Positions 1 through 64,000 of a DNA stretch of 64,000 nucleotides are shown one piece after another. The notes under the pieces are model-generated. The model searched no databases and was not told where the DNA came from. It saw nothing but the letters and a program-made list of their open reading frames with translations. Every line of letters starts with the position of its first letter. Positions within the stretch are counted from its first letter, which is position 1. Origin of the DNA: Alexandriicola marinus (lineage in GTDB: Bacteria > Pseudomonadota > Alphaproteobacteria > Rhodobacterales > Rhodobacteraceae); contig NZ_RBVZ01000004.1 in the NCBI RefSeq assembly GCF_004000435.1, positions 62,001 to 126,000 on the forward strand. Reading direction: 5' to 3'. A program made the position numbers and the translations under genes.

Positions 1-1029
1 GGCGCGGATCCCGTCCTCGACGCCGACCTCGACGCGGCCCTCGCCCCGCACCACCGCGTTGAACCGCTGATGCTGGTAGAAGGTCGATCCGTTGTGATCC
101 CCCGCTGTCAGCAGCGCCGGGTCCACGGGGATCTCGCGCAGGATCGGGCCTTTGGGATGGCGCGGGCTGATCTCGAGTTCGGGGACAGGCGCGGGCCCCG
201 CCGTCTCTGGCCAGAACCGGCCCGGCCCCGGGACGCGCGCCACGATCTTGCCCTCGGGGCCCAGCGCGCAGATTTCCTCCTGAAAGCGGCTGCCTTCGGC
301 GAACATGCACAATTCCAGCATCGCCCGCGCGCCATTGGCGAAATCGGCGATGACATAGCCATGATCCCAGATATCGGGCGTGCGGCCGTCATAGGTTTCG
401 GTCAGATGATTCACCGCCTGCCCGCCCGTGGCCATGATGCGCACCGGTTCTGATCGCAGGATCAGCCGCATCAGATCGAAGAAATGGCAGCATTTCTCGA
501 CATAGGTGCCGCCGGAATTGGCGTTGAACCGGTTCCAGTTGCCGATCTTGGGCAGGAAGGGAAACCGGTGTTCGCGCAGGCTCAGCATCCGGACACCGCC
601 CGTGGCGGACGCCGCCTCGTCGATGAGCGCCGCGATCGGCGGCATGTAGCGGTACTCCATGGCGACCCAGATCGGCGCGGGATAATCCGCCGCGATCCGT
701 TCAACACCCGCCCTGTCCGTCGGATCGGTAAAGAGCGGCTTTTCCATCAGGAGCGGCAGGGGCCGCGTCTCGGCGATCTGGGCAAGCTGGGCCACATGCA
801 GGTGATTGGGGCTGACCACGACGAGCGCATCGAGGCCCTCATCGGCCAGCAGTCCGGCCAGCGTGGGCGCGATCGCGGCGCCGCCCGCCAGCTGCGCTGC
901 GGCTTCGGCGAGTTCGGGAACCGGATCATAGACGCAGGTCACGCGGGCACCGGGAACAAGGGCAATGTTGCGGATATGCTCCTGCCCCATCATGCCGCAG
1001 CCGATCAGACCATAGTTTACATTTTGCAA
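1..1029 (-). CDS. Gfo/Idh/MocA family NAD(P)-dependent oxidoreductase (3' end beyond window)
   Basis: The minus frame is open to the left edge, so the C-terminus is missing. An N-terminal Rossmann fold starts with GLIGCGMMGQEH, followed by the family's MEKPL motif and by SGGTYVEKCCHFFDLMRLIL, which holds the conserved Lys, His and Asp region of the substrate domain. I prefer a TTG start at 1029 because GGAAGAGG lies just upstream; an in-frame ATG at 1059 inside the GntR gene is the alternative. It follows the GntR gene with almost no gap, so the two are probably cotranscribed and divergent from the monooxygenase trio. A sugar or inositol dehydrogenase is the default reading. Some relatives of this fold are NAD-dependent glycosidases (GH109, GH188), which matters given the neighbours. 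Confidence 0.85.
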   Translation of the reverse strand, partial: MQNVNYGLIGCGMMGQEHIRNIALVPGARVTCVYDPVPELAEAAAQLAGGAAIAPTLAGLLADEGLDALVVVSPNHLHVAQLAQIAETRPLPLLMEKPLFTDPTDRAGVERIAADYPAPIWVAMEYRYMPPIAALIDEAASATGGVRMLSLREHRFPFLPKIGNWNRFNANSGGTYVEKCCHFFDLMRLILRSEPVRIMATGGQAVNHLTETYDGRTPDIWDHGYVIADFANGARAMLELCMFAEGSRFQEEICALGPEGKIVARVPGPGRFWPETAGPAPVPELEISPRHPKGPILREIPVDPALLTAGDHNGSTFYQHQRFNAVVRGEGRVEVGVEDGIRA

Positions 1030-1033
1030 TATT

Positions 1034-1753
1034 TCAGCCTCTTCCCATGCGCGACACATAGCGCGCCTTTTCATTATCGAACCACGTGCCGGAATATTCC
1101 ATCACCTGCCCCGAAGCGTCGCGGCTGCGGCGTTCGACGTAGGGACAGGTCGATCCGGCGGGGGGATCAAAGGCCGGTCTGGTCCAGTCCGGGACCTGCC
1201 CCAGCCCCACGCGATCCTCGACGCGCGCGACCACCAGCCCCAGAACATCGCGGTAATAGAGGTAGAGCGATTCCGATATCGCGGCCGCGTCCAGCCGCTC
1301 CGCCCGGCGTGCATCCAGCCAGATCTCCTCGAGCGCGACCGGATCCCCCTCCAGAAGGCGCAGCCGCCGGATGCGGTGCCCCGTGGCAAAACCCGCCTCT
1401 TCGGGCGGCGCGATCCCGGACGCGAGATCAAGGATTTCGGCCGTGGGCAATCCGCCCCCCTCGCGCCGCTCGAGCCGAAAGAACGCATAGACCGAGGCCA
1501 CGTCGGCCCGATAGCGCACGTAATTGCCCGACCCCTGTATCCGGTCCAGCAACCCCTTGGACGCCAGATCGGCCAGCGCCTTGCGCAAGGTGCCCACCGA
1601 GGCGCCCAGATCGCGCGCCATGTCACGTTCGGGGGGCAGACGGCTTCCGTCGGGCAGCTGACCAGAGGCAATCTCGCGGATCAGACGCTCCGACAGGCGG
1701 ACATAAAGCGGCAACCGCCCCTGCTCCGGCGTCCTTCCTCCCCTGCGGTCCAT
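1034..1753 (-). CDS. GntR family regulator with UTRA (HutC-type) ligand domain
   Basis: The 239-residue protein has an N-terminal winged helix (about residues 15-80, with LPPERDMARDLGASVGTLRK as the recognition region) and a C-terminal UTRA ligand-binding domain (about 95-235) ending in YSGTWFDNEKARYVSRMGR. HutC-type regulators usually repress adjacent catabolic genes and release DNA on binding a pathway metabolite. Its position between the Gfo/Idh/MocA gene and the divergent monooxygenase operon makes it the likely local regulator of both. The effector, perhaps a sulfosugar or its phosphate, is inference. Confidence 0.9.
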   Translation of the reverse strand: MDRRGGRTPEQGRLPLYVRLSERLIREIASGQLPDGSRLPPERDMARDLGASVGTLRKALADLASKGLLDRIQGSGNYVRYRADVASVYAFFRLERREGGGLPTAEILDLASGIAPPEEAGFATGHRIRRLRLLEGDPVALEEIWLDARRAERLDAAAISESLYLYYRDVLGLVVARVEDRVGLGQVPDWTRPAFDPPAGSTCPYVERRSRDASGQVMEYSGTWFDNEKARYVSRMGRG

Positions 1754-1783
1754 CTGCCCTCCCCAGGCCCGATTGATCCATCA

Positions 1784-1812
1784 TTGATTTACACAAGACC
1801 CGATGCTAGGCA
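1784..1812 (+). promoter_or_regulatory. Possible promoter of the monooxygenase operon
   Basis: In the 103-bp divergent gap between the GntR gene and the monooxygenase, TTGATT (1784-1789) and TAGGCA (1807-1812) are separated by 17 bp. The match to sigma-70 is only moderate. The repeated TTGAT just upstream (about 1773 and 1784) could belong to a GntR operator. Confidence 0.3.
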
Positions 1813-1856
1813 AGCGGGAAAAGACGGCCCGCTGCGGCCGGCCAAAGGGGGAACAG

Positions 1857-3014
1857 ATGACAATCGTACCGGTCACCAGCGCGGATCTGGATGCCGCCGA
1901 GGTATCGTGGTTTTCTGCCTTGTGTTCAGATGATTATGCCTATCTGGGCGTGCCCGACGGCGCGTTGAGATCGTCATTCGAGCATTGCCGCGACATCGCG
2001 CTCGAGGCCGAGTCTCAGGGCTTTCGCAACATCCTGGCCCCCTCGTCCTACCAGGTGGGTCAGGACACGCTGAGTTTCGTGGCCGCGATGGCTCCGCTGA
2101 CCTCGAAGATGAACTTCCTGGCCGCGATCCGCTGCGGCGAGATGCAGCCCATCATGCTGGCCCGGACCGTGGCGACGCTCGACCACATGCTCGAAGGCCG
2201 GCTCACGCTGAACGTGATCTCTTCGGATTTTCCGGGCGAGGTGGCCGACAGCGCCTATCGCTATCAACGCTCGCGCGAAGTGGTTGAGATCCTGCGCCAG
2301 GCCTGGACGCAGGACGAGATCAACTACGAGGGCGAGATCTACAGCTTCAAGGGCGTGCCGACCGATCCGGCCCGCCCCTATCAGCAGAACGGCGGGCCGC
2401 TTCTCTACTTCGGGGGCTATTCACCTGCCGCTCTCGACCTGTGCGGCTTTGCCTGTGACGTCTACCTGATGTGGCCGGAACCCAAGGAACAGCTGGCCCA
2501 GCGGATGCGCGACGTCCACGCCCGCGCCGCCGAATATGGCCGGACGCTGGATTACGGCCTGCGCGTCCATGTGATCGTGCGCGACACCGAGGCCGAGGCC
2601 CGGGACTATGCCGAACACCTTGTCAGCAAACTCGATGACGAATACGGCCAGCTGATCCGCGACCGGGCACACGATTCCATCTCTCTCGGCGTGGCCCATC
2701 AGGCCAAGGCACGCGAACTGGCCGACAAGTTCGGCTATGTCGAACGCCATCTGTGGACGGGCGTCGGCCGGGCAAGATCGGGCTGTGGCGCGGCGATCGT
2801 GGGCTCTACCGATCAGGTTCTGTCCGAACTCGAGGCCTACCGAAAGATGGGCATTCGGGCCTTCATCCTGTCGGGCTATCCCCATATAGACGAGGCGCGG
2901 CACTTCGGGAGCCGGGTCTTGCCGCAGCTGAAGACCTGCTCCCTTCCGCATGAATACGGGCGCGTCCCCGACACGACGCCCGCCACCCCCTTGGGAACAG
3001 GAGACCGCCGCTGA
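1857..3014 (+). CDS. LLM-class flavin-dependent monooxygenase (alkanesulfonate / sulfoquinovose monooxygenase type, SmoC-like)
   Basis: This 385-residue protein belongs to the bacterial luciferase-like (SsuD) family. Family landmarks are the N-terminal WFSALCSDDYAYLG strand, LAAIRCGEMQPIMLARTVATLDHMLEGRLTLNVIS, and a C-terminal GIRAFILSGYPHIDEARHFG that resembles the phosphate-binding end of SsuD. The ATG at 1857 is chosen over 1803 because AAGGGGGAA sits directly upstream. SsuD-type enzymes use FMNH2 and O2 to cleave C-S bonds and release sulfite. The stop overlaps the start of the aldo/keto reductase (ATGA), and a flavin reductase follows, which is the smoC-smoB-smoA gene set of oxidative sulfoquinovose breakdown. 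The substrate is inferred from context; another sulfonate is possible. Confidence 0.85.
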   Translation: MTIVPVTSADLDAAEVSWFSALCSDDYAYLGVPDGALRSSFEHCRDIALEAESQGFRNILAPSSYQVGQDTLSFVAAMAPLTSKMNFLAAIRCGEMQPIMLARTVATLDHMLEGRLTLNVISSDFPGEVADSAYRYQRSREVVEILRQAWTQDEINYEGEIYSFKGVPTDPARPYQQNGGPLLYFGGYSPAALDLCGFACDVYLMWPEPKEQLAQRMRDVHARAAEYGRTLDYGLRVHVIVRDTEAEARDYAEHLVSKLDDEYGQLIRDRAHDSISLGVAHQAKARELADKFGYVERHLWTGVGRARSGCGAAIVGSTDQVLSELEAYRKMGIRAFILSGYPHIDEARHFGSRVLPQLKTCSLPHEYGRVPDTTPATPLGTGDRR

Positions 3015-3907
3015 TGGATCGCGTCCGCATCGCAGAAACCCTCGATTTCTCGCGCATCGTTTATGGCATGTGGCGTCTTGGCGATGATGCCGACACCTCG
3101 CCCGCCCATGTGCAGGCCAAGATCGAGGCCTGCCTCGAACAGGGCATCACGACGATGGATCAGGCCGATATCTATGGCGGATACATGGCCGAAGAGATCA
3201 TGGGCAATGCCCTGCGCGCCGCGCCTCAGCTGAAGGACAAGATCGAGATCGTCACCAAGTGCGATATCGTCGTCAATGCCGGGCGCCATGCGGGGGCTGC
3301 GGTCAAGCATTACAACACCAGCCGCGCCCATATCGAGGCGTCCGTCGATGCCTCGCTGCGGCTGATGGGCGTGGACAAGATCGATCTGCTTCTGATCCAC
3401 CGCCCCGATCCGCTGATGGATCCGGACGAGACCGGCCCGGCGCTCGATGATCTGGTGGCCGCGGGCAAGGTCCGCGCCGTCGGCGTGTCGAATTTCCGGC
3501 CGTGGGACTGGAAGCTGCTGCAAAGCCGGATGACGACTCCGCTTGCCACGAACCAGATCGAACTGAGCCTTCTGGCGCATGAGAGCTTCGTGAACGGCGA
3601 CGTGGCCTTTCTCCACGAGGCGCGCAAACCGATCATGGCATGGTCCCCGCTGGCCGGTGGCAGCCTTCTGGCGGGCGCCGCCCCCCGCGTGACCGAAAAA
3701 CTGCGCGAGATTGCGGGCGTCGACGGTGTCGACCCGTCGTCCGTCGCGGTGGCCTGGCTGCTGGCGCATCCGGCGGGCATCCTGCCCGTGATGGGCACCA
3801 ACAACCTCGGCCGGATCGCGGCCCTGTCGGAGGCCTTGAAGGTCGAGATGGGACGGGAACGGTGGTTTTCCCTTTATGAGGCGGCTCTCGGCCACGAGGT
3901 CGCCTGA
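3014..3907 (+). CDS. YdhF-type aldo/keto reductase (SmoB-like)
   Basis: The 297-residue protein is a TIM-barrel aldo/keto reductase closely resembling E. coli YdhF, sharing ADIYGGY, LLLIHRPDPLMD and a C-terminal RWFSLYEAALGH. The catalytic tetrad is visible as Asp49, Tyr54, Lys82 and His129. It overlaps the upstream monooxygenase by ATGA and the downstream flavin reductase by one base, so the three are translationally coupled. In the sulfoquinovose monooxygenase pathway the corresponding enzyme reduces 6-oxoglucose, the desulfonation product, to glucose with NAD(P)H. That role here is inference from family and synteny. Confidence 0.88.
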   Translation: MDRVRIAETLDFSRIVYGMWRLGDDADTSPAHVQAKIEACLEQGITTMDQADIYGGYMAEEIMGNALRAAPQLKDKIEIVTKCDIVVNAGRHAGAAVKHYNTSRAHIEASVDASLRLMGVDKIDLLLIHRPDPLMDPDETGPALDDLVAAGKVRAVGVSNFRPWDWKLLQSRMTTPLATNQIELSLLAHESFVNGDVAFLHEARKPIMAWSPLAGGSLLAGAAPRVTEKLREIAGVDGVDPSSVAVAWLLAHPAGILPVMGTNNLGRIAALSEALKVEMGRERWFSLYEAALGHEVA

Positions 3908-4422
3908 TGGATGCCACCGCCGCCGGCGCCGAGACGGTGTTTTCGCCCGACACCGACAGCTTGGCCTTTCGCCGGGCGCTGGGGTCGTTCGCGACCGGTG
4001 TCACGATCGTGACGGCCCCGGGCCCCGATGGCCCCGTCGGCATCACGGCAAACAGCTTTGCCAGCGTCTCCCTCGATCCGCCGCTTGTGCTGTGGTCACC
4101 CGCCAAGGCCTCGCGCCGGTTCGATTATTTCGCCACAGCGCCACATTTTGCGATCCATGTTCTGGGCGCGGGCGATCACGCGATCTGCGAAGGATTTTCC
4201 CGCGCGCATTCGGCCTTCGACGCGCTCGACTGGAGCGAGAATGCCCATGGCGTTCCGCTGATCCACGGGGTGGCGGCCCGGTTCGAATGCACGCTCGAGG
4301 CCAGTCACGACGCGGGCGATCACCTGATCATCGTGGGCCGCGTCACCCGCGTGGCGCATGATCCGCAGGCGCCTCTGGTGTTTCATGCAGGCCAGTTCGG
4401 CGGGTTCGCGCCCCGGGGTTAG
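3907..4422 (+). CDS. Flavin reductase-like domain protein (FMN reductase partner, SmoA-like)
   Basis: The 171-residue protein is a complete flavin-reductase-like split-barrel domain with FATGVTIVTA, GITANSFASVSLDPPLVLWSP and a C-terminal PLVFHAGQFGGF, the family's order of motifs. Such proteins reduce FMN with NAD(P)H and hand FMNH2 to a two-component monooxygenase. Its start overlaps the stop of the aldo/keto reductase, so it is almost certainly the reductase that feeds the luciferase-like monooxygenase two genes upstream. No further gene on this strand follows, and the convergent sulfotransferase ends 4 bp away. Confidence 0.9.
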   Translation: MDATAAGAETVFSPDTDSLAFRRALGSFATGVTIVTAPGPDGPVGITANSFASVSLDPPLVLWSPAKASRRFDYFATAPHFAIHVLGAGDHAICEGFSRAHSAFDALDWSENAHGVPLIHGVAARFECTLEASHDAGDHLIIVGRVTRVAHDPQAPLVFHAGQFGGFAPRG

Positions 4423-4425
4423 GGA

Positions 4426-5862
4426 TCAGCCCCTGTCGTTCTCCTCCCATGTGGCGATTGCATAGGGCCCGCCCAGCGCGTCGATCAGGGGGGCAAGCTC
4501 GGGCGCGAACCGGCGCCATTTGCCAAGCCCGTCGCGGTTGATCCCGCGCCGCACCTGCGTAACCGACGCCGTCCGCACGATCCGTGTTCCCTGTTCCGGT
4601 GATAGGCAATCGGCCGACCATCTCAGGCCCGCATGATCCAGCATCTGGCGTATCTGACACTCCGGTTCCTCGACCAGCGCGCGGTAGGATTGCAGGCGAA
4701 AAGCGGGGCCAAGCTTCTGGGCATAATCCTGAGCCGATGCCGCCACGCACCCCGTCAGATGGGCGATATGATCGAGCCGCCGGGAAAAGGCATTGGCCCG
4801 CTGGAAATTGGTCACGAAATTCGACAGGCCCTGATCCAGCGGATGGCGCGACAGGTGAATGATGCGCGCGTCCGGCAGGATATGGGTCGCAAACCCGACC
4901 TCGAGCGCATTCAGCGGCAGCTTGTCGATGATCACCTCGGGCGGGTCACCGGGAAATCGCTGCAACGCATGATCGAAATAGATCGCCCGGAACCGGGCGC
5001 GATCCGCAGCGCTCAGCCCATCCTGCCAATCCCAGGCAGAACGTGCGTCAGCGGCCAGTCGCGCCGCCCGGCAGGCGGCTAGCGCGCGCGGCAGGGCCTG
5101 GCTTTCGCCGATGCTTGCCGTGTCGGGATGGCGTTCGAGGATCGAATCGACCAGCGTCGTGCCCGATCTCGGCATGCCCACGACAAAGATGACCCTCAGC
5201 CCAACGGTCCGGGCGCCCAGATCCGGCGGCGGGACAAAGCGCGCCACCTGAGCCGCCACATGGCGATCGATCGCGCCGGGATCATAGCCCCCGGGCAAGA
5301 GCGCATTGGCTCGGGTAAAATGGCGAAAGGCCGCCTGGAAATTGCAGGCCCTTTCCTCGATCCGCCCCAGCGTATTCGCGGCGGTGGCCTTTTCCTCGGG
5401 CGTTAGCCGGGACGAACGCGTGATGCGACGCAAAATCTCGGTCCGGCGATCATTGCGGCCGATCGGAGAGGCCCTGTCGAGTGCGGCGATCAGCTGGGCC
5501 GATTTCGGGGTCTGCCGCAACCCCCGCTCAAATGCTAACCGGGCGTCATCGACCTGCCCCAGCGACAGATACATGGAGCCCAACCTGCCATGAAACGCGG
5601 CGCGGTCGGGCGACGCCCGAAGCGCGATCTGCATCAGGTCGATCGCGATCTGCGCCTCGTCCAGCCCCCAATGACACAGCGCCAGATCGCCAAGGTAATC
5701 CGGGTCCGCCGAGAAGAGATCGCGAAGCCCCATCAGGATGGAAAGTGCGTCGCGGAACCGCTCTGCATCGATCCGGGCCACGACCCGGTCACGTATGGCG
5801 GGATAGCCCTGATTGCGAAGGTCGGGCGTGGTCCGGGCAAGGGGCGTTCTGCTCATATCCAT
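4426..5862 (-). CDS. TPR-repeat sulfotransferase family protein
   Basis: The N-terminal half of the 478-residue protein (about 30-200) contains tetratricopeptide-like helices, including a clear unit near 86-118 (AFHGRLGSMYLSLGQVDDAR). The C-terminal half is a sulfotransferase domain whose 5' phosphosulfate loop is VGMPRSGTTLVDS (PRSGTT at 231-236), with a later RIIHLSRHPLDQGLSNF matching the 3' phosphate-binding region. Proteins of this layout transfer sulfate from PAPS to proteins or glycans; some relatives have no assigned substrate. It is a single gene between the monooxygenase trio and xylA, convergent with the trio, and I see no functional tie to either. Confidence 0.85.
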   Translation of the reverse strand: MDMSRTPLARTTPDLRNQGYPAIRDRVVARIDAERFRDALSILMGLRDLFSADPDYLGDLALCHWGLDEAQIAIDLMQIALRASPDRAAFHGRLGSMYLSLGQVDDARLAFERGLRQTPKSAQLIAALDRASPIGRNDRRTEILRRITRSSRLTPEEKATAANTLGRIEERACNFQAAFRHFTRANALLPGGYDPGAIDRHVAAQVARFVPPPDLGARTVGLRVIFVVGMPRSGTTLVDSILERHPDTASIGESQALPRALAACRAARLAADARSAWDWQDGLSAADRARFRAIYFDHALQRFPGDPPEVIIDKLPLNALEVGFATHILPDARIIHLSRHPLDQGLSNFVTNFQRANAFSRRLDHIAHLTGCVAASAQDYAQKLGPAFRLQSYRALVEEPECQIRQMLDHAGLRWSADCLSPEQGTRIVRTASVTQVRRGINRDGLGKWRRFAPELAPLIDALGGPYAIATWEENDRG

Positions 5863-5953
5863 GCCGGAGCATTGCAGCAGAAATCCTGATGCCCGGTTAA
5901 TGGTGCTCAGCCCGGATCAGAGCGCGATCTCACCAAGGGGCATCCGGCGCTGA

Positions 5954-5977
5954 CCCGCCCGGATGCCACCGGGCGGG
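5954..5977 (-). terminator. GC-rich hairpin after xylBA
   Basis: A perfect 9-bp stem (CCCGCCCGG / CCGGGCGGG) with loop ATGCCA lies 32 bp beyond the xylA stop. There is no U tract, so it may be a weak or factor-aided terminator separating xylBA from the sulfotransferase gene on the same strand. Confidence 0.45.
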
Positions 5978-6008
5978 CGTATATCCTGCGGATCGAGGGC
6001 GCCCCACC

Positions 6009-7313
6009 TCAGACGAAGCGGTTGACGTAGTTTTCCAGCCGCTCCTGCCGACCCGACCGCGGCTCGGGGGTGATCGGCCCGGAGCGGACAGCCGTCTCCA
6101 GATCCTCGAGCGTGGCGCTTGTCAGATAGGCCTTGGCCGCATCGGTCTCCCATCCGGCATAGCGCTCGGCGCGGGCCTCCTCGAGGCCACCATCCTCGAG
6201 CATCGCAGCCGCCGCCTTGAGCCCTGCGGCACAGACATCCATCCCGCCCACATGGGCGAGGATCAGGTCTTCGGGATCGAGCGACTGACGCCGCAGCTTG
6301 GCATCGAAGTTCGTCCCGCCCGTGGTGAAGCCCCCGGACTTGAGCACCTCGTAATAGGCCAGCGCCGCCTCGAGCGTGGAATTGGGGAACTGGTCCGTAT
6401 CCCAGCCCGACTGGTAATCGTTGCGGTTCATGTCGATGGAGCCGAGGATGCCGAGGCTCGCCGCCATCGCCAGCTCGTGCTCGAAGGAATGACCGGCAAG
6501 GATCGCGTGGCCCTGCTCGATGTTCATCTTCACCTCGCCCTCGAGCCCGAATTCCTTGAGGAAGCCGTAAACGGTGGCAACGTCGTAATCGTATTGATGC
6601 TTGGCGGGCTCCTGCGGCTTGGGCTCGACAAGGATCGCGCCCTCAAAGCCGATCTTGTGCTTGTAATCGACCACCATCTGAAGCATCCGGCCCGCCTGCT
6701 GACGTTCGCGTTTCAGATCGGTGTTCAGCAGCGTCTCATAGCCTTCGCGCCCGCCCCACAGGACGTAGTTCTGGCCGCCCAGCGCCTTGGTCGCATCCAT
6801 GCAGGTCTTGATCGTGGCGCCCGAGAAGGCGAACACATCCGGGTCCGGGTTCGTGGCCGCACCGGCCATGAACCGGCGATGCGAGAACAGGTTCGCTGTG
6901 CCCCAAAGCAGCTTGACCCCGGTTTGCTCCATCTTGCCCGCGAAGTAATCCGTCATTTCCTTCAGGCGGTCGGTGTTCTCGGCGAAGTCGCGGCCCTCGG
7001 GGCGCACGTCGGCGTCGTGGAAACAGAAGAACGGCACGCCGAGGATCTCGAACATCTCGAAGGCGACGTCGGCCTTGAGCTTGGCCAGTTCCATTGTCTC
7101 GCCGAACCAGGGCCGCTCGAAGGTCTGGCCGCCGAACGGGTCACCGCCCGGCCATGCGAAGGAATGCCAATAGGCCACGGAAAACCGCAGGTGATCTTCC
7201 ATCCGCTTGCCCATGACGACCTCGTCGGGGTTGTAATGGCGGAAGGCATAGTCAGAGCGGCTGTCCCCGCCCTCGTAGGCGATCTTGGGAATGCCCTTGA
7301 AAAAGTCGGTCAT
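6009..7313 (-). CDS. xylA: Xylose isomerase
   Basis: The 434-residue protein is a full-length class II xylose isomerase that converts D-xylose to D-xylulose using divalent metal ions. Landmarks include [26 protein letters not shown] with the catalytic His and Asp, [17 protein letters not shown] with a metal-binding Glu, [18 protein letters not shown] and [19 protein letters not shown]. It lies 13 bp downstream of xylB on the same strand and is divergent from a ROK repressor, the usual alphaproteobacterial xylose arrangement. No xylose transporter is in the window, so uptake genes must lie elsewhere. Confidence 0.97.
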
Positions 7314-7326
7314 CGGTCTGGTCTCC

Positions 7327-8766
7327 TCAGGTCAGATTGCGCAGCGCGGCAAAGCTGGCGCGGTATCGGGAATGGGCCTCTGCAAAGGCATCGGTAAGCG
7401 TCCGGTCCGGTTCGATCACCTCTTCGATCCTGGGCGGTGTGGCGATTTCGGCCCCGGCGCCGGTCGCGGCCATCAGGCCAAGCCGGGCCGCCCCGAAGGC
7501 GCCGCCGAAATCGCCCGCGACGGGCCGCTCGACGGGCATGTCGAGCGATGTGGCAATGGCCTTGAGCCAGTAATCCGACCGCGACCCGCCGCCCACGGCG
7601 ATCAGCCGTTCGATCTGGGTCCCGGTTCCGGTGAGCGCGTCGAAACTGTCGCGGAAGGCATGGGTGACCCCTTCGAGAACGGTGCGCGTCAGCGCCGCCC
7701 TGTCGGAGCCGTGGTCGAGATGGAGGAACGCCCCCCGGATCTGCGCATCGTTATGTGGCGTGCGCTCGCCGCCCAGATAGGGCAGGAACAGCGTCCGCTC
7801 CGGTGCCTGCAGAGCTCCCAGATCGCCCGTCAGCACCGCCGCATCCTCGCCCGTCAGCGCGGCATACCAGTTGAGCGCGTCGGTGGCCGCAAGGATCACC
7901 CCCATCTGGTGCCACGTCCCCGGCAGCGCATGACAGAAGGTGTGCACCGCGCTTGCCGGATCGGGCTGATATGCCGCGCTGGCGGCAAAAAGCACGCCGG
8001 AGGTTCCCAGTGACACGAAGGCCTCGCCCGGTTTGACGACACCGACGCCCACGGCGCTTGCCGCGTTGTCACCGCCACCGCCCGCGACGACGACACCCGC
8101 CGGAAGACCCCAGTCCCGCGCCAGATCGTCGCGCAGAGTGGCCGACACCTCGGAGCCTTCGACAAGCCGGGGCATGGCATCACGGCTGAGCCCTGTCGCC
8201 GCCAGAAGATCGTCGGACCAGTCACGGCGGCCCACGTCGAGCCAGCTCGTCCCGGCGGCATCCGACATCTCGGCCACAGCCTCGCCCGTCAGGAATAGGC
8301 GTAGATAATCCTTGGGCAGAAGAACCTTCGCCACGCGGGCGAAAAGCGCGGGCTCGTTGTTTTTCATCCAGACGAGCTTGGGCGCGGTAAAGCCCGGAAA
8401 GACGATATTCCCGGTCAGCGCGCGAAACCGCGGATCGGCATCGAGTTCAGCCGCCTCGCGATAGGCGCGGGTGTCATTCCACAGGATACAGGGCCGCAGA
8501 ACCTCGCCCTCGGCATCCAGCGCGGTCGCCCCGTGCATCTGGCCCGACAGGCCGATGCCCCGAACGGCAGACAGATCGACGCGGGCACCCAGTTCGGCCA
8601 TAACGCTGCGGGTCGCGGCGATCCAGTGGGCGGGATCCTGTTCGGACCAGCCGTCATGGGGCCGGCTGACGGTCAGGGAGGCGGTCGCCTCGGCCAGCAC
8701 GTTCTGGGCCTCGTCGATCACGACGGCCTTGAGCCCGGATGTGCCCAGATCCAATCCGATGAACAT
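7327..8766 (-). CDS. xylB: Xylulokinase
   Basis: The 479-residue FGGY-family kinase phosphorylates D-xylulose to xylulose 5-phosphate for the pentose phosphate pathway. The N-terminal ATPase lobe starts [23 protein letters not shown] and WNDTRA follow the xylulokinase pattern, and the C-terminal lobe has the FGGY signature region with [18 protein letters not shown]. It is the first gene of xylB-xylA and faces the ROK regulator across 163 bp. Confidence 0.96.
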
Positions 8767-8929
8767 GGCGCTGTCCTCCCTCTTTGCTCCCCGGTCTCAT
8801 GCTTGCCCCAATTTAATTCAGCCGTCAAAGAAAATAATGGCCGCAATCGGCAAATCGTGGCATTCTCCTCTTGGAAGCCGGCGCAATAGCGTCCGATCCT
8901 GCGTCGACCCTGAAGGAATAGTTTCACAA
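8767..8929. promoter_or_regulatory. xylBA / ROK repressor divergent control region
   Basis: This 163-bp divergent gap has an AT-rich patch at about 8810-8840 (with TTTAATTCA and AAAATAATGG) inside otherwise GC-rich DNA. TTGACG can be read on the minus strand there, but no good -10 follows at normal spacing. It is the obvious site for the ROK repressor; I cannot define the operator. Confidence 0.4.
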
Positions 8930-10180
8930 GTGAACGATATGACCGAAACCGGGCCGGCCGAGCCGGCAGGCTGCGGCCCAAGGCTCAGGAAAGCCTCCGA
9001 CAGCCGGCCGCTTCGGCTTCAGGTCTTCGAGGCCGTGCGCAGTCTTGGCTGCCTGCCTCGGGCCGAGATCGCGCGGGCGCTGGGGATCAGCGCCGCCTCG
9101 GTCACGGCGGTGACAGCAGATCTGATCAATGACGGCTTTCTCGAAGAGGGGGCAACCGCGCCCCCGCGCGACGCCGCACGCGGCCGCCCGCCCGTGGGTC
9201 TTGCAGTGACGGGGCGTGCAGGCTTCGTCATCGGGCTGAAACTCTCGGACGAGACCCATACCGCCATTCTCGCCGATTTCGCGGGCACGATCCTCGCCGA
9301 GATCGCCCACCCCACCTCGAACCTGCGCAAACCGCCCGCCCGGATCCTGTCGGAACTGGAGGCGCTGGTCGCGGCGCTCCTGTCTCAGGTGGCGCTGCCG
9401 CTTGATCAGGTGGCGGGGATCGGCATCGGCATCACGGGACTGGTCGATCATCACGCGGGCACGGTGCTCTGGTCTCCGATCCTCGACGGGCGTGACTTCG
9501 ACCTGCGCGCCGCGGCGCGAAACAGGCTCGGCCGGCCGGTTTTCGTCGATAACGACGCCAACCTCCTGACGCTGTCCGAATTGTGGTTCGGCGCCGGGCG
9601 TGAACTGGACGATTTCGCCGTCGTCACGATCGAGAACGGCGTCGGCATGGGTGTTGTGATCGACAATGCCCTCTATCGCGGGGCGCGTGGCACCGGGCTC
9701 GAGCTGGGCCACACCAAGGTTCAGCTTGACGGGGCCTTGTGCCGCTGCGGGTGCCGGGGCTGTCTCGAGGCCTATCTGGCCGATTACGCGCTGGCGCGGG
9801 AGGCAGCGACGGCGCTTGGCCATTCGATCCGCGCCGAACACAGCCCCAACGCCATGCTCGACGCGCTTGGCGCCGCGGCCCGCGCGGGGGACGAGGCCGC
9901 GCAGTCGATCTTTCGGCGCGCGGGGCGCTATCTGGCCATCGGGCTGTCGAACGTGATCCAGATCTTCGATCCCGAGCTGATCATCGTCTCGAGCGACCGG
10001 ATGACCCGCGACCATGCCGATCCCGAGGCGATCCTCGCCGATGTGGCCGCTTTGTCGCCCTCGGGCCGGCATCCGGGCGCCCGGGTCGAGATTCGCCCGC
10101 GCGGCGATTTCACCTGGGCCCGCGGCGGCGCGGCGCTGGCGCTTTCCGCGGTAACGGAACAGGTTCTGGAACGCGCCTGA
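8930..10180 (+). CDS. ROK family transcriptional regulator (XylR-type)
   Basis: About 416 residues: an N-terminal winged helix (about 20-80, with AEIARALGISAASVTAVTADL) and a C-terminal ROK sugar-kinase-like domain with GIGIGITGLVDHHAGTV, VFVDNDANLLTL and the ROK zinc cluster CRCGCRGCLEAY. I favour GTG 8930, 11 bp after AAGGAA, over ATG 8939. The reading frame stays open upstream to 8471, but that stretch is antisense to xylB. Repressors of this kind control xylAB and respond to xylose, which fits the divergent layout. Confidence 0.88.
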   Translation: MNDMTETGPAEPAGCGPRLRKASDSRPLRLQVFEAVRSLGCLPRAEIARALGISAASVTAVTADLINDGFLEEGATAPPRDAARGRPPVGLAVTGRAGFVIGLKLSDETHTAILADFAGTILAEIAHPTSNLRKPPARILSELEALVAALLSQVALPLDQVAGIGIGITGLVDHHAGTVLWSPILDGRDFDLRAAARNRLGRPVFVDNDANLLTLSELWFGAGRELDDFAVVTIENGVGMGVVIDNALYRGARGTGLELGHTKVQLDGALCRCGCRGCLEAYLADYALAREAATALGHSIRAEHSPNAMLDALGAAARAGDEAAQSIFRRAGRYLAIGLSNVIQIFDPELIIVSSDRMTRDHADPEAILADVAALSPSGRHPGARVEIRPRGDFTWARGGAALALSAVTEQVLERA

Positions 10181-10334
10181 GGTCTCCCGCGACGGATTCA
10201 GTCACACTTTTTCTGCTTTTGAATGCCTGATTGTGCAATTTTTTGATCCATACTTTCACTTTTCGAACATTCTTCGGAAATTGCGTGCCGCAGACGCTGC
10301 CCTCCATACAGGACGCCACACCACGACAAGCCGT

Positions 10335-10363
10335 TTGACGGAGCGGCAATCCCAAACTAGAAC
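10335..10363 (+). promoter_or_regulatory. Promoter of the imuA-imuB-dnaE2 cassette
   Basis: TTGACG (10335-10340) and TAGAAC (10358-10363) are separated by 17 bp, a good sigma-70 type promoter 20 bp before the imuA start. Its -10 element runs into the LexA box, so LexA binding would block RNA polymerase directly. Confidence 0.65.
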
Positions 10364-10374
10364 AAAAGAAGAAC
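10360..10374 (+). promoter_or_regulatory. LexA (SOS) box, GAAC-N7-GAAC
   Basis: Two GAAC half-sites at 10360-10363 and 10371-10374 are separated by exactly seven bases. This direct repeat is the established LexA target in alphaproteobacteria (GTTC-N7-GTTC on the other strand). It overlaps the -10 element and lies just before the translesion synthesis genes known to be SOS-regulated. Confidence 0.82.
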
Positions 10375-10382
10375 AAACAGAG

Positions 10383-11069
10383 ATGCGAGTCGCCGTGACG
10401 TGTCTGCAAAACCGTCTGCCCCACCCCACGCGCTGCACCGCGCAACAGGCCGATGCCGCCCCGACCCTGTCGGAGGTGTTTCCCGTCCGGGCGACAGACG
10501 GGGCGGCGCCCGCCTTCGTTGCGGCTCACGTGACGCGCGCGGCGCGCGGCCCCGTCCTGTGGATACAGGACCGGCAGTCGATCCGCGAAACCGGCCGGCC
10601 CTACCTTGCGGGCTTTGCCCGCCCGCCCGAGATGCTCTGCCTTGTCGTGTCGCGCGCGGTCGATGTGCTCTGGGCCATGGAACAGGGGCTGGGCTGCGCG
10701 GCACTTTCGGCCGTGGTGGGCGAGATATGGGGCAATCCCCCGGCGCTCGACTTCACCGCCAGCAAACGTCTCGCGCTCAGGGCCGAGGCGCATGGCGTGC
10801 CGGCCTGGCTGATCCGGCGCGGGGCGGAGGCCGATCTGAGTGCGGCACGCGAACGCTGGCGGCTCTCCTCCCTGCCCTCGCTGACCGATCCGGACGATCC
10901 CCGCGCGCCGGGGCGGCCGCAATGGCGGGCGGAGCTGTTCCGCGCGCGCTGGCGGACGCCCGGCGACTGGGTGGTGCGCCATGACGCGGGCACGGGCGAG
11001 ATCGTCTTTGACCATGGGGTGGCGCGCCCCGCGACGATTGACGAAACCGGGCGGCAGGCCGCCGGATAG
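10383..11069 (+). CDS. imuA: ImuA-like SOS mutagenesis protein
   Basis: The 228-residue protein is a RecA/SulA-like ImuA homolog. The core GPVLWIQDRQSIRETGRPYLAGF, AMEQGLGCAALSAVVGEIWG and LDFTASKRLALRAEAHGVPAWLI match the ImuA pattern. ATG 10383 is used because it follows the SOS promoter; a longer upstream extension would run through the promoter. It is the first gene of the cassette and precedes imuB by 18 bp. ImuA is thought to help load ImuB and DnaE2 on damaged DNA. Confidence 0.88.
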   Translation: MRVAVTCLQNRLPHPTRCTAQQADAAPTLSEVFPVRATDGAAPAFVAAHVTRAARGPVLWIQDRQSIRETGRPYLAGFARPPEMLCLVVSRAVDVLWAMEQGLGCAALSAVVGEIWGNPPALDFTASKRLALRAEAHGVPAWLIRRGAEADLSAARERWRLSSLPSLTDPDDPRAPGRPQWRAELFRARWRTPGDWVVRHDAGTGEIVFDHGVARPATIDETGRQAAG

Positions 11070-11087
11070 GCACGGGGGCCACGGCTC

Positions 11088-12965
11088 ATGAGCCGCGAGG
11101 ACAAGCTGCCGGTCCTCGCCACCCTGCCCCGGCCCGCAAGACACCAGACCGAACCGGATCGCACGGCCCCCGCCGATCTGGCCCGGGCCATCGCCGCACT
11201 GCGCGAGGCCGAGGCCGCGATAACGGCGCCGGCCCCGCGCGATGGCGGCGATTTGCCCCGCCCGAACAGGACCGAAACCGACGACACCGATTTCACCCCC
11301 GTCGGCCCGCCCCGGCCGCGCTGGCGCGCCGGGCCGGACGCGCCCTCCGACATGGGCGCGGCAAGGCCCGGGCGGGCGGGTGTCGCCGCAGGCGCAGTTG
11401 CCCCGCCCGGGGACCGCGATCCGCTTGCCCGGCGGTTCCTGTCGCTGCACATGCCCGATTTCGCCATTGAGCGCTGGCAGCGGCATGCCGCCCGCACCAA
11501 TGCCGAATTGCCGCAGGACATCCCCCACGCCCTCGCCATGGAAGGCCCGCACGGGCCGGTGATCCACGCGCTCAACCGGGCCGCCCGGCTTGCCGGCATC
11601 GAACTGGGGGCCCGCGTGGTCGACATGCGCGCGCTGGTGCCCGAACTGCGGCTCGATTACGCCGATCCCGGTGGCGATGCTGCGGCCCTCGAGCGGTTGA
11701 TGCGCTGGTGCCGGCGCTGGTGCCCCTGGACGGTGGTGGACGGGCTGTCGATGCACGGCGCAGGCGTCGTGATGGACACGACCGGCTCGGATCACCTCTG
11801 GGGCGGCGAGGCGGCGATGCTGCGCGATATCGAGGCGCGGCTCTCCGCGCTCGGCATCTCGGCGCAGCTGGCCATCGCGCCCACCCGCGGCGCGGCCTGG
11901 GCGCTGGCGCGGCTGGGCGGGGTGCGCGAATGCTGCGCGGCGGACGAACTGGCCGCGCGCATGGCCCCCCTGCCCGTGGCCGCCCTCCGCCTGACGGGCG
12001 AGACGCGGCTTTTGCTGCAACGGCTGGGGCTCAAGACCGTGGGCGATCTGGCCGCCGTGCCGCGCCTGTCGCTGGCGCGGCGCTTTTCGCGCGCGGCGCT
12101 GCCGGAAAACCCGCTTCTCCGGCTCGACCAGATGATGGGACGGCTGGCGGAACCCGTGGCCTCGCCCGACGACCCGCCCCGCTTTGCCGTGCAATCCCAG
12201 CTGTCCGAGACGGTGATGGACCCGGTCCCCCTGATCCCCGGCCTCTGCGCCGAATTGTGCGAGGGGCTGGCCGCGGCGGGTTTTGGTGCGCGGCGCATCA
12301 CGCTGACCATCTACCGCAGCGACGGCGAGGTCAGCGAGGCCGCGGCCGCCACCTCGCAACCCAGCCGCGACCCCGCCCATCTGGCGCGCCTGTTCGAGGG
12401 CAAGCTCGACCGGATCGACCCGGGCTTCGGCTTCGACCTGATCACGCTGGCCGCATCGCAGGCCGAAAAGATGACCACCGCGCAGGCCCGGCTGGACGGC
12501 GGGCCCGAGGCCGGGCCCGATACGGGCCGGCTGATCGACAGGCTTTCGGCGCGGTTCGGGGCGCAGGCGCTGCGCCGGCCCGCCATGCGCGAAAGCCACA
12601 TCCCCGAGCGGCGCGAGGCCTGGGCGCCCGCCATGGCGGGTCTGCCCCGCCGGCCCGAACCCGCACCCCGCCCGCGCCCCCTGCGACTGCTGGAACCGCC
12701 CGAACAGGTGACCGTTGTTCATGCCGTCCCCGACGGGCCGCCCGCGCAATTCATCTGGCGTCGCCAGACCCACCGCGTCACCCGCTATGCCGGCCCCGAG
12801 CGGATCGCCCCGGAATGGTGGGCCGACAGGCCCGGCACCCGGCTGAGGGATTATTACCGGATCGAGGATCATCAGGGCGCGCGGTTCTGGATCTACCGCG
12901 AGGGCATCCTGGGCGATGGGCGCGGCGGCAGCCCGGATTGGTTCATTCACGGGATATTCGGATGA
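11088..12965 (+). CDS. imuB: ImuB, Y-family polymerase-like translesion protein
   Basis: The 625-residue protein is a catalytically degenerate Y-family (DinB-like) polymerase homolog that bridges DnaE2 and the beta clamp. The family fold begins at about residue 114 (RFLSLHMPDFAIERW) and continues with WTVVDGLSMHGAGVVMDTTGSDHLWGGE, where the metal-binding acidic pattern of active polymerases is incomplete, and GISAQLAIAPTRGAAWALA. The C-terminal domain ends RDYYRIEDHQGARFWIYREG, typical of ImuB. The first ~113 residues are a Pro/Arg-rich extension without recognisable fold; the true start may be further downstream. Confidence 0.9.
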   Translation: MSREDKLPVLATLPRPARHQTEPDRTAPADLARAIAALREAEAAITAPAPRDGGDLPRPNRTETDDTDFTPVGPPRPRWRAGPDAPSDMGAARPGRAGVAAGAVAPPGDRDPLARRFLSLHMPDFAIERWQRHAARTNAELPQDIPHALAMEGPHGPVIHALNRAARLAGIELGARVVDMRALVPELRLDYADPGGDAAALERLMRWCRRWCPWTVVDGLSMHGAGVVMDTTGSDHLWGGEAAMLRDIEARLSALGISAQLAIAPTRGAAWALARLGGVRECCAADELAARMAPLPVAALRLTGETRLLLQRLGLKTVGDLAAVPRLSLARRFSRAALPENPLLRLDQMMGRLAEPVASPDDPPRFAVQSQLSETVMDPVPLIPGLCAELCEGLAAAGFGARRITLTIYRSDGEVSEAAAATSQPSRDPAHLARLFEGKLDRIDPGFGFDLITLAASQAEKMTTAQARLDGGPEAGPDTGRLIDRLSARFGAQALRRPAMRESHIPERREAWAPAMAGLPRRPEPAPRPRPLRLLEPPEQVTVVHAVPDGPPAQFIWRRQTHRVTRYAGPERIAPEWWADRPGTRLRDYYRIEDHQGARFWIYREGILGDGRGGSPDWFIHGIFG

Positions 12966-13004
12966 GGGCGCCGGATGACCCGCGACAAGGAGGTATGACC
13001 CGCC

Positions 13005-16000
13005 ATGCCCGAGAATGACCATCAGCATCCGCGCCGGACCCTGCCGGAGGACGGGGTCTTTACCCGCAACGCCCGCGCGCCCTTTGTCGAACTGGGGCTC
13101 GCCTCGTGCTTTTCCTTCCTGCGCGGGGCCTCGGACGCGGTCGATCTGGTCCGGCAGGCCTGGCAGCTGGGCTATGACGCCCTGGGGATCGCCGATCTGA
13201 ACACGCTCGCGGGCGTGGTGCGGCTTCATGTCGAGGCGCACAAGGCGCAGGTCCGGCCGCTTACCGGATGCCGGATCGGCCTTCTGACAGGGGAAGAATT
13301 CCTGGCCTATCCCACCGATCGCGAGGCCTATGGCCGGCTGTCGCGGCTTTTGTCGAAGGGCAAGATGCAGGATGCCGGGGGCGCGTGGCAGCAGAAGGGT
13401 ATCTGCGACCTGGCGCTGGATGACCTCGCCCGCGAGGCCCATGGCCTGATCCTGATCGCGGTGCCGGGCGATGACATCACGGCCTTTGGCGAGGCGCTGC
13501 CACGGCTGGTCCGGCACCTGCCGGAGATGGGCCATATCGCGGCCTCCTACCTCTATCGCGGCGATGACCGGGCGCGGATCACCGCGCTCGACCGGCTGGC
13601 AAAGCGGCACGGACTGTCGATCCTGGCCACCAACGACGTGCTCTATCATGTGCCAGAGCGGCGCCCCCTGCAGGACGTGATGACCTGCATCCGCGAGAAA
13701 TGCACCCTGACCGAGGCGGGCTTCCGGCTCGAACAGAATGCCGAGCGCCATCTCAAGGGCCCGGCCGAGATGATGCGCCTGTTCTCCGAATGGCCGCATG
13801 CGATCCGTGCCAGCCGCGAGATCGCCGACCGGATCACGTTCGACCTGTCGGAACTGGCCTATGAGTACCCCCGCGAGGTGATCCCCGAGGACATGTCACC
13901 GCAGGACTGGCTGGAAGAGCTGACATGGCGGGGCGCGGCCGAACGCTATCCGGACGGCGTGCCCGATGAGACGCGCGCCGTCCTGCGCAAGGAGCTGGCG
14001 ATGATCGCCAAGCTCGATATCGCGCGTTATTTCCTGACGATCCACGACATCATCAAGTTCGCCCGCGAAGACCTTGAAAAGCCTATTCTTTGCCAGGGTC
14101 GCGGCTCGGCCGCAAATTCGGCGGTCTGCTATGTTCTGGGGATCACCGCCGTCGATCCGGCGCAGCACCAGCTGCTGTTCGAACGCTTCATCTCGGAAGA
14201 GCGGAAGGAACCGCCCGATATCGACGTCGATTTCGAACACGAGCGCCGCGAAGAGGTGATCCAGCACATCTATGACAAATATGGCCGCGATCGCGCGGGG
14301 CTCTGCGCCACGGTGATCCATTACCGACCCCGCTCGGCCATCCGCGAGGTCGGCAAGGTGATGGGCCTGTCGGAGGATGTGACGGGCGCGCTGGCCAAGA
14401 CGATCTGGGGGTCGTGGGGCAAGGATGTAGCCGAAGGCCACGTGGCCGAGGCCGGGCTCGACCTGTCGGACCCGGTCTTGCGGCGCACGATCATCCTGGC
14501 CCGGCAGCTGATCGGGATGCCGCGCCACCTGAGCCAGCATGTGGGCGGCTTCATCCTGACAGAACGCCCCCTGACCGAGACGGTGCCCATCGGCAATGGC
14601 GCGATGCCGGACCGGTCCTTCATCGAATGGGACAAGGACGATATCGACGCACTGGGGATCCTGAAGGTGGATATCCTCGCGCTTGGAATGCTGACGTGCA
14701 TCCGCAAGGCATTCGACATGATTTCAGCGCATTACGGGGAGGAGTTCACCCTCGCCACCACCCCGCGCGAAGACCCCCGCGTCTACGAGATGCTGTGCCG
14801 GGGCGACAGCGTGGGCGTGTTCCAGGTGGAAAGCCGCGCACAGATGAACATGCTGCCGCGCCTGCGCCCGCGGGAATTCTACGACCTCGTGATCGAGGTC
14901 GCCATCGTGCGCCCGGGCCCGATCCAGGGCGATATGGTCCACCCCTATCTGCGCCGCCGCAACGGCGAGGAAGCGGTGGACTATCCCGCGCCCGGCGCGC
15001 CCCATGATCCGGCCGAGCTGAAGAACATCCTCGGCCGGACGCTGGGTGTGCCGATCTTTCAGGAACAGGCGATGAAGATCGCGATCGAGGCCGCGGAATT
15101 CAGCCCCGCCGAGGCCAATGAGCTGCGCAAGGCCATGGCCACCTTCCGGTCCAAGGGCACGATCGGGCTTCTGGAGGAAAAGATGGTGGGCCGGATGGTG
15201 GCGCGCGGCTATGACGAGGATTTCGCGCGGCGCTGTTTCAACCAGATCAAGGGCTTTGGCGAATACGGCTTTCCCGAAAGCCACGCGGCCAGTTTCGCGC
15301 ATCTGGTCTATGTCTCCAGCTGGCTGAAATGTCATTATCCTGCAGTGTTTTGCGCGGCACTTCTCAACTCGCAGCCGATGGGGTTCTACGCGCCCGCGCA
15401 GATCGTGCGCGATGCCCGCGAACACGGGGTGACGGTGCGGCCGCCGGATGTGAACTTCTCGGATTGGGACAATACGCTTGAACCGGTGGGCGCGGGCGCA
15501 TTCGCCGTCCGGCTGGGCTTCCGACAGGTCACCGGCCTGCGCGAGGATGTGGCGGCCCGGATCATGGCCGCGCGTGAGGCGCCCTATCGCGATCTGGCCG
15601 ATCTCAAGGCCCGCGCGGGCATCAGCGCCGCCCATATCCGCAGGCTGGCCGAGGCCGATGCCATGCGCTCGATGTTCATCGACCGCAGGCAGGCCCTGTG
15701 GGAGGCCAAGGGCCTGCGCGACGCGCCCGACCTGCCGCTTTTCCGTGAGACCCGCGACGAGGGGGCCGAACGGCCCGTCGCCCTGCCCGCCATGCCCGTC
15801 TGCGAACAGGTGGTGGCCGATTACCAGACGCTCAGGCTCAGCCTGAAGGCGCATCCCATGGCCTTTCTGCGCAAGAGCCTGACGAAATCCGGCTATGCCA
15901 CCGCGCGCAGCCTGCACGACAGCCGCGACAGGCAGAAGGTCCGGCTTGCGGGCCTTGTCCTGATCCGGCAGCGCCCCGGCAGCGCGAACGGCGTCTGTTT

Positions 16001-16322
16001 CATCACGCTCGAGGACGAGACGGGCGTCGCCAACCTTGTCGTCTGGCCCAAGGTGATGGAGCAGTATCGCAAGGTCGTCATGCAATCGCGGCTTCTGGCG
16101 GTGCATGGCTATATCCAGCGCGACGTGGAGATCATCCACCTTGTCGCCACCCATCTTGAGGATCGGTCCGACGCGCTGTTGCGGTTGTCACCCGACGGGT
16201 TGAAACCCGCCATCGCCCATGCCGACGAGGTCAACCGTCCCGTTCAGGGCCGGCTTGCCGCGCCGACCTCGCGCCACCCCAGAGACGCCGCGATCATCCC
16301 CAAGAGCCGGGATTTCCACTAG
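13005..16322 (+). CDS. dnaE2: Error-prone DNA polymerase III alpha subunit DnaE2
   Basis: The 1105-residue C-family polymerase has an N-terminal PHP domain (FVELGLASCFSFLRGAS...), the palm region with the catalytic aspartates in PPDIDVDFEHERREEVI, and a C-terminal OB-fold (ANGVCFITLEDETGVANLVVWP). It carries out error-prone synthesis past lesions with ImuB. A strong AAGGAGG lies 12 bp upstream of the ATG; a closer ATG in another frame runs into a stop. It is the third gene of the SOS cassette. The length fits the DnaE2 group rather than the larger replicative DnaE1. Confidence 0.96.
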   Translation: MPENDHQHPRRTLPEDGVFTRNARAPFVELGLASCFSFLRGASDAVDLVRQAWQLGYDALGIADLNTLAGVVRLHVEAHKAQVRPLTGCRIGLLTGEEFLAYPTDREAYGRLSRLLSKGKMQDAGGAWQQKGICDLALDDLAREAHGLILIAVPGDDITAFGEALPRLVRHLPEMGHIAASYLYRGDDRARITALDRLAKRHGLSILATNDVLYHVPERRPLQDVMTCIREKCTLTEAGFRLEQNAERHLKGPAEMMRLFSEWPHAIRASREIADRITFDLSELAYEYPREVIPEDMSPQDWLEELTWRGAAERYPDGVPDETRAVLRKELAMIAKLDIARYFLTIHDIIKFAREDLEKPILCQGRGSAANSAVCYVLGITAVDPAQHQLLFERFISEERKEPPDIDVDFEHERREEVIQHIYDKYGRDRAGLCATVIHYRPRSAIREVGKVMGLSEDVTGALAKTIWGSWGKDVAEGHVAEAGLDLSDPVLRRTIILARQLIGMPRHLSQHVGGFILTERPLTETVPIGNGAMPDRSFIEWDKDDIDALGILKVDILALGMLTCIRKAFDMISAHYGEEFTLATTPREDPRVYEMLCRGDSVGVFQVESRAQMNMLPRLRPREFYDLVIEVAIVRPGPIQGDMVHPYLRRRNGEEAVDYPAPGAPHDPAELKNILGRTLGVPIFQEQAMKIAIEAAEFSPAEANELRKAMATFRSKGTIGLLEEKMVGRMVARGYDEDFARRCFNQIKGFGEYGFPESHAASFAHLVYVSSWLKCHYPAVFCAALLNSQPMGFYAPAQIVRDAREHGVTVRPPDVNFSDWDNTLEPVGAGAFAVRLGFRQVTGLREDVAARIMAAREAPYRDLADLKARAGISAAHIRRLAEADAMRSMFIDRRQALWEAKGLRDAPDLPLFRETRDEGAERPVALPAMPVCEQVVADYQTLRLSLKAHPMAFLRKSLTKSGYATARSLHDSRDRQKVRLAGLVLIRQRPGSANGVCFITLEDETGVANLVVWPKVMEQYRKVVMQSRLLAVHGYIQRDVEIIHLVATHLEDRSDALLRLSPDGLKPAIAHADEVNRPVQGRLAAPTSRHPRDAAIIPKSRDFH

Positions 16323-16533
16323 ACACCAGAAACCCGGTCTTGGGCATGACCGCCCCGTCCGGCCGCAAGCCCCGATCCACGGCTCACGACGGCATCGCAG
16401 GACACGCCGACCCCGAAATGCCGCAACCGGGGCACAGACGAGACACCGGCCCATCCGATCGCGTGACCTCCCCCCGAGATTGCGTTAAGGGACGCGAGAC
16501 CCCTGTTTCCTTTCTGATATCGGACGCTTTTTC

Positions 16534-17283
16534 ATGACCCGCGCCTATGCCATCGGCGACATTCACGGCCATCTTGATCTGCTGGTGCAGGCCCATGCCC
16601 TGATCGCCGCCGATCGCGCCGAAACGGGCGACATGTCCGCCCCGGTGATCCATCTGGGCGACCTGATCGATCGCGGCCCCGAAAGCGCCGAAGTGCTGGA
16701 ATACCTCGTGGCCGGCACGATGAACGGCAAGCCGTGGATCACGATCAAGGGCAACCACGATTACATGTTCGAGCTGTTCCTTCGCGACCCCGTGTCAAAG
16801 GATCCGGGGCTGCGGGCGGATCTGAGCTGGCTAGATCCCCGCCTCGGCGGCGACACGACGCTGGCGAGCTACGGGATCGAGGTCACGCCCGAACGTGATC
16901 CGGCCGAGATCTGGTCCGAGGCGCAGGATCGTGTCCCCGACAGCCACCGCGCCTTCATCGAGGGCCTGCCCCTGACGCATCAGATCCCCGGTATCCTCTT
17001 CGTTCACGCGGGGATCCGCCCCGGCATCCCGATCGGGGAGCAGGATCCCACCGACCTGATGTGGATCCGGCGCGATTTTCACGGTCACAAACGCGATCTG
17101 GGGGTGCTGGTCGTGCATGGCCACACGCCCGTGGACGAACCGATGCATTATGGCAACCGGGTCAACCTCGACACCGGGGCGGCCTATGGCGGGCCGCTGA
17201 CGGCGGCCATCTTCGAGGATGATCGCATCTTCATCCTGACCCCGGAAGGCCGCGTCGCGCTCCGCCCACCCGCGGATACCTAG
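16534..17283 (+). CDS. Metallophosphoesterase (serine/threonine phosphatase family)
   Basis: The 249-residue protein has the full calcineurin-like motif order: GDIHGHLDLL near the N-terminus, GDLIDRGPES, GNHDYMFELF, HAGIRPG and VVHGHTPVDEP, so both metal sites appear intact. It ends NLDTGAAYGGPLTAAIF, the usual pattern of bacterial PrpA/ApaH-like phosphoprotein or dinucleotide phosphatases. The substrate cannot be told from sequence. The 211 bp upstream show no other gene and no clear ribosome binding site. Confidence 0.92.
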   Translation: MTRAYAIGDIHGHLDLLVQAHALIAADRAETGDMSAPVIHLGDLIDRGPESAEVLEYLVAGTMNGKPWITIKGNHDYMFELFLRDPVSKDPGLRADLSWLDPRLGGDTTLASYGIEVTPERDPAEIWSEAQDRVPDSHRAFIEGLPLTHQIPGILFVHAGIRPGIPIGEQDPTDLMWIRRDFHGHKRDLGVLVVHGHTPVDEPMHYGNRVNLDTGAAYGGPLTAAIFEDDRIFILTPEGRVALRPPADT

Positions 17284-17389
17284 AAGGTGTTGATTTCCGG
17301 CCCCAATCGCAGGCCCGTTGCCGCCGGGTCTTGGCGCGTCACCGCCAAGCGCCTATAGCAAGACCGACCATCGCCCGAGGACGCTCCAC

Positions 17390-17977
17390 ATGCGACGCGC
17401 ACAGATCACGAGACAGACCGCCGAAACCGACATCTCCGTCGAGATCGATCTCGACGGAACCGGCACCTATGACAACAGCACCGGCATCGGTTTCTTCGAC
17501 CACATGCTCGACCAGCTGTCACGGCATTCGCTGATCGACATGACCGTGCGCTGCAAGGGCGATCTGCATATCGACGACCATCACAGCGTCGAGGATGTGG
17601 GCATCGCGCTGGGCCAGGCCCTGGCGCAGGCGCTTGGCGACAAGACCGGCATCCGCCGCTATGGCGAATGCGTCCTGCCGATGGATGACGCGCAGGTGGC
17701 CTGCGCGCTCGATCTGTCGGGGCGGCCCTACCTGATCTGCACGCTGGACATGCCCACCGCCAAGATCGGCACCTTCGATACGGAACTGGTGCGCGAATTC
17801 TTTCAGGCACTGTCGACCCATGGTGCCATCACGCTGCACATAGATCAGCGTCATGGCATCAACAGCCACCATATCGCCGAGGCCGCGTTCAAGGCCGTGG
17901 CCCGCGCGCTGCGCATGGCCATCGAGACCGATCCCCGCAAGGCCGACGCGATTCCATCGACCAAGGGCAGCCTATGA
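17390..17977 (+). CDS. hisB: Imidazoleglycerol-phosphate dehydratase
   Basis: The 195-residue monofunctional HisB carries out the dehydration step of histidine synthesis. It has the duplicated metal-binding motifs [30 protein letters not shown], and later [23 protein letters not shown] 17390 gives the usual family length; the frame is open further upstream but the extra residues do not match. It overlaps hisH by four bases. Confidence 0.96.
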
Positions 17978-18615
17978 GCCTGACGGCGGTTCTGGATTAC
18001 GACAGCGGCAACCTGCACTCGGCGCAGAAGGCGTTCGAGAGGATGTCGCGCGAGGTGGGCGGCGGCGATGTCATCGTCACATCGGACCCCGACGTGGTGG
18101 CCCGCGCCGACCGGATCGTCCTGCCCGGCGATGGCGCCTTTCCTGCCTGCAAACGCGCGCTCGACGCGGTGCCCGGTCTGGCGGATGCGATGCGCGAGGC
18201 CGTCGAGGTCAAGGGCCGGCCCTTCCTCGGCATCTGTGTCGGCATGCAGATGCTGGCCACGCGCGGCCACGAATACGAACTGACTGACGGTTTCGGCTGG
18301 ATCGAGGGCGAGATCACGCGGATCGAACCGGCAGATGACGCGCTTAAGGTGCCGCATATGGGCTGGAACGATCTGGTGATCGACGCGCCCCACCCGGTGC
18401 TCGACGGAATTGCCACGGGCGATCACGCCTATTTCGTGCATGGCTGGGCCATGCGGGTTGCGAAACCCGAAGAGCTGCTGGCCCATGTCGATTATGCCGG
18501 CAACATCACCGCGATCGTCGGGCGCGACAATATCGTGGGCACCCAGTTCCACCCCGAGAAAAGCCAGGCGACGGGCCTGCGGCTGATCGCGAACTTCCTG
18601 ACCTGGGCGCCCTGA
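17974..18615 (+). CDS. hisH: Imidazole glycerol phosphate synthase, glutamine amidotransferase subunit
   Basis: The 213-residue class I glutamine amidotransferase supplies ammonia to HisF. The nucleophile Cys is in [11 protein letters not shown] and the catalytic His/Glu in [20 protein letters not shown] is the HisH-specific segment. Start and hisB stop overlap (ATGA), so the two are coupled. Its partner hisF lies about 1.3 kb downstream, separated by an antisense gene and hisA. Confidence 0.96.
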
Positions 18616-18624
18616 CGCGACTGT

Positions 18625-19020
18625 CTATTGGGCGCGCTGCCAGGTGCCGCCGTCGCGGCAGATGCCCAGGACACACCCCGACACCGACAGCGTGTCGCCC
18701 TGCAACCTCAGACGTGAATTGTAGGTCTGGTCCCGGTCGGGCGACCAGACCTTGCCGCGGTATTCACCGCCACCCTGCGCCTGCGTTTCGGATATGATCA
18801 GACGGCCGACATTGGGCGACGAGACCTGTGCACCGCCCCCGTCGAACGCCGCGACCAGCGTACCGCACAGCGCGGTGCCGCAAGGCGCCACCTCGATCAG
18901 GCCGGTATTTCCATTGTCGTCCGGCGCCGTCCGCCAGGTGCCTTCCAGCGGATCGGCGAGCGCGGCCCCGGCCGACAGGACAAGAACCGCGAGGGCGGCT
19001 GCGATTGCTTTTGGTGTCAT
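18625..19020 (-). CDS. DUF2147 secreted protein
   Basis: The 131-residue protein has a Sec signal peptide (hydrophobic stretch about residues 5-20, cleavage after GAALA) followed by a DUF2147 domain starting LEGTWRTAPDDNGNTGLIEVAPCG. Four cysteines in the mature part could form disulfides in the periplasm. ATG 19020 is chosen because the signal peptide begins there and GGAGGACTCC lies upstream; the frame stays open further but without similarity. The gene sits on the opposite strand inside the his cluster. Function is unknown. Confidence 0.88.
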   Translation of the reverse strand: MTPKAIAAALAVLVLSAGAALADPLEGTWRTAPDDNGNTGLIEVAPCGTALCGTLVAAFDGGGAQVSSPNVGRLIISETQAQGGGEYRGKVWSPDRDQTYNSRLRLQGDTLSVSGCVLGICRDGGTWQRAQ

Positions 19021-19146
19021 GGAGTCCTCCTCTTTGGCCGCAGCCTTATCCGTAGCGGGCCACTTGGCAAGAATGACGCCGGGTCGCGTTGCATCCGCAT
19101 GCGCGCGGGGCCATAAGGCCCGCGACCAACGCACAGGGACAGACAG

Positions 19147-19875
19147 ATGATCCTTTACCCCGCCATCGACCTCAAGGACGGTCAGGCCGTCCGGCTTCTG
19201 CGCGGCGACATGGACAAGGCCACCGTGTTCAGCGATGCCCCCGGCGAGCAGGCCCGCAAGTTTCAGGAGGCAGGCTGCGACTGGCTCCACCTCGTCGATC
19301 TGAACGGCGCCTTCGCGGGCAGCCCGGTCAACGGCGCGGCTGTCGAGGCAATCCTTGCGGCCACCTCGATCCCCACGCAGCTGGGCGGCGGCATCCGCGA
19401 CATGGCCACCATCGACATGTGGATCGACAAGGGCATCGCCCGGGTGATCCTCGGCACCGTTGCGGTCGAGAACCCCGATCTGGTGCGCGAGGCGGCAACG
19501 GCCCACCCCGGCCGCATCGCCGTGGGAATCGACGCGCGCGGCGGCAAGGTGGCCACACGCGGCTGGGCTGAAGAGACGAACGTCAATGCCACCGACCTTG
19601 CGCGCAGCTACGAAGACGCGGGCGTGGCCGCGATCATCTATACAGACATCGACCGCGATGGCGCGATGGGCGGGCCCAACGTCGCCGCGACCGAGGCGCT
19701 GGCGCGTGCGGTTTCGATCCCGGTGATCGCGTCGGGCGGCGTGTCGTGCATCGACGATCTGACACGGCTCAAGGCAACGGGCGTGATCTCGGGCGCCATC
19801 TCGGGCCGCGCGCTTTATGACGGCGCGCTCGATCTGGGCGCGGCACTGGCGCTGCTGCGCGAACCGGCCGCGTGA
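19147..19875 (+). CDS. hisA: Phosphoribosylformimino-5-aminoimidazole carboxamide ribotide isomerase
   Basis: The 242-residue (beta/alpha)8 isomerase begins [17 protein letters not shown] with the catalytic Asp, and has [12 protein letters not shown] and later [16 protein letters not shown] with the second catalytic Asp, followed by [13 protein letters not shown]. These show an intact HisA. It comes before hisF in the order expected for the pathway, with a 56-bp gap. Confidence 0.96.
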
Positions 19876-19931
19876 TCGCAGCCCCTCGGCGCGCGCTTGC
19901 CCGGGGGGACACAACGGTCTAGGGAAATCCC

Positions 19932-20693
19932 ATGTTGAAATCGCGCATCATCCCCTGTCTCGACGTGGCCGACGGCCGCGTGGTGAAAGGCGTAAATTTC
20001 GTCGATCTGGTGGATGCGGGCGATCCGGTGGACGCGGCGCGCGCCTATGATGCGGCGGGCGCGGATGAGCTATGCTTTCTCGACATTCACGCGACCCATG
20101 AAAACCGCGGCACCATGTTCGATCTGGTGACCCGCACGGCAGAGACGGTCTTCATGCCGTTCACCGTGGGCGGCGGGGTCCGGACGCATGAGGACGTGCG
20201 CGCGCTGCTGTTGGCCGGTGCTGACAAGGTCAGCTTCAATTCCGCCGCCGTCGCCAACCCCGATGTCCTGACCGAGGCCGCGTTGCGGTTCGGCTCGCAA
20301 TGCATCGTCTGCGCGATCGACGCCAAGACGGTCGAGCCCGGCCGGTGGGAGATCTTCACCCATGGCGGGCGCAGACCGACGGGGGTCGACGCGGTCGAAT
20401 TCGCGATCACCGCGGCGGCCAAGGGCGCGGGCGAGATCCTTCTGACCTCGATGGATCGGGACGGCACCAAGGCGGGCTTCAACATCCCCCTCACCCGCGC
20501 GATCGCGGATGCCGTCGACATCCCCGTCATCGCAAGCGGCGGTGTCGGCACGCTCGATCACCTCGTCGAGGGCGTGACCGAAGGCGGGGCGAGCGCGGTT
20601 CTGGCCGCCTCGATCTTCCATTTCGGCACCTACACCATCGCCGAGGCCAAGGCCCATATGGCCGCGGCCGGCATTCCCATGAGGCTGACATGA
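19932..20693 (+). CDS. hisF: Imidazole glycerol phosphate synthase, cyclase subunit
   Basis: The 253-residue HisF begins [23 protein letters not shown] with the first catalytic Asp and has [15 protein letters not shown] with the second, plus [13 protein letters not shown] for phosphate binding. It forms the synthase with HisH, closing the imidazole ring. The stop overlaps the hisE start (ATGA). Confidence 0.97.
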
Positions 20694-21001
20694 GCATCGC
20701 GGCCCTTGCCCGCACCATCGCCGCGCGTGCGGATGCCGACCCGTCCGAAAGCTGGACGGCCAAGCTCCTCGCGAATCCGGAAAAGGCCGCCGAGAAATTC
20801 GGCGAAGAGGCGGTCGAGGCGATCATCGAGGCCGTGAAGAACGACCCCGAACGCCTGACCTCCGAAGCGGCGGATGCGATCTATCACCTTCTGGTCATGT
20901 GCGCGGCCCGCGGCGTGACGCTCGGTGATATCGAGGCCGAACTGACCCGGCGCGACGGCACCTCGGGCCTCGCCGAAAAGGCCGCTCGCAAGGGCGGCTA
21001 G
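20690..21001 (+). CDS. hisE: Phosphoribosyl-ATP pyrophosphatase
   Basis: The 103-residue all-alpha MazG-like enzyme performs the second step of histidine synthesis. The [14 protein letters not shown] segment and ESAADxxYH-like [12 protein letters not shown] carry the Mg-binding acidic residues. It is translationally coupled to hisF and converges on the CoA-binding gene, overlapping it by four bases at the 3' ends. Confidence 0.95.
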
Positions 21002-21477
21002 AACCGGCCCGGCAGTTTCGACGATATCCGACCGGTGGCAAAGCCGCCCATCCGCAATTCGCCGGCAAGGCGCTGGTATTCCTGTTTCGGGCACAGATCC
21101 TCGATCACCGTCACGTCACGCGCGCGCGCCATGTCGGCGGCCTCGGCGTTGCGCACGCCGATCTGCATCCAGACGGTTCCCAGCCCGGGCCAGAGCGACA
21201 GCGCCTCTTCCACGATAGGCGGCACCGCCTCGGACCGGCGAAAGATGTCGACCATGTCGATCTCGGCCTCGATCTCGGAGAGCGAGGCGCGAACCGTTTC
21301 CCCGAACAGCACCTGACCCGCCGCCTTGGGATTGACGCCGATCACCCGGTATCCGCGCTGCGTCAGGTAACGGCCCACGAAATATGAGGCGCGCAGCGGA
21401 TCGGGCGAGGCCCCGACAAGGGCGATCGTCCGGGTCCGGTCAAAGACGGCGCGCAGGATAGCATCGGAAGGTTTCAT
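20998..21477 (-). CDS. CoA-binding domain protein (YccU-like)
   Basis: The 159-residue protein is a single Rossmann-type CoA-binding domain: TIALVGASPDPLRASYFVGRYLTQRGYRVIGVNP near the N-terminus, then IDMVDIFRRSEAVPPIVEEAL and VWMQIGVRNAEAADMARARDVTVIEDLCPK. This resembles E. coli YccU and the CoA-binding part of acyl-CoA synthetases, without the ligase domains. ATG 21477 is preferred over the longer frame to 21558, which crosses a terminator. The biochemical role is not known. Confidence 0.88.
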   Translation of the reverse strand: MKPSDAILRAVFDRTRTIALVGASPDPLRASYFVGRYLTQRGYRVIGVNPKAAGQVLFGETVRASLSEIEAEIDMVDIFRRSEAVPPIVEEALSLWPGLGTVWMQIGVRNAEAADMARARDVTVIEDLCPKQEYQRLAGELRMGGFATGRISSKLPGRF

Positions 21478-21524
21478 CCCACAGATGTGCCCGAGTTTCG
21501 GCCCGCCGAAAAGTCCCGCAGACG

Positions 21525-21556
21525 AAAAAGCGCCCGAAGGGAGGACCTCCGGGCGC
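21525..21556 (-). terminator. Rho-independent terminator after the YHS gene
   Basis: On the minus strand GCGCCCG (21556-21550) pairs with CGGGCGC (21536-21530) and is followed at once by TTTTT (21529-21525). It ends transcription from the YHS-domain gene about 140 nt past its stop and shields the CoA-binding gene. Confidence 0.8.
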
Positions 21557-21697
21557 ACAGGTGCGGAACGAGGGACAGTGAAACCGAATGGACCTGTTCC
21601 TGGGGCCCATTCTTGACATTTACATAGGAACGCCCCTGCCGCGGTGAAAGATCCTGCTCATGAAACTGTGATCAGCGCACGGGCTGAGCCCAAGGGC

Positions 21698-22156
21698 TCA
21701 TGCATCAAGGATCGAAGGCCAGTGGCCGTCGGCACTCTGGATGTTGCCCGGTATGTCGCGGGACCAGCGATCCCGGATCGACAGGCTGTAGTTGAGGTAA
21801 AGCCGGTCTTCGTGGATCGTCCAGGCCTCGGGGACAGACGAGGCGATATACCCGCGCGACATCGCGAAGGCGCAGTAGCCGCCGTATTGCGGTGCATAAG
21901 CGGTGGGGTTCATCTCGAACCGTTCCATGTTGGCCGCGCTCGCAAAGTGCCAGATCGCGCCATCCCACATCAGCGCGTGATCCGCTTTGCCCTGCACGGG
22001 CGCGCCCTCGGTGAAGAAGGCCACGGGATCGGCGCCACGGATCGCGATGCCCCCATCAGAGAAGACCGGCGGTTCCGACGCCATCGCGGGGCGGGTCAGC
22101 AGGGAAAGGGCCGGAAGGGCAAGCGAAGCCCCGAGAAGGGCGCGGCGGGTCAGCAT
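21698..22156 (-). CDS. Exported YHS-domain protein with twin-arginine signal
   Basis: The 152-residue protein starts MLTRRALLGASLALPALSLL, a short Tat-like signal ending at AMA-SEP. The mature part is a YHS domain (GIAIRGADPVAFFTEGAPVQGKADHALMWDGAIWHFASAANMERFEMNPTAYAPQYGGYCAFAMSRG), which in relatives binds metal or sits beside metal-handling proteins. It is monocistronic, with a 3' untranslated region ending in a strong terminator. The exact function is not established. Confidence 0.88.
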   Translation of the reverse strand: MLTRRALLGASLALPALSLLTRPAMASEPPVFSDGGIAIRGADPVAFFTEGAPVQGKADHALMWDGAIWHFASAANMERFEMNPTAYAPQYGGYCAFAMSRGYIASSVPEAWTIHEDRLYLNYSLSIRDRWSRDIPGNIQSADGHWPSILDA

Positions 22157-22259
22157 CTGTCTTTCTCCGTCAATGATCCGTGTCGAGGATCAAGATGGGC
22201 GAATCCCTGCCGCCTGCAAAGCCGCCTCGCCAAGGCGTGACAACACGCGATGAATTGTT

Positions 22260-22571
22260 TCAGTCGAAGATATCCTCGACCACGTCGAATATCTCCTCGA
22301 GGAACTTACGCCGGAAGCTTTTCTTTTTCTTGGGTTTCTTATGGTAGCGATCCGGCGTTTTCGCCATCGCCCGCTCATGCGAGGACAGGCCCGGACGGGG
22401 CGTATGGGCTTGCTGCACCGGGCGCGGCTCGTCGCGTTTCGGTAACATTTTCAGATCGTGAAGCTGCGCCCCGCAGGCAGCGCAACTCAGTTCATGCCGG
22501 GTCTTCCCGGTCAGAACCAGCGCGGCGCGCGTGCCGCAGTAGCAGCAGGTTGCGATCTTTGTTCCGTTCAT
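22260..22571 (-). CDS. Small zinc-ribbon protein of unknown function
   Basis: The 103-residue protein has an N-terminal zinc ribbon with Cys pairs at residues 9/12 and 30/33 (CCYCG and CAACG). A Lys/Arg-rich middle (DRYHKKPKKKKSFRRKF) and an acidic tail (LEEIFDVVEDIFD) follow. Its start overlaps the rRNA methyltransferase stop by four bases, so the two are probably cotranslated. The basic stretch and partner suggest RNA or ribosome contact, but that is only a guess. Confidence 0.8.
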   Translation of the reverse strand: MNGTKIATCCYCGTRAALVLTGKTRHELSCAACGAQLHDLKMLPKRDEPRPVQQAHTPRPGLSSHERAMAKTPDRYHKKPKKKKSFRRKFLEEIFDVVEDIFD

Positions 22572-23371
22572 GTCGTGCCGTCACCCCGTATCGGACCTTG
22601 TCTTGTGGCATATAGGGAGACCGCCGCCGCATTCGAGACGTTGAGCGAACCGAATGCACCGGCTGCGTCAATTCGGACAAGGTAATCGCAGGTCTCGCGG
22701 GTCCGTTCGCGCAGGCCCGGCCCCTCGGCCCCGAGAACAAGGGCCACCGGGCGATCCTCGTGGCCCGCCATGGCCGCAGCAATCGTCAACTCGGCCTCAC
22801 CGTCAAGACCGAGGACGAGGTAGCCCATCGCCTTGAGCGCCTCCATCGTCTCGGCAAGGTTGCGGACCCGCAGATAGGGTTGCCGTTCCAGCGCGCCGCT
22901 GGCCGTCTTTGCAAGCGCGCCGGTTTCGGGCGCGGCATGGCGCTGAACGCCGATCACGGCGCGCGCGCCGAACACCTCGGCCGAGCGCAGGATCGCGCCC
23001 ACGTTGTGCGGATCGCTGACCCGGTCGAGCAGGACGATGCGCGCAGGATCGACACCGCGGGAGGTCGCCACCTCCTCGAGGCTGCCCCAGTCGAGGGGCC
23101 GCACCTCCAGCGCCGCGCCCTGATGAACCGAGCCCGGATCAATCGGCGCAGGGAACTTTCGCGGATCGGCGATTTCGGGTTCGATGCCGGCCGCGGCGAT
23201 CGCCTCTTCCAGCCGTGCGGCCGCATTGCGCGTCACGATAAGGCGCAGCCGCTCGCGTCGCGGGTTCATCAGCGCGTCCCGCACCGCATGAAGCCCGAAC
23301 AGCCAGACCGTCTCATTGGCGGCGGCGCGTTTGGCCTGTTCCTTTTCCACGACCCATTTCGGCTTTTTCAT
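22568..23371 (-). CDS. rlmB: SpoU/TrmH family 23S rRNA 2'-O-methyltransferase (RlmB-like)
   Basis: The 267-residue protein has an N-terminal substrate-binding domain (WLFGLHAVRDALMNPRRE...) and a SPOUT knot with the three SpoU motifs: VLLDRVSDPHNVGAILRSAEVFG, VALVLGAEGPGLRERT and GAFGSLNVSNAAAVSLYATR. RlmB methylates G2251 in E. coli 23S rRNA. ATG 23371 starts the conserved sequence; the frame is open further upstream. tRNA-Tyr is divergent on the other strand. Confidence 0.9.
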   Translation of the reverse strand: MKKPKWVVEKEQAKRAAANETVWLFGLHAVRDALMNPRRERLRLIVTRNAAARLEEAIAAAGIEPEIADPRKFPAPIDPGSVHQGAALEVRPLDWGSLEEVATSRGVDPARIVLLDRVSDPHNVGAILRSAEVFGARAVIGVQRHAAPETGALAKTASGALERQPYLRVRNLAETMEALKAMGYLVLGLDGEAELTIAAAMAGHEDRPVALVLGAEGPGLRERTRETCDYLVRIDAAGAFGSLNVSNAAAVSLYATRQGPIRGDGTT

Positions 23372-23517
23372 CGGCGGATTCCCTTGTTTGCTCAGGCTTG
23401 TGCGCCCCAAGGCCGCCGGGTGCAAGGTTCTGACGGATTTTCCGTGTTGGCGCGTCTTGACGGGCCGCACCGCTTTGCATATTCACCCGCTGTTCGCGCG
23501 GGCAACCGGCGAATAGT

Positions 23518-23601
23518 GGGCGACAGGCCGCAAGGTGTGGCAGGGGACTGTAACTCCCTCGCGGAGACGCACGCCTGGTTCGATTCCAGGGTCGCCCACC
23601 A
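23518..23601 (+). tRNA. tRNA-Tyr (anticodon GTA)
   Basis: A complete class II tRNA: acceptor stem GGGCGAC (23518-23524) pairs with GTCGCCC (23591-23597), followed by discriminator A and an encoded CCA. The anticodon loop reads CTGTAAC with anticodon GTA, a long variable arm follows, and the T arm contains GGTTCGATTCC. It reads Tyr codons. Confidence 0.97.
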
Positions 23602-23654
23602 CTTTCATCCTGAAAATGATCTGGCTTCAGCACCCACGCGGTGTTTTTTGCGCG

Positions 23655-23679
23655 AAGACACGACCTGTGGTTGTGTCTT
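23655..23679. repeat. 11-bp stem hairpin downstream of tRNA-Tyr
   Basis: AAGACACGACC and GGTTGTGTCTT flank a three-base loop (TGT), pairing fully with one G-U. It lies about 54 bp after tRNA-Tyr and has no U tract, so a role in tRNA 3' processing or termination is possible but not shown. Confidence 0.5.
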
Positions 23680-23696
23680 ATGCCTGCGAAATTCTT

Positions 23697-23714
23697 CGAT
23701 TGTTGAAACAATCG
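23697..23714. promoter_or_regulatory. 18-bp perfect palindrome, candidate operator
   Basis: CGATTGTT and AACAATCG are perfect inverted arms around a GA centre, about 210 bp before the halogenase-like gene. Dimeric regulators of the TetR or MarR type bind sites of this size; no such regulator is encoded nearby. Confidence 0.45.
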
Positions 23715-23920
23715 GCAAAGATCCGAACTCTTGGTCAGGAAGGTGCGGTTTTCCGGACCTTCCTTGACGTTGCGTCACGAAAAGACTGGATCGAAAGTGT
23801 GCAAATGATGTAACTTTAGTTAGCCCGCGTGATTTCCGCAGGGGCGATGGGTCGTCACAACATTGACTTTTTTGTCGTTAATTAGCTGCGTTTGCCAGCC
23901 CCAAAACCGGGAGTGATTTG

Positions 23921-25675
23921 ATGTCTCTTGATCTGAGTGGCGCCTCTGCCCGCGCCAATTTCGATAAGCCTGTTGATGTCTTGATTTGCGGTGGCGGATT
24001 CGCCGGTCTGACGCTCGCGATACAGATCCGCCGCGAAGTTCCCGGGGCGACGGTCGCGATCCTCGACAAACTGGAACGTCCCTTCCCCGAAGCGGCATTC
24101 AAGATCGGAGAGTCGACCGTCGAACTGGCCGCGCATTACATGCGCGACATCCTCGGGCTTGCCGACTACATGGATGATCGTCATCTCAGAAAACTGGGGC
24201 TGCGGTTCTTCTTCAAGGATGACGATTCGAAAGACTTCGCCGACCGCCCCGAAGTGGGCCTGTCGAAATTCGCGACCGTCCCGTCATACCAGATCGACAG
24301 GGGCCGGTTCGAGAATGACCTGCGCGCCATGGTCGAAGATATGGGCGTGCAGCTGATCGAGGGCGCCCGGATCGAAACGATCGAAATCAACGAGCGTGAT
24401 CAACCGCACAAGGTCACGTTCTTCCGCGATGCGGACGGTCCCGACCTTCAGGAGATGGAATGCCGCTGGGTCGTCGATGCCGCAGGACGGATGCGCATGA
24501 TCCAGCGTCAGCTGGGTCTGGGCAAACGGCGCGAGGCCGATCACCACGCCGTCTGGTTCCGGGTCGAGGGCCGCGTCGACATGGACGACCTCGTTCCGCG
24601 CGAGAATACGGAATGGCATGACCGGGTCCCCGGCGAAATCCGGTATTTCTCGACCAATCACCTCGTCGATACCGGCTACTGGGTCTGGATCATTCCGCTG
24701 TCGTCCGGCTACACCAGCGTGGGCATCGTGGCCGACAAGGCCTATCACCCGCTCGAAACCTTCCGGACACGCGAAAAGTCGCGTGAATGGCTGGAACAGA
24801 ACGAGCCCGATTTCGCCAAGCTGATCGCCGACAAGGAATTCGTCGATTTCGGCGTCATGCGCGCCTACAGCCACACCTCCGACAAGGTGTTCTCGGCCGA
24901 CCGCTGGGCCTGCACCGGCGATGCCGGCGTTTTCGCCGATCCGATGTATGCCCCCGGCGCCGACCTGATCGCCTTTGCCAATTGCTGCATTTCGCATCTG
25001 GTCGCCAAGGATATGACAGGCGAACTCACGGATGCGGATGTCGAAGAGAAAAGCCGTTTCGTGATCTCGTTCGGGGAGCTTCTGACGCGCTCGATCCAGA
25101 TCAACTATCACCTGCTGGGTCATCCCAACGTGATGGCGGCCAAGCTGTTCTGGGATATCCTCGCGGGCTGGTCCTTTGTGCAGCCGTTGTTCTTCGGGCA
25201 AACCTTCCTCGACGGCCAGAAACACAAGACCGTGCGCGCGGTTAGCCGCAACTTCTTCTACATGTCGCTTCAGATGAACAACTTCTTCGGTGACTGGGCG
25301 GCAAAGGGCGGCAAGGGCGATATCGGTTACAAGTGGATCGACTATTTCGCCGTCGACGAAGTGCGCCGGATGCGCGACCGGAACCTCAAGGCCGGGAAGT
25401 CCGTCGACGAACTGGTCGAGGATCAGAAACTGAACATGAAGCTGGTCGAAGAGATGGCCATCGTGCTGTTCCGTATCGCGGTCAGGGATTGCCATCCCGA
25501 ACTCTATCACAAGGTCGCTGATACCTGGATCAACGCCTGGGCCATCAGCCTCGACCCGTCCACATGGGAAGAGCGCGGGCTGTTCAAGCCAACGACAGAG
25601 CCGCGCGATCTATCCCATTTCGAGGAACCCCTTTACCAGCTGTTCAACCTCAGCGTGGTTGAAGAAGCCGCCTGA
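23921..25675 (+). CDS. Flavin-dependent halogenase-like FAD enzyme
   Basis: The 584-residue protein has an N-terminal FAD site GGGFAG (residues 24-29), a KIGES motif with Lys61 at the place of the halogenase active-site lysine, and WVWIIP (254-259), matching the WxWxIP signature of flavin-dependent halogenases. A later FADPMYAPGAD (from 338) corresponds to the Fx.Px.Sx.G motif with Ala in place of Ser. The C-terminal third (about 400-584) is an extra helical region. ATG 23921 follows GGGAG; the TTG just before is not needed. These signs suggest a halogenase or close oxygenase relative; the substrate is unknown. Confidence 0.72.
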   Translation: MSLDLSGASARANFDKPVDVLICGGGFAGLTLAIQIRREVPGATVAILDKLERPFPEAAFKIGESTVELAAHYMRDILGLADYMDDRHLRKLGLRFFFKDDDSKDFADRPEVGLSKFATVPSYQIDRGRFENDLRAMVEDMGVQLIEGARIETIEINERDQPHKVTFFRDADGPDLQEMECRWVVDAAGRMRMIQRQLGLGKRREADHHAVWFRVEGRVDMDDLVPRENTEWHDRVPGEIRYFSTNHLVDTGYWVWIIPLSSGYTSVGIVADKAYHPLETFRTREKSREWLEQNEPDFAKLIADKEFVDFGVMRAYSHTSDKVFSADRWACTGDAGVFADPMYAPGADLIAFANCCISHLVAKDMTGELTDADVEEKSRFVISFGELLTRSIQINYHLLGHPNVMAAKLFWDILAGWSFVQPLFFGQTFLDGQKHKTVRAVSRNFFYMSLQMNNFFGDWAAKGGKGDIGYKWIDYFAVDEVRRMRDRNLKAGKSVDELVEDQKLNMKLVEEMAIVLFRIAVRDCHPELYHKVADTWINAWAISLDPSTWEERGLFKPTTEPRDLSHFEEPLYQLFNLSVVEEAA

Positions 25676-25696
25676 AGGACGCCCGCGAAACCAATG

Positions 25697-25780
25697 AATG
25701 CGCCGGTCCGCAAGGCTGGCGCATTGTCGCGATTGGGCCTTTCGCCTTGCCCAGACCCGGCTCCCCGAATAGGTCTGGGC
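25697..25780. repeat. Two hairpins between the halogenase-like and sulfotransferase genes
   Basis: The 134-bp gap holds two inverted repeats: AATGCGCC / GGCGCATT (25697-25725) and GCCCAGACC / GGTCTGGGC (25749-25780). Neither is followed by a U tract. They may limit read-through or stabilise the upstream message. Confidence 0.5.
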
Positions 25781-25809
25781 CATCGTAGATCTACCCGTTT
25801 GGAACTGTC

Positions 25810-26484
25810 ATGGATTTGAAGATCATAGGCGCCGGTTTCGGCCGTACTGGAACCTCCTCCGTACGGGAGGCCCTCGGCGATCTGGGGTACAATTGTTACC
25901 ACATGTCCGAGGTGCTTTTCAGCGCCGATCGAAAATCGGATATCGATTTCTGGCGGTCGGCATGGGCCACGGAAGACCGCAGCAAGATCGACTGGAGCAA
26001 GCTCTATGAGGGCTTCGACGCAACGATCGATTTCCCCGGTTCGGCGTTCTGGAAAGAGCTTTCCGAGGCGTTCCCCGACTCGAAGGTCATCCTCACGCAT
26101 CATCCCAAGGGCCCCGAGGGATGGTATGAAAGCACGATCAACACGATTTATGGCGGCATGGGGCCGGCGGGAAGCACCGAATTCGGCCGCAAGGTCAACG
26201 ACCTGATGAACGAGATCGTCTGGGAAGGGATGCTGCGCGGCACCATGGACGATCGCGATGCCGCAATCGCACGCTACAACGAACACACTCAGGAAGTGAT
26301 GGACACGATCCCCGCCGACCGGCTTCTGGTGTTCAGCGCCGATCAGGGATGGGGCCCGCTGACCAAATTCCTTGGTGTCGATTATCGCGAGGGCGCCTTC
26401 CCCAAGACCAACGACCGCGAGGCCATGGCCCGCACGGTCGCACGGCTCAAGCGGATGAAGGAATTCGGCCGCTCGAAGGGGTGA
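25810..26484 (+). CDS. Sulfotransferase family P-loop protein
   Basis: The 224-residue protein begins MDLKIIGAGFGRTGTSSVREAL, a PAPS-type phosphosulfate loop (GRTGTSS), and continues KVILTHHPKGPEGWYESTINTIYG, at the position of the 3' phosphate-binding strand. It resembles the small eukaryote-like sulfotransferase family often found in Roseobacter genomes. The place of the usual DPRD/HRDP-type Arg is taken by HHPKGPEGW, so activity is not certain. It follows the halogenase-like gene on the same strand and may share its transcript, but two hairpins lie between them. Confidence 0.75.
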   Translation: MDLKIIGAGFGRTGTSSVREALGDLGYNCYHMSEVLFSADRKSDIDFWRSAWATEDRSKIDWSKLYEGFDATIDFPGSAFWKELSEAFPDSKVILTHHPKGPEGWYESTINTIYGGMGPAGSTEFGRKVNDLMNEIVWEGMLRGTMDDRDAAIARYNEHTQEVMDTIPADRLLVFSADQGWGPLTKFLGVDYREGAFPKTNDREAMARTVARLKRMKEFGRSKG

Positions 26485-26493
26485 TCCGGCCGA

Positions 26494-26985
26494 TCAGGGC
26501 ATCAGGACATTGGGCCGGGTGAAGACGGCGAAATCCGTCGTGCCGTCGTCGAAGACCAGCTCCACATAGATCGTCTCCACGCTTTCGGGCGGGAGCGTGA
26601 TGTAGGGCAGGAAATTGACCACATCCGTCATCGCATTGGGCTGGGCGGTCTCCTCGTGGCAGGGCTCCATCGGGAAGGATTGCAGCGTCTCGTCACTGTT
26701 GATGCTGTAGCGAATTTCCCAAAGCCCGCAGCGCCACGCCAGAAGATGCGTGAAATAGACGAGGTCATTCCCCTCGTAGAGACGAACCGCAACCCAGTTC
26801 TGTTTCGTCATGCCGAGGATCGGCTTGACCTCGATCGCCGTGGTGAATTTTCCGGTGGGCACCTGTGGCTCGGGTTCGCGGACAATCGGCGCCACCGGAT
26901 CGGCAGCCGCCAGATCGGGGCCGCCCTCCGGTACCGGCAGGCCAAGCGCGATGCCGATCAGGAAGGGAATAAACAATTGGATCAT
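26494..26985 (-). CDS. Conserved secreted protein of unknown function
   Basis: The 163-residue protein has an N-terminal signal peptide (MIQLFIPFLIGIALGLPVP) and a beta-rich mature domain with WVAVRLYEGNDLVYFTHLLAWRCGLWEIRYSIN and ETIYVELVFDDGTTDFAVF. Two Cys residues, RCG and PCHEE, could form a disulfide. ATG 26985 is used because the signal starts there. I do not recognise the family. It converges on the sulfotransferase-like gene and is divergent from the glycosyltransferase-like gene. Confidence 0.75.
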   Translation of the reverse strand: MIQLFIPFLIGIALGLPVPEGGPDLAAADPVAPIVREPEPQVPTGKFTTAIEVKPILGMTKQNWVAVRLYEGNDLVYFTHLLAWRCGLWEIRYSINSDETLQSFPMEPCHEETAQPNAMTDVVNFLPYITLPPESVETIYVELVFDDGTTDFAVFTRPNVLMP

Positions 26986-27097
26986 AACACATCTCCGAAA
27001 AACGGCCCCCCCTGACAATCGAAGGCCCAAGCAATGACTTTCTAGACAGACCTCCGCACCCTATACTGGCCAAAAATCCAGAGTGGGCAGTGAAATT

Positions 27098-28099
27098 ATG
27101 GCGTCAAAGGTCGGGTCTGACCAGTCTGTGAACATCCTCGTGGTCGCACAGGCCGGCCGTCTGCAATACGAGGCGCTGCTGTTTGCCCTGTCACTGCGCC
27201 GATCGTCCCCCGACTTCCCGGGCCGCGTGATCGTGGCGGAACCCGAGCGCGCCGGAGCCTGGCGCAAGGAAACTGCGATCCGGCCCGATATCCGCGAGAT
27301 ACTCACCTCCCTCGACATCGAGATCGCGCCCTTCAGGGCCGTGCATTTCGGCGAGAGATATCCCAATGGCAACAAGATCGAGGCCCTGTCCGTTCTGCCA
27401 CCCGGAGAGCCGTTCCTGTTTCTCGATACCGACACGCTGATCACCGGAGACCTGACCACCCTGCCCCGCGACTTCAGCCGGCCGACCGCCTCCATGAAAC
27501 GCGAGGGCACATGGCCCGTCGAAGAGCTGTATTGGCCGGGCTATACCGCGATCTGGAAATCGCTCTATGACAAGTTCGGGCTGGATTTCGAAAGCTCTCT
27601 CGACCTGTCGCAGCCCGATGAATACTGGCAGAGATATCTCTATTTCAACGCGGGCTGGTTTCTGGGCCCCGACCCCGCCGCCTTTGGCAAGTTGTTCCTC
27701 GATTATGCGCGGGCGATCCGGGGCGATGCCCCGCCCGAGCTGGTGATCCAGCCGCTTGATCCATGGCTCGACCAGGTGGCGCTTCCCCTCGTCGTCCATA
27801 CACTGGGCGGTGGTCGGCCCGGTCCCGAATGGGACGGTCTCGATGGGGACGTTACCTGCCATTACCGGACCTTCCCCCTGCTTTATGCCAAGGAGCGGGA
27901 CGCGACGGTCGATCTGCTCGAGGAACTTGCAGCCCCAAACCGGATCAAGCGCATTCTCAAGGATTACATCCCTATCCGGAAAATGGTGTTCCACGGACAG
28001 GGCCGCAAGGCACGCGCCGAATTCGACCAGTCGAACCTGCCTGCGCAGGAAAAGGATATCCGACGCGTGCTGCGGGCCAAGGGATGGTGGATGCGCTAG
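27098..28099 (+). CDS. Glycosyltransferase-like (nucleotide-sugar transferase fold) protein
   Basis: The 333-residue protein has a GT-A like beginning (VNILVVAQAGRLQYEALLFALSLRRSSPDFPGRVIVAEPE) and a DxD motif in LFLDTDTLITGDL, followed by a YFNAGWFLG segment typical of glycogenin or GT8-like transferases. The acceptor is unknown. ATG 27098 is favoured over GTG 27083 for the better conserved reading, although the ribosome site is weak. It overlaps the next, convergent membrane protein by four bases. Confidence 0.68.
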   Translation: MASKVGSDQSVNILVVAQAGRLQYEALLFALSLRRSSPDFPGRVIVAEPERAGAWRKETAIRPDIREILTSLDIEIAPFRAVHFGERYPNGNKIEALSVLPPGEPFLFLDTDTLITGDLTTLPRDFSRPTASMKREGTWPVEELYWPGYTAIWKSLYDKFGLDFESSLDLSQPDEYWQRYLYFNAGWFLGPDPAAFGKLFLDYARAIRGDAPPELVIQPLDPWLDQVALPLVVHTLGGGRPGPEWDGLDGDVTCHYRTFPLLYAKERDATVDLLEELAAPNRIKRILKDYIPIRKMVFHGQGRKARAEFDQSNLPAQEKDIRRVLRAKGWWMR

Positions 28100-28614
28100 G
28101 GGTCCGGGTCCGGTCCGGCATCGGGTGACATCTCGGCAGGCGTCCCGTAGGTTGCGAGGTGGCCGCGCATCCGCTCCGCCAACGCATCCGCGCCCGAAGA
28201 CATCAGTGCCGCGTTGATCTTCAGAGCCGGCACATCGGAATCTTTCGGACTGAAGATGACCAAATCCTGCTGGGTCTTTCGCTGGGTAAGGCCGGTGGAG
28301 CTGTTGTAGCCGGAATATCGGACGACCCGGTCCTCGCGTTCGATAGAGGCGATATCCTCCCACGCCATCTTGCGCCCGCGGGCGGTGATTCCCGTCTCGT
28401 CCACCCGCAGAACAATGCGCATCCCGACGATCGTGAAGAGGAGCGTCGCGATCACCCATGTCACGGCGAAGATGACAATGCTGTCTTTCTCGAAGTCGTC
28501 ACTGCCGCTTTCGGTCAGCATCGGCAGACCGATGATGACCAAGTAAATCACCCCGAGCATTCCGCCGATGACGGGTCCAAGCAGCGGTGAGGCACGATAC
28601 GATTCAGGTTCCAT
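28096..28614 (-). CDS. Small two-helix membrane protein with C-terminal PH-like region
   Basis: The 172-residue protein has two transmembrane helices (about residues 10-30 and 45-67) and then a soluble part with IVLRVDETGITARGRKMAWEDIASIEREDRVVR, the strand pattern seen in bacterial PH-like membrane proteins. ATG 28614 is chosen because the first helix follows closely. Function is unknown. The gene is divergent from metY across 125 bp. Confidence 0.72.
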   Translation of the reverse strand: MEPESYRASPLLGPVIGGMLGVIYLVIIGLPMLTESGSDDFEKDSIVIFAVTWVIATLLFTIVGMRIVLRVDETGITARGRKMAWEDIASIEREDRVVRYSGYNSSTGLTQRKTQQDLVIFSPKDSDVPALKINAALMSSGADALAERMRGHLATYGTPAEMSPDAGPDPDP

Positions 28615-28739
28615 AGGGCAGACTTGACACCAGATGCGCAGCGCAGGGCAAGTCAGGCGGACCTTGCCTGGCGCTGACCCGTTGTGGCCTGCCCTTTCCG
28701 GCGCTAACGTCCGCACAACACATCTCAAGGGAGAAGACC

Positions 28740-30038
<1,299 letters not shown>

Positions 30039-30048
30039 CCATGACAGG

Positions 30049-30074
30049 CGGCCCCGGCGGTTGCGCCGGGGCCG
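30049..30074. terminator. Bidirectional terminator hairpin between metY and the SIMPL gene
   Basis: An 11-bp perfect GC stem (CGGCCCCGGCG / CGCCGGGGCCG) closes a GTTG loop between two convergent stop codons. There is no U tract. Confidence 0.65.
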
Positions 30075-30080
30075 CGCCCC

Positions 30081-30794
30081 CTATTGTGCGATGGCATAGA
30101 CCATCGTCACCCGCACCTCGATCGTGACTTCGCCTTCGGCGACCGGCACCGATCCGGAGGCCGCATCCATCATCCGCATCTCCATCATCGGGGCGGGCAC
30201 AAAGCCCCCGCTGTCCTCGTTGAGGGTCAGCAGCGCGCCCAAGGTCACGCCCGCTGCCTCGGCGAACAACTCTGCCTTGGCACGGCCGTCGGCCACTGCG
30301 TCGCGCCGGGCAGCGTCACGCATCGGACGCAGGTCTGAGAGGGTGAATTCGACGGATTGCAGGGTGTTTGCCCCGCCCTCGGTCACGACGCTGTCCAGGA
30401 TCGTGCCAAGACCTGCCAGGTCCCGGACACTGACGCCGAATCGCGTTTCCGCCACGAATCCGGTGATCTCGGGCGCCTCGCGATCTACGCGGGATTGATA
30501 GCGTGGCCGCAGGGTCAGACCGGATGTCTGGATGTCGCGCGACTCGACGCCTGCCTCGGTCAGCCGGGCAAGAATTGATTCCCCCGCAGCGCTCATGGCG
30601 CGCAGAGCCTCCGCGGCTGTCGGCGCCTCTTCGCTCACACCGATCTGGATCATCGCCATGTCGGGCGCGGCCGAAACGCCGCCTTCGCCCACAACGGTGA
30701 TGCGCCGTTCGTCGGCCTGCAGGGGGCCGACGCTTAGCGAAACCGCTGCGAAAGCGGCCAAAACAAGGGGAATCAGTCTTCGGAATCGGGTCAT
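30081..30794 (-). CDS. SIMPL (DUF541) domain exported protein
   Basis: The 237-residue protein has a signal peptide (RLIPLVLAAFAAVSLSVGPLQA) and a SIMPL domain, DUF541: RRITVVGEGGVSAAPDMAMIQIGVSEEAPTAAEALRAM near the start and a second beta-rich half ending EVTIEVRVTMVYAI. Relatives such as E. coli YggE are periplasmic and have been linked to oxidative stress. ATG 30794 starts the signal; the frame stays open upstream. It is divergent from the large fusion protein gene. Confidence 0.9.
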   Translation of the reverse strand: MTRFRRLIPLVLAAFAAVSLSVGPLQADERRITVVGEGGVSAAPDMAMIQIGVSEEAPTAAEALRAMSAAGESILARLTEAGVESRDIQTSGLTLRPRYQSRVDREAPEITGFVAETRFGVSVRDLAGLGTILDSVVTEGGANTLQSVEFTLSDLRPMRDAARRDAVADGRAKAELFAEAAGVTLGALLTLNEDSGGFVPAPMMEMRMMDAASGSVPVAEGEVTIEVRVTMVYAIAQ

Positions 30795-30978
30795 GTCGTG
30801 CTCCTGTCGTCCGGGTGTTTCATCTGCTTGGACGTCTCCCGGACCATGCTCCTTGGGGATGGCGGCGGATATACCACAATATGGCACGTTCTTTGCATCG
30901 GCGGGAAACTGCTATAAGTTCCGGGCTTGCGATGTGGGGTTCTTATCGCGCTGCCACCTGGGATGCTAAAGCCGCTAC

Positions 30979-33900
30979 ATGAAACCGAATTTTTCCCTGT
31001 CACTTTCGTTTGACGGTATCAGCCTTCTGTATCGCGGTAAGTCCGGCTGGAGCGAGGTCGGCTCCGTCTCGCTCGAGGATGCCGATCTGTCCGGGTCTCT
31101 TGCGGCGTTGCGCGCCGAGGCTCTCGAACTCGCGCCCGACGGGATCAGATCGAAACTGATCATTCCCAACGACCAGATCAAATACCTCGACCTGCCCGGA
31201 AAAGGGCTGAAGGATGCCGACGTTCGCGCCGCCCTCGAAGGGGCAACGCCCTACGCCGTCGAAGAACTCAGCTACGATTTCTCCGAGCATGAGAGCGGCA
31301 CCGCCATTGCCGCCATCGCCAACGAAACGCTCGAAGAGGCAGAGGCCTTTGCCGCCGAACACGAGTTCGGACCTGTTTCCTTTGTCGCCGTGCCCGACCC
31401 CGACGGCTTCCCGGGTGAGCCCTTTTTCGGCAAGGCCAAGGCCGCGTCCGGCACACGGGTCACCCGCGACAAGACGCCCGTTCCACTGACCACGATCCCG
31501 TCGGCATCTGCCGGTGTCGACCAGCCCACCGCGCCGGAGACCGCTTCGGAAGAGGTGGAATCTGTCTCCGAGGCCCCGCAGAGCGACACAGATGCCGAGG
31601 CCTCAGAAGAACAAAGTGGAAATGAAATCAAGGCACAGGAGGTCGAAGCTCATGTGACGGATGTGCCTTCTGCCTCCTCCGGGCCGGACCTGTCGACCGA
31701 AGAGGCGCCCTCCGAGGAAGATGCCTCTGAACCGACGCCCGACGAGATCGAACCAGAGGCCGCGTCCTTCGAAGACAACGCGCAGACAACTCCACCGGCC
31801 AGCTTTGACAGCGAACCGGAGACCGTAGCATCACAGGCTGACAGCGCCCCGGAAGACGACGGGATGGCCATCGGCGCCGCAAGCGACGAACCGGTCACGC
31901 CGGAGATCTCCGAGCGCGAGGCGTCTCAGCAGGCCGAGGCGCCCGAAACCGCCCCCGCCCAACCAGAACACCCCGAAGAAAGCCCGTCGGAGGAACCGAC
32001 CGAAACGGCCGAGCCAGCCTCAACCGGGCCGGATCGCGACGAGGCACCCGACCCCGATCAAGAGCCTGCCGCGCAGCCTGACTCGCCCGAACCGGCGCTG
32101 GCCGAGCCGGTCTTTTCCTCGCGGCTGCGCAGCGTCCGTGAAGAACTCGACATACCGCCGGCATCCTCCGGCAGGTCCCCAAGCGTCCGCCTTCCGAATG
32201 GCTCGGTCGGCGCACAGCCCGCCGCGGAATCCGCCGCCCAACCGGCCTTCGCCGCGACACCGCGAATCGATCCGGTGGCCAAACCGGGCACACCGATGCC
32301 ACCCGCGGTTGCCGAGGCCATGAAAAAGGTCGGGCAACGTGAGGCCGTCCCGCCGCGAGCCGGTGCGGGCACGGAAGAACGTCCTCCGGCCTTCCGCCCC
32401 GCGACGCCACCGCCGCCCGCGGTGTCCAAGGCGCTCAGACGGGTGCAGAACAGCCCAGATCTGCCTCCGATCAACGGGGCAGCCGCCGCGCGGCCGATCC
32501 CGGGTGCAGGGCCGCAGGCGCCGGTATCATCCGCGCCGCCCAGCCTTCCGTCCGCGCCGTCGCGATCGGATGTCCCGCCGCCCGTGCGGCAGATGCCGAA
32601 ATCGCCCCCCGTCAGCACGTCCGAAACGGCGATACCCGCGCCACCCGCAGAGGTCGCAGCCTCGCTTTCGGCCTCCGTTGGGCCTGCCGGCGCATCGCCG
32701 TCACAAGACAAGGGCGGCAAACGCCGCTTTGGTCTGATTGGGCGTGGCCGCACGAAGGACAAGGCCCCGGACCTGACGGCCAAGGCACCCGCCGCGCGGA
32801 GCGCGCCGCCGGAGCCGGTCACCGCCAAGCCAGAAGCCGTGCGCAGCGAGAGCGAGAAAGAGCGGCTCACCATCTTCGGCGCGCGCCGCAAGGACGAAAA
32901 CGTGCGCGGCAAACCGAGGTTCCTCGGGCTTATCCTGACGGCGGTTCTGCTGCTGCTCATGGCCGCCGTGGCGGCGTGGGCCACGATTTCCAGCGACAGC
33001 TTTGCCCGGTTCTTCGGTCTGGATGACACCCCCACGATGGCCGCCGACGCGGGCGATGAGGCCGCGCCGACCCTGGCCGCAACGCCGCCGCAGGCTAGCG
33101 TGCCGGCCGCCCCGGCCTTCGAGCCGACGCCCCTGCCGGCGGACGAATCGCCCTTGGCTCCCGGCAGCGTGCCTTCGGGTGACATGCTGCTGTCCGAGAC
33201 GGGCTCCCTGCTGCCCGACCCCGATCTTCTGCGGGCCTTGTCTGCGCCGACCCCGGCACAGGCCGTGGCCGAGGTGCCAGGCGCGGTGCTGAGCCCCGCC
33301 GCCGCCGAACGGTTCTACGCGGCCACGGGCGTCTGGCTCCGCGCACCGCGCCTGCCGGTCGAGCCGCAACCCGAGCCTCTCGGCACCGTGGTCCGCACCC
33401 TGAGCGAGGTGCCGCCCGCCCTGGGCCCGACACCGCAATTGCCGCAGACCGCACCCGATGCGGTCCTTGTCGCCCAAGTAAACCCGCCGCCGCCGGATAT
33501 GCGCTTTGAACGGGATGACAGGGGCTTCCTGCTTGCCACGCCCGAAGGCACGGTTACGCCCTACGGGTTGACCATCTATGCCGGATCGCCCTCCATCGTG
33601 CCGCCGACGCGCCCGGGCACGCCGCCGGTCATCGCTGAGCCGCAAGCTCCTCCCGCAGCTGAAATCGCCGAGGCCCCCGCCCCGGTCGAAGAGACGCCAC
33701 AGGCGTCTTCGGAGGCTACGGACCTTGCAGCCGCTCTGCCCGAGCCCGAACCAGCCGCCCCCGCAGATCCGATCGTCGCAGACGCGACCGAGAGCCTCGC
33801 GCCTCAGGCGCTTGCCGTTCTGGAGCAGGCGCCCGTCCGGCCCGATGCGCGGATCTCAACCGCCGGTTCGCTGAATGCTGCTGCAATCTCGCTCAACGGT

Positions 33901-34542
33901 ATCCGTCCGAACGTTCGGCCTGACGACGCCGTTCCCGAAGACCTGCTGCCCGAAGTGCAGCTTGCCGCCTTTGCAGGCCCGCGCCCGTCGCCGCGGCCCG
34001 AAGGCCTGGCGCCCGAGCCTGATCCGGCCGAGGCCCCGGCGGAAGAAGAGGCGCCCCCCGCCAACGAGGTGGAGGATGCGCTGGCCGGTATTCTCCAGGG
34101 CGCGGCCGATCCTCTGGCCTCGGCGACACCGAACGCCGTTGCCTCGGCGATCCGGCCCGACAGCCGGCCCAACAATTTCGATCGTGTCGTTCAGCAGGCC
34201 CGTTCCCGACAGAGCCAGGCTCCCGCCGCATCTGCCCCCGCGGCAGCATCCGAACCCGAGGCGGTGTCGAACGCGGCCGCGCAACCGACCGGCCCCGTGC
34301 CACAGACCGTCGCCTCTGCCGCAACTCAGGAAAACGCGATCAACCTCCGCCAGATCAACCTGATCGGCGTCTATGGGCGGCCCAGCGATCGTCGCGCGCT
34401 TGTCCGGCTATCGAACGGCCGCTATGTGCGGGTCGGGGTCGGAGACAGGCTTGACGGCGGCCGGGTGGCCGCGATCGAGGACAACACGCTCAGCTACGTC
34501 AAGAGCGGTCGGAACGTGACGCTGGAAATCCCCAGCGGCTGA
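30979..34542 (+). CDS. Large single-pass protein with GspL/PilM-like head and GspC/PilP-like tail
   Basis: Of 1187 residues, about 1-150 resemble the first subdomain of GspL/PilM (KLIIPNDQIKYLDLPGKGLKDADVRAALEGATPYAVEELSYDF). A long acidic, Ala/Pro/Glu-rich linker (about 160-390) and Pro-rich segments with repeated PPAVxxAxxKV/RRV units follow. One transmembrane helix spans about 648-668 (LGLILTAVLLLLMAAVAAWA). A second Pro-rich linker leads to a C-terminal domain (about 1120-1187: RQINLIGVYGRPSDRRALVRLSNGRYVRVGVGDRL) like the GspC/PilP periplasmic module. The topology fits a cytoplasmic head and periplasmic tail. No other secretion or pilus gene is nearby. Automatic tools may name it IF-2 because of its composition. 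Confidence 0.72.
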   Translation: MKPNFSLSLSFDGISLLYRGKSGWSEVGSVSLEDADLSGSLAALRAEALELAPDGIRSKLIIPNDQIKYLDLPGKGLKDADVRAALEGATPYAVEELSYDFSEHESGTAIAAIANETLEEAEAFAAEHEFGPVSFVAVPDPDGFPGEPFFGKAKAASGTRVTRDKTPVPLTTIPSASAGVDQPTAPETASEEVESVSEAPQSDTDAEASEEQSGNEIKAQEVEAHVTDVPSASSGPDLSTEEAPSEEDASEPTPDEIEPEAASFEDNAQTTPPASFDSEPETVASQADSAPEDDGMAIGAASDEPVTPEISEREASQQAEAPETAPAQPEHPEESPSEEPTETAEPASTGPDRDEAPDPDQEPAAQPDSPEPALAEPVFSSRLRSVREELDIPPASSGRSPSVRLPNGSVGAQPAAESAAQPAFAATPRIDPVAKPGTPMPPAVAEAMKKVGQREAVPPRAGAGTEERPPAFRPATPPPPAVSKALRRVQNSPDLPPINGAAAARPIPGAGPQAPVSSAPPSLPSAPSRSDVPPPVRQMPKSPPVSTSETAIPAPPAEVAASLSASVGPAGASPSQDKGGKRRFGLIGRGRTKDKAPDLTAKAPAARSAPPEPVTAKPEAVRSESEKERLTIFGARRKDENVRGKPRFLGLILTAVLLLLMAAVAAWATISSDSFARFFGLDDTPTMAADAGDEAAPTLAATPPQASVPAAPAFEPTPLPADESPLAPGSVPSGDMLLSETGSLLPDPDLLRALSAPTPAQAVAEVPGAVLSPAAAERFYAATGVWLRAPRLPVEPQPEPLGTVVRTLSEVPPALGPTPQLPQTAPDAVLVAQVNPPPPDMRFERDDRGFLLATPEGTVTPYGLTIYAGSPSIVPPTRPGTPPVIAEPQAPPAAEIAEAPAPVEETPQASSEATDLAAALPEPEPAAPADPIVADATESLAPQALAVLEQAPVRPDARISTAGSLNAAAISLNGIRPNVRPDDAVPEDLLPEVQLAAFAGPRPSPRPEGLAPEPDPAEAPAEEEAPPANEVEDALAGILQGAADPLASATPNAVASAIRPDSRPNNFDRVVQQARSRQSQAPAASAPAAASEPEAVSNAAAQPTGPVPQTVASAATQENAINLRQINLIGVYGRPSDRRALVRLSNGRYVRVGVGDRLDGGRVAAIEDNTLSYVKSGRNVTLEIPSG

Positions 34543-34550
34543 TCCCCCCA

Positions 34551-34595
34551 GACCCGACTGTCCCGCGCGCCCTGAATGGGCCGGGGACGCGGGTC
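34551..34595. terminator. Bidirectional terminator between the fusion protein gene and hpd
   Basis: Nested complementary segments GACCCG/CGGGTC, GTCCC/GGGAC and GCCC/GGGC form one long hairpin in the 84-bp convergent gap. Confidence 0.6.
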
Positions 34596-34626
34596 AGCCC
34601 AAGACATCATCGCAAGATGCGCAAAG

Positions 34627-35736
34627 CTAGTCCGCCGGTTCGGTGGACAGCACGCCCCGGGCCACCTGATCGGCTTCGATCGATTCGAAAAGCGCCTTGA
34701 AGTTGCCCTCGCCGAAGCCGTCATCCCCCTTGCGCTGGATGAATTCGAAAAAGATCGGGCCGATCACAGTTTTCGAGAAGATCTGCAACAGGATACGGGT
34801 CTCTCCCCCGTCGACCACGCCCTCGCCGTCGATCAGGATCCCGTGTTGCGCCATCCGGTCGAGCGGTTCGTCATGGCCCTGGACGCGATCCTTGCTCAGC
34901 TCGTAATAGCTGGCGGGCGGCTTCGGCATGAAGCGGATGCCACGTTCGGCGATGGCGTCGACGGCATCGTATATCTCGACGTCTTTCGTCCCAACCGCGA
35001 TGTGCTGGATCCCCTCGCCGTTATACCGCTTGAGGTATTCGACGATCTGTCCCGTCTCGCCCCGATCCTCGTTGATCGGGATACGGATGCGGCCACACGG
35101 CGACGTCAGCGCGCGGCTCAGCAGGCCGGAGAACTTGCCCTCGATATCGAAGAACCGGATTTCACGGAAATTGAACAGGTCACCGTAAAACCGGAACCAG
35201 GTATCCATGTTTCCCTTGTGAACGTTGTGGGTCAGGTGATCGAGGTAGTGAAACCCCACGCCCTGCGGATGCGCGTCCGACACCCAATCGAATTCTGCGT
35301 TGTAGGGGTTGGTCTCGTAATACTGGTCGATGAAATAGATCAGGCTGCCGCCAATCCCGCGAATGGCCGGGACATCCATCGTCTTGCCGGGGCCGGTGTA
35401 TTCCTCGGCCCCGCGCGCCACGGCATGGCGCAGCGCATGGGCCGCATCGACGACCCGCCAGCCCATCGACGGGGCGCAGGGGCCATGTTCCGTGGCGAAA
35501 TCACGGGCATGGCTGCCGGGCGCGTCGTTGATCACATAGGTGATATCGCCCTGCTGCCACAATTCTATCGCGCGGGTCTTGTGGGTCGCGACGTGGGCAT
35601 AGCCCATCTGTGCAAACAGCCGGCGCAGCACATCCGGATCGGGATGGGCAAACTCGACGAATTCGAACCCGTCGGTGCCTGCGGGATTATCTGCGGTGAT
35701 CTTGGCACGTGGCGCGTCATGCGGAAACGGACCCAT
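34627..35736 (-). CDS. hpd: 4-hydroxyphenylpyruvate dioxygenase
   Basis: The 369-residue enzyme converts 4-hydroxyphenylpyruvate to homogentisate in tyrosine breakdown, using Fe(II). The C-terminal domain holds the iron ligands in GVGFHYLDHLTHNV, EGIQHIAVGTKD and IFFEFIQRKGDDGFGEGNF, the last being the diagnostic HPPD segment. ATG 35736 follows a good AGGAGGG. It is divergent from an Lrp/AsnC-type gene that probably controls it. No other tyrosine catabolic genes are next to it. Confidence 0.95.
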   Translation of the reverse strand: MGPFPHDAPRAKITADNPAGTDGFEFVEFAHPDPDVLRRLFAQMGYAHVATHKTRAIELWQQGDITYVINDAPGSHARDFATEHGPCAPSMGWRVVDAAHALRHAVARGAEEYTGPGKTMDVPAIRGIGGSLIYFIDQYYETNPYNAEFDWVSDAHPQGVGFHYLDHLTHNVHKGNMDTWFRFYGDLFNFREIRFFDIEGKFSGLLSRALTSPCGRIRIPINEDRGETGQIVEYLKRYNGEGIQHIAVGTKDVEIYDAVDAIAERGIRFMPKPPASYYELSKDRVQGHDEPLDRMAQHGILIDGEGVVDGGETRILLQIFSKTVIGPIFFEFIQRKGDDGFGEGNFKALFESIEADQVARGVLSTEPAD

Positions 35737-35824
35737 GGGACCCTCCTGTTCAAATTCGGTGTGGCACGATCTTCCGCGATCCTCAGCGCCGATAGTGCGC
35801 ATTCTTCATCCTCTTGAAGCACTA

Positions 35825-35845
35825 GATGCGGAAAAATTGCGTATC
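35825..35845. promoter_or_regulatory. Imperfect palindrome, candidate Lrp/AsnC-type site
   Basis: A 21-bp imperfect inverted repeat with outer arms GATGCG and CGTATC around an AAAAATT centre lies in the hpd/Lrp divergent gap. AT-centred imperfect palindromes of this kind are typical Lrp-family targets. Confidence 0.4.
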
Positions 35846-35871
35846 ACTCGGATCTGTCGCATGATCACCGC

Positions 35872-36330
35872 ATGAACCTCGATGCCACCGACATTCGCCT
35901 CCTCGCCCTGCTCCAGACCGATGCGCAGATGACATCGCAGGACCTGGGCGCGCGGCTGAACCTCTCGCCCAGTCAGGCGGGCCGGCGCAAGCTGCGTCTC
36001 GAGCAGAGCGGCGTGATCACCCATTACACCGCGCGGCTTGATCCGGCGCGGCTGGGGCTCGATGTGCAGGCCTTCGTTCAGGTTCAGCTAAGCCAGCACG
36101 GTCCGGGCCCCGGGCGCGATTTTGCCCGGCTTGTGGAGCGGCGGCCCGAAATCGTAAGCGCCTGGACCCTGACTGGTGAGGCAGATTACCTGCTGCGTGT
36201 CTGGACGCCGGATCTCGCCGGGCTGAACCGGCTCATCCACGACGTGATTCTCGCGCATCCCGGCGTGGGCCGGGTCCAGAGCCAGATCGTCATGGATCAG
36301 CTTAAAAAAGATGCGCCCCTGCCGTTGTGA
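35872..36330 (+). CDS. Lrp/AsnC family transcriptional regulator
   Basis: The 152-residue protein has an N-terminal helix-turn-helix (LDATDIRLLALLQTDAQMTSQDLGARLNLSPSQAGRRKLRLEQSGVI) and a C-terminal RAM domain (FVQVQLSQHG...VSAWTLTGEADYLLRVWTPDLAGLNRLI). It is divergent from hpd with 135 bp between, the standard place for an Lrp-type activator or repressor that responds to an aromatic amino acid; effector and mode are inferred. Confidence 0.92.
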   Translation: MNLDATDIRLLALLQTDAQMTSQDLGARLNLSPSQAGRRKLRLEQSGVITHYTARLDPARLGLDVQAFVQVQLSQHGPGPGRDFARLVERRPEIVSAWTLTGEADYLLRVWTPDLAGLNRLIHDVILAHPGVGRVQSQIVMDQLKKDAPLPL

Positions 36331-36350
36331 CCCTTGCGGATTTCCAATGG

Positions 36351-36365
36351 TTAATCTCCTGTTAA
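36351..36365 (+). promoter_or_regulatory. Possible CtrA box (TTAA-N7-TTAA)
   Basis: TTAA at 36351-36354 and TTAA at 36362-36365 have exactly seven bases between and the second is followed by C, the consensus CtrA full site. The motif is also inverted (TGGTTAA / TTAACCA). It lies 177 bp before the Kef-type antiporter gene. Confidence 0.4.
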
Positions 36366-36541
36366 CCAACTTGAATCATAGGGTTCTTCCGTGGCGGGAG
36401 AGCAGCGACCCTGTCACTGGCCGGAATTCGGGGCCGATCCCGCGCGCCTGACCCCGGTTAGGGCCGCCCGGCGTCCGGTTCCGGCCGCCTTACGGCGCCA
36501 TTGACGTTGCCAATACGTCCGGCGCTTGCGAAGGTGATCCC

Positions 36542-38476
36542 ATGGACGTCTTCCTCCTGCAGGCAACGATTTACCTTGGCGCCGCGGTCATCGCGGTGCC
36601 GCTTGCCGCGCGTCTGGGTCTTGGGTCGGTTCTGGGATATCTGCTGGCGGGCATCGTTATCGGGTTCCTGCCCGGTGTCGGCTCCCAGACCGAGGACCTG
36701 CGCCATTTCGCCGAATTCGGCGTGGTCGTCATGCTGTTCCTGATCGGGCTCGAGCTTGAGCCGCGCGCCCTGTGGGACATGCGGAACCGGCTGATCGGGC
36801 TGGGTGGACTGCAGATCGGCATCACCACTCTCGCGGTGATGGGGGGCGCCTATGTCTTTGGTCTGCCATGGCAGACGTCGCTGGCCATCGGGCTGATCCT
36901 CGCGCTGTCATCGACCGCCATCGTTCTGCAGACCCTGACCGAAAAGGGCCTCATGACCACCCCGGGCGGGCGGTCGATCTTTTCGGTTCTGCTGTCGCAG
37001 GATATCGCCGTGATCCCGATGCTGGCCGTCATCCCGCTCCTGACGTTGGGGACGCTGGCCCCGGTCTTCGAGTCCGATGGATCGATCCATATCGATAACG
37101 GGGACCACGGCGCCGGGCATGGCGCGATCAGCCTTGTCGAGGGTCTGCCGGGCTGGGGTGTGACGCTGGTGACCGTAGCAGCCGTCGCGCTTGTCATCCT
37201 TCTGGGTATCTTCGCCACGCGGCCCGTCTTCCGCTATATCCACCATGCGCGCCTGCGCGAGATGTATACCGCGCTTGCCCTTCTGATGGTGGTTGGCGTC
37301 GCGGTTCTGATGTCGCTGGTGGGCCTCTCGCCCGCGCTGGGCACGTTCCTCGCCGGCGTGCTGCTGGCAAATTCCGAATTCCGCCACGAATTGGAAAGCG
37401 ACCTTCAGCCCTTCAAGGGCCTGTTTCTGGGGCTGTTCTTCATCACCGTCGGGGCCGGCATCAATTTCGACACCCTTTTGGGTGCGCCGCTCACGATCCT
37501 TGCGATCACGCTGGGGATGATGGTCCTGAAGGGCGTGATCCTGTTGATCCTTGCGATGGCCTTCGGCCTTCGCGGGCGCGACAGGTGGCTGTTCACGCTG
37601 GGCCTGGCCCAGGCGGGGGAATTCGGCTTCGTCCTGATCTCGTTCTCGTCGCAACAGAACGTTCTGAGCCGCGACATGTCAGAGTTGATGCTGCTGGTCG
37701 TGGCCCTGTCGATGCTGATCACGCCGCTTCTGTTCATCCTCTTTGAAAAGCTGAAATTCGTCGATGCCGGCGTCAGCGACCAGCCCGCCGACAAGATCGA
37801 AGAGACCGGCACCGTCATCATCGCGGGCATCGGCCGGTTCGGTCAGGTCGTGAACCGGATGGTGCAAAGCGCGGGTTTTCAGACGGTCGTGCTAGATCAC
37901 GACATGGAAACGATCAACACCATGCGCCGGTTCGGTTTTCGCGGCTATTTCGGCGATCCGACGCGGCCTGACATCCTGCATGCGGCCGGGCTTCAGACCG
38001 CAAAGGTCCTTGTCGTGGCGCTGGATGACCGGGACGCGGCCAACCGGCTGGTGGCCTATGCCCGGCGGGACCGGCCTGATCTGCACATCGTGGCCCGGGC
38101 CTATGACCGCGTGCATGTCTATGAACTCTACCGTGCGGGCGCCAATGACATCGTTCGCGAGATGTTCGATTCCAGTCTGCGCGCCGGGCGCTATGTGCTC
38201 GAGAATATCGGGCTGAGCGAGTTCGAGGCCGCCGAGGCGGAGGTGACCTTCTACCAGCGGGACCGCGCGGCAGTGCGCGAGCTGGCCCCCCTGTGGAAGC
38301 CCGGGGTCAAGACGGCGGACAATCCGGAATACGTCGCCCGGTCGCGCGAATTGAACAAGGAACTCGAGACGATCTTCGCAAGTCGCGTGGAAACCGTCCG
38401 CAAGGCCGCCGAAGACGGGACGGATACGCAGCCCGCCTCCGGGTTCCAGAGCAAGGGCGGGCTCAACCGTCGCTGA
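36542..38476 (+). CDS. CPA2-family cation:proton antiporter with TrkA-N domain (KefB/KefC-like)
   Basis: The 644-residue protein has about 12 transmembrane helices in its first 400 residues, with [18 protein letters not shown] and [16 protein letters not shown] as family signatures. A TrkA-N nucleotide-binding domain follows ([32 protein letters not shown], about residues 420-540). KefB/C proteins expel K+ in exchange for protons and are gated by glutathione adducts in E. coli. A Kef-type ancillary protein is not encoded next to it. The last 14 bases of the gene overlap convergent cobT. Confidence 0.9.
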
Positions 38477-39479
38477 CACCGGCCTCGCCGAAGGTGGCCA
38501 TCCCGGAATGGCAGGCAACGGCCCCCTGCATCACGCCGATGGCCAACGCCGCACCCGAGCCTTCGCCCAGCCGCAGACCCAGGTCCAGCAGGGGAACCTT
38601 GCCCAGCGCATCGAGCATCCTGCCATGCGCCGCCTCATCGCTCAGGTGTCCCGCAACCGCGTGATCCAGCGCGCCGGCCATCGCCCGGTGCAGGACGAGC
38701 GCCGCGGCAGAGCAGATGAAGCCGTCGAGGATGACCGGGATACGCGCCGCCCGCGCCGCCGCGATCGCCCCCGCCATGGCCGCGATCTCGCGCCCGCCCA
38801 GCGCCTGAAGGACGCCCAGCGGCGTGGCGACGAGCCCTGGATTGACGGCAACGCCCCGCGCCACGACATCGGCCTTGCGGGCAAGGCCCGCGTCGTCGAT
38901 GCCGGTGCCGCGCCCGGCCCAGTCCGCGGGCGCACCGCCCAGGATCGCATGCGCGATCGCCGCGGCAGAGGTGGTGTTGCCGATCCCCATCTCGCCGGTG
39001 ACCAGAAGGTCCGCGTCAGGGTCGACGGCCTCCCATCCGGCGGCAAGGGCGGCGGTGCATTCGGCCTCGGTCATCGCCGGGCCCTGGGTGAAATCGGCCG
39101 TGGGCCGGTCGAGATCGAGCGCAACCACATCCATGCGCGCGCCAAAGGTCCGGGCCAGCTGGTTGATCGCCGCGCCGCCGGCCTCGAAATTGGCGACCAT
39201 CTGGTGCGTCACCTCGGCGGGAAAGGCCGAGATACCCTGCGCCGTCACCCCGTGATTGCCGGCAAAGACCACGATCTGCGGAGCCGTGATCCGTGGCCGC
39301 GCGTCGCCGCGCCAGCCGGCATACCAGATCGCCAGATCCTCCAGCCGGCCCAGCGCGCCGGGCGGCTTGGTCAGCATCGCGTTGCGCTCGGTGGCCCCGC
39401 GTGCCGCCGCGGCATCAGGGGATGGTGCGCGCGACAGGCACTCGCTAAATTCGGCGAAATTGGAGAAGGGTGCGGCCAT
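38463..39479 (-). CDS. cobT: Nicotinate-nucleotide--dimethylbenzimidazole phosphoribosyltransferase
   Basis: The 338-residue enzyme activates dimethylbenzimidazole for the lower ligand of cobalamin. Recognisable segments are [52 protein letters not shown] and [17 protein letters not shown] near the C-terminus, which carries the catalytic Glu. It is divergent from cobS across 71 bp, a common alphaproteobacterial arrangement. Confidence 0.96.
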
Positions 39480-39550
39480 CTTTGTCCTCGTTGCACTGGT
39501 CTGGTGATCTGTCTAACGGTTCGGCACGCAGCGGAAAGGCCCGAGAAGTC

Positions 39551-40324
39551 ATGGCACGGGAAAAAACCGACATTCTGGCGCCGGTCGATCTGCCCGCCGC
39601 ACTTGGCCTGCTGACCCGTCTGCCGATCCCCGTCAACGGGGAGGCCGCGGTGGCCCGCGGTGCGCGGGCGGCCTGGGCCTGGCCGCTGGCCGGCCTGGTG
39701 GTGGGCACGCTTGCCGGCGCCATCGCATGGGTCGCCCTTGCCGCCGGTTTGCCCCCCGCAATCGCGGCGCTTCTCGCCCTTGCCCTGCAGGTTGCCACAA
39801 CCGGCGCGATGCATGAGGACGGCCTTGCCGACAGCCTTGACGGTCTGTGGGGCGGCTGGACGCGGGACCGGCGGCTCGAGATCATGAAGGACAGCCATAT
39901 CGGCGCCTTTGGCGTCACCGGGCTAATCCTGACCTTCGCGCTCAGATGGCAAATCCTCGTCCACCTCATCGAGACCGGCCTGTCGCCCATCGCGGTTCTC
40001 GTGGCGCTGGGCGCGGCCAGCCGGGTGTCGATGGTTGTCCTGATGGCGTCCCTGCCCCATGCCCGCGACAACGGGCTGAGCGCGACCGTGGGTCGCCCGG
40101 GGCCCGTCACGACCGGGATCGCCGTGATCCTCGGCCTCGGTATCGCGCTTGTCGCACTTGGCGTGAACGCTGTTCCTCTGGCTCTGGCCATGGCGCTGGC
40201 AGGTGCGGCATGGGCGCTGATCGCCATGCGGCGGATCGGCGGGCAGACGGGCGATATCCTTGGCGCGGCTCAGGTTCTGTCGGAAATGGCGGGCGGGATC
40301 GTCCTGCTGGTTCTGACGAGCTGA
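39551..40324 (+). CDS. cobS: Adenosylcobinamide-GDP ribazoletransferase (cobalamin synthase)
   Basis: The 257-residue integral membrane enzyme joins adenosylcobinamide-GDP and alpha-ribazole. The MHEDGLADSLDGLWGG motif with acidic residues and several hydrophobic helices are typical; LGLLTRLPIP starts the family similarity. ATG 39551 is used rather than the longer GTG-initiated frame. It completes nucleotide loop assembly with divergent cobT; no corrin ring genes are in the window. Confidence 0.94.
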   Translation: MAREKTDILAPVDLPAALGLLTRLPIPVNGEAAVARGARAAWAWPLAGLVVGTLAGAIAWVALAAGLPPAIAALLALALQVATTGAMHEDGLADSLDGLWGGWTRDRRLEIMKDSHIGAFGVTGLILTFALRWQILVHLIETGLSPIAVLVALGAASRVSMVVLMASLPHARDNGLSATVGRPGPVTTGIAVILGLGIALVALGVNAVPLALAMALAGAAWALIAMRRIGGQTGDILGAAQVLSEMAGGIVLLVLTS

Positions 40325-40334
40325 GCGCGGTGAC

Positions 40335-41072
40335 CTAGCCCTCGCAGCGCAGCGCCCGCGCAAAGGAGGCGCGTCCCTCGTGCCGCCCGATATCGCGCGC
40401 CGTCAGGGCCTGCCCGTCGAAAGTGACGGCCATCAGGCGGGACCAGTCCCTATCCGCGACGATCATCTCGGGCCCCGCCCCGCAATCGCGGATGCCGCCT
40501 GCGATATCGGTCTCGCCGATCCGGTGGTTGGTCAGGCCCGGCATCTCGGCCAGCTGGACGAGAGTGCCCTCCTCCAGCCGCCAGACACGCAAGGTGCGGG
40601 CAAGATGCGGGCGGTCGACATAGGCGATCTCGATCCGGCCGTCACCATCGAGATCGGTAGCCCCCACCGGAGCCAGCCAGCGAAAGCGCTGGCCGATAAA
40701 TGGCGTGGCCGCGCGCAGGCCCGTCTCGTCATGGATCGCAAGGCGCGCGCCAAGTGACTGGTCGCTTTCGACAACGATCACCTCGGGGTCGCCGTCGCCG
40801 TCAACATCAACAAGCCGGGGGGCCACATCTTCGAAGACCCGCGCCTCGGGCAGACGAATGATGACCTCCTGCGATGCCTCCTCGGCGCATCCGGGGCAGA
40901 TCACGACATCAAGGACAAACGCGCCCCATTCCTCGTCATCGCCCAGAACGCCATGCGCATAACGCGTGGTCGGTTCTGAATAGCGGGCGCCGTCTATCCG
41001 CGCGGGCGCGTCTTGCGCAGAGGCCGCCCCGGCGCATAGCGCCAGAACAGCGACCAGCCCTGCGCGGTGCAT
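40335..41072 (-). CDS. Exported FG-GAP/VCBS-like repeat protein
   Basis: The 245-residue protein has a signal peptide (AGLVAVLALCAGAASA) and two Ca-binding FG-GAP-like loops, DVDGDGDPEVIVV and DLDGDGRIEIAYV, in a partial beta-propeller. Cys residues in CPGC and RDCG could make disulfides. It starts 3 bp after the ferredoxin stop, so the two probably share a transcript. No function is assigned. Confidence 0.8.
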   Translation of the reverse strand: MHRAGLVAVLALCAGAASAQDAPARIDGARYSEPTTRYAHGVLGDDEEWGAFVLDVVICPGCAEEASQEVIIRLPEARVFEDVAPRLVDVDGDGDPEVIVVESDQSLGARLAIHDETGLRAATPFIGQRFRWLAPVGATDLDGDGRIEIAYVDRPHLARTLRVWRLEEGTLVQLAEMPGLTNHRIGETDIAGGIRDCGAGPEMIVADRDWSRLMAVTFDGQALTARDIGRHEGRASFARALRCEG

Positions 41073-41075
41073 GGA

Positions 41076-41414
<339 letters not shown>

Positions 41415-41573
41415 TCACAGAGATTTTCGGTTGGTTCTCATTTAGTGCCTCTGGACCGCGGGGGCCAGAAGATTTGGCAGACATCCTGACCTTGTGGGCC
41501 GGGGGGAACATATTCGCGCAAACTTGAAGCGCCGCGCAGTCTGCTATTGGCCGGCGTCAGAGCGGGGTCCTAG

Positions 41574-42170
41574 ATGGCGCGTACAAAAGCAAATCGGACC
41601 GAGGCCCCCTTGAGCAGGGTTCAACCAGTAACTTTTGCCTTTTTCGCAGGGTTTCTTGCGGCGTGCAGCACGCAGCTGCCGCCCGTGGAGGCCCCCAATG
41701 TGCCAAGCTTCATCGCCGCCGAGATCGAGGCGGGTGAGGACGGCCGCTGCTATGGGCGCGACATCACGCCCGCCATCATCGAAACCCTGACCGAGCAGGT
41801 TCTGGTCCAGCAGGCCACCTATGACGAGGATGGCACGCTGCTCAGCCCGGCCCGCTATGAAAGCGCGATCCGCCAGCAGATCACCCGCGAACGCGAAGAA
41901 GTCGCCTTCGAAACGCTCTGCCCCCCGGCCTATACCGAGGTCTTCGTCGCCTCGCTGCAGCGGGCCTTGCGGGCGCGCGGCTTCTATGGCGGGGAGATCA
42001 CGGGGGTCATGGATACGGCCACGGGCCGTGCGGTGCAGGATTACCAGCGCCGCGACGGCCCCGACAGCCCGCTTCTGTGGATCGCCGCGGCCCGGGAACT
42101 GGGCCTTGTCGAATTGTCCGACGAACAGATCGAGGCGCTCAACGCCTCTCCGTTCGGAACCGGGCCCTGA
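41574..42170 (+). CDS. Lipoprotein with peptidoglycan-binding-like domain
   Basis: The 198-residue protein has a lipoprotein signal with lipobox FLAAC and lipidated Cys31. Its C-terminal part, SLQRALRARGFYGGEITGVMDTATGRAVQDYQRRDGP, is a PG_binding_1-type helical repeat. It is likely anchored in the outer membrane and in contact with peptidoglycan. The start is uncertain, since N-terminal residues before the hydrophobic stretch are unusually long (about 17). Confidence 0.82.
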   Translation: MARTKANRTEAPLSRVQPVTFAFFAGFLAACSTQLPPVEAPNVPSFIAAEIEAGEDGRCYGRDITPAIIETLTEQVLVQQATYDEDGTLLSPARYESAIRQQITREREEVAFETLCPPAYTEVFVASLQRALRARGFYGGEITGVMDTATGRAVQDYQRRDGPDSPLLWIAAARELGLVELSDEQIEALNASPFGTGP

Positions 42171-42178
42171 AGCGGAGA

Positions 42179-42203
42179 CACCCCCGGATGCGATCCGGGG
42201 GTG
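42179..42203. terminator. Bidirectional terminator between the lipoprotein and Deg protease genes
   Basis: An 11-bp perfect stem (CACCCCCGGAT / ATCCGGGGGTG) with GCG loop sits in the 61-bp convergent gap. Confidence 0.7.
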
Positions 42204-42231
42204 CCTGCCATTTCAGCAAAGTCGAGCGGTC

Positions 42232-43749
42232 CTATTCGTCGTCGAGAACCAGAGCGACAAAGCGCGGGTCACCTGCGCGGCGCACCAGAAGCAGGATCGA
42301 TTTCCGGCCCGCCTCGCGCGCCTGCTCGATCCGCTCTTCGAACTGATCGATCGTGGTCACCGCCTGCTGGCCGACCTCGGTAATCACGTCACCGGGCAAC
42401 AGGCCCTTGGCTTCGGCATCCGACATCGGCTCGATCCCGGTGATCACGAGGCCTTCGCTCTCGGGCAGGCTGTATTCATCGGCCAGGTCCTGGCTCAGCT
42501 CCGACAGGGTCAGGCCCAGCATCTGCATCTCGGCCGGTGCCGGGGGTTCAGGCTCCTGCTCGACCTCGGGCTCGACGCCCTGGGCCTCTTCGCGGCGGCC
42601 AAGCGTCACGGCGACATTCGTCATCTCGCCATCGCGCAGAACCTCGACATCTACGACCTTGCCCACCGGCGAATTGCCGACGATGCGCACCAGCTCTCCG
42701 GTGTCGGCCACATCTTGCCCGTCGAAAGTCAGGATGATGTCGCCGGCCAGAATGCCCGCGTCGGCCGCCGGGCCTTCGGGGACGTCGGTAACCATGGCGC
42801 CAGCGGCTTCGGTCAGGCCCTCGATCGCGTCGACCATGTCAGGCGTCACGTTCTGGATGCGCACACCCAGCCAGCCGCGGCGCGTCTCGCCATATTCCTC
42901 GAGCTGGGCGACCACGTTCGTGGCCACCGCTGACGACATAGCAAAGCCGATCCCGATCGAGCGGCCATCGGGCGACAGGATCGCCGTCACGACGCCGATC
43001 ACGTCGCCATCCATGTTGAACAGCGGCCCGCCCGAATTGCCCCGGTTGATGGTCGCGTCGGTCTGAATGTAGTCATCGTAAGTGCCCGAAAGCGCCCGGT
43101 TGCGGGCCGAGACGATCCCGGCCGAGGCCGAGAAGCCGATGCCCAGCGGGTTGCCGATGACCATCACCCAGTCGCCCACACGGCTGCCCACGGCATCGCT
43201 GTCTCCGAAGGACACGAAGGGCAGAGGCTCTTCCGGCTCGACCTTGAGAAGCGCGATATCGGTCGTGGGGTCTGTCCCGACCAGTTCGGCCGGAAGCGTG
43301 TCCCCCCCCTGAAACTCGATCAGGATTTCGTCCGCATCGGCGATCACGTGGTTGTTGGTCACGATCAGGCCCTCGGCGCCGATCACGAAGCCGGACCCCG
43401 CGGCCGAGGCACGGCGCGGCGCGTCAGGCCCGCCGTTTTCGAAGTCGCGGAAGAAATCCTCGAAGGGCGATCCTTCCGGCACCAGCCCCTGCGGCCCGGT
43501 CGGCCCGGCGATCGTGGTCGAGGTGGTGATGTTCACGACGGCCGGGCTGACCCGCTCGGCCAGCTCTGCAAAACTGACGGGGCGGCCATCGGGCATGACG
43601 TTGGCGGCATCGATCTCCTGTGCGCGGGTCTCGATCGCGGCGCCCAGTGCAAGGGCGGCCCCAAGCAGAAGCGTGCCTGCAATTTGCCAGGATTTTCGGC
43701 TCTCTTGCCGGGATTGTGCTATCGCGATGGCTCTTGCCTGTTCTCTCAC
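42232..43749 (-). CDS. Deg-family periplasmic serine protease with two PDZ domains
   Basis: The 505-residue trypsin-like protease has an N-terminal hydrophobic signal (about 20-40), the catalytic triad His in IVTNNHVIADADE, Asp in TTDIALLKVE and Ser in INRGNSGGPLF, and PDZ domains at about 285-375 and 410-500 with an acidic Pro/Glu linker between. It acts on misfolded envelope proteins. I choose GTG 43749 because GGGGAGAG lies just before; a longer open frame reaches 43809. The 5' end faces the glycine riboswitch. Confidence 0.93.
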   Translation of the reverse strand: MREQARAIAIAQSRQESRKSWQIAGTLLLGAALALGAAIETRAQEIDAANVMPDGRPVSFAELAERVSPAVVNITTSTTIAGPTGPQGLVPEGSPFEDFFRDFENGGPDAPRRASAAGSGFVIGAEGLIVTNNHVIADADEILIEFQGGDTLPAELVGTDPTTDIALLKVEPEEPLPFVSFGDSDAVGSRVGDWVMVIGNPLGIGFSASAGIVSARNRALSGTYDDYIQTDATINRGNSGGPLFNMDGDVIGVVTAILSPDGRSIGIGFAMSSAVATNVVAQLEEYGETRRGWLGVRIQNVTPDMVDAIEGLTEAAGAMVTDVPEGPAADAGILAGDIILTFDGQDVADTGELVRIVGNSPVGKVVDVEVLRDGEMTNVAVTLGRREEAQGVEPEVEQEPEPPAPAEMQMLGLTLSELSQDLADEYSLPESEGLVITGIEPMSDAEAKGLLPGDVITEVGQQAVTTIDQFEERIEQAREAGRKSILLLVRRAGDPRFVALVLDDE

Positions 43750-43935
43750 GGGTCTCTCCCCTTGAAATCCTCGTTGTCGGGCGCGCGGCGGATGCGGTCC
43801 GTCGTTCATCGAAATGTGAATGTAGTCCGAAGGTCATGCAACGCAAATAAACCGATCCTCTGTCACCAGGATGTGAAGCGGCGGCGCGGCACCTCTTGCG
43901 CCGGGCCAGTTCTTGCGTCTACCAATGGGGCGAGG

Positions 43936-44139
43936 TTCGGGAGAATCCGTCAAGGCCGAAGGGTCGAAACGGTGCCGAAGGAGCATCCGCCCCGGTAAAC
44001 TCTCAGGCAAAAGGACCGTGCCTCGAACGTAAGACACTCTGGAGAGTGGTGGTTCCGCATGCCGGGCCCGCCCGCCGAAGGGATAACGATCTCAGGCGTC
44101 TGACCCGGTCACAGGCCGGCAGGACAGGGACAGAGGGGG
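43936..44139 (+). ncRNA. Tandem glycine riboswitch
   Basis: The leader of gcvT carries two glycine aptamers. The first has GCCGAAGGAGCA and AACTCTCAGGCAAAAGGACC; the second has GCCGAAGGGATAACGA and ATCTCAGGCGTCTGACC and ends GGGACAGAGGGG. These are the characteristic conserved stretches of the two-aptamer class with a short linker. In other bacteria such tandem elements turn on glycine cleavage genes when glycine is high. Confidence 0.93.
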
Positions 44140-44211
44140 CATCGCCGCGGCGGCCATTCCGGCCATCGCAATGATGCCCGGCCCAGCACCCGGGCCGGTC
44201 GGAGGGGACGT

Positions 44212-45333
44212 ATGAGCAACACGAAACAGCTGCCGCTGGACGCGCTGCACAAGGAACTTGGCGGGCGCATGGTGCCGTTCGCGGGCTATGACATGCCCGT
44301 GCAATATGCCGCAGGCGTCATGGCCGAACATCTGCATTGCCGCGCCCATGCGGGCCTGTTCGACGTCAGCCACATGGGCCAGGTCCGGCTGGTGCCGAAG
44401 GGCGGGGCCGAGGCCACGGCACTCGCGTTCGAGGCGCTGATGCCCGCGGCCGTTCTCGGCCTGCCCGAAGGGCGCCAGAGATACGGGCTCTTCACGAATG
44501 ACACGGGCGGCATCCTCGATGACCTGATGTTCGCCAATCGCGGGCATGACCTCTTCGTCGTCGTCAACGCCGCCTGCAAGACCGCCGATCTGGCGTTGAT
44601 GCAGGCGGGCCTGTCGGACACGACCGAGGTGATCGCCATCACCGACCGCTGCCTTCTGGCGCTGCAGGGCCCCGAGGCCGAGGCCGCTCTGGCCCGGCTC
44701 GTGCCGCAGGTCGCAGACATGCGCTTCATGGATGTGATCGAGGCCGACCATCCCGAGTTCGGAAGCCTGTGGATCTCCCGCTCGGGCTACACCGGTGAGG
44801 ACGGGTTCGAAATGTCGGTGAGCGACGCCGGGGCCGAAGGCTTTGCCCGCGCGCTTCTGGCGATGGAGGAGGTTCTGCCCATCGGGCTCGGCGCGCGGGA
44901 TTCGCTGCGGCTCGAGGCCGGGCTTTGCCTTTATGGCCACGACATCGACGAGACGACCTCCCCGGTCGAGGCCGGGCTTGCATGGTCGATCCAGAAGGCG
45001 CGCCGCGCGGGCGGCGACCGCGCGGGCGGCTTTCCGGGTGCCGATCGTATCCTGAGCGAATTGGCCAATGGCGCCGCGCGCGCCCGCGTCGCGCTCCGCC
45101 CGGAAGGCCGCGCCCCCATGCGCGAGGGGACGGTCCTTCTTGCGCAAGGTGCGGAGGTCGGACAGGTCACCTCCGGCGGCTTCGGCCCCTCGGTCGGCGC
45201 GCCGGTGGCCATGGGCTATGTCCCTGCGCCGCTGGCCGACCCGGGCACCGAACTTGCGGGCCGCGTCCGTGGCAAGGACCTGCCCGTCACCATCACCACG
45301 TTTCCGTTCCACCCCCACTCCTTCAAACGTTGA
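44212..45333 (+). CDS. gcvT: Glycine cleavage system T protein (aminomethyltransferase)
   Basis: The 373-residue T protein moves the methylene group from lipoyl-H protein to tetrahydrofolate and frees ammonia. It begins LPLDALHKELGGRMVPFAGYDMPVQY and has LFDVSHMGQVRL, SRSGYTGEDGFEMSV and GARDSLRLEAGLCLYGHD, all landmark segments. GGAGGGGACGT precedes the ATG. It is first in gcvT-gcvH-gcvP, under the tandem glycine riboswitch. Confidence 0.97.
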   Translation: MSNTKQLPLDALHKELGGRMVPFAGYDMPVQYAAGVMAEHLHCRAHAGLFDVSHMGQVRLVPKGGAEATALAFEALMPAAVLGLPEGRQRYGLFTNDTGGILDDLMFANRGHDLFVVVNAACKTADLALMQAGLSDTTEVIAITDRCLLALQGPEAEAALARLVPQVADMRFMDVIEADHPEFGSLWISRSGYTGEDGFEMSVSDAGAEGFARALLAMEEVLPIGLGARDSLRLEAGLCLYGHDIDETTSPVEAGLAWSIQKARRAGGDRAGGFPGADRILSELANGAARARVALRPEGRAPMREGTVLLAQGAEVGQVTSGGFGPSVGAPVAMGYVPAPLADPGTELAGRVRGKDLPVTITTFPFHPHSFKR

Positions 45334-45341
45334 GGACAGCA

Positions 45342-45701
45342 ATGAGATTCACCGAAGAACACGAATGGCTGCGCGTCGATGGCGACCTGATCGTCGTGGG
45401 CATCACCGAACATGCGGCCACGCAGCTGGGCGACATCGTCTTTGTCGAACTGCCCGAGATCGAGACACAGGTCGCCAAGGATGACGAGGTCGTCGTGATC
45501 GAAAGCGTCAAGGCCGCGTCGGACATCCTCGCCCCCGTGGACGGCGAGATCGTCGAGGTCAACGAGGCGCTCAGCGACAACCCCGCCTTGGTGAACGACG
45601 ACCCGCTGGGCGAAGGCTGGTTCTTCAAGGTCAAGGTCGACGACCTGTCGGTCGTCGACGAATACATGACCGAAGACGAGTATCAGGAATTGATCGGCTA
45701 A
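45342..45701 (+). CDS. gcvH: Glycine cleavage system H protein
   Basis: The 119-residue lipoyl carrier has the lipoylated Lys57 in [12 protein letters not shown] and the family start [33 protein letters not shown] closes the domain. It begins 8 bp after gcvT with GAGGA upstream. The following 55-bp gap contains a perfect AT-rich inverted repeat. Confidence 0.97.
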
Positions 45702-45713
45702 CCACGGGCCGCC

Positions 45714-45735
45714 ACCAAAATTCGAGAATTTTGGT
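45714..45735. repeat. AT-rich perfect inverted repeat between gcvH and gcvP
   Basis: ACCAAAATTC (45714-45723) and GAATTTTGGT (45726-45735) flank GA. A T-less tail follows (CCCCCCG). The core CCAAAATT/AATTTTGG recurs at 53288-53311, so this may be a repeated genomic element or an attenuator that lowers gcvP expression. Confidence 0.7.
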
Positions 45736-45756
45736 CCCCCCGCCGGAGACATTGCG

Positions 45757-48597
45757 ATGACATTCGAACCGACGACCTATGACACCTACGATTTCGCGAA
45801 CCGCCGCCATATCGGCCCCTCGCCCGCCGAGATGGCCGAGATGCTGGCCGTCGTGGGCGCGCCCGATCTCGATACGCTGATCTCCGAGACGGTGCCCGAC
45901 AGCATCCGTCAGGACCGCCCGTTGACCTGGGCGCCGATGACCGAACATCACCTTCTGGACAAGATGCGCGAGGTCGCGGCGAAGAACACCGTCATGACCT
46001 CTCTCATCGGCCAGGGCTACTTTGGCACGGTCACGCCGCCCGCGATCCAGCGCAACATCCTCGAAAACCCGGCGTGGTATACGGCCTATACCCCCTACCA
46101 GCCCGAAATCGCACAGGGCCGGCTCGAGGCGCTTCTGAATTATCAGACAATGGTGTCGGACCTGACGGGCCTGCCCGTGGCCAACGCCTCGCTTCTGGAT
46201 GAGGCAACGGCGGTGGCCGAGGCCATGACGATGGCGCGGCGCGGATCGAAATCGAAGGCCACGGCCTTTTTCGTCGACCGCAATTGCCATCCCCAGACGA
46301 TCGGCGTGGTCGAGACGCGGGCCGCCCCCCTTGGCATCGACGTGGTCGTCGGCGCCCCCGAGGATCTCGATCCCGAAACCGTCTTTGGCGCGGTGTTCCA
46401 GTATCCGGGCACCTATGGCCATGTGACGGATTTCACCGACATCATCGCGGGCCTTCATGCGGCCAAGGCGATTGCCGTCGTGGCGACCGATCTTCTGGCG
46501 CTGACCATGCTCAAGGAACCGGGCCAGATGGGCGCCGATATCGCGGTGGGCTCGTCCCAGCGGTTCGGAGTGCCGATGGGCTATGGCGGCCCGCACGCGG
46601 CCTTCATGTCCTGCACGGATGCGCTCAAACGCTCCATGCCGGGTCGGATCGTGGGGGTGTCGGTCGATGCGCGCGGCAACAAGGCCTACAGGCTGTCGCT
46701 TCAGACGCGCGAGCAGCATATCCGCCGCGAAAAGGCCACGTCGAATGTCTGCACCGCGCAGGCCCTGCTGGCCGTCATGGCCTCGTTTTACGCAGTGTTC
46801 CATGGGCCAGAGGGGCTGAAATCCATCGCCGAAGGCGTGCATTTCCGCACTGTCCGGCTTGCCAAGGCGCTGCGCGCCGCGGGCGCCAAGGTCAGCCCGA
46901 AGGCCTTTTTCGACACGATCACCGTCAAGGTGGGGGTCGGACAGGCGGGCATTCTGGCGGCCGCGCGGGCCGAGGGGCTGAACTTCCGTAAGATCGGCAC
47001 CGATCGCGTGGGCATCAGCCTTGACGAGACGACCGATGACAAGGTGCTGATGCGGGTGCTGCGCGCCTTCGGCATCAATATCGCGCCGCCCCATCGCGCC
47101 ACACTCGGCTTCCCGTCCGAGATGCTGCGCCAGAGCGCCTATCTCACGCATCCGGTGTTTCACATGAACCGCGCCGAATCCGAGATGATGCGCTACATGC
47201 GGCGGCTGTCGGATCGCGATCTGGCGCTGGACCGGGCCATGATCCCGCTGGGGTCCTGCACGATGAAGCTCAATGCCGCGGCCGAGATGATGCCGCTCAC
47301 ATGGCCTGAATTCGGCGCCCTGCATCCATTCTGCCCAGCCGAACAGGCCGCGGGCTATGCCGAGGCCATCGCCGATCTGTCGGACAGGCTGTGCGAGATC
47401 ACCGGCTATGACGCCATGTCCATGCAACCCAATTCGGGCGCGCAGGGCGAATATGCCGGCCTTCTGACGATCCGCGCCTATCACCGCGCCCGCGGCGAGG
47501 CGGATCGCGATATCTGCCTGATCCCGGTCTCGGCCCATGGCACGAACCCGGCCTCGGCGCAGATGGCCGGGATGAAGGTCGTCGTGGTGAAATCCGCGCC
47601 CAACGGCGATGTCGATCTCGACGATTTCCGTGACAAGGCCCAACAGGCCGGCGACAAGTTGGCGGCCTGCATGATCACCTATCCCTCGACCCACGGTGTG
47701 TTCGAGGAAACGGTGCGCGAGATTTGCCAGATCACCCATGATCATGGTGGTCAGGTCTATCTGGATGGTGCAAACCTCAACGCCATGGTCGGGCTGGTGA
47801 AACCGGGCGAGATCGGCTCGGACGTGAGCCACCTCAACCTGCACAAGACCTTTGCCATTCCCCATGGCGGCGGCGGGCCCGGCATGGGGCCGATCGGGGT
47901 GAAAGCCCATCTAGAGCCCTACCTTCCCGGTCATTCCGAAACCGGTGGCGGCGAAGGCCCGGTGTCCGCGGCCCCCATGGGATCGGCCTCGATCCTGCTG
48001 ATTTCATGGGCCTATTGCCTGATGATGGGCGGTGCGGGCCTGACGCAGGCCACCAAGGTCGCGATCCTGAACGCCAATTACATCGCGGCCCGCCTGCGCG
48101 GCGCCTATGACATCCTTTACATGGGCAATCGCGGTCGCGTGGCGCATGAATGCATCCTCGACACCCGCCCCTTCGCCGAGGTGGGGATCACGGTCGATGA
48201 CGTGGCCAAGCGGCTGATCGACAACGGGTTCCATGCGCCGACGATGAGCTGGCCCGTCTCGGGCACGCTGATGGTCGAGCCCACGGAGAGCGAGACCAAG
48301 GCCGAGATCGACCGCTTCATCGCGGCGCTGCTGTCAATCCGGGACGAGGTGCGCGAGGTCGAACGCGGCGATATCGCGGCCGCCGACAGCCCGCTGCATC
48401 ACGCGCCCCACACGGTCGAGGATCTCGTGGCCGAATGGGACCGGAAATACCCGCGTGAAGTTGGCTGTTTCCCGCCCGGCGCCTTCCGGGTGGACAAGTA
48501 CTGGCCACCGGTGGGCCGGGTCGACAACGTCTTTGGCGACCGCAACCTCGTGTGCACCTGCCCGCCGGTCGAAAGCTACCAGGAAGCGGCGGAGTAG
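45757..48597 (+). CDS. gcvP: Glycine dehydrogenase (decarboxylating), P protein
   Basis: The 946-residue homodimeric-type P protein decarboxylates glycine with PLP and passes the aminomethyl group to H protein. The PLP lysine is Lys697 in [20 protein letters not shown]. The N-terminal [18 protein letters not shown] and mid-protein [20 protein letters not shown] are typical. It is the last gene of the gcv operon and its final 22 bases overlap the convergent kinase gene. Confidence 0.97.
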
Positions 48598-49403
48598 ACC
48601 GGCTCTTCGGTGATGGCGGCCGCGATTTCGTCGGCCACTATCGCCGCACTTGCGGGCCTGTCTGCCGGCTTGACGGCAAGGCAGGCCTTCATCACCGGGC
48701 GCAGCGCTTCGGGCACACCCTCCACCATGATGGTGGGCGGGGCAGAGGCCAGGTGGCGGAGCGCAGCCACGATGTTCTCGCGCGGGACATCGGGATACAG
48801 GTCCCTGCCCGTCAGCACCCGGTGCATCGAGGCACCAAGGCTGAAGACATCGCTTGCCACGCTCGCGTGATAGCCGCGCGCCACTTCGGGCGCCATGAAG
48901 CCGATGGAGCCGGTCGGCACCGGCGCGCCCTGCCGTTCCTGCGTCTCGTCCGCGGTGCCCAGATCGGTCAGCCGGCAACCATCAACCCCGATGAAGATCT
49001 TGGCGGGCTTGAAATCGCGGTGCAGCACGGCGGCGCGGTGCAGCACATCCAGCCCCCGTGCCCCGGCCTCGAGCGCGCGAAGGGTCTCGCTCTGCGACAG
49101 CGACCTGACAGGATCGGCCAGCGTGCCCAGCGCGGGATAGGTCAGCGCATAATACAGCCGCCCGTTGTCGTGCCCGGCATCCAGAAGGGAGGCCACGTAT
49201 TTGCTCTTGATCCCGCTCAGCAGGCGGATTTCGCGTGCGACGGCGTGCCATTGCTGATCGCTCGCCCCGCGATACAAAACCTTGAGCATGACCTTGACCG
49301 CGATGCCCAGCCGCGCCGGGGGGCGGGCGCGGTAATAGGTCCCGTGGTTGCTTTCGCCCAGATAGGTCAGGTCCTTGTAATCGATCCAGTCACTCAGGTT
49401 CAT
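48576..49403 (-). CDS. Atypical serine/threonine protein kinase
   Basis: The 275-residue kinase fold has a degenerate glycine loop ([12 protein letters not shown]), the ATP Lys37 in IAVKV and an HRD motif, HRDFKPAK (128-135), in which the metal-binding Asn is Lys135; DFG is replaced by DLG (147-149). The activation segment ends FMAPEVARG as normal. Loss of Asn predicts weak or no catalysis, though Asp130 and Asp147 remain. No membrane segment is visible. Its start overlaps the TauE/SafE stop (ATGA), so the two are coupled. Confidence 0.85.
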
Positions 49404-50674
49404 CGGGTGCCTCCCTCGCGGCGAAACCCCTCGCCGATATCGAGCCTGTCGGCATGAAGACTGGCCTCGAGGTTGGCCTCAGGCAGATTGAAAATCTGCT
49501 CGCGCCTGTTGGCGACGACCCGAAGGACGAGGACGGTCAGGACCACGCCGATAATGAAATAGGACAACAGGAACATGTCGGTTCTCAGCGGCTTGAGGAA
49601 GATCGCGGTCGAAATCACCTCGGACAGGGCGAGGATGGTCACGAAGCGGACGAGGTTCCTCGTGGTCAGCCGCGCGGCGATCCAGGTGCCCACGGGCGCG
49701 CCCCAGACGACAACCGGGATCGCGGCAAGCCAGAGGCCGAGCACGTCGTATTGCCGCGCGGGCGCGGGCGCCCCTTCACCATAGATCAGGCGTCCGGCCT
49801 CGTTCAGGCCCACGGGATCGCCGCCCACGCTGACGACCTGCCCCGCGTCGTTGAGCCCCACCAGAAGCTGCCCGTCGACAAGACCGAAATACACCATGCC
49901 GATCACCGAGATCAGGGCCATGCAGATCACGCTGGTGGGCACGCCCACCTTCGGGTCAACCGCGAAGAACAGCACCAGCGCCAGATAGAGGAACACATCC
50001 GCCCCCGAGCCCACCAGCGCGGACGAGACCCCGCCCAGAAATCCGCACAGAACCAGCGTGGCCCGCATCCGGCCGTTCAGCCCCGGCAGCCCGAGGTGGA
50101 CCTCCCGGATGCTGACGCGCGTGCCTTCATAGACGACAAAGGCCATCGCGATCAGAACGATGGTGAAGGTGATCTTCACATACGGCGCCGAAAGCGCGGC
50201 GGGCCGGAACGGCAAATCGCTTTGTGCCGACAGGATGCCCGCCACCGCGAGCCCCGCCACCGCAGAGGCGGTCACGATGGCGAGTGTGCGCCATTCGACC
50301 GGACGGCGGTTGATCACGATCCACGCCGTGGCCGCCATCATGCCCACCGACTGGATACAGAACGAAAAGGTGCGTGCGACCTCGGGCGGCATGCCGAACA
50401 CCTTCGTGAAGACGGGAAAGGCCACAACGCCCCCGCCCTGCGGCGTGGACCCGGCAACAAGGCTGCCGAACACCATCGTGATCGTCGCGGGCCAGAGGCC
50501 GATCACCCTGTCCCACAAATCGAAGGAAATCATGGCGATAAGCCAAATCCCCGTCAGACTGGCCGAAACCGCGATCGCCGATCGCGTCCGGAACTGGCGG
50601 GAATCGAGCCGTGCGCTCCACGCCTCGTCAAGCATCTGCTGGGGGTCGAGAAGTGATGAAGTCCGATCCGACAT
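49400..50674 (-). CDS. TauE/SafE family membrane transporter
   Basis: The 424-residue protein has about eight to ten transmembrane helices. The family's two inverted halves show as GSLVAGSTPQGGGVVAFPVFTKVFGMPPEVARTFSFCIQSVGM and GFLGGVSSALVGSGADVFLYLALVLFFAVDPKVGVPTSVICMALISVIG. Relatives move sulfite, sulfoacetate or other anions. Long soluble parts, a ~40-residue N-terminus and a ~35-residue C-terminal tail, face the cytoplasm in the likely topology. ATG 50674 is preferred for its AGGACAG site. Coupled to the kinase gene. Confidence 0.88.
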   Translation of the reverse strand: MSDRTSSLLDPQQMLDEAWSARLDSRQFRTRSAIAVSASLTGIWLIAMISFDLWDRVIGLWPATITMVFGSLVAGSTPQGGGVVAFPVFTKVFGMPPEVARTFSFCIQSVGMMAATAWIVINRRPVEWRTLAIVTASAVAGLAVAGILSAQSDLPFRPAALSAPYVKITFTIVLIAMAFVVYEGTRVSIREVHLGLPGLNGRMRATLVLCGFLGGVSSALVGSGADVFLYLALVLFFAVDPKVGVPTSVICMALISVIGMVYFGLVDGQLLVGLNDAGQVVSVGGDPVGLNEAGRLIYGEGAPAPARQYDVLGLWLAAIPVVVWGAPVGTWIAARLTTRNLVRFVTILALSEVISTAIFLKPLRTDMFLLSYFIIGVVLTVLVLRVVANRREQIFNLPEANLEASLHADRLDIGEGFRREGGTR

Positions 50675-50799
50675 AGGGCTGTCCTGTTCCATCGACCGGT
50701 TTGGGTCCGCTCTGACCGGATGGAGGGGCCAGAGGTCCGTCTGAATAAGAAGCGTTATAAAAACTTTGGCCGAAAGCCGCGGCCAATCCGGCCAAGTCT

Positions 50800-50835
50800 C
50801 AAGTGTAGTGTCACTTGCCGCGCCGCGGCAAGTGA
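50800..50835. promoter_or_regulatory. Palindrome array with three CAAGTG half-sites
   Basis: TCACTTGCCGCG (50811-50822) and CGCGGCAAGTGA (50824-50835) form a perfect palindrome around one C. A further CAAGTG at 50800-50805 can pair with the CACTTG at 50812-50817. The array lies in the 257-bp divergent region, 97 bp before the decarboxylase start and about 125 bp from the TauE/SafE start. Confidence 0.65.
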
Positions 50836-50931
50836 AGATTGACTCCGGGGCCCGCCCGGATCGGCTCTCGCCCCTTGCGTCGGGCCCGGCGAGAAGGTCC
50901 ATTGGGGCCGAACATCCGGAGGTGTCAGACG

Positions 50932-52326
50932 ATGGAGTGGAAGGACTTTGCCACGCAGGGCGCGCGCGCCGCCCAATGGGCCGCAGATTATCATGCAGGC
51001 CTGCGCGACAGGCCGGTCCGGGCCCAGACACGCCCCGGCGAGATCGCCGGGAAGATCCCGGACCAGCCGCCGGATGCCGCCGAAGATATCGAGGCGATCC
51101 TTGGGGATCTGGACGAGATCATCCTACCCGGCATGACCCATTGGCAGCATCCCCGGTTCTTTGCCTATTTCCCCGCCAACGCCGCACCGGTCAGCGTTCT
51201 GGCGGAATATTACGTCAGCACGATGGCCGCGCAATGCATGCTCTGGCAGACGTCGCCCGCGGCAACCGAGCTGGAAACCCGTGTCATCGACTGGATGCGG
51301 CAGGCCGTCGGCCTGCCCGACCAGTTCTCGGGCTCGATCCAGGACAGCGCGTCGACCGCGACGCTGTGTGCCGTGCTGACGATGCGGGAAAAGGCGTTGG
51401 GCTGGGCCGGGAACCGTGAAGGGCTGGCCGGGCAGAAACAGGTGCGCATTTATGCCTCGGATCAGGTTCACAGCTCGATCGACCGGGCGATCTGGGTCGC
51501 GGGCATCGGCGAGGCGAACCTTGTCCGCATTCCGGTGACCGGCGCCGCGCGCGCGATGGACATCGACGCCCTCCGCGCCGCGATCGCCGCAGACCGGGCG
51601 GCGGGGCACTTGCCCGCCGGGGTGATCGCCTGCGTGGGGGGCACCAGCGTCGGCGCGACCGATGATCTGCGCGCGGTTCTGACCCTTGCCCGCGACGAGG
51701 GCCTCTATTCCCACGTGGATGCCGCATGGGCCGGTGCGGCGATGATATGCCCCGAATTTCGCGACGTCTGGGAGGGTGTCGAGATGGCCGATTCGGTCGT
51801 CCTGAATCCGCATAAATGGCTGGGCGCGCAGTTCGACTGCTCCACCCATTTTCTGGCCGACCCGGCCGATCTCGTCCGGACGCTGGCGATCCAGCCGGAA
51901 TACCTCAAGACCGCGGGCGCCGATGGCATCATCAACTATTCGGAATGGACTGTTCCCCTTGGCCGACGGTTCCGCGCATTGAAGCTGTGGTTCCTGATCC
52001 GCGCACATGGTCTGGATGGCCTGCGCGAGATGATCCGCAACCATGTGCATTGGTCCGAAAGCCTAGCCCGGAGGCTCGCCGATGCCCCGGGGATCGAGAT
52101 CGTGACTCAGCCCATGCTTTCACTTTTCTCGTTTCGAATGGCCGAAGGCGACGAAAAAACCGAGGCACTCTTGCACAAAATCAACAACGACGGTCGAATC
52201 TACCTGACCCAGACACGGGTCGACGGGGCCTATGTGATCCGATTTCAGGCGGGCGCCTTCACGACGACCGAGGCCGATATCGACACGGCCTTCGAGGTGA
52301 TCACAGAATTGGCGCGCGAGGTCTGA
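50932..52326 (+). CDS. Pyridoxal-dependent aromatic amino acid decarboxylase
   Basis: The 464-residue group II decarboxylase has the PLP lysine Lys295 in VLNPHKWLGAQFDCS, the start HWQHPRFFAYFPANAAPVSVLAEYYVSTM, and HVDAAWAGAAMICPEFR with the PLP-contacting Asp. Such enzymes make aromatic amines from Trp, Phe, Tyr or DOPA; the exact substrate cannot be read. GGAGG lies before ATG 50932, and the frame open to 50839 is ignored. The gene is single and divergent from TauE/SafE. Confidence 0.92.
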   Translation: MEWKDFATQGARAAQWAADYHAGLRDRPVRAQTRPGEIAGKIPDQPPDAAEDIEAILGDLDEIILPGMTHWQHPRFFAYFPANAAPVSVLAEYYVSTMAAQCMLWQTSPAATELETRVIDWMRQAVGLPDQFSGSIQDSASTATLCAVLTMREKALGWAGNREGLAGQKQVRIYASDQVHSSIDRAIWVAGIGEANLVRIPVTGAARAMDIDALRAAIAADRAAGHLPAGVIACVGGTSVGATDDLRAVLTLARDEGLYSHVDAAWAGAAMICPEFRDVWEGVEMADSVVLNPHKWLGAQFDCSTHFLADPADLVRTLAIQPEYLKTAGADGIINYSEWTVPLGRRFRALKLWFLIRAHGLDGLREMIRNHVHWSESLARRLADAPGIEIVTQPMLSLFSFRMAEGDEKTEALLHKINNDGRIYLTQTRVDGAYVIRFQAGAFTTTEADIDTAFEVITELAREV

Positions 52327-52329
52327 TCT

Positions 52330-53253
52330 TCAGCTGCTCTTCAGGAGCGCCTCGATCTCGGATCGGGCGGGCATCGACGGCGCGGTCCCCGGACGGGTGA
52401 CCGAGATAGCAGCCGTGGCGCAGCCAAATCGCACGGCCTCGAGCGGCTTCATGCCCTCGGCCAAGGCGACCGAGAACCCGCCGTTGAAGGCGTCGCCCGC
52501 GCCCGTCGTCTCGACCACGGGGCCCGCTGACATGGCGGGCACCAGTTCCGCGGTCTCGCCGTCGTCGTAATAGGCGCCCCGCTCGCCCAGGGTGATGATC
52601 GGGGCCGAAACGCCGCGTTCGCGGAACCGTGCGGCGGCAGCGGCGGCATCGTCCAGCGTCTTGACCGTGACGCCCACGATGCCCTCGGCCTCGGTCTCGT
52701 TCGGCGTGACGAATTCGCAGAGTTCCAGCATGGATTGCGGCACCTGTGCCGCCGGCGCCGGGTTCAGGATCGTGCGCGCACCGCCTTGCCGGGCGATCCC
52801 GAGCGCGCGTTCCGCCGCGTCCATCGGTTGCTCGAGTTGCGTGACAAAGACCGCGGCCCCGCCGATCAGCGCGGCCTGCGCCTCGACATCGGCCACAGAG
52901 ATCCGGGCCGCCGCACCCGGAGAGATGATGATCGCGTTGTCGCCAGAGGCTTCTTCGATGAAGATATAGGCCGCCCCGGTATAGCTGTCGGGATCGTCGG
53001 TGACGACGGGCGTCACGCCCGCCTCCTCCCAGGTCTTGCGCGCCATGATAGCGAAATCGTCCATGCCGAGGCGGGTGACGAAATGGACATTTCCGCCCGC
53101 GCGCGCGGCCGCGACGGACTGGTTCGACCCCTTGCCACCGGGCCCGAGGACGAAACTGTTGCCCATGATCGTCTCGCCCATCCGGGGCTGACGCTCGGCG
53201 CGATAGGCGGTGTCGGCGACGAAGACGCCGAGGATCACGATGTCGGTTCTCAT
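52330..53253 (-). CDS. rbsK: Ribokinase-family (PfkB) sugar kinase
   Basis: The 307-residue PfkB kinase shows ribokinase segments: GPGGKGSNQSVAAARAGG, NPAPAAQVP and the ATP/anion hole TTGAGDAFNGGFSVALAEG with the catalytic Asp. GGAGGACC precedes ATG 53253. It is last in the minus unit behind RbsD/FucU and the ABC ATPase. Ribokinase activity is likely, but the context leaves room for a different sugar, so the symbol is provisional. Confidence 0.88.
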   Translation of the reverse strand: MRTDIVILGVFVADTAYRAERQPRMGETIMGNSFVLGPGGKGSNQSVAAARAGGNVHFVTRLGMDDFAIMARKTWEEAGVTPVVTDDPDSYTGAAYIFIEEASGDNAIIISPGAAARISVADVEAQAALIGGAAVFVTQLEQPMDAAERALGIARQGGARTILNPAPAAQVPQSMLELCEFVTPNETEAEGIVGVTVKTLDDAAAAAARFRERGVSAPIITLGERGAYYDDGETAELVPAMSAGPVVETTGAGDAFNGGFSVALAEGMKPLEAVRFGCATAAISVTRPGTAPSMPARSEIEALLKSS

Positions 53254-53287
53254 GAGGTCCTCCGATAGATCAGCCACGCGCGGTGGT

Positions 53288-53311
53288 GGCCAAAATTAGC
53301 TAATTTTGGCC
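53288..53311. repeat. 24-bp perfect palindrome between mutarotase and ribokinase genes
   Basis: GGCCAAAATTAG and CTAATTTTGGCC are perfect arms with no spacer, lying in the 65-bp gap on the minus-strand unit. The core CCAAAATT/AATTTTGG matches the gcvH-gcvP repeat at 45714-45735. Confidence 0.7.
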
Positions 53312-53318
53312 GCCCCGC

Positions 53319-53771
53319 TCAAGCGTCGGGTGGGATGACGCCTTTGCGCAACATGAAACAGCCATAAAAGCGGCGCTCGCCGCTCTGGATCACGGCATAG
53401 GCCTCCTTGGCCATATCGTAGAAGGCAAACCGTTCGACGCCGATCATCGGCCGCGGCGCGCCTTCGGCGGCATCGATGGCCGCCTGAACTTCGGCCTGCA
53501 CCGGCGGGATCGTGTCGGGTTCCCCGACGATCTCCATCCGGGCCGCGAAATCATCGACGAACGTGTCGAGGGGCAGCACCGACAGGATCGCGCCGACCGT
53601 TTCTCCGGCAGTGAGGTTCTCCATCCGCAAGAGCTTTCCATGGACCGTCTGTTTCGCGATCGAATCGGCCGGAAAATTCGTGTCCGACACGATCAGCATA
53701 TCGCCATGTCCCATCGCCCGGAGCACGTGCAGCACATCCGCGTTGAGCCTGTTGTCGATCCCCTTGAGCAT
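53319..53771 (-). CDS. RbsD/FucU family sugar mutarotase
   Basis: The 150-residue protein begins MLKGIDNRLNADVLHVLRAMGHGDMLIVSDTNFPA, with the catalytic His of the HGD motif, and ends RRFYGCFMLRKGVI, closer to FucU than RbsD. It interconverts anomers of ribose or fucose-type sugars. GGAGGGCCC precedes the ATG. It lies between the ABC ATPase and the ribokinase genes on the same strand. Confidence 0.92.
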   Translation of the reverse strand: MLKGIDNRLNADVLHVLRAMGHGDMLIVSDTNFPADSIAKQTVHGKLLRMENLTAGETVGAILSVLPLDTFVDDFAARMEIVGEPDTIPPVQAEVQAAIDAAEGAPRPMIGVERFAFYDMAKEAYAVIQSGERRFYGCFMLRKGVIPPDA

Positions 53772-53808
53772 GGGGCCCTCCTCCCTCGTTGATGAACCTG
53801 TCGGCGCC

Positions 53809-54867
53809 CTAGTTGATCCTTTGTCCACTCTCGCGGTCGAAAAGATGCAGGTGTTCGGGCGCGGATGAGACCGTCAGCGTCTGACCGACCGAGAAATTCT
53901 GCCGATCCTTGAGAAGCATCGTCAGATCGGCACCGTCGTGGCGCAGCAGGATATGGGTCTCGGACCCGGTCGGCTCGATGACGCTCACCTCTGTCGAAAG
54001 GCCCCGCTCGGACAGGACGAGATGCTCGGGCCGGATGCCAAGCCGGATCGGTCGCCCTTCCTCGAGCCCCGGTCCGGGCACCAGATCGAAGGCCACGTCG
54101 CCCACCGTCGCGCTCTTGCCGTCCGGGCCGATCACCGCATCGAGCGTGTTCATCGCGGGGCTGCCGATGAAGCCTGCGACAAAGGTGTTGGCGGGCCGGT
54201 CATAGACGTCGAGGGGGGCACCGATCTGTTCGATATGGCCGCCCTGCATGACGACGATCTTGTCGGCCATGGTCATCGCTTCGATCTGGTCATGGGTGAC
54301 GTAGATCGTGGTCGTCGACAGACGCTGATGCAATTCGCGGATCTCGGTGCGCATCTGCACGCGCAGCTTCGCGTCCAGATTCGAGAGAGGCTCATCGAAC
54401 AGGAAGACCTGCGGATCGCGCACGATCGCCCGACCCATCGCGACGCGCTGGCGCTGACCGCCCGAGAGCGCACGGGGATACCGGTCGAGATAGGGCGTCA
54501 GGCCAAGAACCTCGGCGGCCTTGTCGACGCGCGCGGCGATTTCGTCCTTGGCCATCTTCCGCATCCTGAGGCTGAAGGCCATGTTGGCGCGCACGGTCTT
54601 GTGCGGATAAAGCGCATAGTTCTGGAACACCATCGCGATGTCCCGCTCGGCGGGCGGCAGGTTGTTGACCAGCCGGTCGCCGATATGAATCGTGCCCGAG
54701 GTCACGCCCTCAAGACCCGCAACCATACGCAGCAAGGTCGATTTGCCACAGCCTGACGGGCCGACCAGCACGACGAATTCGCCATCGGCAATATCCACGT
54801 CCAGCCCGTGCAAAACCTCGAGATTGCCGTAATTCTTGCGAAGTGCGCGAACCTTGACCTCGGACAT
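53809..54867 (-). CDS. Sugar ABC transporter ATP-binding protein (MalK/UgpC type)
   Basis: The 352-residue ATPase has Walker A GPSGCGKST (37-45), Q-loop FQNYALYPHKTV, signature LSGGQRQRV, Walker B VFLFDEPLSNLDAKLR and the switch His in YVTHDQIEAMTM. The C-terminal TOBE regulatory domain (about 240-352) marks it as a CUT1-type subunit. It is the first gene of the minus unit and is divergent from the binding protein, and so likely energises the two permeases. Confidence 0.95.
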   Translation of the reverse strand: MSEVKVRALRKNYGNLEVLHGLDVDIADGEFVVLVGPSGCGKSTLLRMVAGLEGVTSGTIHIGDRLVNNLPPAERDIAMVFQNYALYPHKTVRANMAFSLRMRKMAKDEIAARVDKAAEVLGLTPYLDRYPRALSGGQRQRVAMGRAIVRDPQVFLFDEPLSNLDAKLRVQMRTEIRELHQRLSTTTIYVTHDQIEAMTMADKIVVMQGGHIEQIGAPLDVYDRPANTFVAGFIGSPAMNTLDAVIGPDGKSATVGDVAFDLVPGPGLEEGRPIRLGIRPEHLVLSERGLSTEVSVIEPTGSETHILLRHDGADLTMLLKDRQNFSVGQTLTVSSAPEHLHLFDRESGQRIN

Positions 54868-54938
54868 CTGTGCCAGCCTCTCCTTGCTCCCTGAAGGGAA
54901 TGGTTAGCCGAAGGGCCGGAGCCTGTCCAACAACTTAG

Positions 54939-54954
54939 CATACTAACATGTTAG
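54939..54954. promoter_or_regulatory. Palindromic motif, candidate shared operator (site 1)
   Basis: CATACTAACATGTTAG contains the perfect palindrome CTAACATGTTAG (54943-54954). It lies in the 262-bp divergent gap between the ABC ATPase and binding protein genes. It matches site 2 at 63034-63049 at 13 of 16 positions. Confidence 0.6.
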
Positions 54955-55129
54955 AAACTTGACTCGTGTCACCGGCGCTGTGATGCTCTGACCTGTCAGC
55001 ATGATCGGAGCGGAGCCTGGGGCATAGAGGATGCAGCGGGCGACGGGGCAGGAAACCGAGGTCAGGAATATCGCCCCGTCCTGCCGTGAATGCCTTTCCG
55101 CTGACCGGAGTCTATAGGGAGGATTGTCC

Positions 55130-56758
55130 GTGAAAACAGAACTTTACAACATGGTGGCCCGTTCAAGAGTGAACCGGCGCAGGCTGCTGCAAGGCGCCGC
55201 GAGCGCGGGCGCACTGGCCGCGATGGGGGCCCGTCCGGCCATGGCCGAGGCGCATGGGTCGGTGCGTGCCGAAATTCTCAAGATCCCCGGCGTGGGCATG
55301 GGATCGCCCACCGATGCCGATTGGCAGAAAGTCGGCGAGCTGTGCCTCGGGCCGACCAAGGAACGCGTCGCCGAGGGCGAATTCGCGGGCGTCGAGCTGA
55401 CCTTCATGGGTCTCAACAACCAGAACCTGCACAACTTCCTGTTCCGCGGCTTCCTGAAGCCATGGGAGGCCTATACCGGCGCCACGATCAACTGGATCGA
55501 CCTGGCCCAGGCCGATTACAACGCCCGCCTGCAGCAGTCGATCGCCACGGGCACCGTCGACTTCGACATCATCGAGATGGGCGCTCCCTTCGAAGGTGAC
55601 ACCGCAGGACGCGGCCTTTTGGACGAGATGCCCGAATGGGTGAAGGAGCAGATCGAGGCCGATGACCTCGTGGGATACCTTCAGCCGCCCGTCGGCACCT
55701 GGGACGGCAAGACCTACCGGATCACCATCGACGGCGACTGCCACACCTTCGCCTACCGGACCGATTATTTCGGCGAGGGCGCGATCGGAGGGCCAAAGGT
55801 GCCCAGCACCTGGCAGGAGGTCAACGCGGCCTCGCTGGCCCTGAAAGGCCAGACAGACCCGCTGACCGGCCTTGATGCCCATGGCTTCCTCGATCCGCTG
55901 AAGTATCAGTGGGGCGGCTTCGGCTTCTACTTCCTTGCCGACCGCGCGTCGTCCTATGTCAAGCATCCCGACAGCCCCGCGTGGCTGTTCGAGCCCGAAA
56001 CCATGAAGCCCATGGTCAACAACCCGGGCTGGGTGCAGGCGATCCAGGACGTCTTCGATCTGGTCGCGGCCGATGCCTACCCGGCCGATCAGGTCAACGC
56101 GGACCCCAACACCACCGCCTTCAGCCAGTTCCTTGCCGGAACCGGCTCGATGCTGACGTGGTGGGGCGACGTGGGCTCGAACGCACGCACCTCCGACAGC
56201 TCTGTCGTGGGCGATGTCGTCGGCTTCGGCATCAACCCCGGATCGGAGCGGCGCTTCAACGCGGCGACCGCGTCGTGGGAAGACGAGATGAACGAAGCGC
56301 CGGTCATGTCCTACATCGGCTGGGGCATCTACGTCACCTCGCGGGTGTCGGGCGACGACCTCAAGCGCAAGGCCGCCTGGTCGGCCGCGGCGCATCTGGG
56401 CGGCAAGGACCTGTCGCTCTGGACGTCGGCCTATCCGTCGGGCTTCCAGCCCTACCGCAACTCCCACTTCCAGTACGAAGAGTGGGAAGAGGCTGGCTAC
56501 GACCGGGCCTTCGTCGAGGATTATCTCGGGTCCAACGTCGACAGCTACAACCACCCCAACGCCGCGATCGAACCGCGTATCCCCGGCATCTTCCAGTACT
56601 ACTCGATCGCCGAGGACGAACTGGTCAAGGGGATCAACGGCCAGTACGGCTCGGCGCAGGAAACCGCCGATGCCATCGCCGCCGCCTGGGAGGATATCAC
56701 CGACCAGATCGGCCGCGAGAGCCAGATCGCGCTCTACAAGGCGTCGCTGGGCATGTAA
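55130..56758 (+). CDS. Sugar ABC transporter substrate-binding protein, Tat-type signal
   Basis: The 542-residue protein has an N-terminal twin-arginine-type signal (SRVNRRRLLQGAASAGALAAMGA, ending AMA-EAH). The mature domain is an extracellular solute-binding family 1 fold with Trp/Tyr-rich carbohydrate contacts (WDGKTYRITIDGDCHTFAYRTDYFG, WGGFGFYFLADR). At about 500 mature residues it is longer than most CUT1 binding proteins. GTG 55130 is chosen for the GGGAGG site seven bases upstream. It heads the plus unit with the two permeases. Confidence 0.9.
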   Translation: MKTELYNMVARSRVNRRRLLQGAASAGALAAMGARPAMAEAHGSVRAEILKIPGVGMGSPTDADWQKVGELCLGPTKERVAEGEFAGVELTFMGLNNQNLHNFLFRGFLKPWEAYTGATINWIDLAQADYNARLQQSIATGTVDFDIIEMGAPFEGDTAGRGLLDEMPEWVKEQIEADDLVGYLQPPVGTWDGKTYRITIDGDCHTFAYRTDYFGEGAIGGPKVPSTWQEVNAASLALKGQTDPLTGLDAHGFLDPLKYQWGGFGFYFLADRASSYVKHPDSPAWLFEPETMKPMVNNPGWVQAIQDVFDLVAADAYPADQVNADPNTTAFSQFLAGTGSMLTWWGDVGSNARTSDSSVVGDVVGFGINPGSERRFNAATASWEDEMNEAPVMSYIGWGIYVTSRVSGDDLKRKAAWSAAAHLGGKDLSLWTSAYPSGFQPYRNSHFQYEEWEEAGYDRAFVEDYLGSNVDSYNHPNAAIEPRIPGIFQYYSIAEDELVKGINGQYGSAQETADAIAAAWEDITDQIGRESQIALYKASLGM

Positions 56759-56793
56759 CCTGAACCGCGCGGACCTTCTGGCCCGCGCAACCA

Positions 56794-56824
56794 TGGCCCG
56801 CCCCGAAACGGGCGGGCCACTTTT
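56794..56824 (+). terminator. Attenuating hairpin between binding protein and first permease genes
   Basis: A 10-bp stem (TGGCCCGCCC / GGGCGGGCCA), loop CGAAAC, is followed one base later by TTTT. Partial termination here would give more binding protein than permease, a usual arrangement. Confidence 0.7.
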
Positions 56825-56850
56825 GACCGCAGGACAGGCAAGACCGGGGC

Positions 56851-57960
56851 ATGAGCACCTCTGAAGGCGATCTCCTCCATGTCGTCACCGCCGACGACAT
56901 TTCCGACGGACGGCGCAAGCTGGGCACCACGGTCATCTGGGGGTCCTTCGCGATTCTCGTGATCGTCGCGGCCCTGCAATGGGCCGATGCCAATGGCCGG
57001 GCCGATTTCGGCTTCACCTCGTGGCGGCCGACCCTCTATGCCTTCTGCCTGTGGTCGGTGGGCCTGTGCTGGGGCCAGGTCCTGCGCTTTGGCGAATATG
57101 GCAAACGCACGCTTTTCGTCCTACCCGCCGCACTCTTCGTGGGGGCGATGGTCGTCTTTCCGCTGATCTTCGGCGTCGGAATCGCGCTGTCGGACTGGAA
57201 CCTGTCCTCCCCGGACGGCCGGCAATTCAACGGCACCGACAATATTGTCGAGATGTGGAACGATCCGTTCTACTGGAACGCACTGAAGAACATGGTCTGG
57301 TACGTTCTGGCGATCTTGCCGGAATATGCGATCGCGTTCGGGCTCGCGGTGCTGCTGAACGCCCAGATCCGGGCGCGCAAGTTCTTTCGGGTCGCTTTCC
57401 TTCTGCCGCTGATGCTGTCGCCCGTGGCGGTGTCGTGGATGATCGGCAAATCCATGCTCGAGGTGCGCTTCGGGCCGATCGCACGGTTCTTCCGCTCCCT
57501 CGGGGTCGAGGATGTGGCCTTCTTCTCTTCGCCCGAGATGGCGCGCTTCATGATCATGGCGATGGATGCCTGGACCTTCATCCCTTTCATGATGATCATG
57601 ATTCTCGCCGGCCTACAGGCCATTCCGAAAGAGCTGAACGAGGCCGCCCGCGTCGATGGCGCGGGCCCGTGGCGCGGCTTCTGGGAGGTGACCTTCCCGC
57701 TGATGCTACCCGTCTCGATCACCGCGATCCTGATCCGCATCATCTTCAAGCTCAAGCTGGCCGATATCGTCATCAACGTGACCTCGGGCGGCCCCGGCGG
57801 CGCGACCGACACCGTGACGTCTTTCATCTTCCGCGAATATCGCGACCGATCCAACGTGGGCTACGGCACGCTTCTGGCGATGGTCTACCTCGTCATCATC
57901 GTCATCTTCATGACGATCCTGATGAAGGTGTCCGAACGCTGGACCCGGCCCCGCACATGA
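56851..57960 (+). CDS. Sugar ABC transporter permease (CUT1, MalF-like)
   Basis: The 369-residue permease has the EAA loop NEAARVDGAGPWRGFWEVTFPLM for contact with the ATPase. The typical family start LFVLPAALFVGAMVVFPLIFGVGIALSDWNL appears only at about residue 89; before it lie two extra hydrophobic segments (about 29-47 and 62-80), giving around eight helices. It starts 92 bp after the binding protein gene, behind an attenuator. Confidence 0.92.
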   Translation: MSTSEGDLLHVVTADDISDGRRKLGTTVIWGSFAILVIVAALQWADANGRADFGFTSWRPTLYAFCLWSVGLCWGQVLRFGEYGKRTLFVLPAALFVGAMVVFPLIFGVGIALSDWNLSSPDGRQFNGTDNIVEMWNDPFYWNALKNMVWYVLAILPEYAIAFGLAVLLNAQIRARKFFRVAFLLPLMLSPVAVSWMIGKSMLEVRFGPIARFFRSLGVEDVAFFSSPEMARFMIMAMDAWTFIPFMMIMILAGLQAIPKELNEAARVDGAGPWRGFWEVTFPLMLPVSITAILIRIIFKLKLADIVINVTSGGPGGATDTVTSFIFREYRDRSNVGYGTLLAMVYLVIIVIFMTILMKVSERWTRPRT

Positions 57961-57969
57961 GGCGCATCG

Positions 57970-58887
57970 ATGTCTGAGCAAATCTTTCACGACAGCCCCG
58001 CAGATGCCGGCCACCGCGCCAAGTGGTGGAGCTCGCGGATAGCGATCTACACAATCCTGATCTTCTGGGCGATCATCTGCCTCTTTCCGATCTTCTGGAC
58101 GATCACGACATCGTTCAAACGCGCTCCCGACGTGATGCAGGGCAATATCATCCCGTGGCTCGATTTCGCCCCGAACTGGCTGGGCTGGCGGTCGCTGGGC
58201 CTGTCGCCCGACACGATCGGCACGGAAAGCACGGTGCGGGCCGAGTTCATGAAACGGTTCCTGAACTCCACCATCATCGCGCTGTCGGCCTCGACGCTGG
58301 CCGTCGTGCTGGGCAGCCTCGCGGCCTATGGGCTCTCGCGGTTCTCCTACCGGTTCGGGCCGATGAAGAATTCGGATATCTCCTTCTTCTTTCTCAGCCA
58401 GCTGATCCTGCCGCCCGTCGTGCTCGCCCTGCCGTTCCTCGTGCTCTACAAATCCCTGGCGCTCCTCGATACCCGCATCGGGTTGATCATGCTCTATACG
58501 CTGACGGTCTTGCCCATCGTGATCTGGATCATGCGCGACCAGTTCTCTTCGATCCCGACCGAGCTGGAAGAGGCGGCCCTTGTCGACGGCCTGTCGATCT
58601 GGGGGGCGTTCGTGACGATCATCCTGCCGATCGCGCTTCCGGGGATGGTCGCGGCCTTCATCCTGAGCCTTGTGCTGACGTGGAACGAATATTTCTTCGC
58701 CGCGCTTCTGACCTCGACCAACGCGGTCACCCTGCCGGTGATGGTGGCAAGCCAGACCGGAAGTCAGGGGATCAACTGGTGGTCGATGGCGGCCCTCAGC
58801 TTTGCAGCGATCCTGCCGCTGATCGTGATCGGCATCGTGCTCGAACGCTTCATCATCAAGGGCATGGCCGCGGGCGCGGTGAAGTAG
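57970..58887 (+). CDS. Sugar ABC transporter permease (CUT1, MalG-like)
   Basis: The 305-residue permease has six predicted helices and the EAA loop EEAALVDGLSIWGAFVTIILPIALPG. The start WWSSRIAIYTILIFWAIICLFPIFWTITTSFK and the end IVIGIVLERFIIKGMAAGAVK are typical MalG-like ends. It begins 9 bp after the first permease and closes the plus unit; the SIS isomerase gene on the other strand ends 33 bp beyond. Confidence 0.94.
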   Translation: MSEQIFHDSPADAGHRAKWWSSRIAIYTILIFWAIICLFPIFWTITTSFKRAPDVMQGNIIPWLDFAPNWLGWRSLGLSPDTIGTESTVRAEFMKRFLNSTIIALSASTLAVVLGSLAAYGLSRFSYRFGPMKNSDISFFFLSQLILPPVVLALPFLVLYKSLALLDTRIGLIMLYTLTVLPIVIWIMRDQFSSIPTELEEAALVDGLSIWGAFVTIILPIALPGMVAAFILSLVLTWNEYFFAALLTSTNAVTLPVMVASQTGSQGINWWSMAALSFAAILPLIVIGIVLERFIIKGMAAGAVK

Positions 58888-58920
58888 GGGCCCCTGCCCC
58901 GCGACACGCGCACTGTGGTC

Positions 58921-59472
58921 TCACTCGAGGTTGGTGTGGCGGGTTTCCATCTCGGCACTCGTGACGCCCAGCCGCGCGCGCAGGTCATGGATCATGACCT
59001 CGAACAGGACGAACATCGCCCCTTCGAAGACCGATCCCATGGGCAGGACGCCTTCGGTCTCGCCCGGCGCCCGCGCCATGGTCCGTGCCGGCAGAACGAG
59101 GAACTGATCGACCAGTGCCGCGGGCGCGCGGTCAGGTTCCGCCGTCAGCAGAAGCGTGCGGGCGCCCGCCGCGCGCGCCTTGCCCAGTAGCGCCGTTACC
59201 GTTGCCAGCTCCCCCGGTCCGGCCGAGGCCAGAAACAGGTCTCCGGGTCCGACCGGCGGGCAGGCCATGTCCCCCTGCATCGCGACCGACAGCCCCAGAT
59301 GGTGCAATCGCATGACAAATCCGCGCAGCTGCACCCCTTCACGCCCGCAGCCATAGCCCACGACCACGCCTGCCCCGGCGATCAACGCGCAGGCGGCCTC
59401 GACCTGCGCATCATCGAGGCCCTCGAGCCCCGCGCCGATCTCGGCCAGCGCATTGGCATACTCAGATCTCAT
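58921..59472 (-). CDS. SIS-domain sugar isomerase (HxlB-like)
   Basis: The 183-residue protein is a single SIS domain: AGAGVVVGYGCGREGVQLRGFVMRLHHLGLSVAMQGDMACPPVGPGDLFLASAGPGE, then TLLLTAEPDRAPA and MGSVFEGAMFVLFEVMIHDLRARLG. The length and ending are those of 6-phospho-3-hexuloisomerases. No hexulose-phosphate synthase is adjacent, so it may act on another sugar phosphate. Its start overlaps the FGGY kinase stop by four bases. Confidence 0.85.
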   Translation of the reverse strand: MRSEYANALAEIGAGLEGLDDAQVEAACALIAGAGVVVGYGCGREGVQLRGFVMRLHHLGLSVAMQGDMACPPVGPGDLFLASAGPGELATVTALLGKARAAGARTLLLTAEPDRAPAALVDQFLVLPARTMARAPGETEGVLPMGSVFEGAMFVLFEVMIHDLRARLGVTSAEMETRHTNLE

Positions 59473-60956
59473 GAAAGGTCCGCCATGATATCCTTGGTCT
59501 GGAGATAGAGACGTTTGAACAGATCGTGCTGGCCTTCGAGGGCGGCGCCGGGATCGGGCTCGACCTGTTGCGTCACCGGGTTCCACCTGTCGATATCGCC
59601 CCGCTCGGCGAGGCCTGCCGCGCAGGCGGCAAGGAAGGCATTGCCATAGCTGGCACCGATCGACTTCTCGCGCAGGATCTGAGGCACCTTGCCGATATCG
59701 GACGTGGCCTGAAGCCAGATCGCATTCTGCGTCCCGCCGCCCACGGCCAGAACGCGTGTCGGCGCCTGTCCGATCTCTCCATAGGTTTCGATCACATGCG
59801 CCGTGCCGTGGGCGATCCCTTCAAGAAGGGCGCGATACATGTCGCCGCGGGTATGGGTCAGGTTCAGACCAAAGAAGGTGCCCTTGGCCCTCGGGTCATG
59901 GATCGGGGTCCGCTCGCCCGAGAAATAGGGCAGGAACAGGATGCCGTTGGCGCCTGCCGGTGTGTCGGCGGCTTCGCGCGCGAGGTCGGGAAAGGCCGTC
60001 TCGCGCGGCAATTCGCGGGCGAATTGATCGCGAAACCAATGGGTCAGCGTGCCCGAAGTGGCCAGCCCCGCCATCGAGGCATGCTCCCCTTCGAATAGCC
60101 ACGGCGCATACCACAGCCGCGGATCGGTGACGCGGCCCGACACGGCCTGAATGATGAAGATGGTCGAGCCATACATCATCATCATGTCGCCCGGACGGGT
60201 CAGGCCCACACTGACCGCCTCGGCCGCCGCATCGATCGTCCCGCAGGTGACGGGCGTGCCGGGGGCAAGGCCTGTTTCGGCGGCCGCCTCGGGCGTGACG
60301 GTTCCCGCGATCTCGGACGACCACATCAGGCGCGGCAGCTTGTCCAGCGCGATGATGTCGGAGGCAAGGGCGTCGGTCCAGTCCTGCCGGTCGACATCGT
60401 AAAGCGGGGAGAAGTTGGCCGCCGTGTAATGATCGATCACCTTCTCGCCGGTCAGGCGAAAGGTCAGAAAGCTCGTGGAGGTGAAGATCGCCTCGGTCCG
60501 GTCGAAAAGCTCGGGGTGGTTCCGTTTGAGCCAGAGGATCTTCGGCCCCACCGATTGCGATGTCAGGGCGTTGCCGCAGGTGGCGAGGATCGTCTCTTCG
60601 CCGATGCGGTCGGTCAGTTCGGTGATCTCGGCTTCGGCGCGGGTATCAACGCCGTAAAGAACGCCGTTCATCAGGGGCCGTCCCTGCCCGTCCACGGGCA
60701 ACATGCAGGGTCCGATGGCCGAAGTTGCGACGCAGGCGATCTCGGTCGGGTCGATGCCCGACCCTGCGAGCAGGTCCCGTGTCACCTGAACGAAATCGCC
60801 CCACCAATCCTCCTCGGCGCGGTGCTCGGCCCAGCCGGGCCGGGGCACGATCATCTCGTGATCGCGCCGCGCCACGGCCACGACGCGGCCCTTGTCATCC
60901 ACCAGCACACCCTTTGTCTGGTAGGTCCCGATATCGACGCCGAGCGTATAGGTCAT
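59469..60956 (-). CDS. FGGY-family carbohydrate kinase
   Basis: The 495-residue kinase begins LGVDIGTYQTKGVLVDDKGRVVA and has TCGTIDAAAEAVSVG, LFLPYFSGERTPIHDP and RVLAVGGGTQNAIWLQATSDI. This is the ketose/polyol kinase fold, closest in look to xylulokinase- and fuculokinase-like members. The substrate is not readable. It overlaps the genes on both sides by four bases, in a tight unit with SIS isomerase, M42 and BtpA genes. Confidence 0.92.
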   Translation of the reverse strand: MTYTLGVDIGTYQTKGVLVDDKGRVVAVARRDHEMIVPRPGWAEHRAEEDWWGDFVQVTRDLLAGSGIDPTEIACVATSAIGPCMLPVDGQGRPLMNGVLYGVDTRAEAEITELTDRIGEETILATCGNALTSQSVGPKILWLKRNHPELFDRTEAIFTSTSFLTFRLTGEKVIDHYTAANFSPLYDVDRQDWTDALASDIIALDKLPRLMWSSEIAGTVTPEAAAETGLAPGTPVTCGTIDAAAEAVSVGLTRPGDMMMMYGSTIFIIQAVSGRVTDPRLWYAPWLFEGEHASMAGLATSGTLTHWFRDQFARELPRETAFPDLAREAADTPAGANGILFLPYFSGERTPIHDPRAKGTFFGLNLTHTRGDMYRALLEGIAHGTAHVIETYGEIGQAPTRVLAVGGGTQNAIWLQATSDIGKVPQILREKSIGASYGNAFLAACAAGLAERGDIDRWNPVTQQVEPDPGAALEGQHDLFKRLYLQTKDIMADLS

Positions 60957-62155
60957 GGCTGATTCTCCTCCGTGGAGGAGCCGGGCGGGAGGACCAGAGG
61001 GTCTTCTGCTGGCATCTCCGGTGCCGGTGGCTCGGCCGCGACGGGGGCCGCCGGGGCATCGGCCGGATCACGGCCAAGGTCGAATTGGGCATCGAGCCGC
61101 TGCACGGCGGCCTGCAGAAGCCGGGCCAGGCTTTCCAGATCACGAAGATCGCAGACCTCGAGCGCCGAATGCGAGGCGCGCATCGGAAAGCCCACGTCGA
61201 TGGAGATGACCCCCTCGCCCACAAGCTGCACATAGGACAGGTCCGTCAGGACGCCCACTTGCGCCGAACGTTGCAGGGGCAGCCCTTCACCCGCTGCCGC
61301 CTCTTCGATCAGACGCACGGCGGCAGGGTGCGGTATCACGCCGTTGAGCGTGCCACGCCCGTGGAACGAATAGAGGCTCATCCCGGGCCCGCCGCCCAGA
61401 ACCATCTCGCCCCGGTCGGCCATGTCGGGCGTGTCGGTCGCCAGCATCAGGTCGATCTGGATGGCCACATCGGGTTTCAGCCGTTGCGCCGCCACCTGAG
61501 CGCCGCGCAGGTTGAATTCCTCGAGCACCGAAAAGACGATATGCACCGTCGGCCCGCCCTCCCGGTTGCGCAGCGCGCGGGCCAGCGCCATCAGAACCGC
61601 ACAGCCCGCGCGATCGTCTATGGCCGTCCCGGCCAGTCGGGTATCGGCAAGGGGCAGGACCTGCGGCAGATAGATCACGGGCGCGCCGATCCGGATGCCC
61701 GCAGCCTCGACCGCCGCTCTGGAGCCGTGGCCCGTGTCGATCACGATCTCGGGCGCCTTGACGACGCGGTATTTCTCTTCGGGTGTCGTGGCGTGATGGG
61801 CCTTGTTGAGGATCACCCCGGGCACATCGCGCCCTTCGCCCACGCAGACCAGCACCGCCTGCGCCGCCATCGCGCGTTCCGCCACGCCCCCCATCCGCTC
61901 GACCCGCAAGAGGCCGTCGGGTTCGATCCGGCGGACGATGAAGCCCAGCTGATCCATATGGGCAAAGACCATGACGGATGGGGCCGCGGGATCGCCCGGG
62001 AACGTCACGGTGAAATTGCCCAGCCGGTCGGTCTCGCCGGTGATGCCGTCGCGGGCAAGCTGCGCCGCGATGTGCCGGCGAACCCGATCCTCGTGGCCCG
62101 CAAGGCCCGGGATGCACATCAGTTGCGATAGGTCCTCCTCCAGACGATCCAGCAT
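60953..62155 (-). CDS. M42-family metallopeptidase homolog (FrvX/SgcX-like)
   Basis: The 400-residue protein has the M42 metal and catalytic pattern: VFAHMDQLGFIV (His66, Asp68), TAIDDRAGCAVL, VFSVLEEFNLRGAQVA with the catalytic Glu pair, and a late ISIDVGFPMRASHSALEV. Family members are aminopeptidases or cellulase-like hydrolases of unknown substrate; in E. coli, FrvX and SgcX lie in sugar operons. A Pro/Ala/Glu-rich tail (about 365-400) is unusual. Coupled to BtpA (one-base overlap). Confidence 0.88.
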   Translation of the reverse strand: MLDRLEEDLSQLMCIPGLAGHEDRVRRHIAAQLARDGITGETDRLGNFTVTFPGDPAAPSVMVFAHMDQLGFIVRRIEPDGLLRVERMGGVAERAMAAQAVLVCVGEGRDVPGVILNKAHHATTPEEKYRVVKAPEIVIDTGHGSRAAVEAAGIRIGAPVIYLPQVLPLADTRLAGTAIDDRAGCAVLMALARALRNREGGPTVHIVFSVLEEFNLRGAQVAAQRLKPDVAIQIDLMLATDTPDMADRGEMVLGGGPGMSLYSFHGRGTLNGVIPHPAAVRLIEEAAAGEGLPLQRSAQVGVLTDLSYVQLVGEGVISIDVGFPMRASHSALEVCDLRDLESLARLLQAAVQRLDAQFDLGRDPADAPAAPVAAEPPAPEMPAEDPLVLPPGSSTEENQP

Positions 62156-62967
62156 CACTTGCCACCCCGTGCCGTGCGAACGAGGCTCATGAATTCGACG
62201 GCCCGGTCCGGGTCGATCGCGTTCCAGGTATGGCCATCGACCTTGAGCGCCGAACCCACGACGCAACCGTCCGCGATCGCCAGAACATCCGCCACGGTCT
62301 CGTGCTTGACGCCGGTATTCGCCATCACGGGCACGCTCGTGACCGCGCGTTTGACGGCCTCGAGATCCTCCATCCGGGCGGCCTCCCCGGTGATCTGGCC
62401 CGAGACGAGCACCGCGTCGGGGATCGAGGAAAAGACGGCCGAGCGCGCCCGGTCGGCCAGCGGCCGCTGATCGAGCGAATGGGCGAATTCGGCGGATACG
62501 TTATAGAGCATCGCCACGTCCTTCGCGCCCAGCCGGTTGCGATAACGCATCGCGGCGCCGGCATCGGGCGTCCATGGCCCCATGTCCGAGGCATAGGTGC
62601 CGGTAAAGATTTCGCGCACGAAAGAGGCGCCCGTGGCGGCCGCAAGCGCGATGGTCGACATCGGATCCCACAGCACGTTGACCCCGAACGGCACCGTGAT
62701 CTCGGAGCGCAGGGTGCCGATGATCGAGGCCATGGTCGCGGTCGAGGCGGTATCGACCTGAAACTCATAGGGCCGGTCGTTTTCGTTGCCGAACATCACC
62801 GCGTCGAACCCCGCCGCCTGAAGGGCGGCGAGATCGCGGCGCGCCCCGTCGAGAAGCCCCTCGATCCCCGCCTCCGGGTCAAAAAGGGGGCTGCCCGGCA
62901 GCGCCCCGATATGGACCATGCCGATCACGGGCTTTGCCGTGCCGAAAATCTCGTTGAACCGTTCCAT
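62155..62967 (-). CDS. BtpA/SgcQ family protein
   Basis: The 270-residue TIM-barrel-like protein begins KPVIGMVHIGALPGSPLFD, the BtpA signature, and has DAVMFGNENDRPYEF and a C-terminal TVADVLAIADGCVVGSALKVDG, which looks like a phosphate-binding loop. BtpA was named for photosystem I biogenesis in cyanobacteria, but its relatives in heterotrophs such as SgcQ sit in sugar operons. An enzymatic role on a phosphosugar is likely but unproven. It is the first gene of the four-gene minus unit. Confidence 0.9.
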   Translation of the reverse strand: MERFNEIFGTAKPVIGMVHIGALPGSPLFDPEAGIEGLLDGARRDLAALQAAGFDAVMFGNENDRPYEFQVDTASTATMASIIGTLRSEITVPFGVNVLWDPMSTIALAAATGASFVREIFTGTYASDMGPWTPDAGAAMRYRNRLGAKDVAMLYNVSAEFAHSLDQRPLADRARSAVFSSIPDAVLVSGQITGEAARMEDLEAVKRAVTSVPVMANTGVKHETVADVLAIADGCVVGSALKVDGHTWNAIDPDRAVEFMSLVRTARGGK

Positions 62968-63033
62968 GTGTTCTGCCTTGTCCTTCGAATTCTGTGTCAG
63001 CCTACTGCCAAAGCCGTTGGCCCCCAAGCGTTT

Positions 63034-63049
63034 CATGCTAGCATGTCAG
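63034..63049. promoter_or_regulatory. Palindromic motif, candidate shared operator (site 2)
   Basis: CATGCTAGCATGTCAG lies in the 102-bp divergent gap between BtpA and the aldo/keto reductase gene, 21 bp before the latter's start. It differs from site 1 (54939-54954) at three positions, all transitions, and also holds a perfect CATGCTAGCATG. Confidence 0.6.
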
Positions 63050-63069
63050 TCAAATGGAGGGAGGACGCC

Positions 63070-64000
63070 ATGGAAATCAGACGCCGACATTGGGACAGGC
63101 ATGGCACGGGCGGGCTGAGCTTTACCGAACTGGGCTTTGGCACCGCACCGCTGGGCAATCTCTACCGCGCGATTTCGGACGACGAGGCCGATGCGATCCT
63201 CGCCCGCGCGTGGGACGCAGGCATCCGCTATTTTGACACCGCGCCGCTTTACGGGCTGGGCCTGTCCGAGACGCGGCTGAACCGGTTCCTGCGCGACAAG
63301 CCGCGCGACGACTACGTGCTGTCGACCAAGGTGGGCCGCATCCTCAGGGCCACCAGCCCCGACAAGCGCGACGGGTTCGGCAAGTGGTTCGACGTGCCCG
63401 CCCGCAACGAGGTCTATGATTATGGCTATGACGCGGTCATGCGCAGCCTCGAATTCTCGCTCGAGCGGCTGGGGACACATCGGGTCGATATCCTCTATGG
63501 CCACGATCTGGATCTGACCAACCACGGCAGCCGCGACGCGCTGGACGCGCGGATGACGGAATTCCTCGAAGGCGGGCATGAGGCGCTGGTCAAGCTGCGC
63601 TCCGAAGGGGTGATCGGCGCCTTCGGCCTTGGCGTGAACGAATGGCAGCCCTGCAAATGGCTGGCCGAACGAGGCGATCCGGACATCTTCCTTCTGGCGG
63701 GGCGCTATACGCTTCTGGAACAGGCCTCGCTTGATACGATGATGCCCCTGTGCGTGGAAAAGGGCATCGGCGTCGTGATCGGCGGGCCCTACAATTCGGG
63801 CATTCTTGCCACCGGGCCGCGACCGGGCGCCTATTACAACTACGACCCCGCTCCGCAGGAGGTGCTCGATCGCGTCGCAAAGATCGAGGCGGCCTGCACC
63901 CGGCACGGGGTTCGTCTTGTGGATGCCGCTTTCCAGTTCCCGCTTCGTCATCCGGCGGTCGTTTCGATCATTCCCGGTGGTCAGTCGGTCGACGAGATGG
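63070..64000 (+). CDS. Aldo/keto reductase, L-fucose/D-threo-aldose dehydrogenase type (3' end beyond window)
   Basis: About 310 residues are visible. The N-terminus has LSFTELGFGTAPLGNLYRAI and RYFDTAPLYGLGLSETRL with the catalytic Asp and Tyr, LSTKVGR with Lys, and DILYGHDLD with His. The long insert RDGFGKWFDVPARNEVYDYGYD is typical of the D-threo-aldose 1-dehydrogenase (L-fucose dehydrogenase) group. GGAGGGAGGA precedes the ATG. The frame runs off the right edge. It is divergent from BtpA and shares the operator-like motif with the transporter promoters. Confidence 0.9.
   Translation, partial: MEIRRRHWDRHGTGGLSFTELGFGTAPLGNLYRAISDDEADAILARAWDAGIRYFDTAPLYGLGLSETRLNRFLRDKPRDDYVLSTKVGRILRATSPDKRDGFGKWFDVPARNEVYDYGYDAVMRSLEFSLERLGTHRVDILYGHDLDLTNHGSRDALDARMTEFLEGGHEALVKLRSEGVIGAFGLGVNEWQPCKWLAERGDPDIFLLAGRYTLLEQASLDTMMPLCVEKGIGVVIGGPYNSGILATGPRPGAYYNYDPAPQEVLDRVAKIEAACTRHGVRLVDAAFQFPLRHPAVVSIIPGGQSVDEM

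Follow-up and report, generated by a model that had tools for sequence, protein, structure and literature searches.

An SgcX-type M42 hydrolase and a BtpA family protein in a conserved alphaproteobacterial cluster: the possible core of an undescribed sugar-conjugate pathway

The sgcXBCQAER operon of Escherichia coli encodes an M42 protein (SgcX), a BtpA family protein (SgcQ), the PTS components IIABC and SgcE, contents that agree with the parallel drawn in the original prediction for the locus described here, and it is still without an assigned function (PMC13343008, 2026). Deletion of sgcC or sgcX produced no growth phenotype on 190 carbon sources, and the operon was induced on nitrogen-containing carbon sources (PMC13343008). 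Given that the deletions caused no growth defect, E. coli may be a poor choice of organism in which to seek an sgc phenotype. In cyanobacteria, BtpA is reported to interact with glutamyl-tRNA reductase (GluTR) and to stabilise it (review PMC11449065). The protein families, and sgc as a related operon, are already known. BtpA and SgcX have long been without an assigned role, in E. coli K-12 included; our literature search found no paper assigning a reaction to the bacterial sugar-linked BtpA or SgcX forms, and nothing useful on BtpA together with M42 or FGGY, or on BtpA family models. The FGGY family paper mentions neither BtpA nor M42.

The window analysed here is a 64,000-nucleotide stretch of the Alexandriicola marinus genome, in which genes for a BtpA family protein, an M42 metallohydrolase, an FGGY carbohydrate kinase and a SIS isomerase follow one another on the minus strand (Table 1). 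The overlap of the four genes predicted at 58921-62967 was borne out when the junctions were read directly: the BtpA stop and the M42 start form TGATG, and both the M42/FGGY and the FGGY/SIS junctions read ATGA. A CUT1 importer (55124-58887) is encoded on the opposite strand, convergent with this unit, and on its far side lie the genes of an ABC ATPase, a FucU-type mutarotase and a near-ribokinase PfkB protein. The model of the importer's binding protein (pLDDT 73.6) gave Foldseek matches to many sugar-binding proteins, with no single ligand singled out. The divergent aldo/keto reductase (AKR) gene starts about 100 bases upstream of BtpA and is followed, past the end of the window, by genes for a lactonase-like amidohydrolase (L085), a second PfkB protein, a xylose-isomerase-like protein and a GntR regulator. 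The wider conserved set consists of ATPase-FucU-PfkB on one flank and of AKR-lactonase and PfkB-isomerase-GntR on the other. Much of it is seen again in relatives from the Rhodobacterales and Rhizobiales, so that the four genes make up the core of a larger cluster, some 15 kb long.

Table 1. Features of the locus, in coordinates of the 64,000-nucleotide window
Feature	Position	Strand	Evidence
PfkB kinase, near-ribokinase	52330..53277	-	TIGR02152 296.4 vs cut-off 299.65
RbsD/FucU mutarotase, closer to FucU than RbsD	53319..53828	-	PF05025 4e-34; conserved near cluster
ABC ATPase, UgpC/MalK type	53809..54867	-	NF008653 516 bits vs cut-off 432; conserved near cluster
CUT1 solute-binding protein, MalE fold	55124..56758	+	PF13416/PF01547; Foldseek matches to oligosaccharide-binding proteins
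ABC permease, MalF/UgpA-like	56851..57960	+	PF00528
ABC permease, MalG-like	57970..58887	+	PF00528
SIS isomerase, HxlB-like, optional member	58921..59472	-	TIGR03127 120 bits, cut-off 160
FGGY carbohydrate kinase, XylB-like, below xylulokinase cut-off	59469..60956	-	PF00370/PF02782; TIGR01312 292 vs 380 bits
M42 metallohydrolase, SgcX type, metal ligands kept	60953..62155	-	PF05343 3e-70; clade with SgcX
M42 signature loop FHGRGTLNG, codons	61340..61366	-	77/77 window-type M42
BtpA/SgcQ family protein of 270 aa, predicted to be a TIM barrel of the phosphate-binding type	62155..62967	-	PF03437 1e-76
Aldo/keto reductase (AKR), divergent from BtpA, extends beyond window end	63070..64000	+	AKR match in 41/80 BtpA relatives

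Gene order was compared in 80 loci retrieved through BtpA, all of them from close relatives (70-85% BtpA identity). Among these close relatives, M42 follows BtpA in 76 of the 77 loci with room for it, the exception being L025, from which M42 is missing, and FGGY comes next in 71 of 74 informative loci. Only 12 of 70 loci have SIS after FGGY, and SIS is therefore an optional part outside the conserved core, although the original prediction had counted the isomerase as a member of the set. A creatininase-family gene occupies or shares the same slot in 15 of 70 loci (e.g. L004, 13375-14118); both genes are present in 5 and neither in 48. The SIS protein, which falls below the 6-phospho-3-hexuloisomerase cut-off, matches YckF-type structures, and membership of the RuMP pathway was set aside on account of that score and of the gene's position outside the core.

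Several relatives show particular arrangements. In Nitratireductor (L063, L069, L074 and L082), RbsABC-type transport genes and DhaK/DhaL-like kinase genes stand beside BtpA-M42-FGGY. In four Rhodobacter relatives (L018, L024, L058 and L066) the cluster is adjoined by galactarate-dehydratase-like, SDR and 2,4-diketo-deoxy-acid hydrolase genes, which represent a route of the L-fucose or L-rhamnose type. Two contigs labelled Mycobacterium and Chloroflexi (L050 and L073) carry the alphaproteobacterial cluster at high identity, reflecting either mis-labelling or transfer.

The association of the two families was then assessed in two even samples, one from the phylum of the window (299 genomes) and one from its class (318 genomes), in which both families were searched, a BtpA gene being counted at E <= 1e-15 and an M42 gene as its neighbour within 3 kb. 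The samples together contain 29 distinct BtpA genes, five of which adjoin M42, against about 0.017 expected by chance, so that the co-occurrence check set by the original prediction came out far beyond chance. The linked cases are this genome, three others with window-like clusters (G262, G197 and G548) and one with an sgc operon (G258). As the four alphaproteobacterial cases have a common origin, it is safer to count two lineages, and this conservative figure is still at about 1e-4. The proposed recurrence of the pair with different transporters also held, CUT1 ABC, RbsABC-type ABC and PTS systems all being seen with it. However, no M42 gene was seen next to 24 of the 29 sampled BtpA genes; what recurs is the M42 subfamily, whereas BtpA usually occurs without M42 and has a kinase or a PTS as its regular partner.

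The window M42 protein belongs to peptidase family M42 (PF05343, 237 bits against a cut-off of 23). A tree built from 42 M42 proteins places the window type together with SgcX on one branch (support 98/99), outside which fall FrvX, YpdE and the second M42 protein of this genome. The loop [FY]HGRGTLxG is invariant in all 77 aligned window-type M42 proteins that reach it and takes the form YHGRGTLAG in SgcX, while the metal-ligand residues are conserved in 76-78 of 78 aligned copies. We define the SgcX-type subgroup by a place in the clade of SgcX together with this loop, and the window protein has both. The GRGTL loop is present in every sampled BtpA-adjacent M42 (G000, G258, G262, G197 and G548) and in that of G445, whose window-type cluster ends at a contig end. 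It is absent from all 40 other sampled M42 loci, including the second copy of this genome, and likewise from E. coli FrvX and YpdE. Judged by tree and motif, the BtpA-linked M42 proteins are a distinct subfamily common to the window type and SgcX, and among the sampled genomes the M42 branch with this private loop was found only beside BtpA/SgcQ. This association of a motif with a neighbouring gene adds evidence that the original prediction did not contain. A Deinococcus M42 protein, weakly placed inside or near the SgcX branch, has neither the loop nor a BtpA neighbour; its gene (L128, 8986-10095) has NlpC/P60 and dipeptide epimerase genes as neighbours, a setting that points to recycling of murein peptides.

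The window BtpA passes the family cut-offs (PF03437, 258 against 30 bits; TIGR00259, 255 against 153 bits). A sequence search for a solved BtpA structure returned only tryptophan-synthase-like noise. Foldseek searches with an AF2 model (pLDDT 87.7) matched PdxJ, ThiE, HisF, RPE, KDPG aldolase and TrpA, all phosphate-binding barrels, with E values of 5e-8 to 1e-6, TM scores of 0.53-0.61 by query length and identities of 12-18% at best. BtpA is thus a predicted ribulose-phosphate-binding TIM barrel, the likeness lying at the level of the barrel and leaving the reaction unfixed. Residues such as K12, H19, N61, R168 and G219 are kept in 47 of 47 diverse homologs. A phosphorylating system was detected in 23 of the 29 sampled BtpA neighbourhoods (FGGY in 17, PfkB in 5, PTS in 1) and not in the remaining six, one of which ends at a contig end. 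The steady partner of BtpA is a phosphorylating step, not M42.

In the BtpA tree, SgcQ is closest to BtpA proteins encoded next to a PIG-L deacetylase, and the window type is closest to the Thermus BtpA, which adjoins FGGY and SDR. Forcing the M42-linked BtpA proteins into one clade was 218 log units worse (p-AU 2e-52). The window type and SgcX share one M42 subfamily, but the BtpA proteins linked to it come from different lineages. Taken as a whole, the earlier interpretation is partly supported: the linkage and the variety of transporters stand, the M42 proteins concerned are a subfamily shared with SgcX, and the suggested action of M42 ahead of BtpA is plausible, whereas SIS is optional and the M42-linked BtpA proteins do not form one clade. 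In Sinorhizobium and Phyllobacterium (L089 and L130), an SgcQ-like BtpA has a PIG-L deacetylase in place of M42, accompanied by a xylose-isomerase-like protein, a Gfo/Idh dehydrogenase and an alpha/beta hydrolase. A distant BtpA clade (~30% identity) belongs to another conserved cluster (L095, L096, L119, L121, L122 and L125), in the order RbsABC, phosphotriesterase-like, GATase1_like, PfkB and BtpA, then M20/ArgE or TenA.

The window FGGY kinase matches both family domains (FGGY_N/C, 2e-47/3e-30), fails the xylulokinase cut-off and lies apart from E. coli XylB in the tree. The M42-linked kinases, including that of the window, form one clade, and the SDR-linked kinases form a separate sister clade. 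Of the 13 sampled loci in which FGGY occurs without M42, 8 clearly have an adjacent SDR gene, as do 4 of 4 plasmid loci. In Shinella and Thermus, a window-like BtpA is combined with the SDR-type FGGY. The type of FGGY follows the M42 or SDR partner, and BtpA is swapped between the two contexts. On the simplest reading, M42 and SDR would stand in for each other as entry enzymes, each paired with a kinase of its own, and feed one kind of BtpA reaction; two entry routes delivering one type of BtpA substrate would be expected to give both the split FGGY clades and the crossing of BtpA between them.

We tentatively propose, with somewhat less than even confidence, that these genes form the centre of a so far undescribed route for the catabolism of a conjugated sugar or polyol derivative, running from import through FGGY and M42 to BtpA. 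The position and conservation of the ABC importer suggest that it would take up the conjugate, which the FGGY kinase, in keeping with its family function, would phosphorylate, the exact substrate being conjectural. The SgcX-type M42 would then split the phosphorylated conjugate by hydrolysis, at an amide bond or one like it. The ketose phosphate so formed may undergo a BtpA-catalysed step of the enolisation type, namely, epimerisation, isomerisation or retro-aldol cleavage, and SIS, where present, would take the product on to central metabolism. The E. coli sgc system would use the same M42 and BtpA enzymes, with PTS import replacing the kinase and the ABC importer. Because PTS substrates enter the cell phosphorylated, the M42 step is most simply placed after phosphorylation, an order that assumes the same function for SgcX and the window M42 at 37% identity. 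The proposed reactions draw on gene order, overlap, conservation, subfamily, motif, predicted fold and kinase linkage.

The substrate is probably an N-acyl or aminoacyl conjugate. This is a guess, made because amidohydrolase families (M42, PIG-L and creatininase) recur and because sgc is induced on nitrogen-containing carbon sources (PMC13343008). PIG-L, found near SgcQ relatives, and creatininase, found in the SIS slot, are both metal-dependent amidohydrolase families. The N-acyl idea is confined to the branches with M42 or PIG-L; no amide hydrolase accompanies the main FGGY-SDR-BtpA lineage, and an amide hydrolase as the companion of all BtpA proteins was accordingly dropped.

Other explanations could account for parts of these observations. 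The M42 protein could be a cytosolic aminopeptidase of the ordinary kind: it would trim glycopeptides or glycated peptides after their import and ahead of phosphorylation, and the sugar released would pass to FGGY and BtpA. The solved M42 relatives are named aminopeptidases, the metal ligands of the window protein are intact, and the E. coli M42 genes frvX and ypdE also adjoin PTS genes; but the BtpA-linked proteins form a clade of their own whose invariant loop is private to it, the importer is of the CUT1 sugar type, and in the PTS version the substrate is already phosphorylated on entry, which makes this explanation unlikely. It is decidedly improbable that M42, with the creatininase found nearby in relatives, acts as a C-C or lactone hydrolase on an AKR-oxidised sugar in an L-fucose-like oxidative route. 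Such an acid route would leave FGGY, SIS and BtpA superfluous, and the sgc operon has no such oxidoreductase, even though AKR and L-fuconolactonase-like genes adjoin the cluster in many relatives and a FucU-type mutarotase is part of it. A creatininase-family ring hydrolase that takes part in inositol breakdown in Thermotoga also speaks for this route.

The remaining alternatives concern BtpA and its tie to M42. Two or more separate pathways may share one catabolic island, BtpA-FGGY being one of them and M42 carried along by ancestry. The many sampled BtpA loci without M42 (24/29) and the variability of SIS, AKR and other genes among relatives would fit; translational overlap, a near-invariant order (76/77) and the joining of the same M42 subfamily to SgcQ in enterobacteria render it quite improbable. 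BtpA might also be a non-enzymatic stabiliser or regulator of the kinase, M42 or transporter, resembling the cyanobacterial relative that binds and stabilises GluTR (PMC11449065), and its exchange between contexts would agree with this. We regard this as rather improbable in view of the predicted phosphate-binding-type barrel with its residues invariant across the 47 homologs, and of the steady linkage of BtpA to sugar kinases.

It is possible, although we would not put it at even chances, that the SgcX-type M42 proteins represent a novel hydrolase class, specific for phosphorylated sugar conjugates and not for peptides, and the non-cyanobacterial BtpA proteins a new sugar-phosphate enzyme family, together serving one pathway common to alphaproteobacteria and sgc. 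There is a fair chance that the cluster leads to a so far undescribed pathway. Three things are new here: the cluster conserved among alphaproteobacteria, the signature of the SgcX-type M42 together with its linkage to BtpA, and the interchange of M42 and SDR next to BtpA. With the loop signature, the linkage to kinases and the discordant trees, a vague "predicted sugar operon" is sharpened into specific predictions, namely, a phosphorylated ligand for BtpA and a phosphorylated conjugate for M42, and the ligand of the importer is open to screening in organisms in which the operon is not cryptic but widespread.

Compared with known systems, the window BtpA shares PF03437 with cyanobacterial BtpA, but it reaches only 172 bits on the cyanobacterial equivalog NF045918 (cut-off 400) and has no photosystem context. 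BtpA is predicted to have the barrel fold of RPE, KDPG aldolase, ThiE and TrpA, at 12-18% identity at best. The M42 aminopeptidases FrvX, YpdE and TET have the family and the metal ligands in common with the window M42, but lack the FHGRGTLxG loop, and none was found beside BtpA. The window and the E. coli sgc operon both encode a BtpA family protein and an M42 of one clade that carries the GRGTL loop. However, the window cluster is not an sgc operon: sgc combines these with PTS IIABC import and the SgcE epimerase, in place of which the window has an ABC importer, FGGY and SIS, and SgcQ belongs to another BtpA clade, next to PIG-L-linked proteins. The DeoR-BtpA-FGGY-SDR-ABC clusters of Rhizobium and Thermus resemble the window in combining BtpA with an FGGY kinase and a CUT1 importer, but they carry an SDR where the window has M42, and their FGGY kinases form the sister clade.
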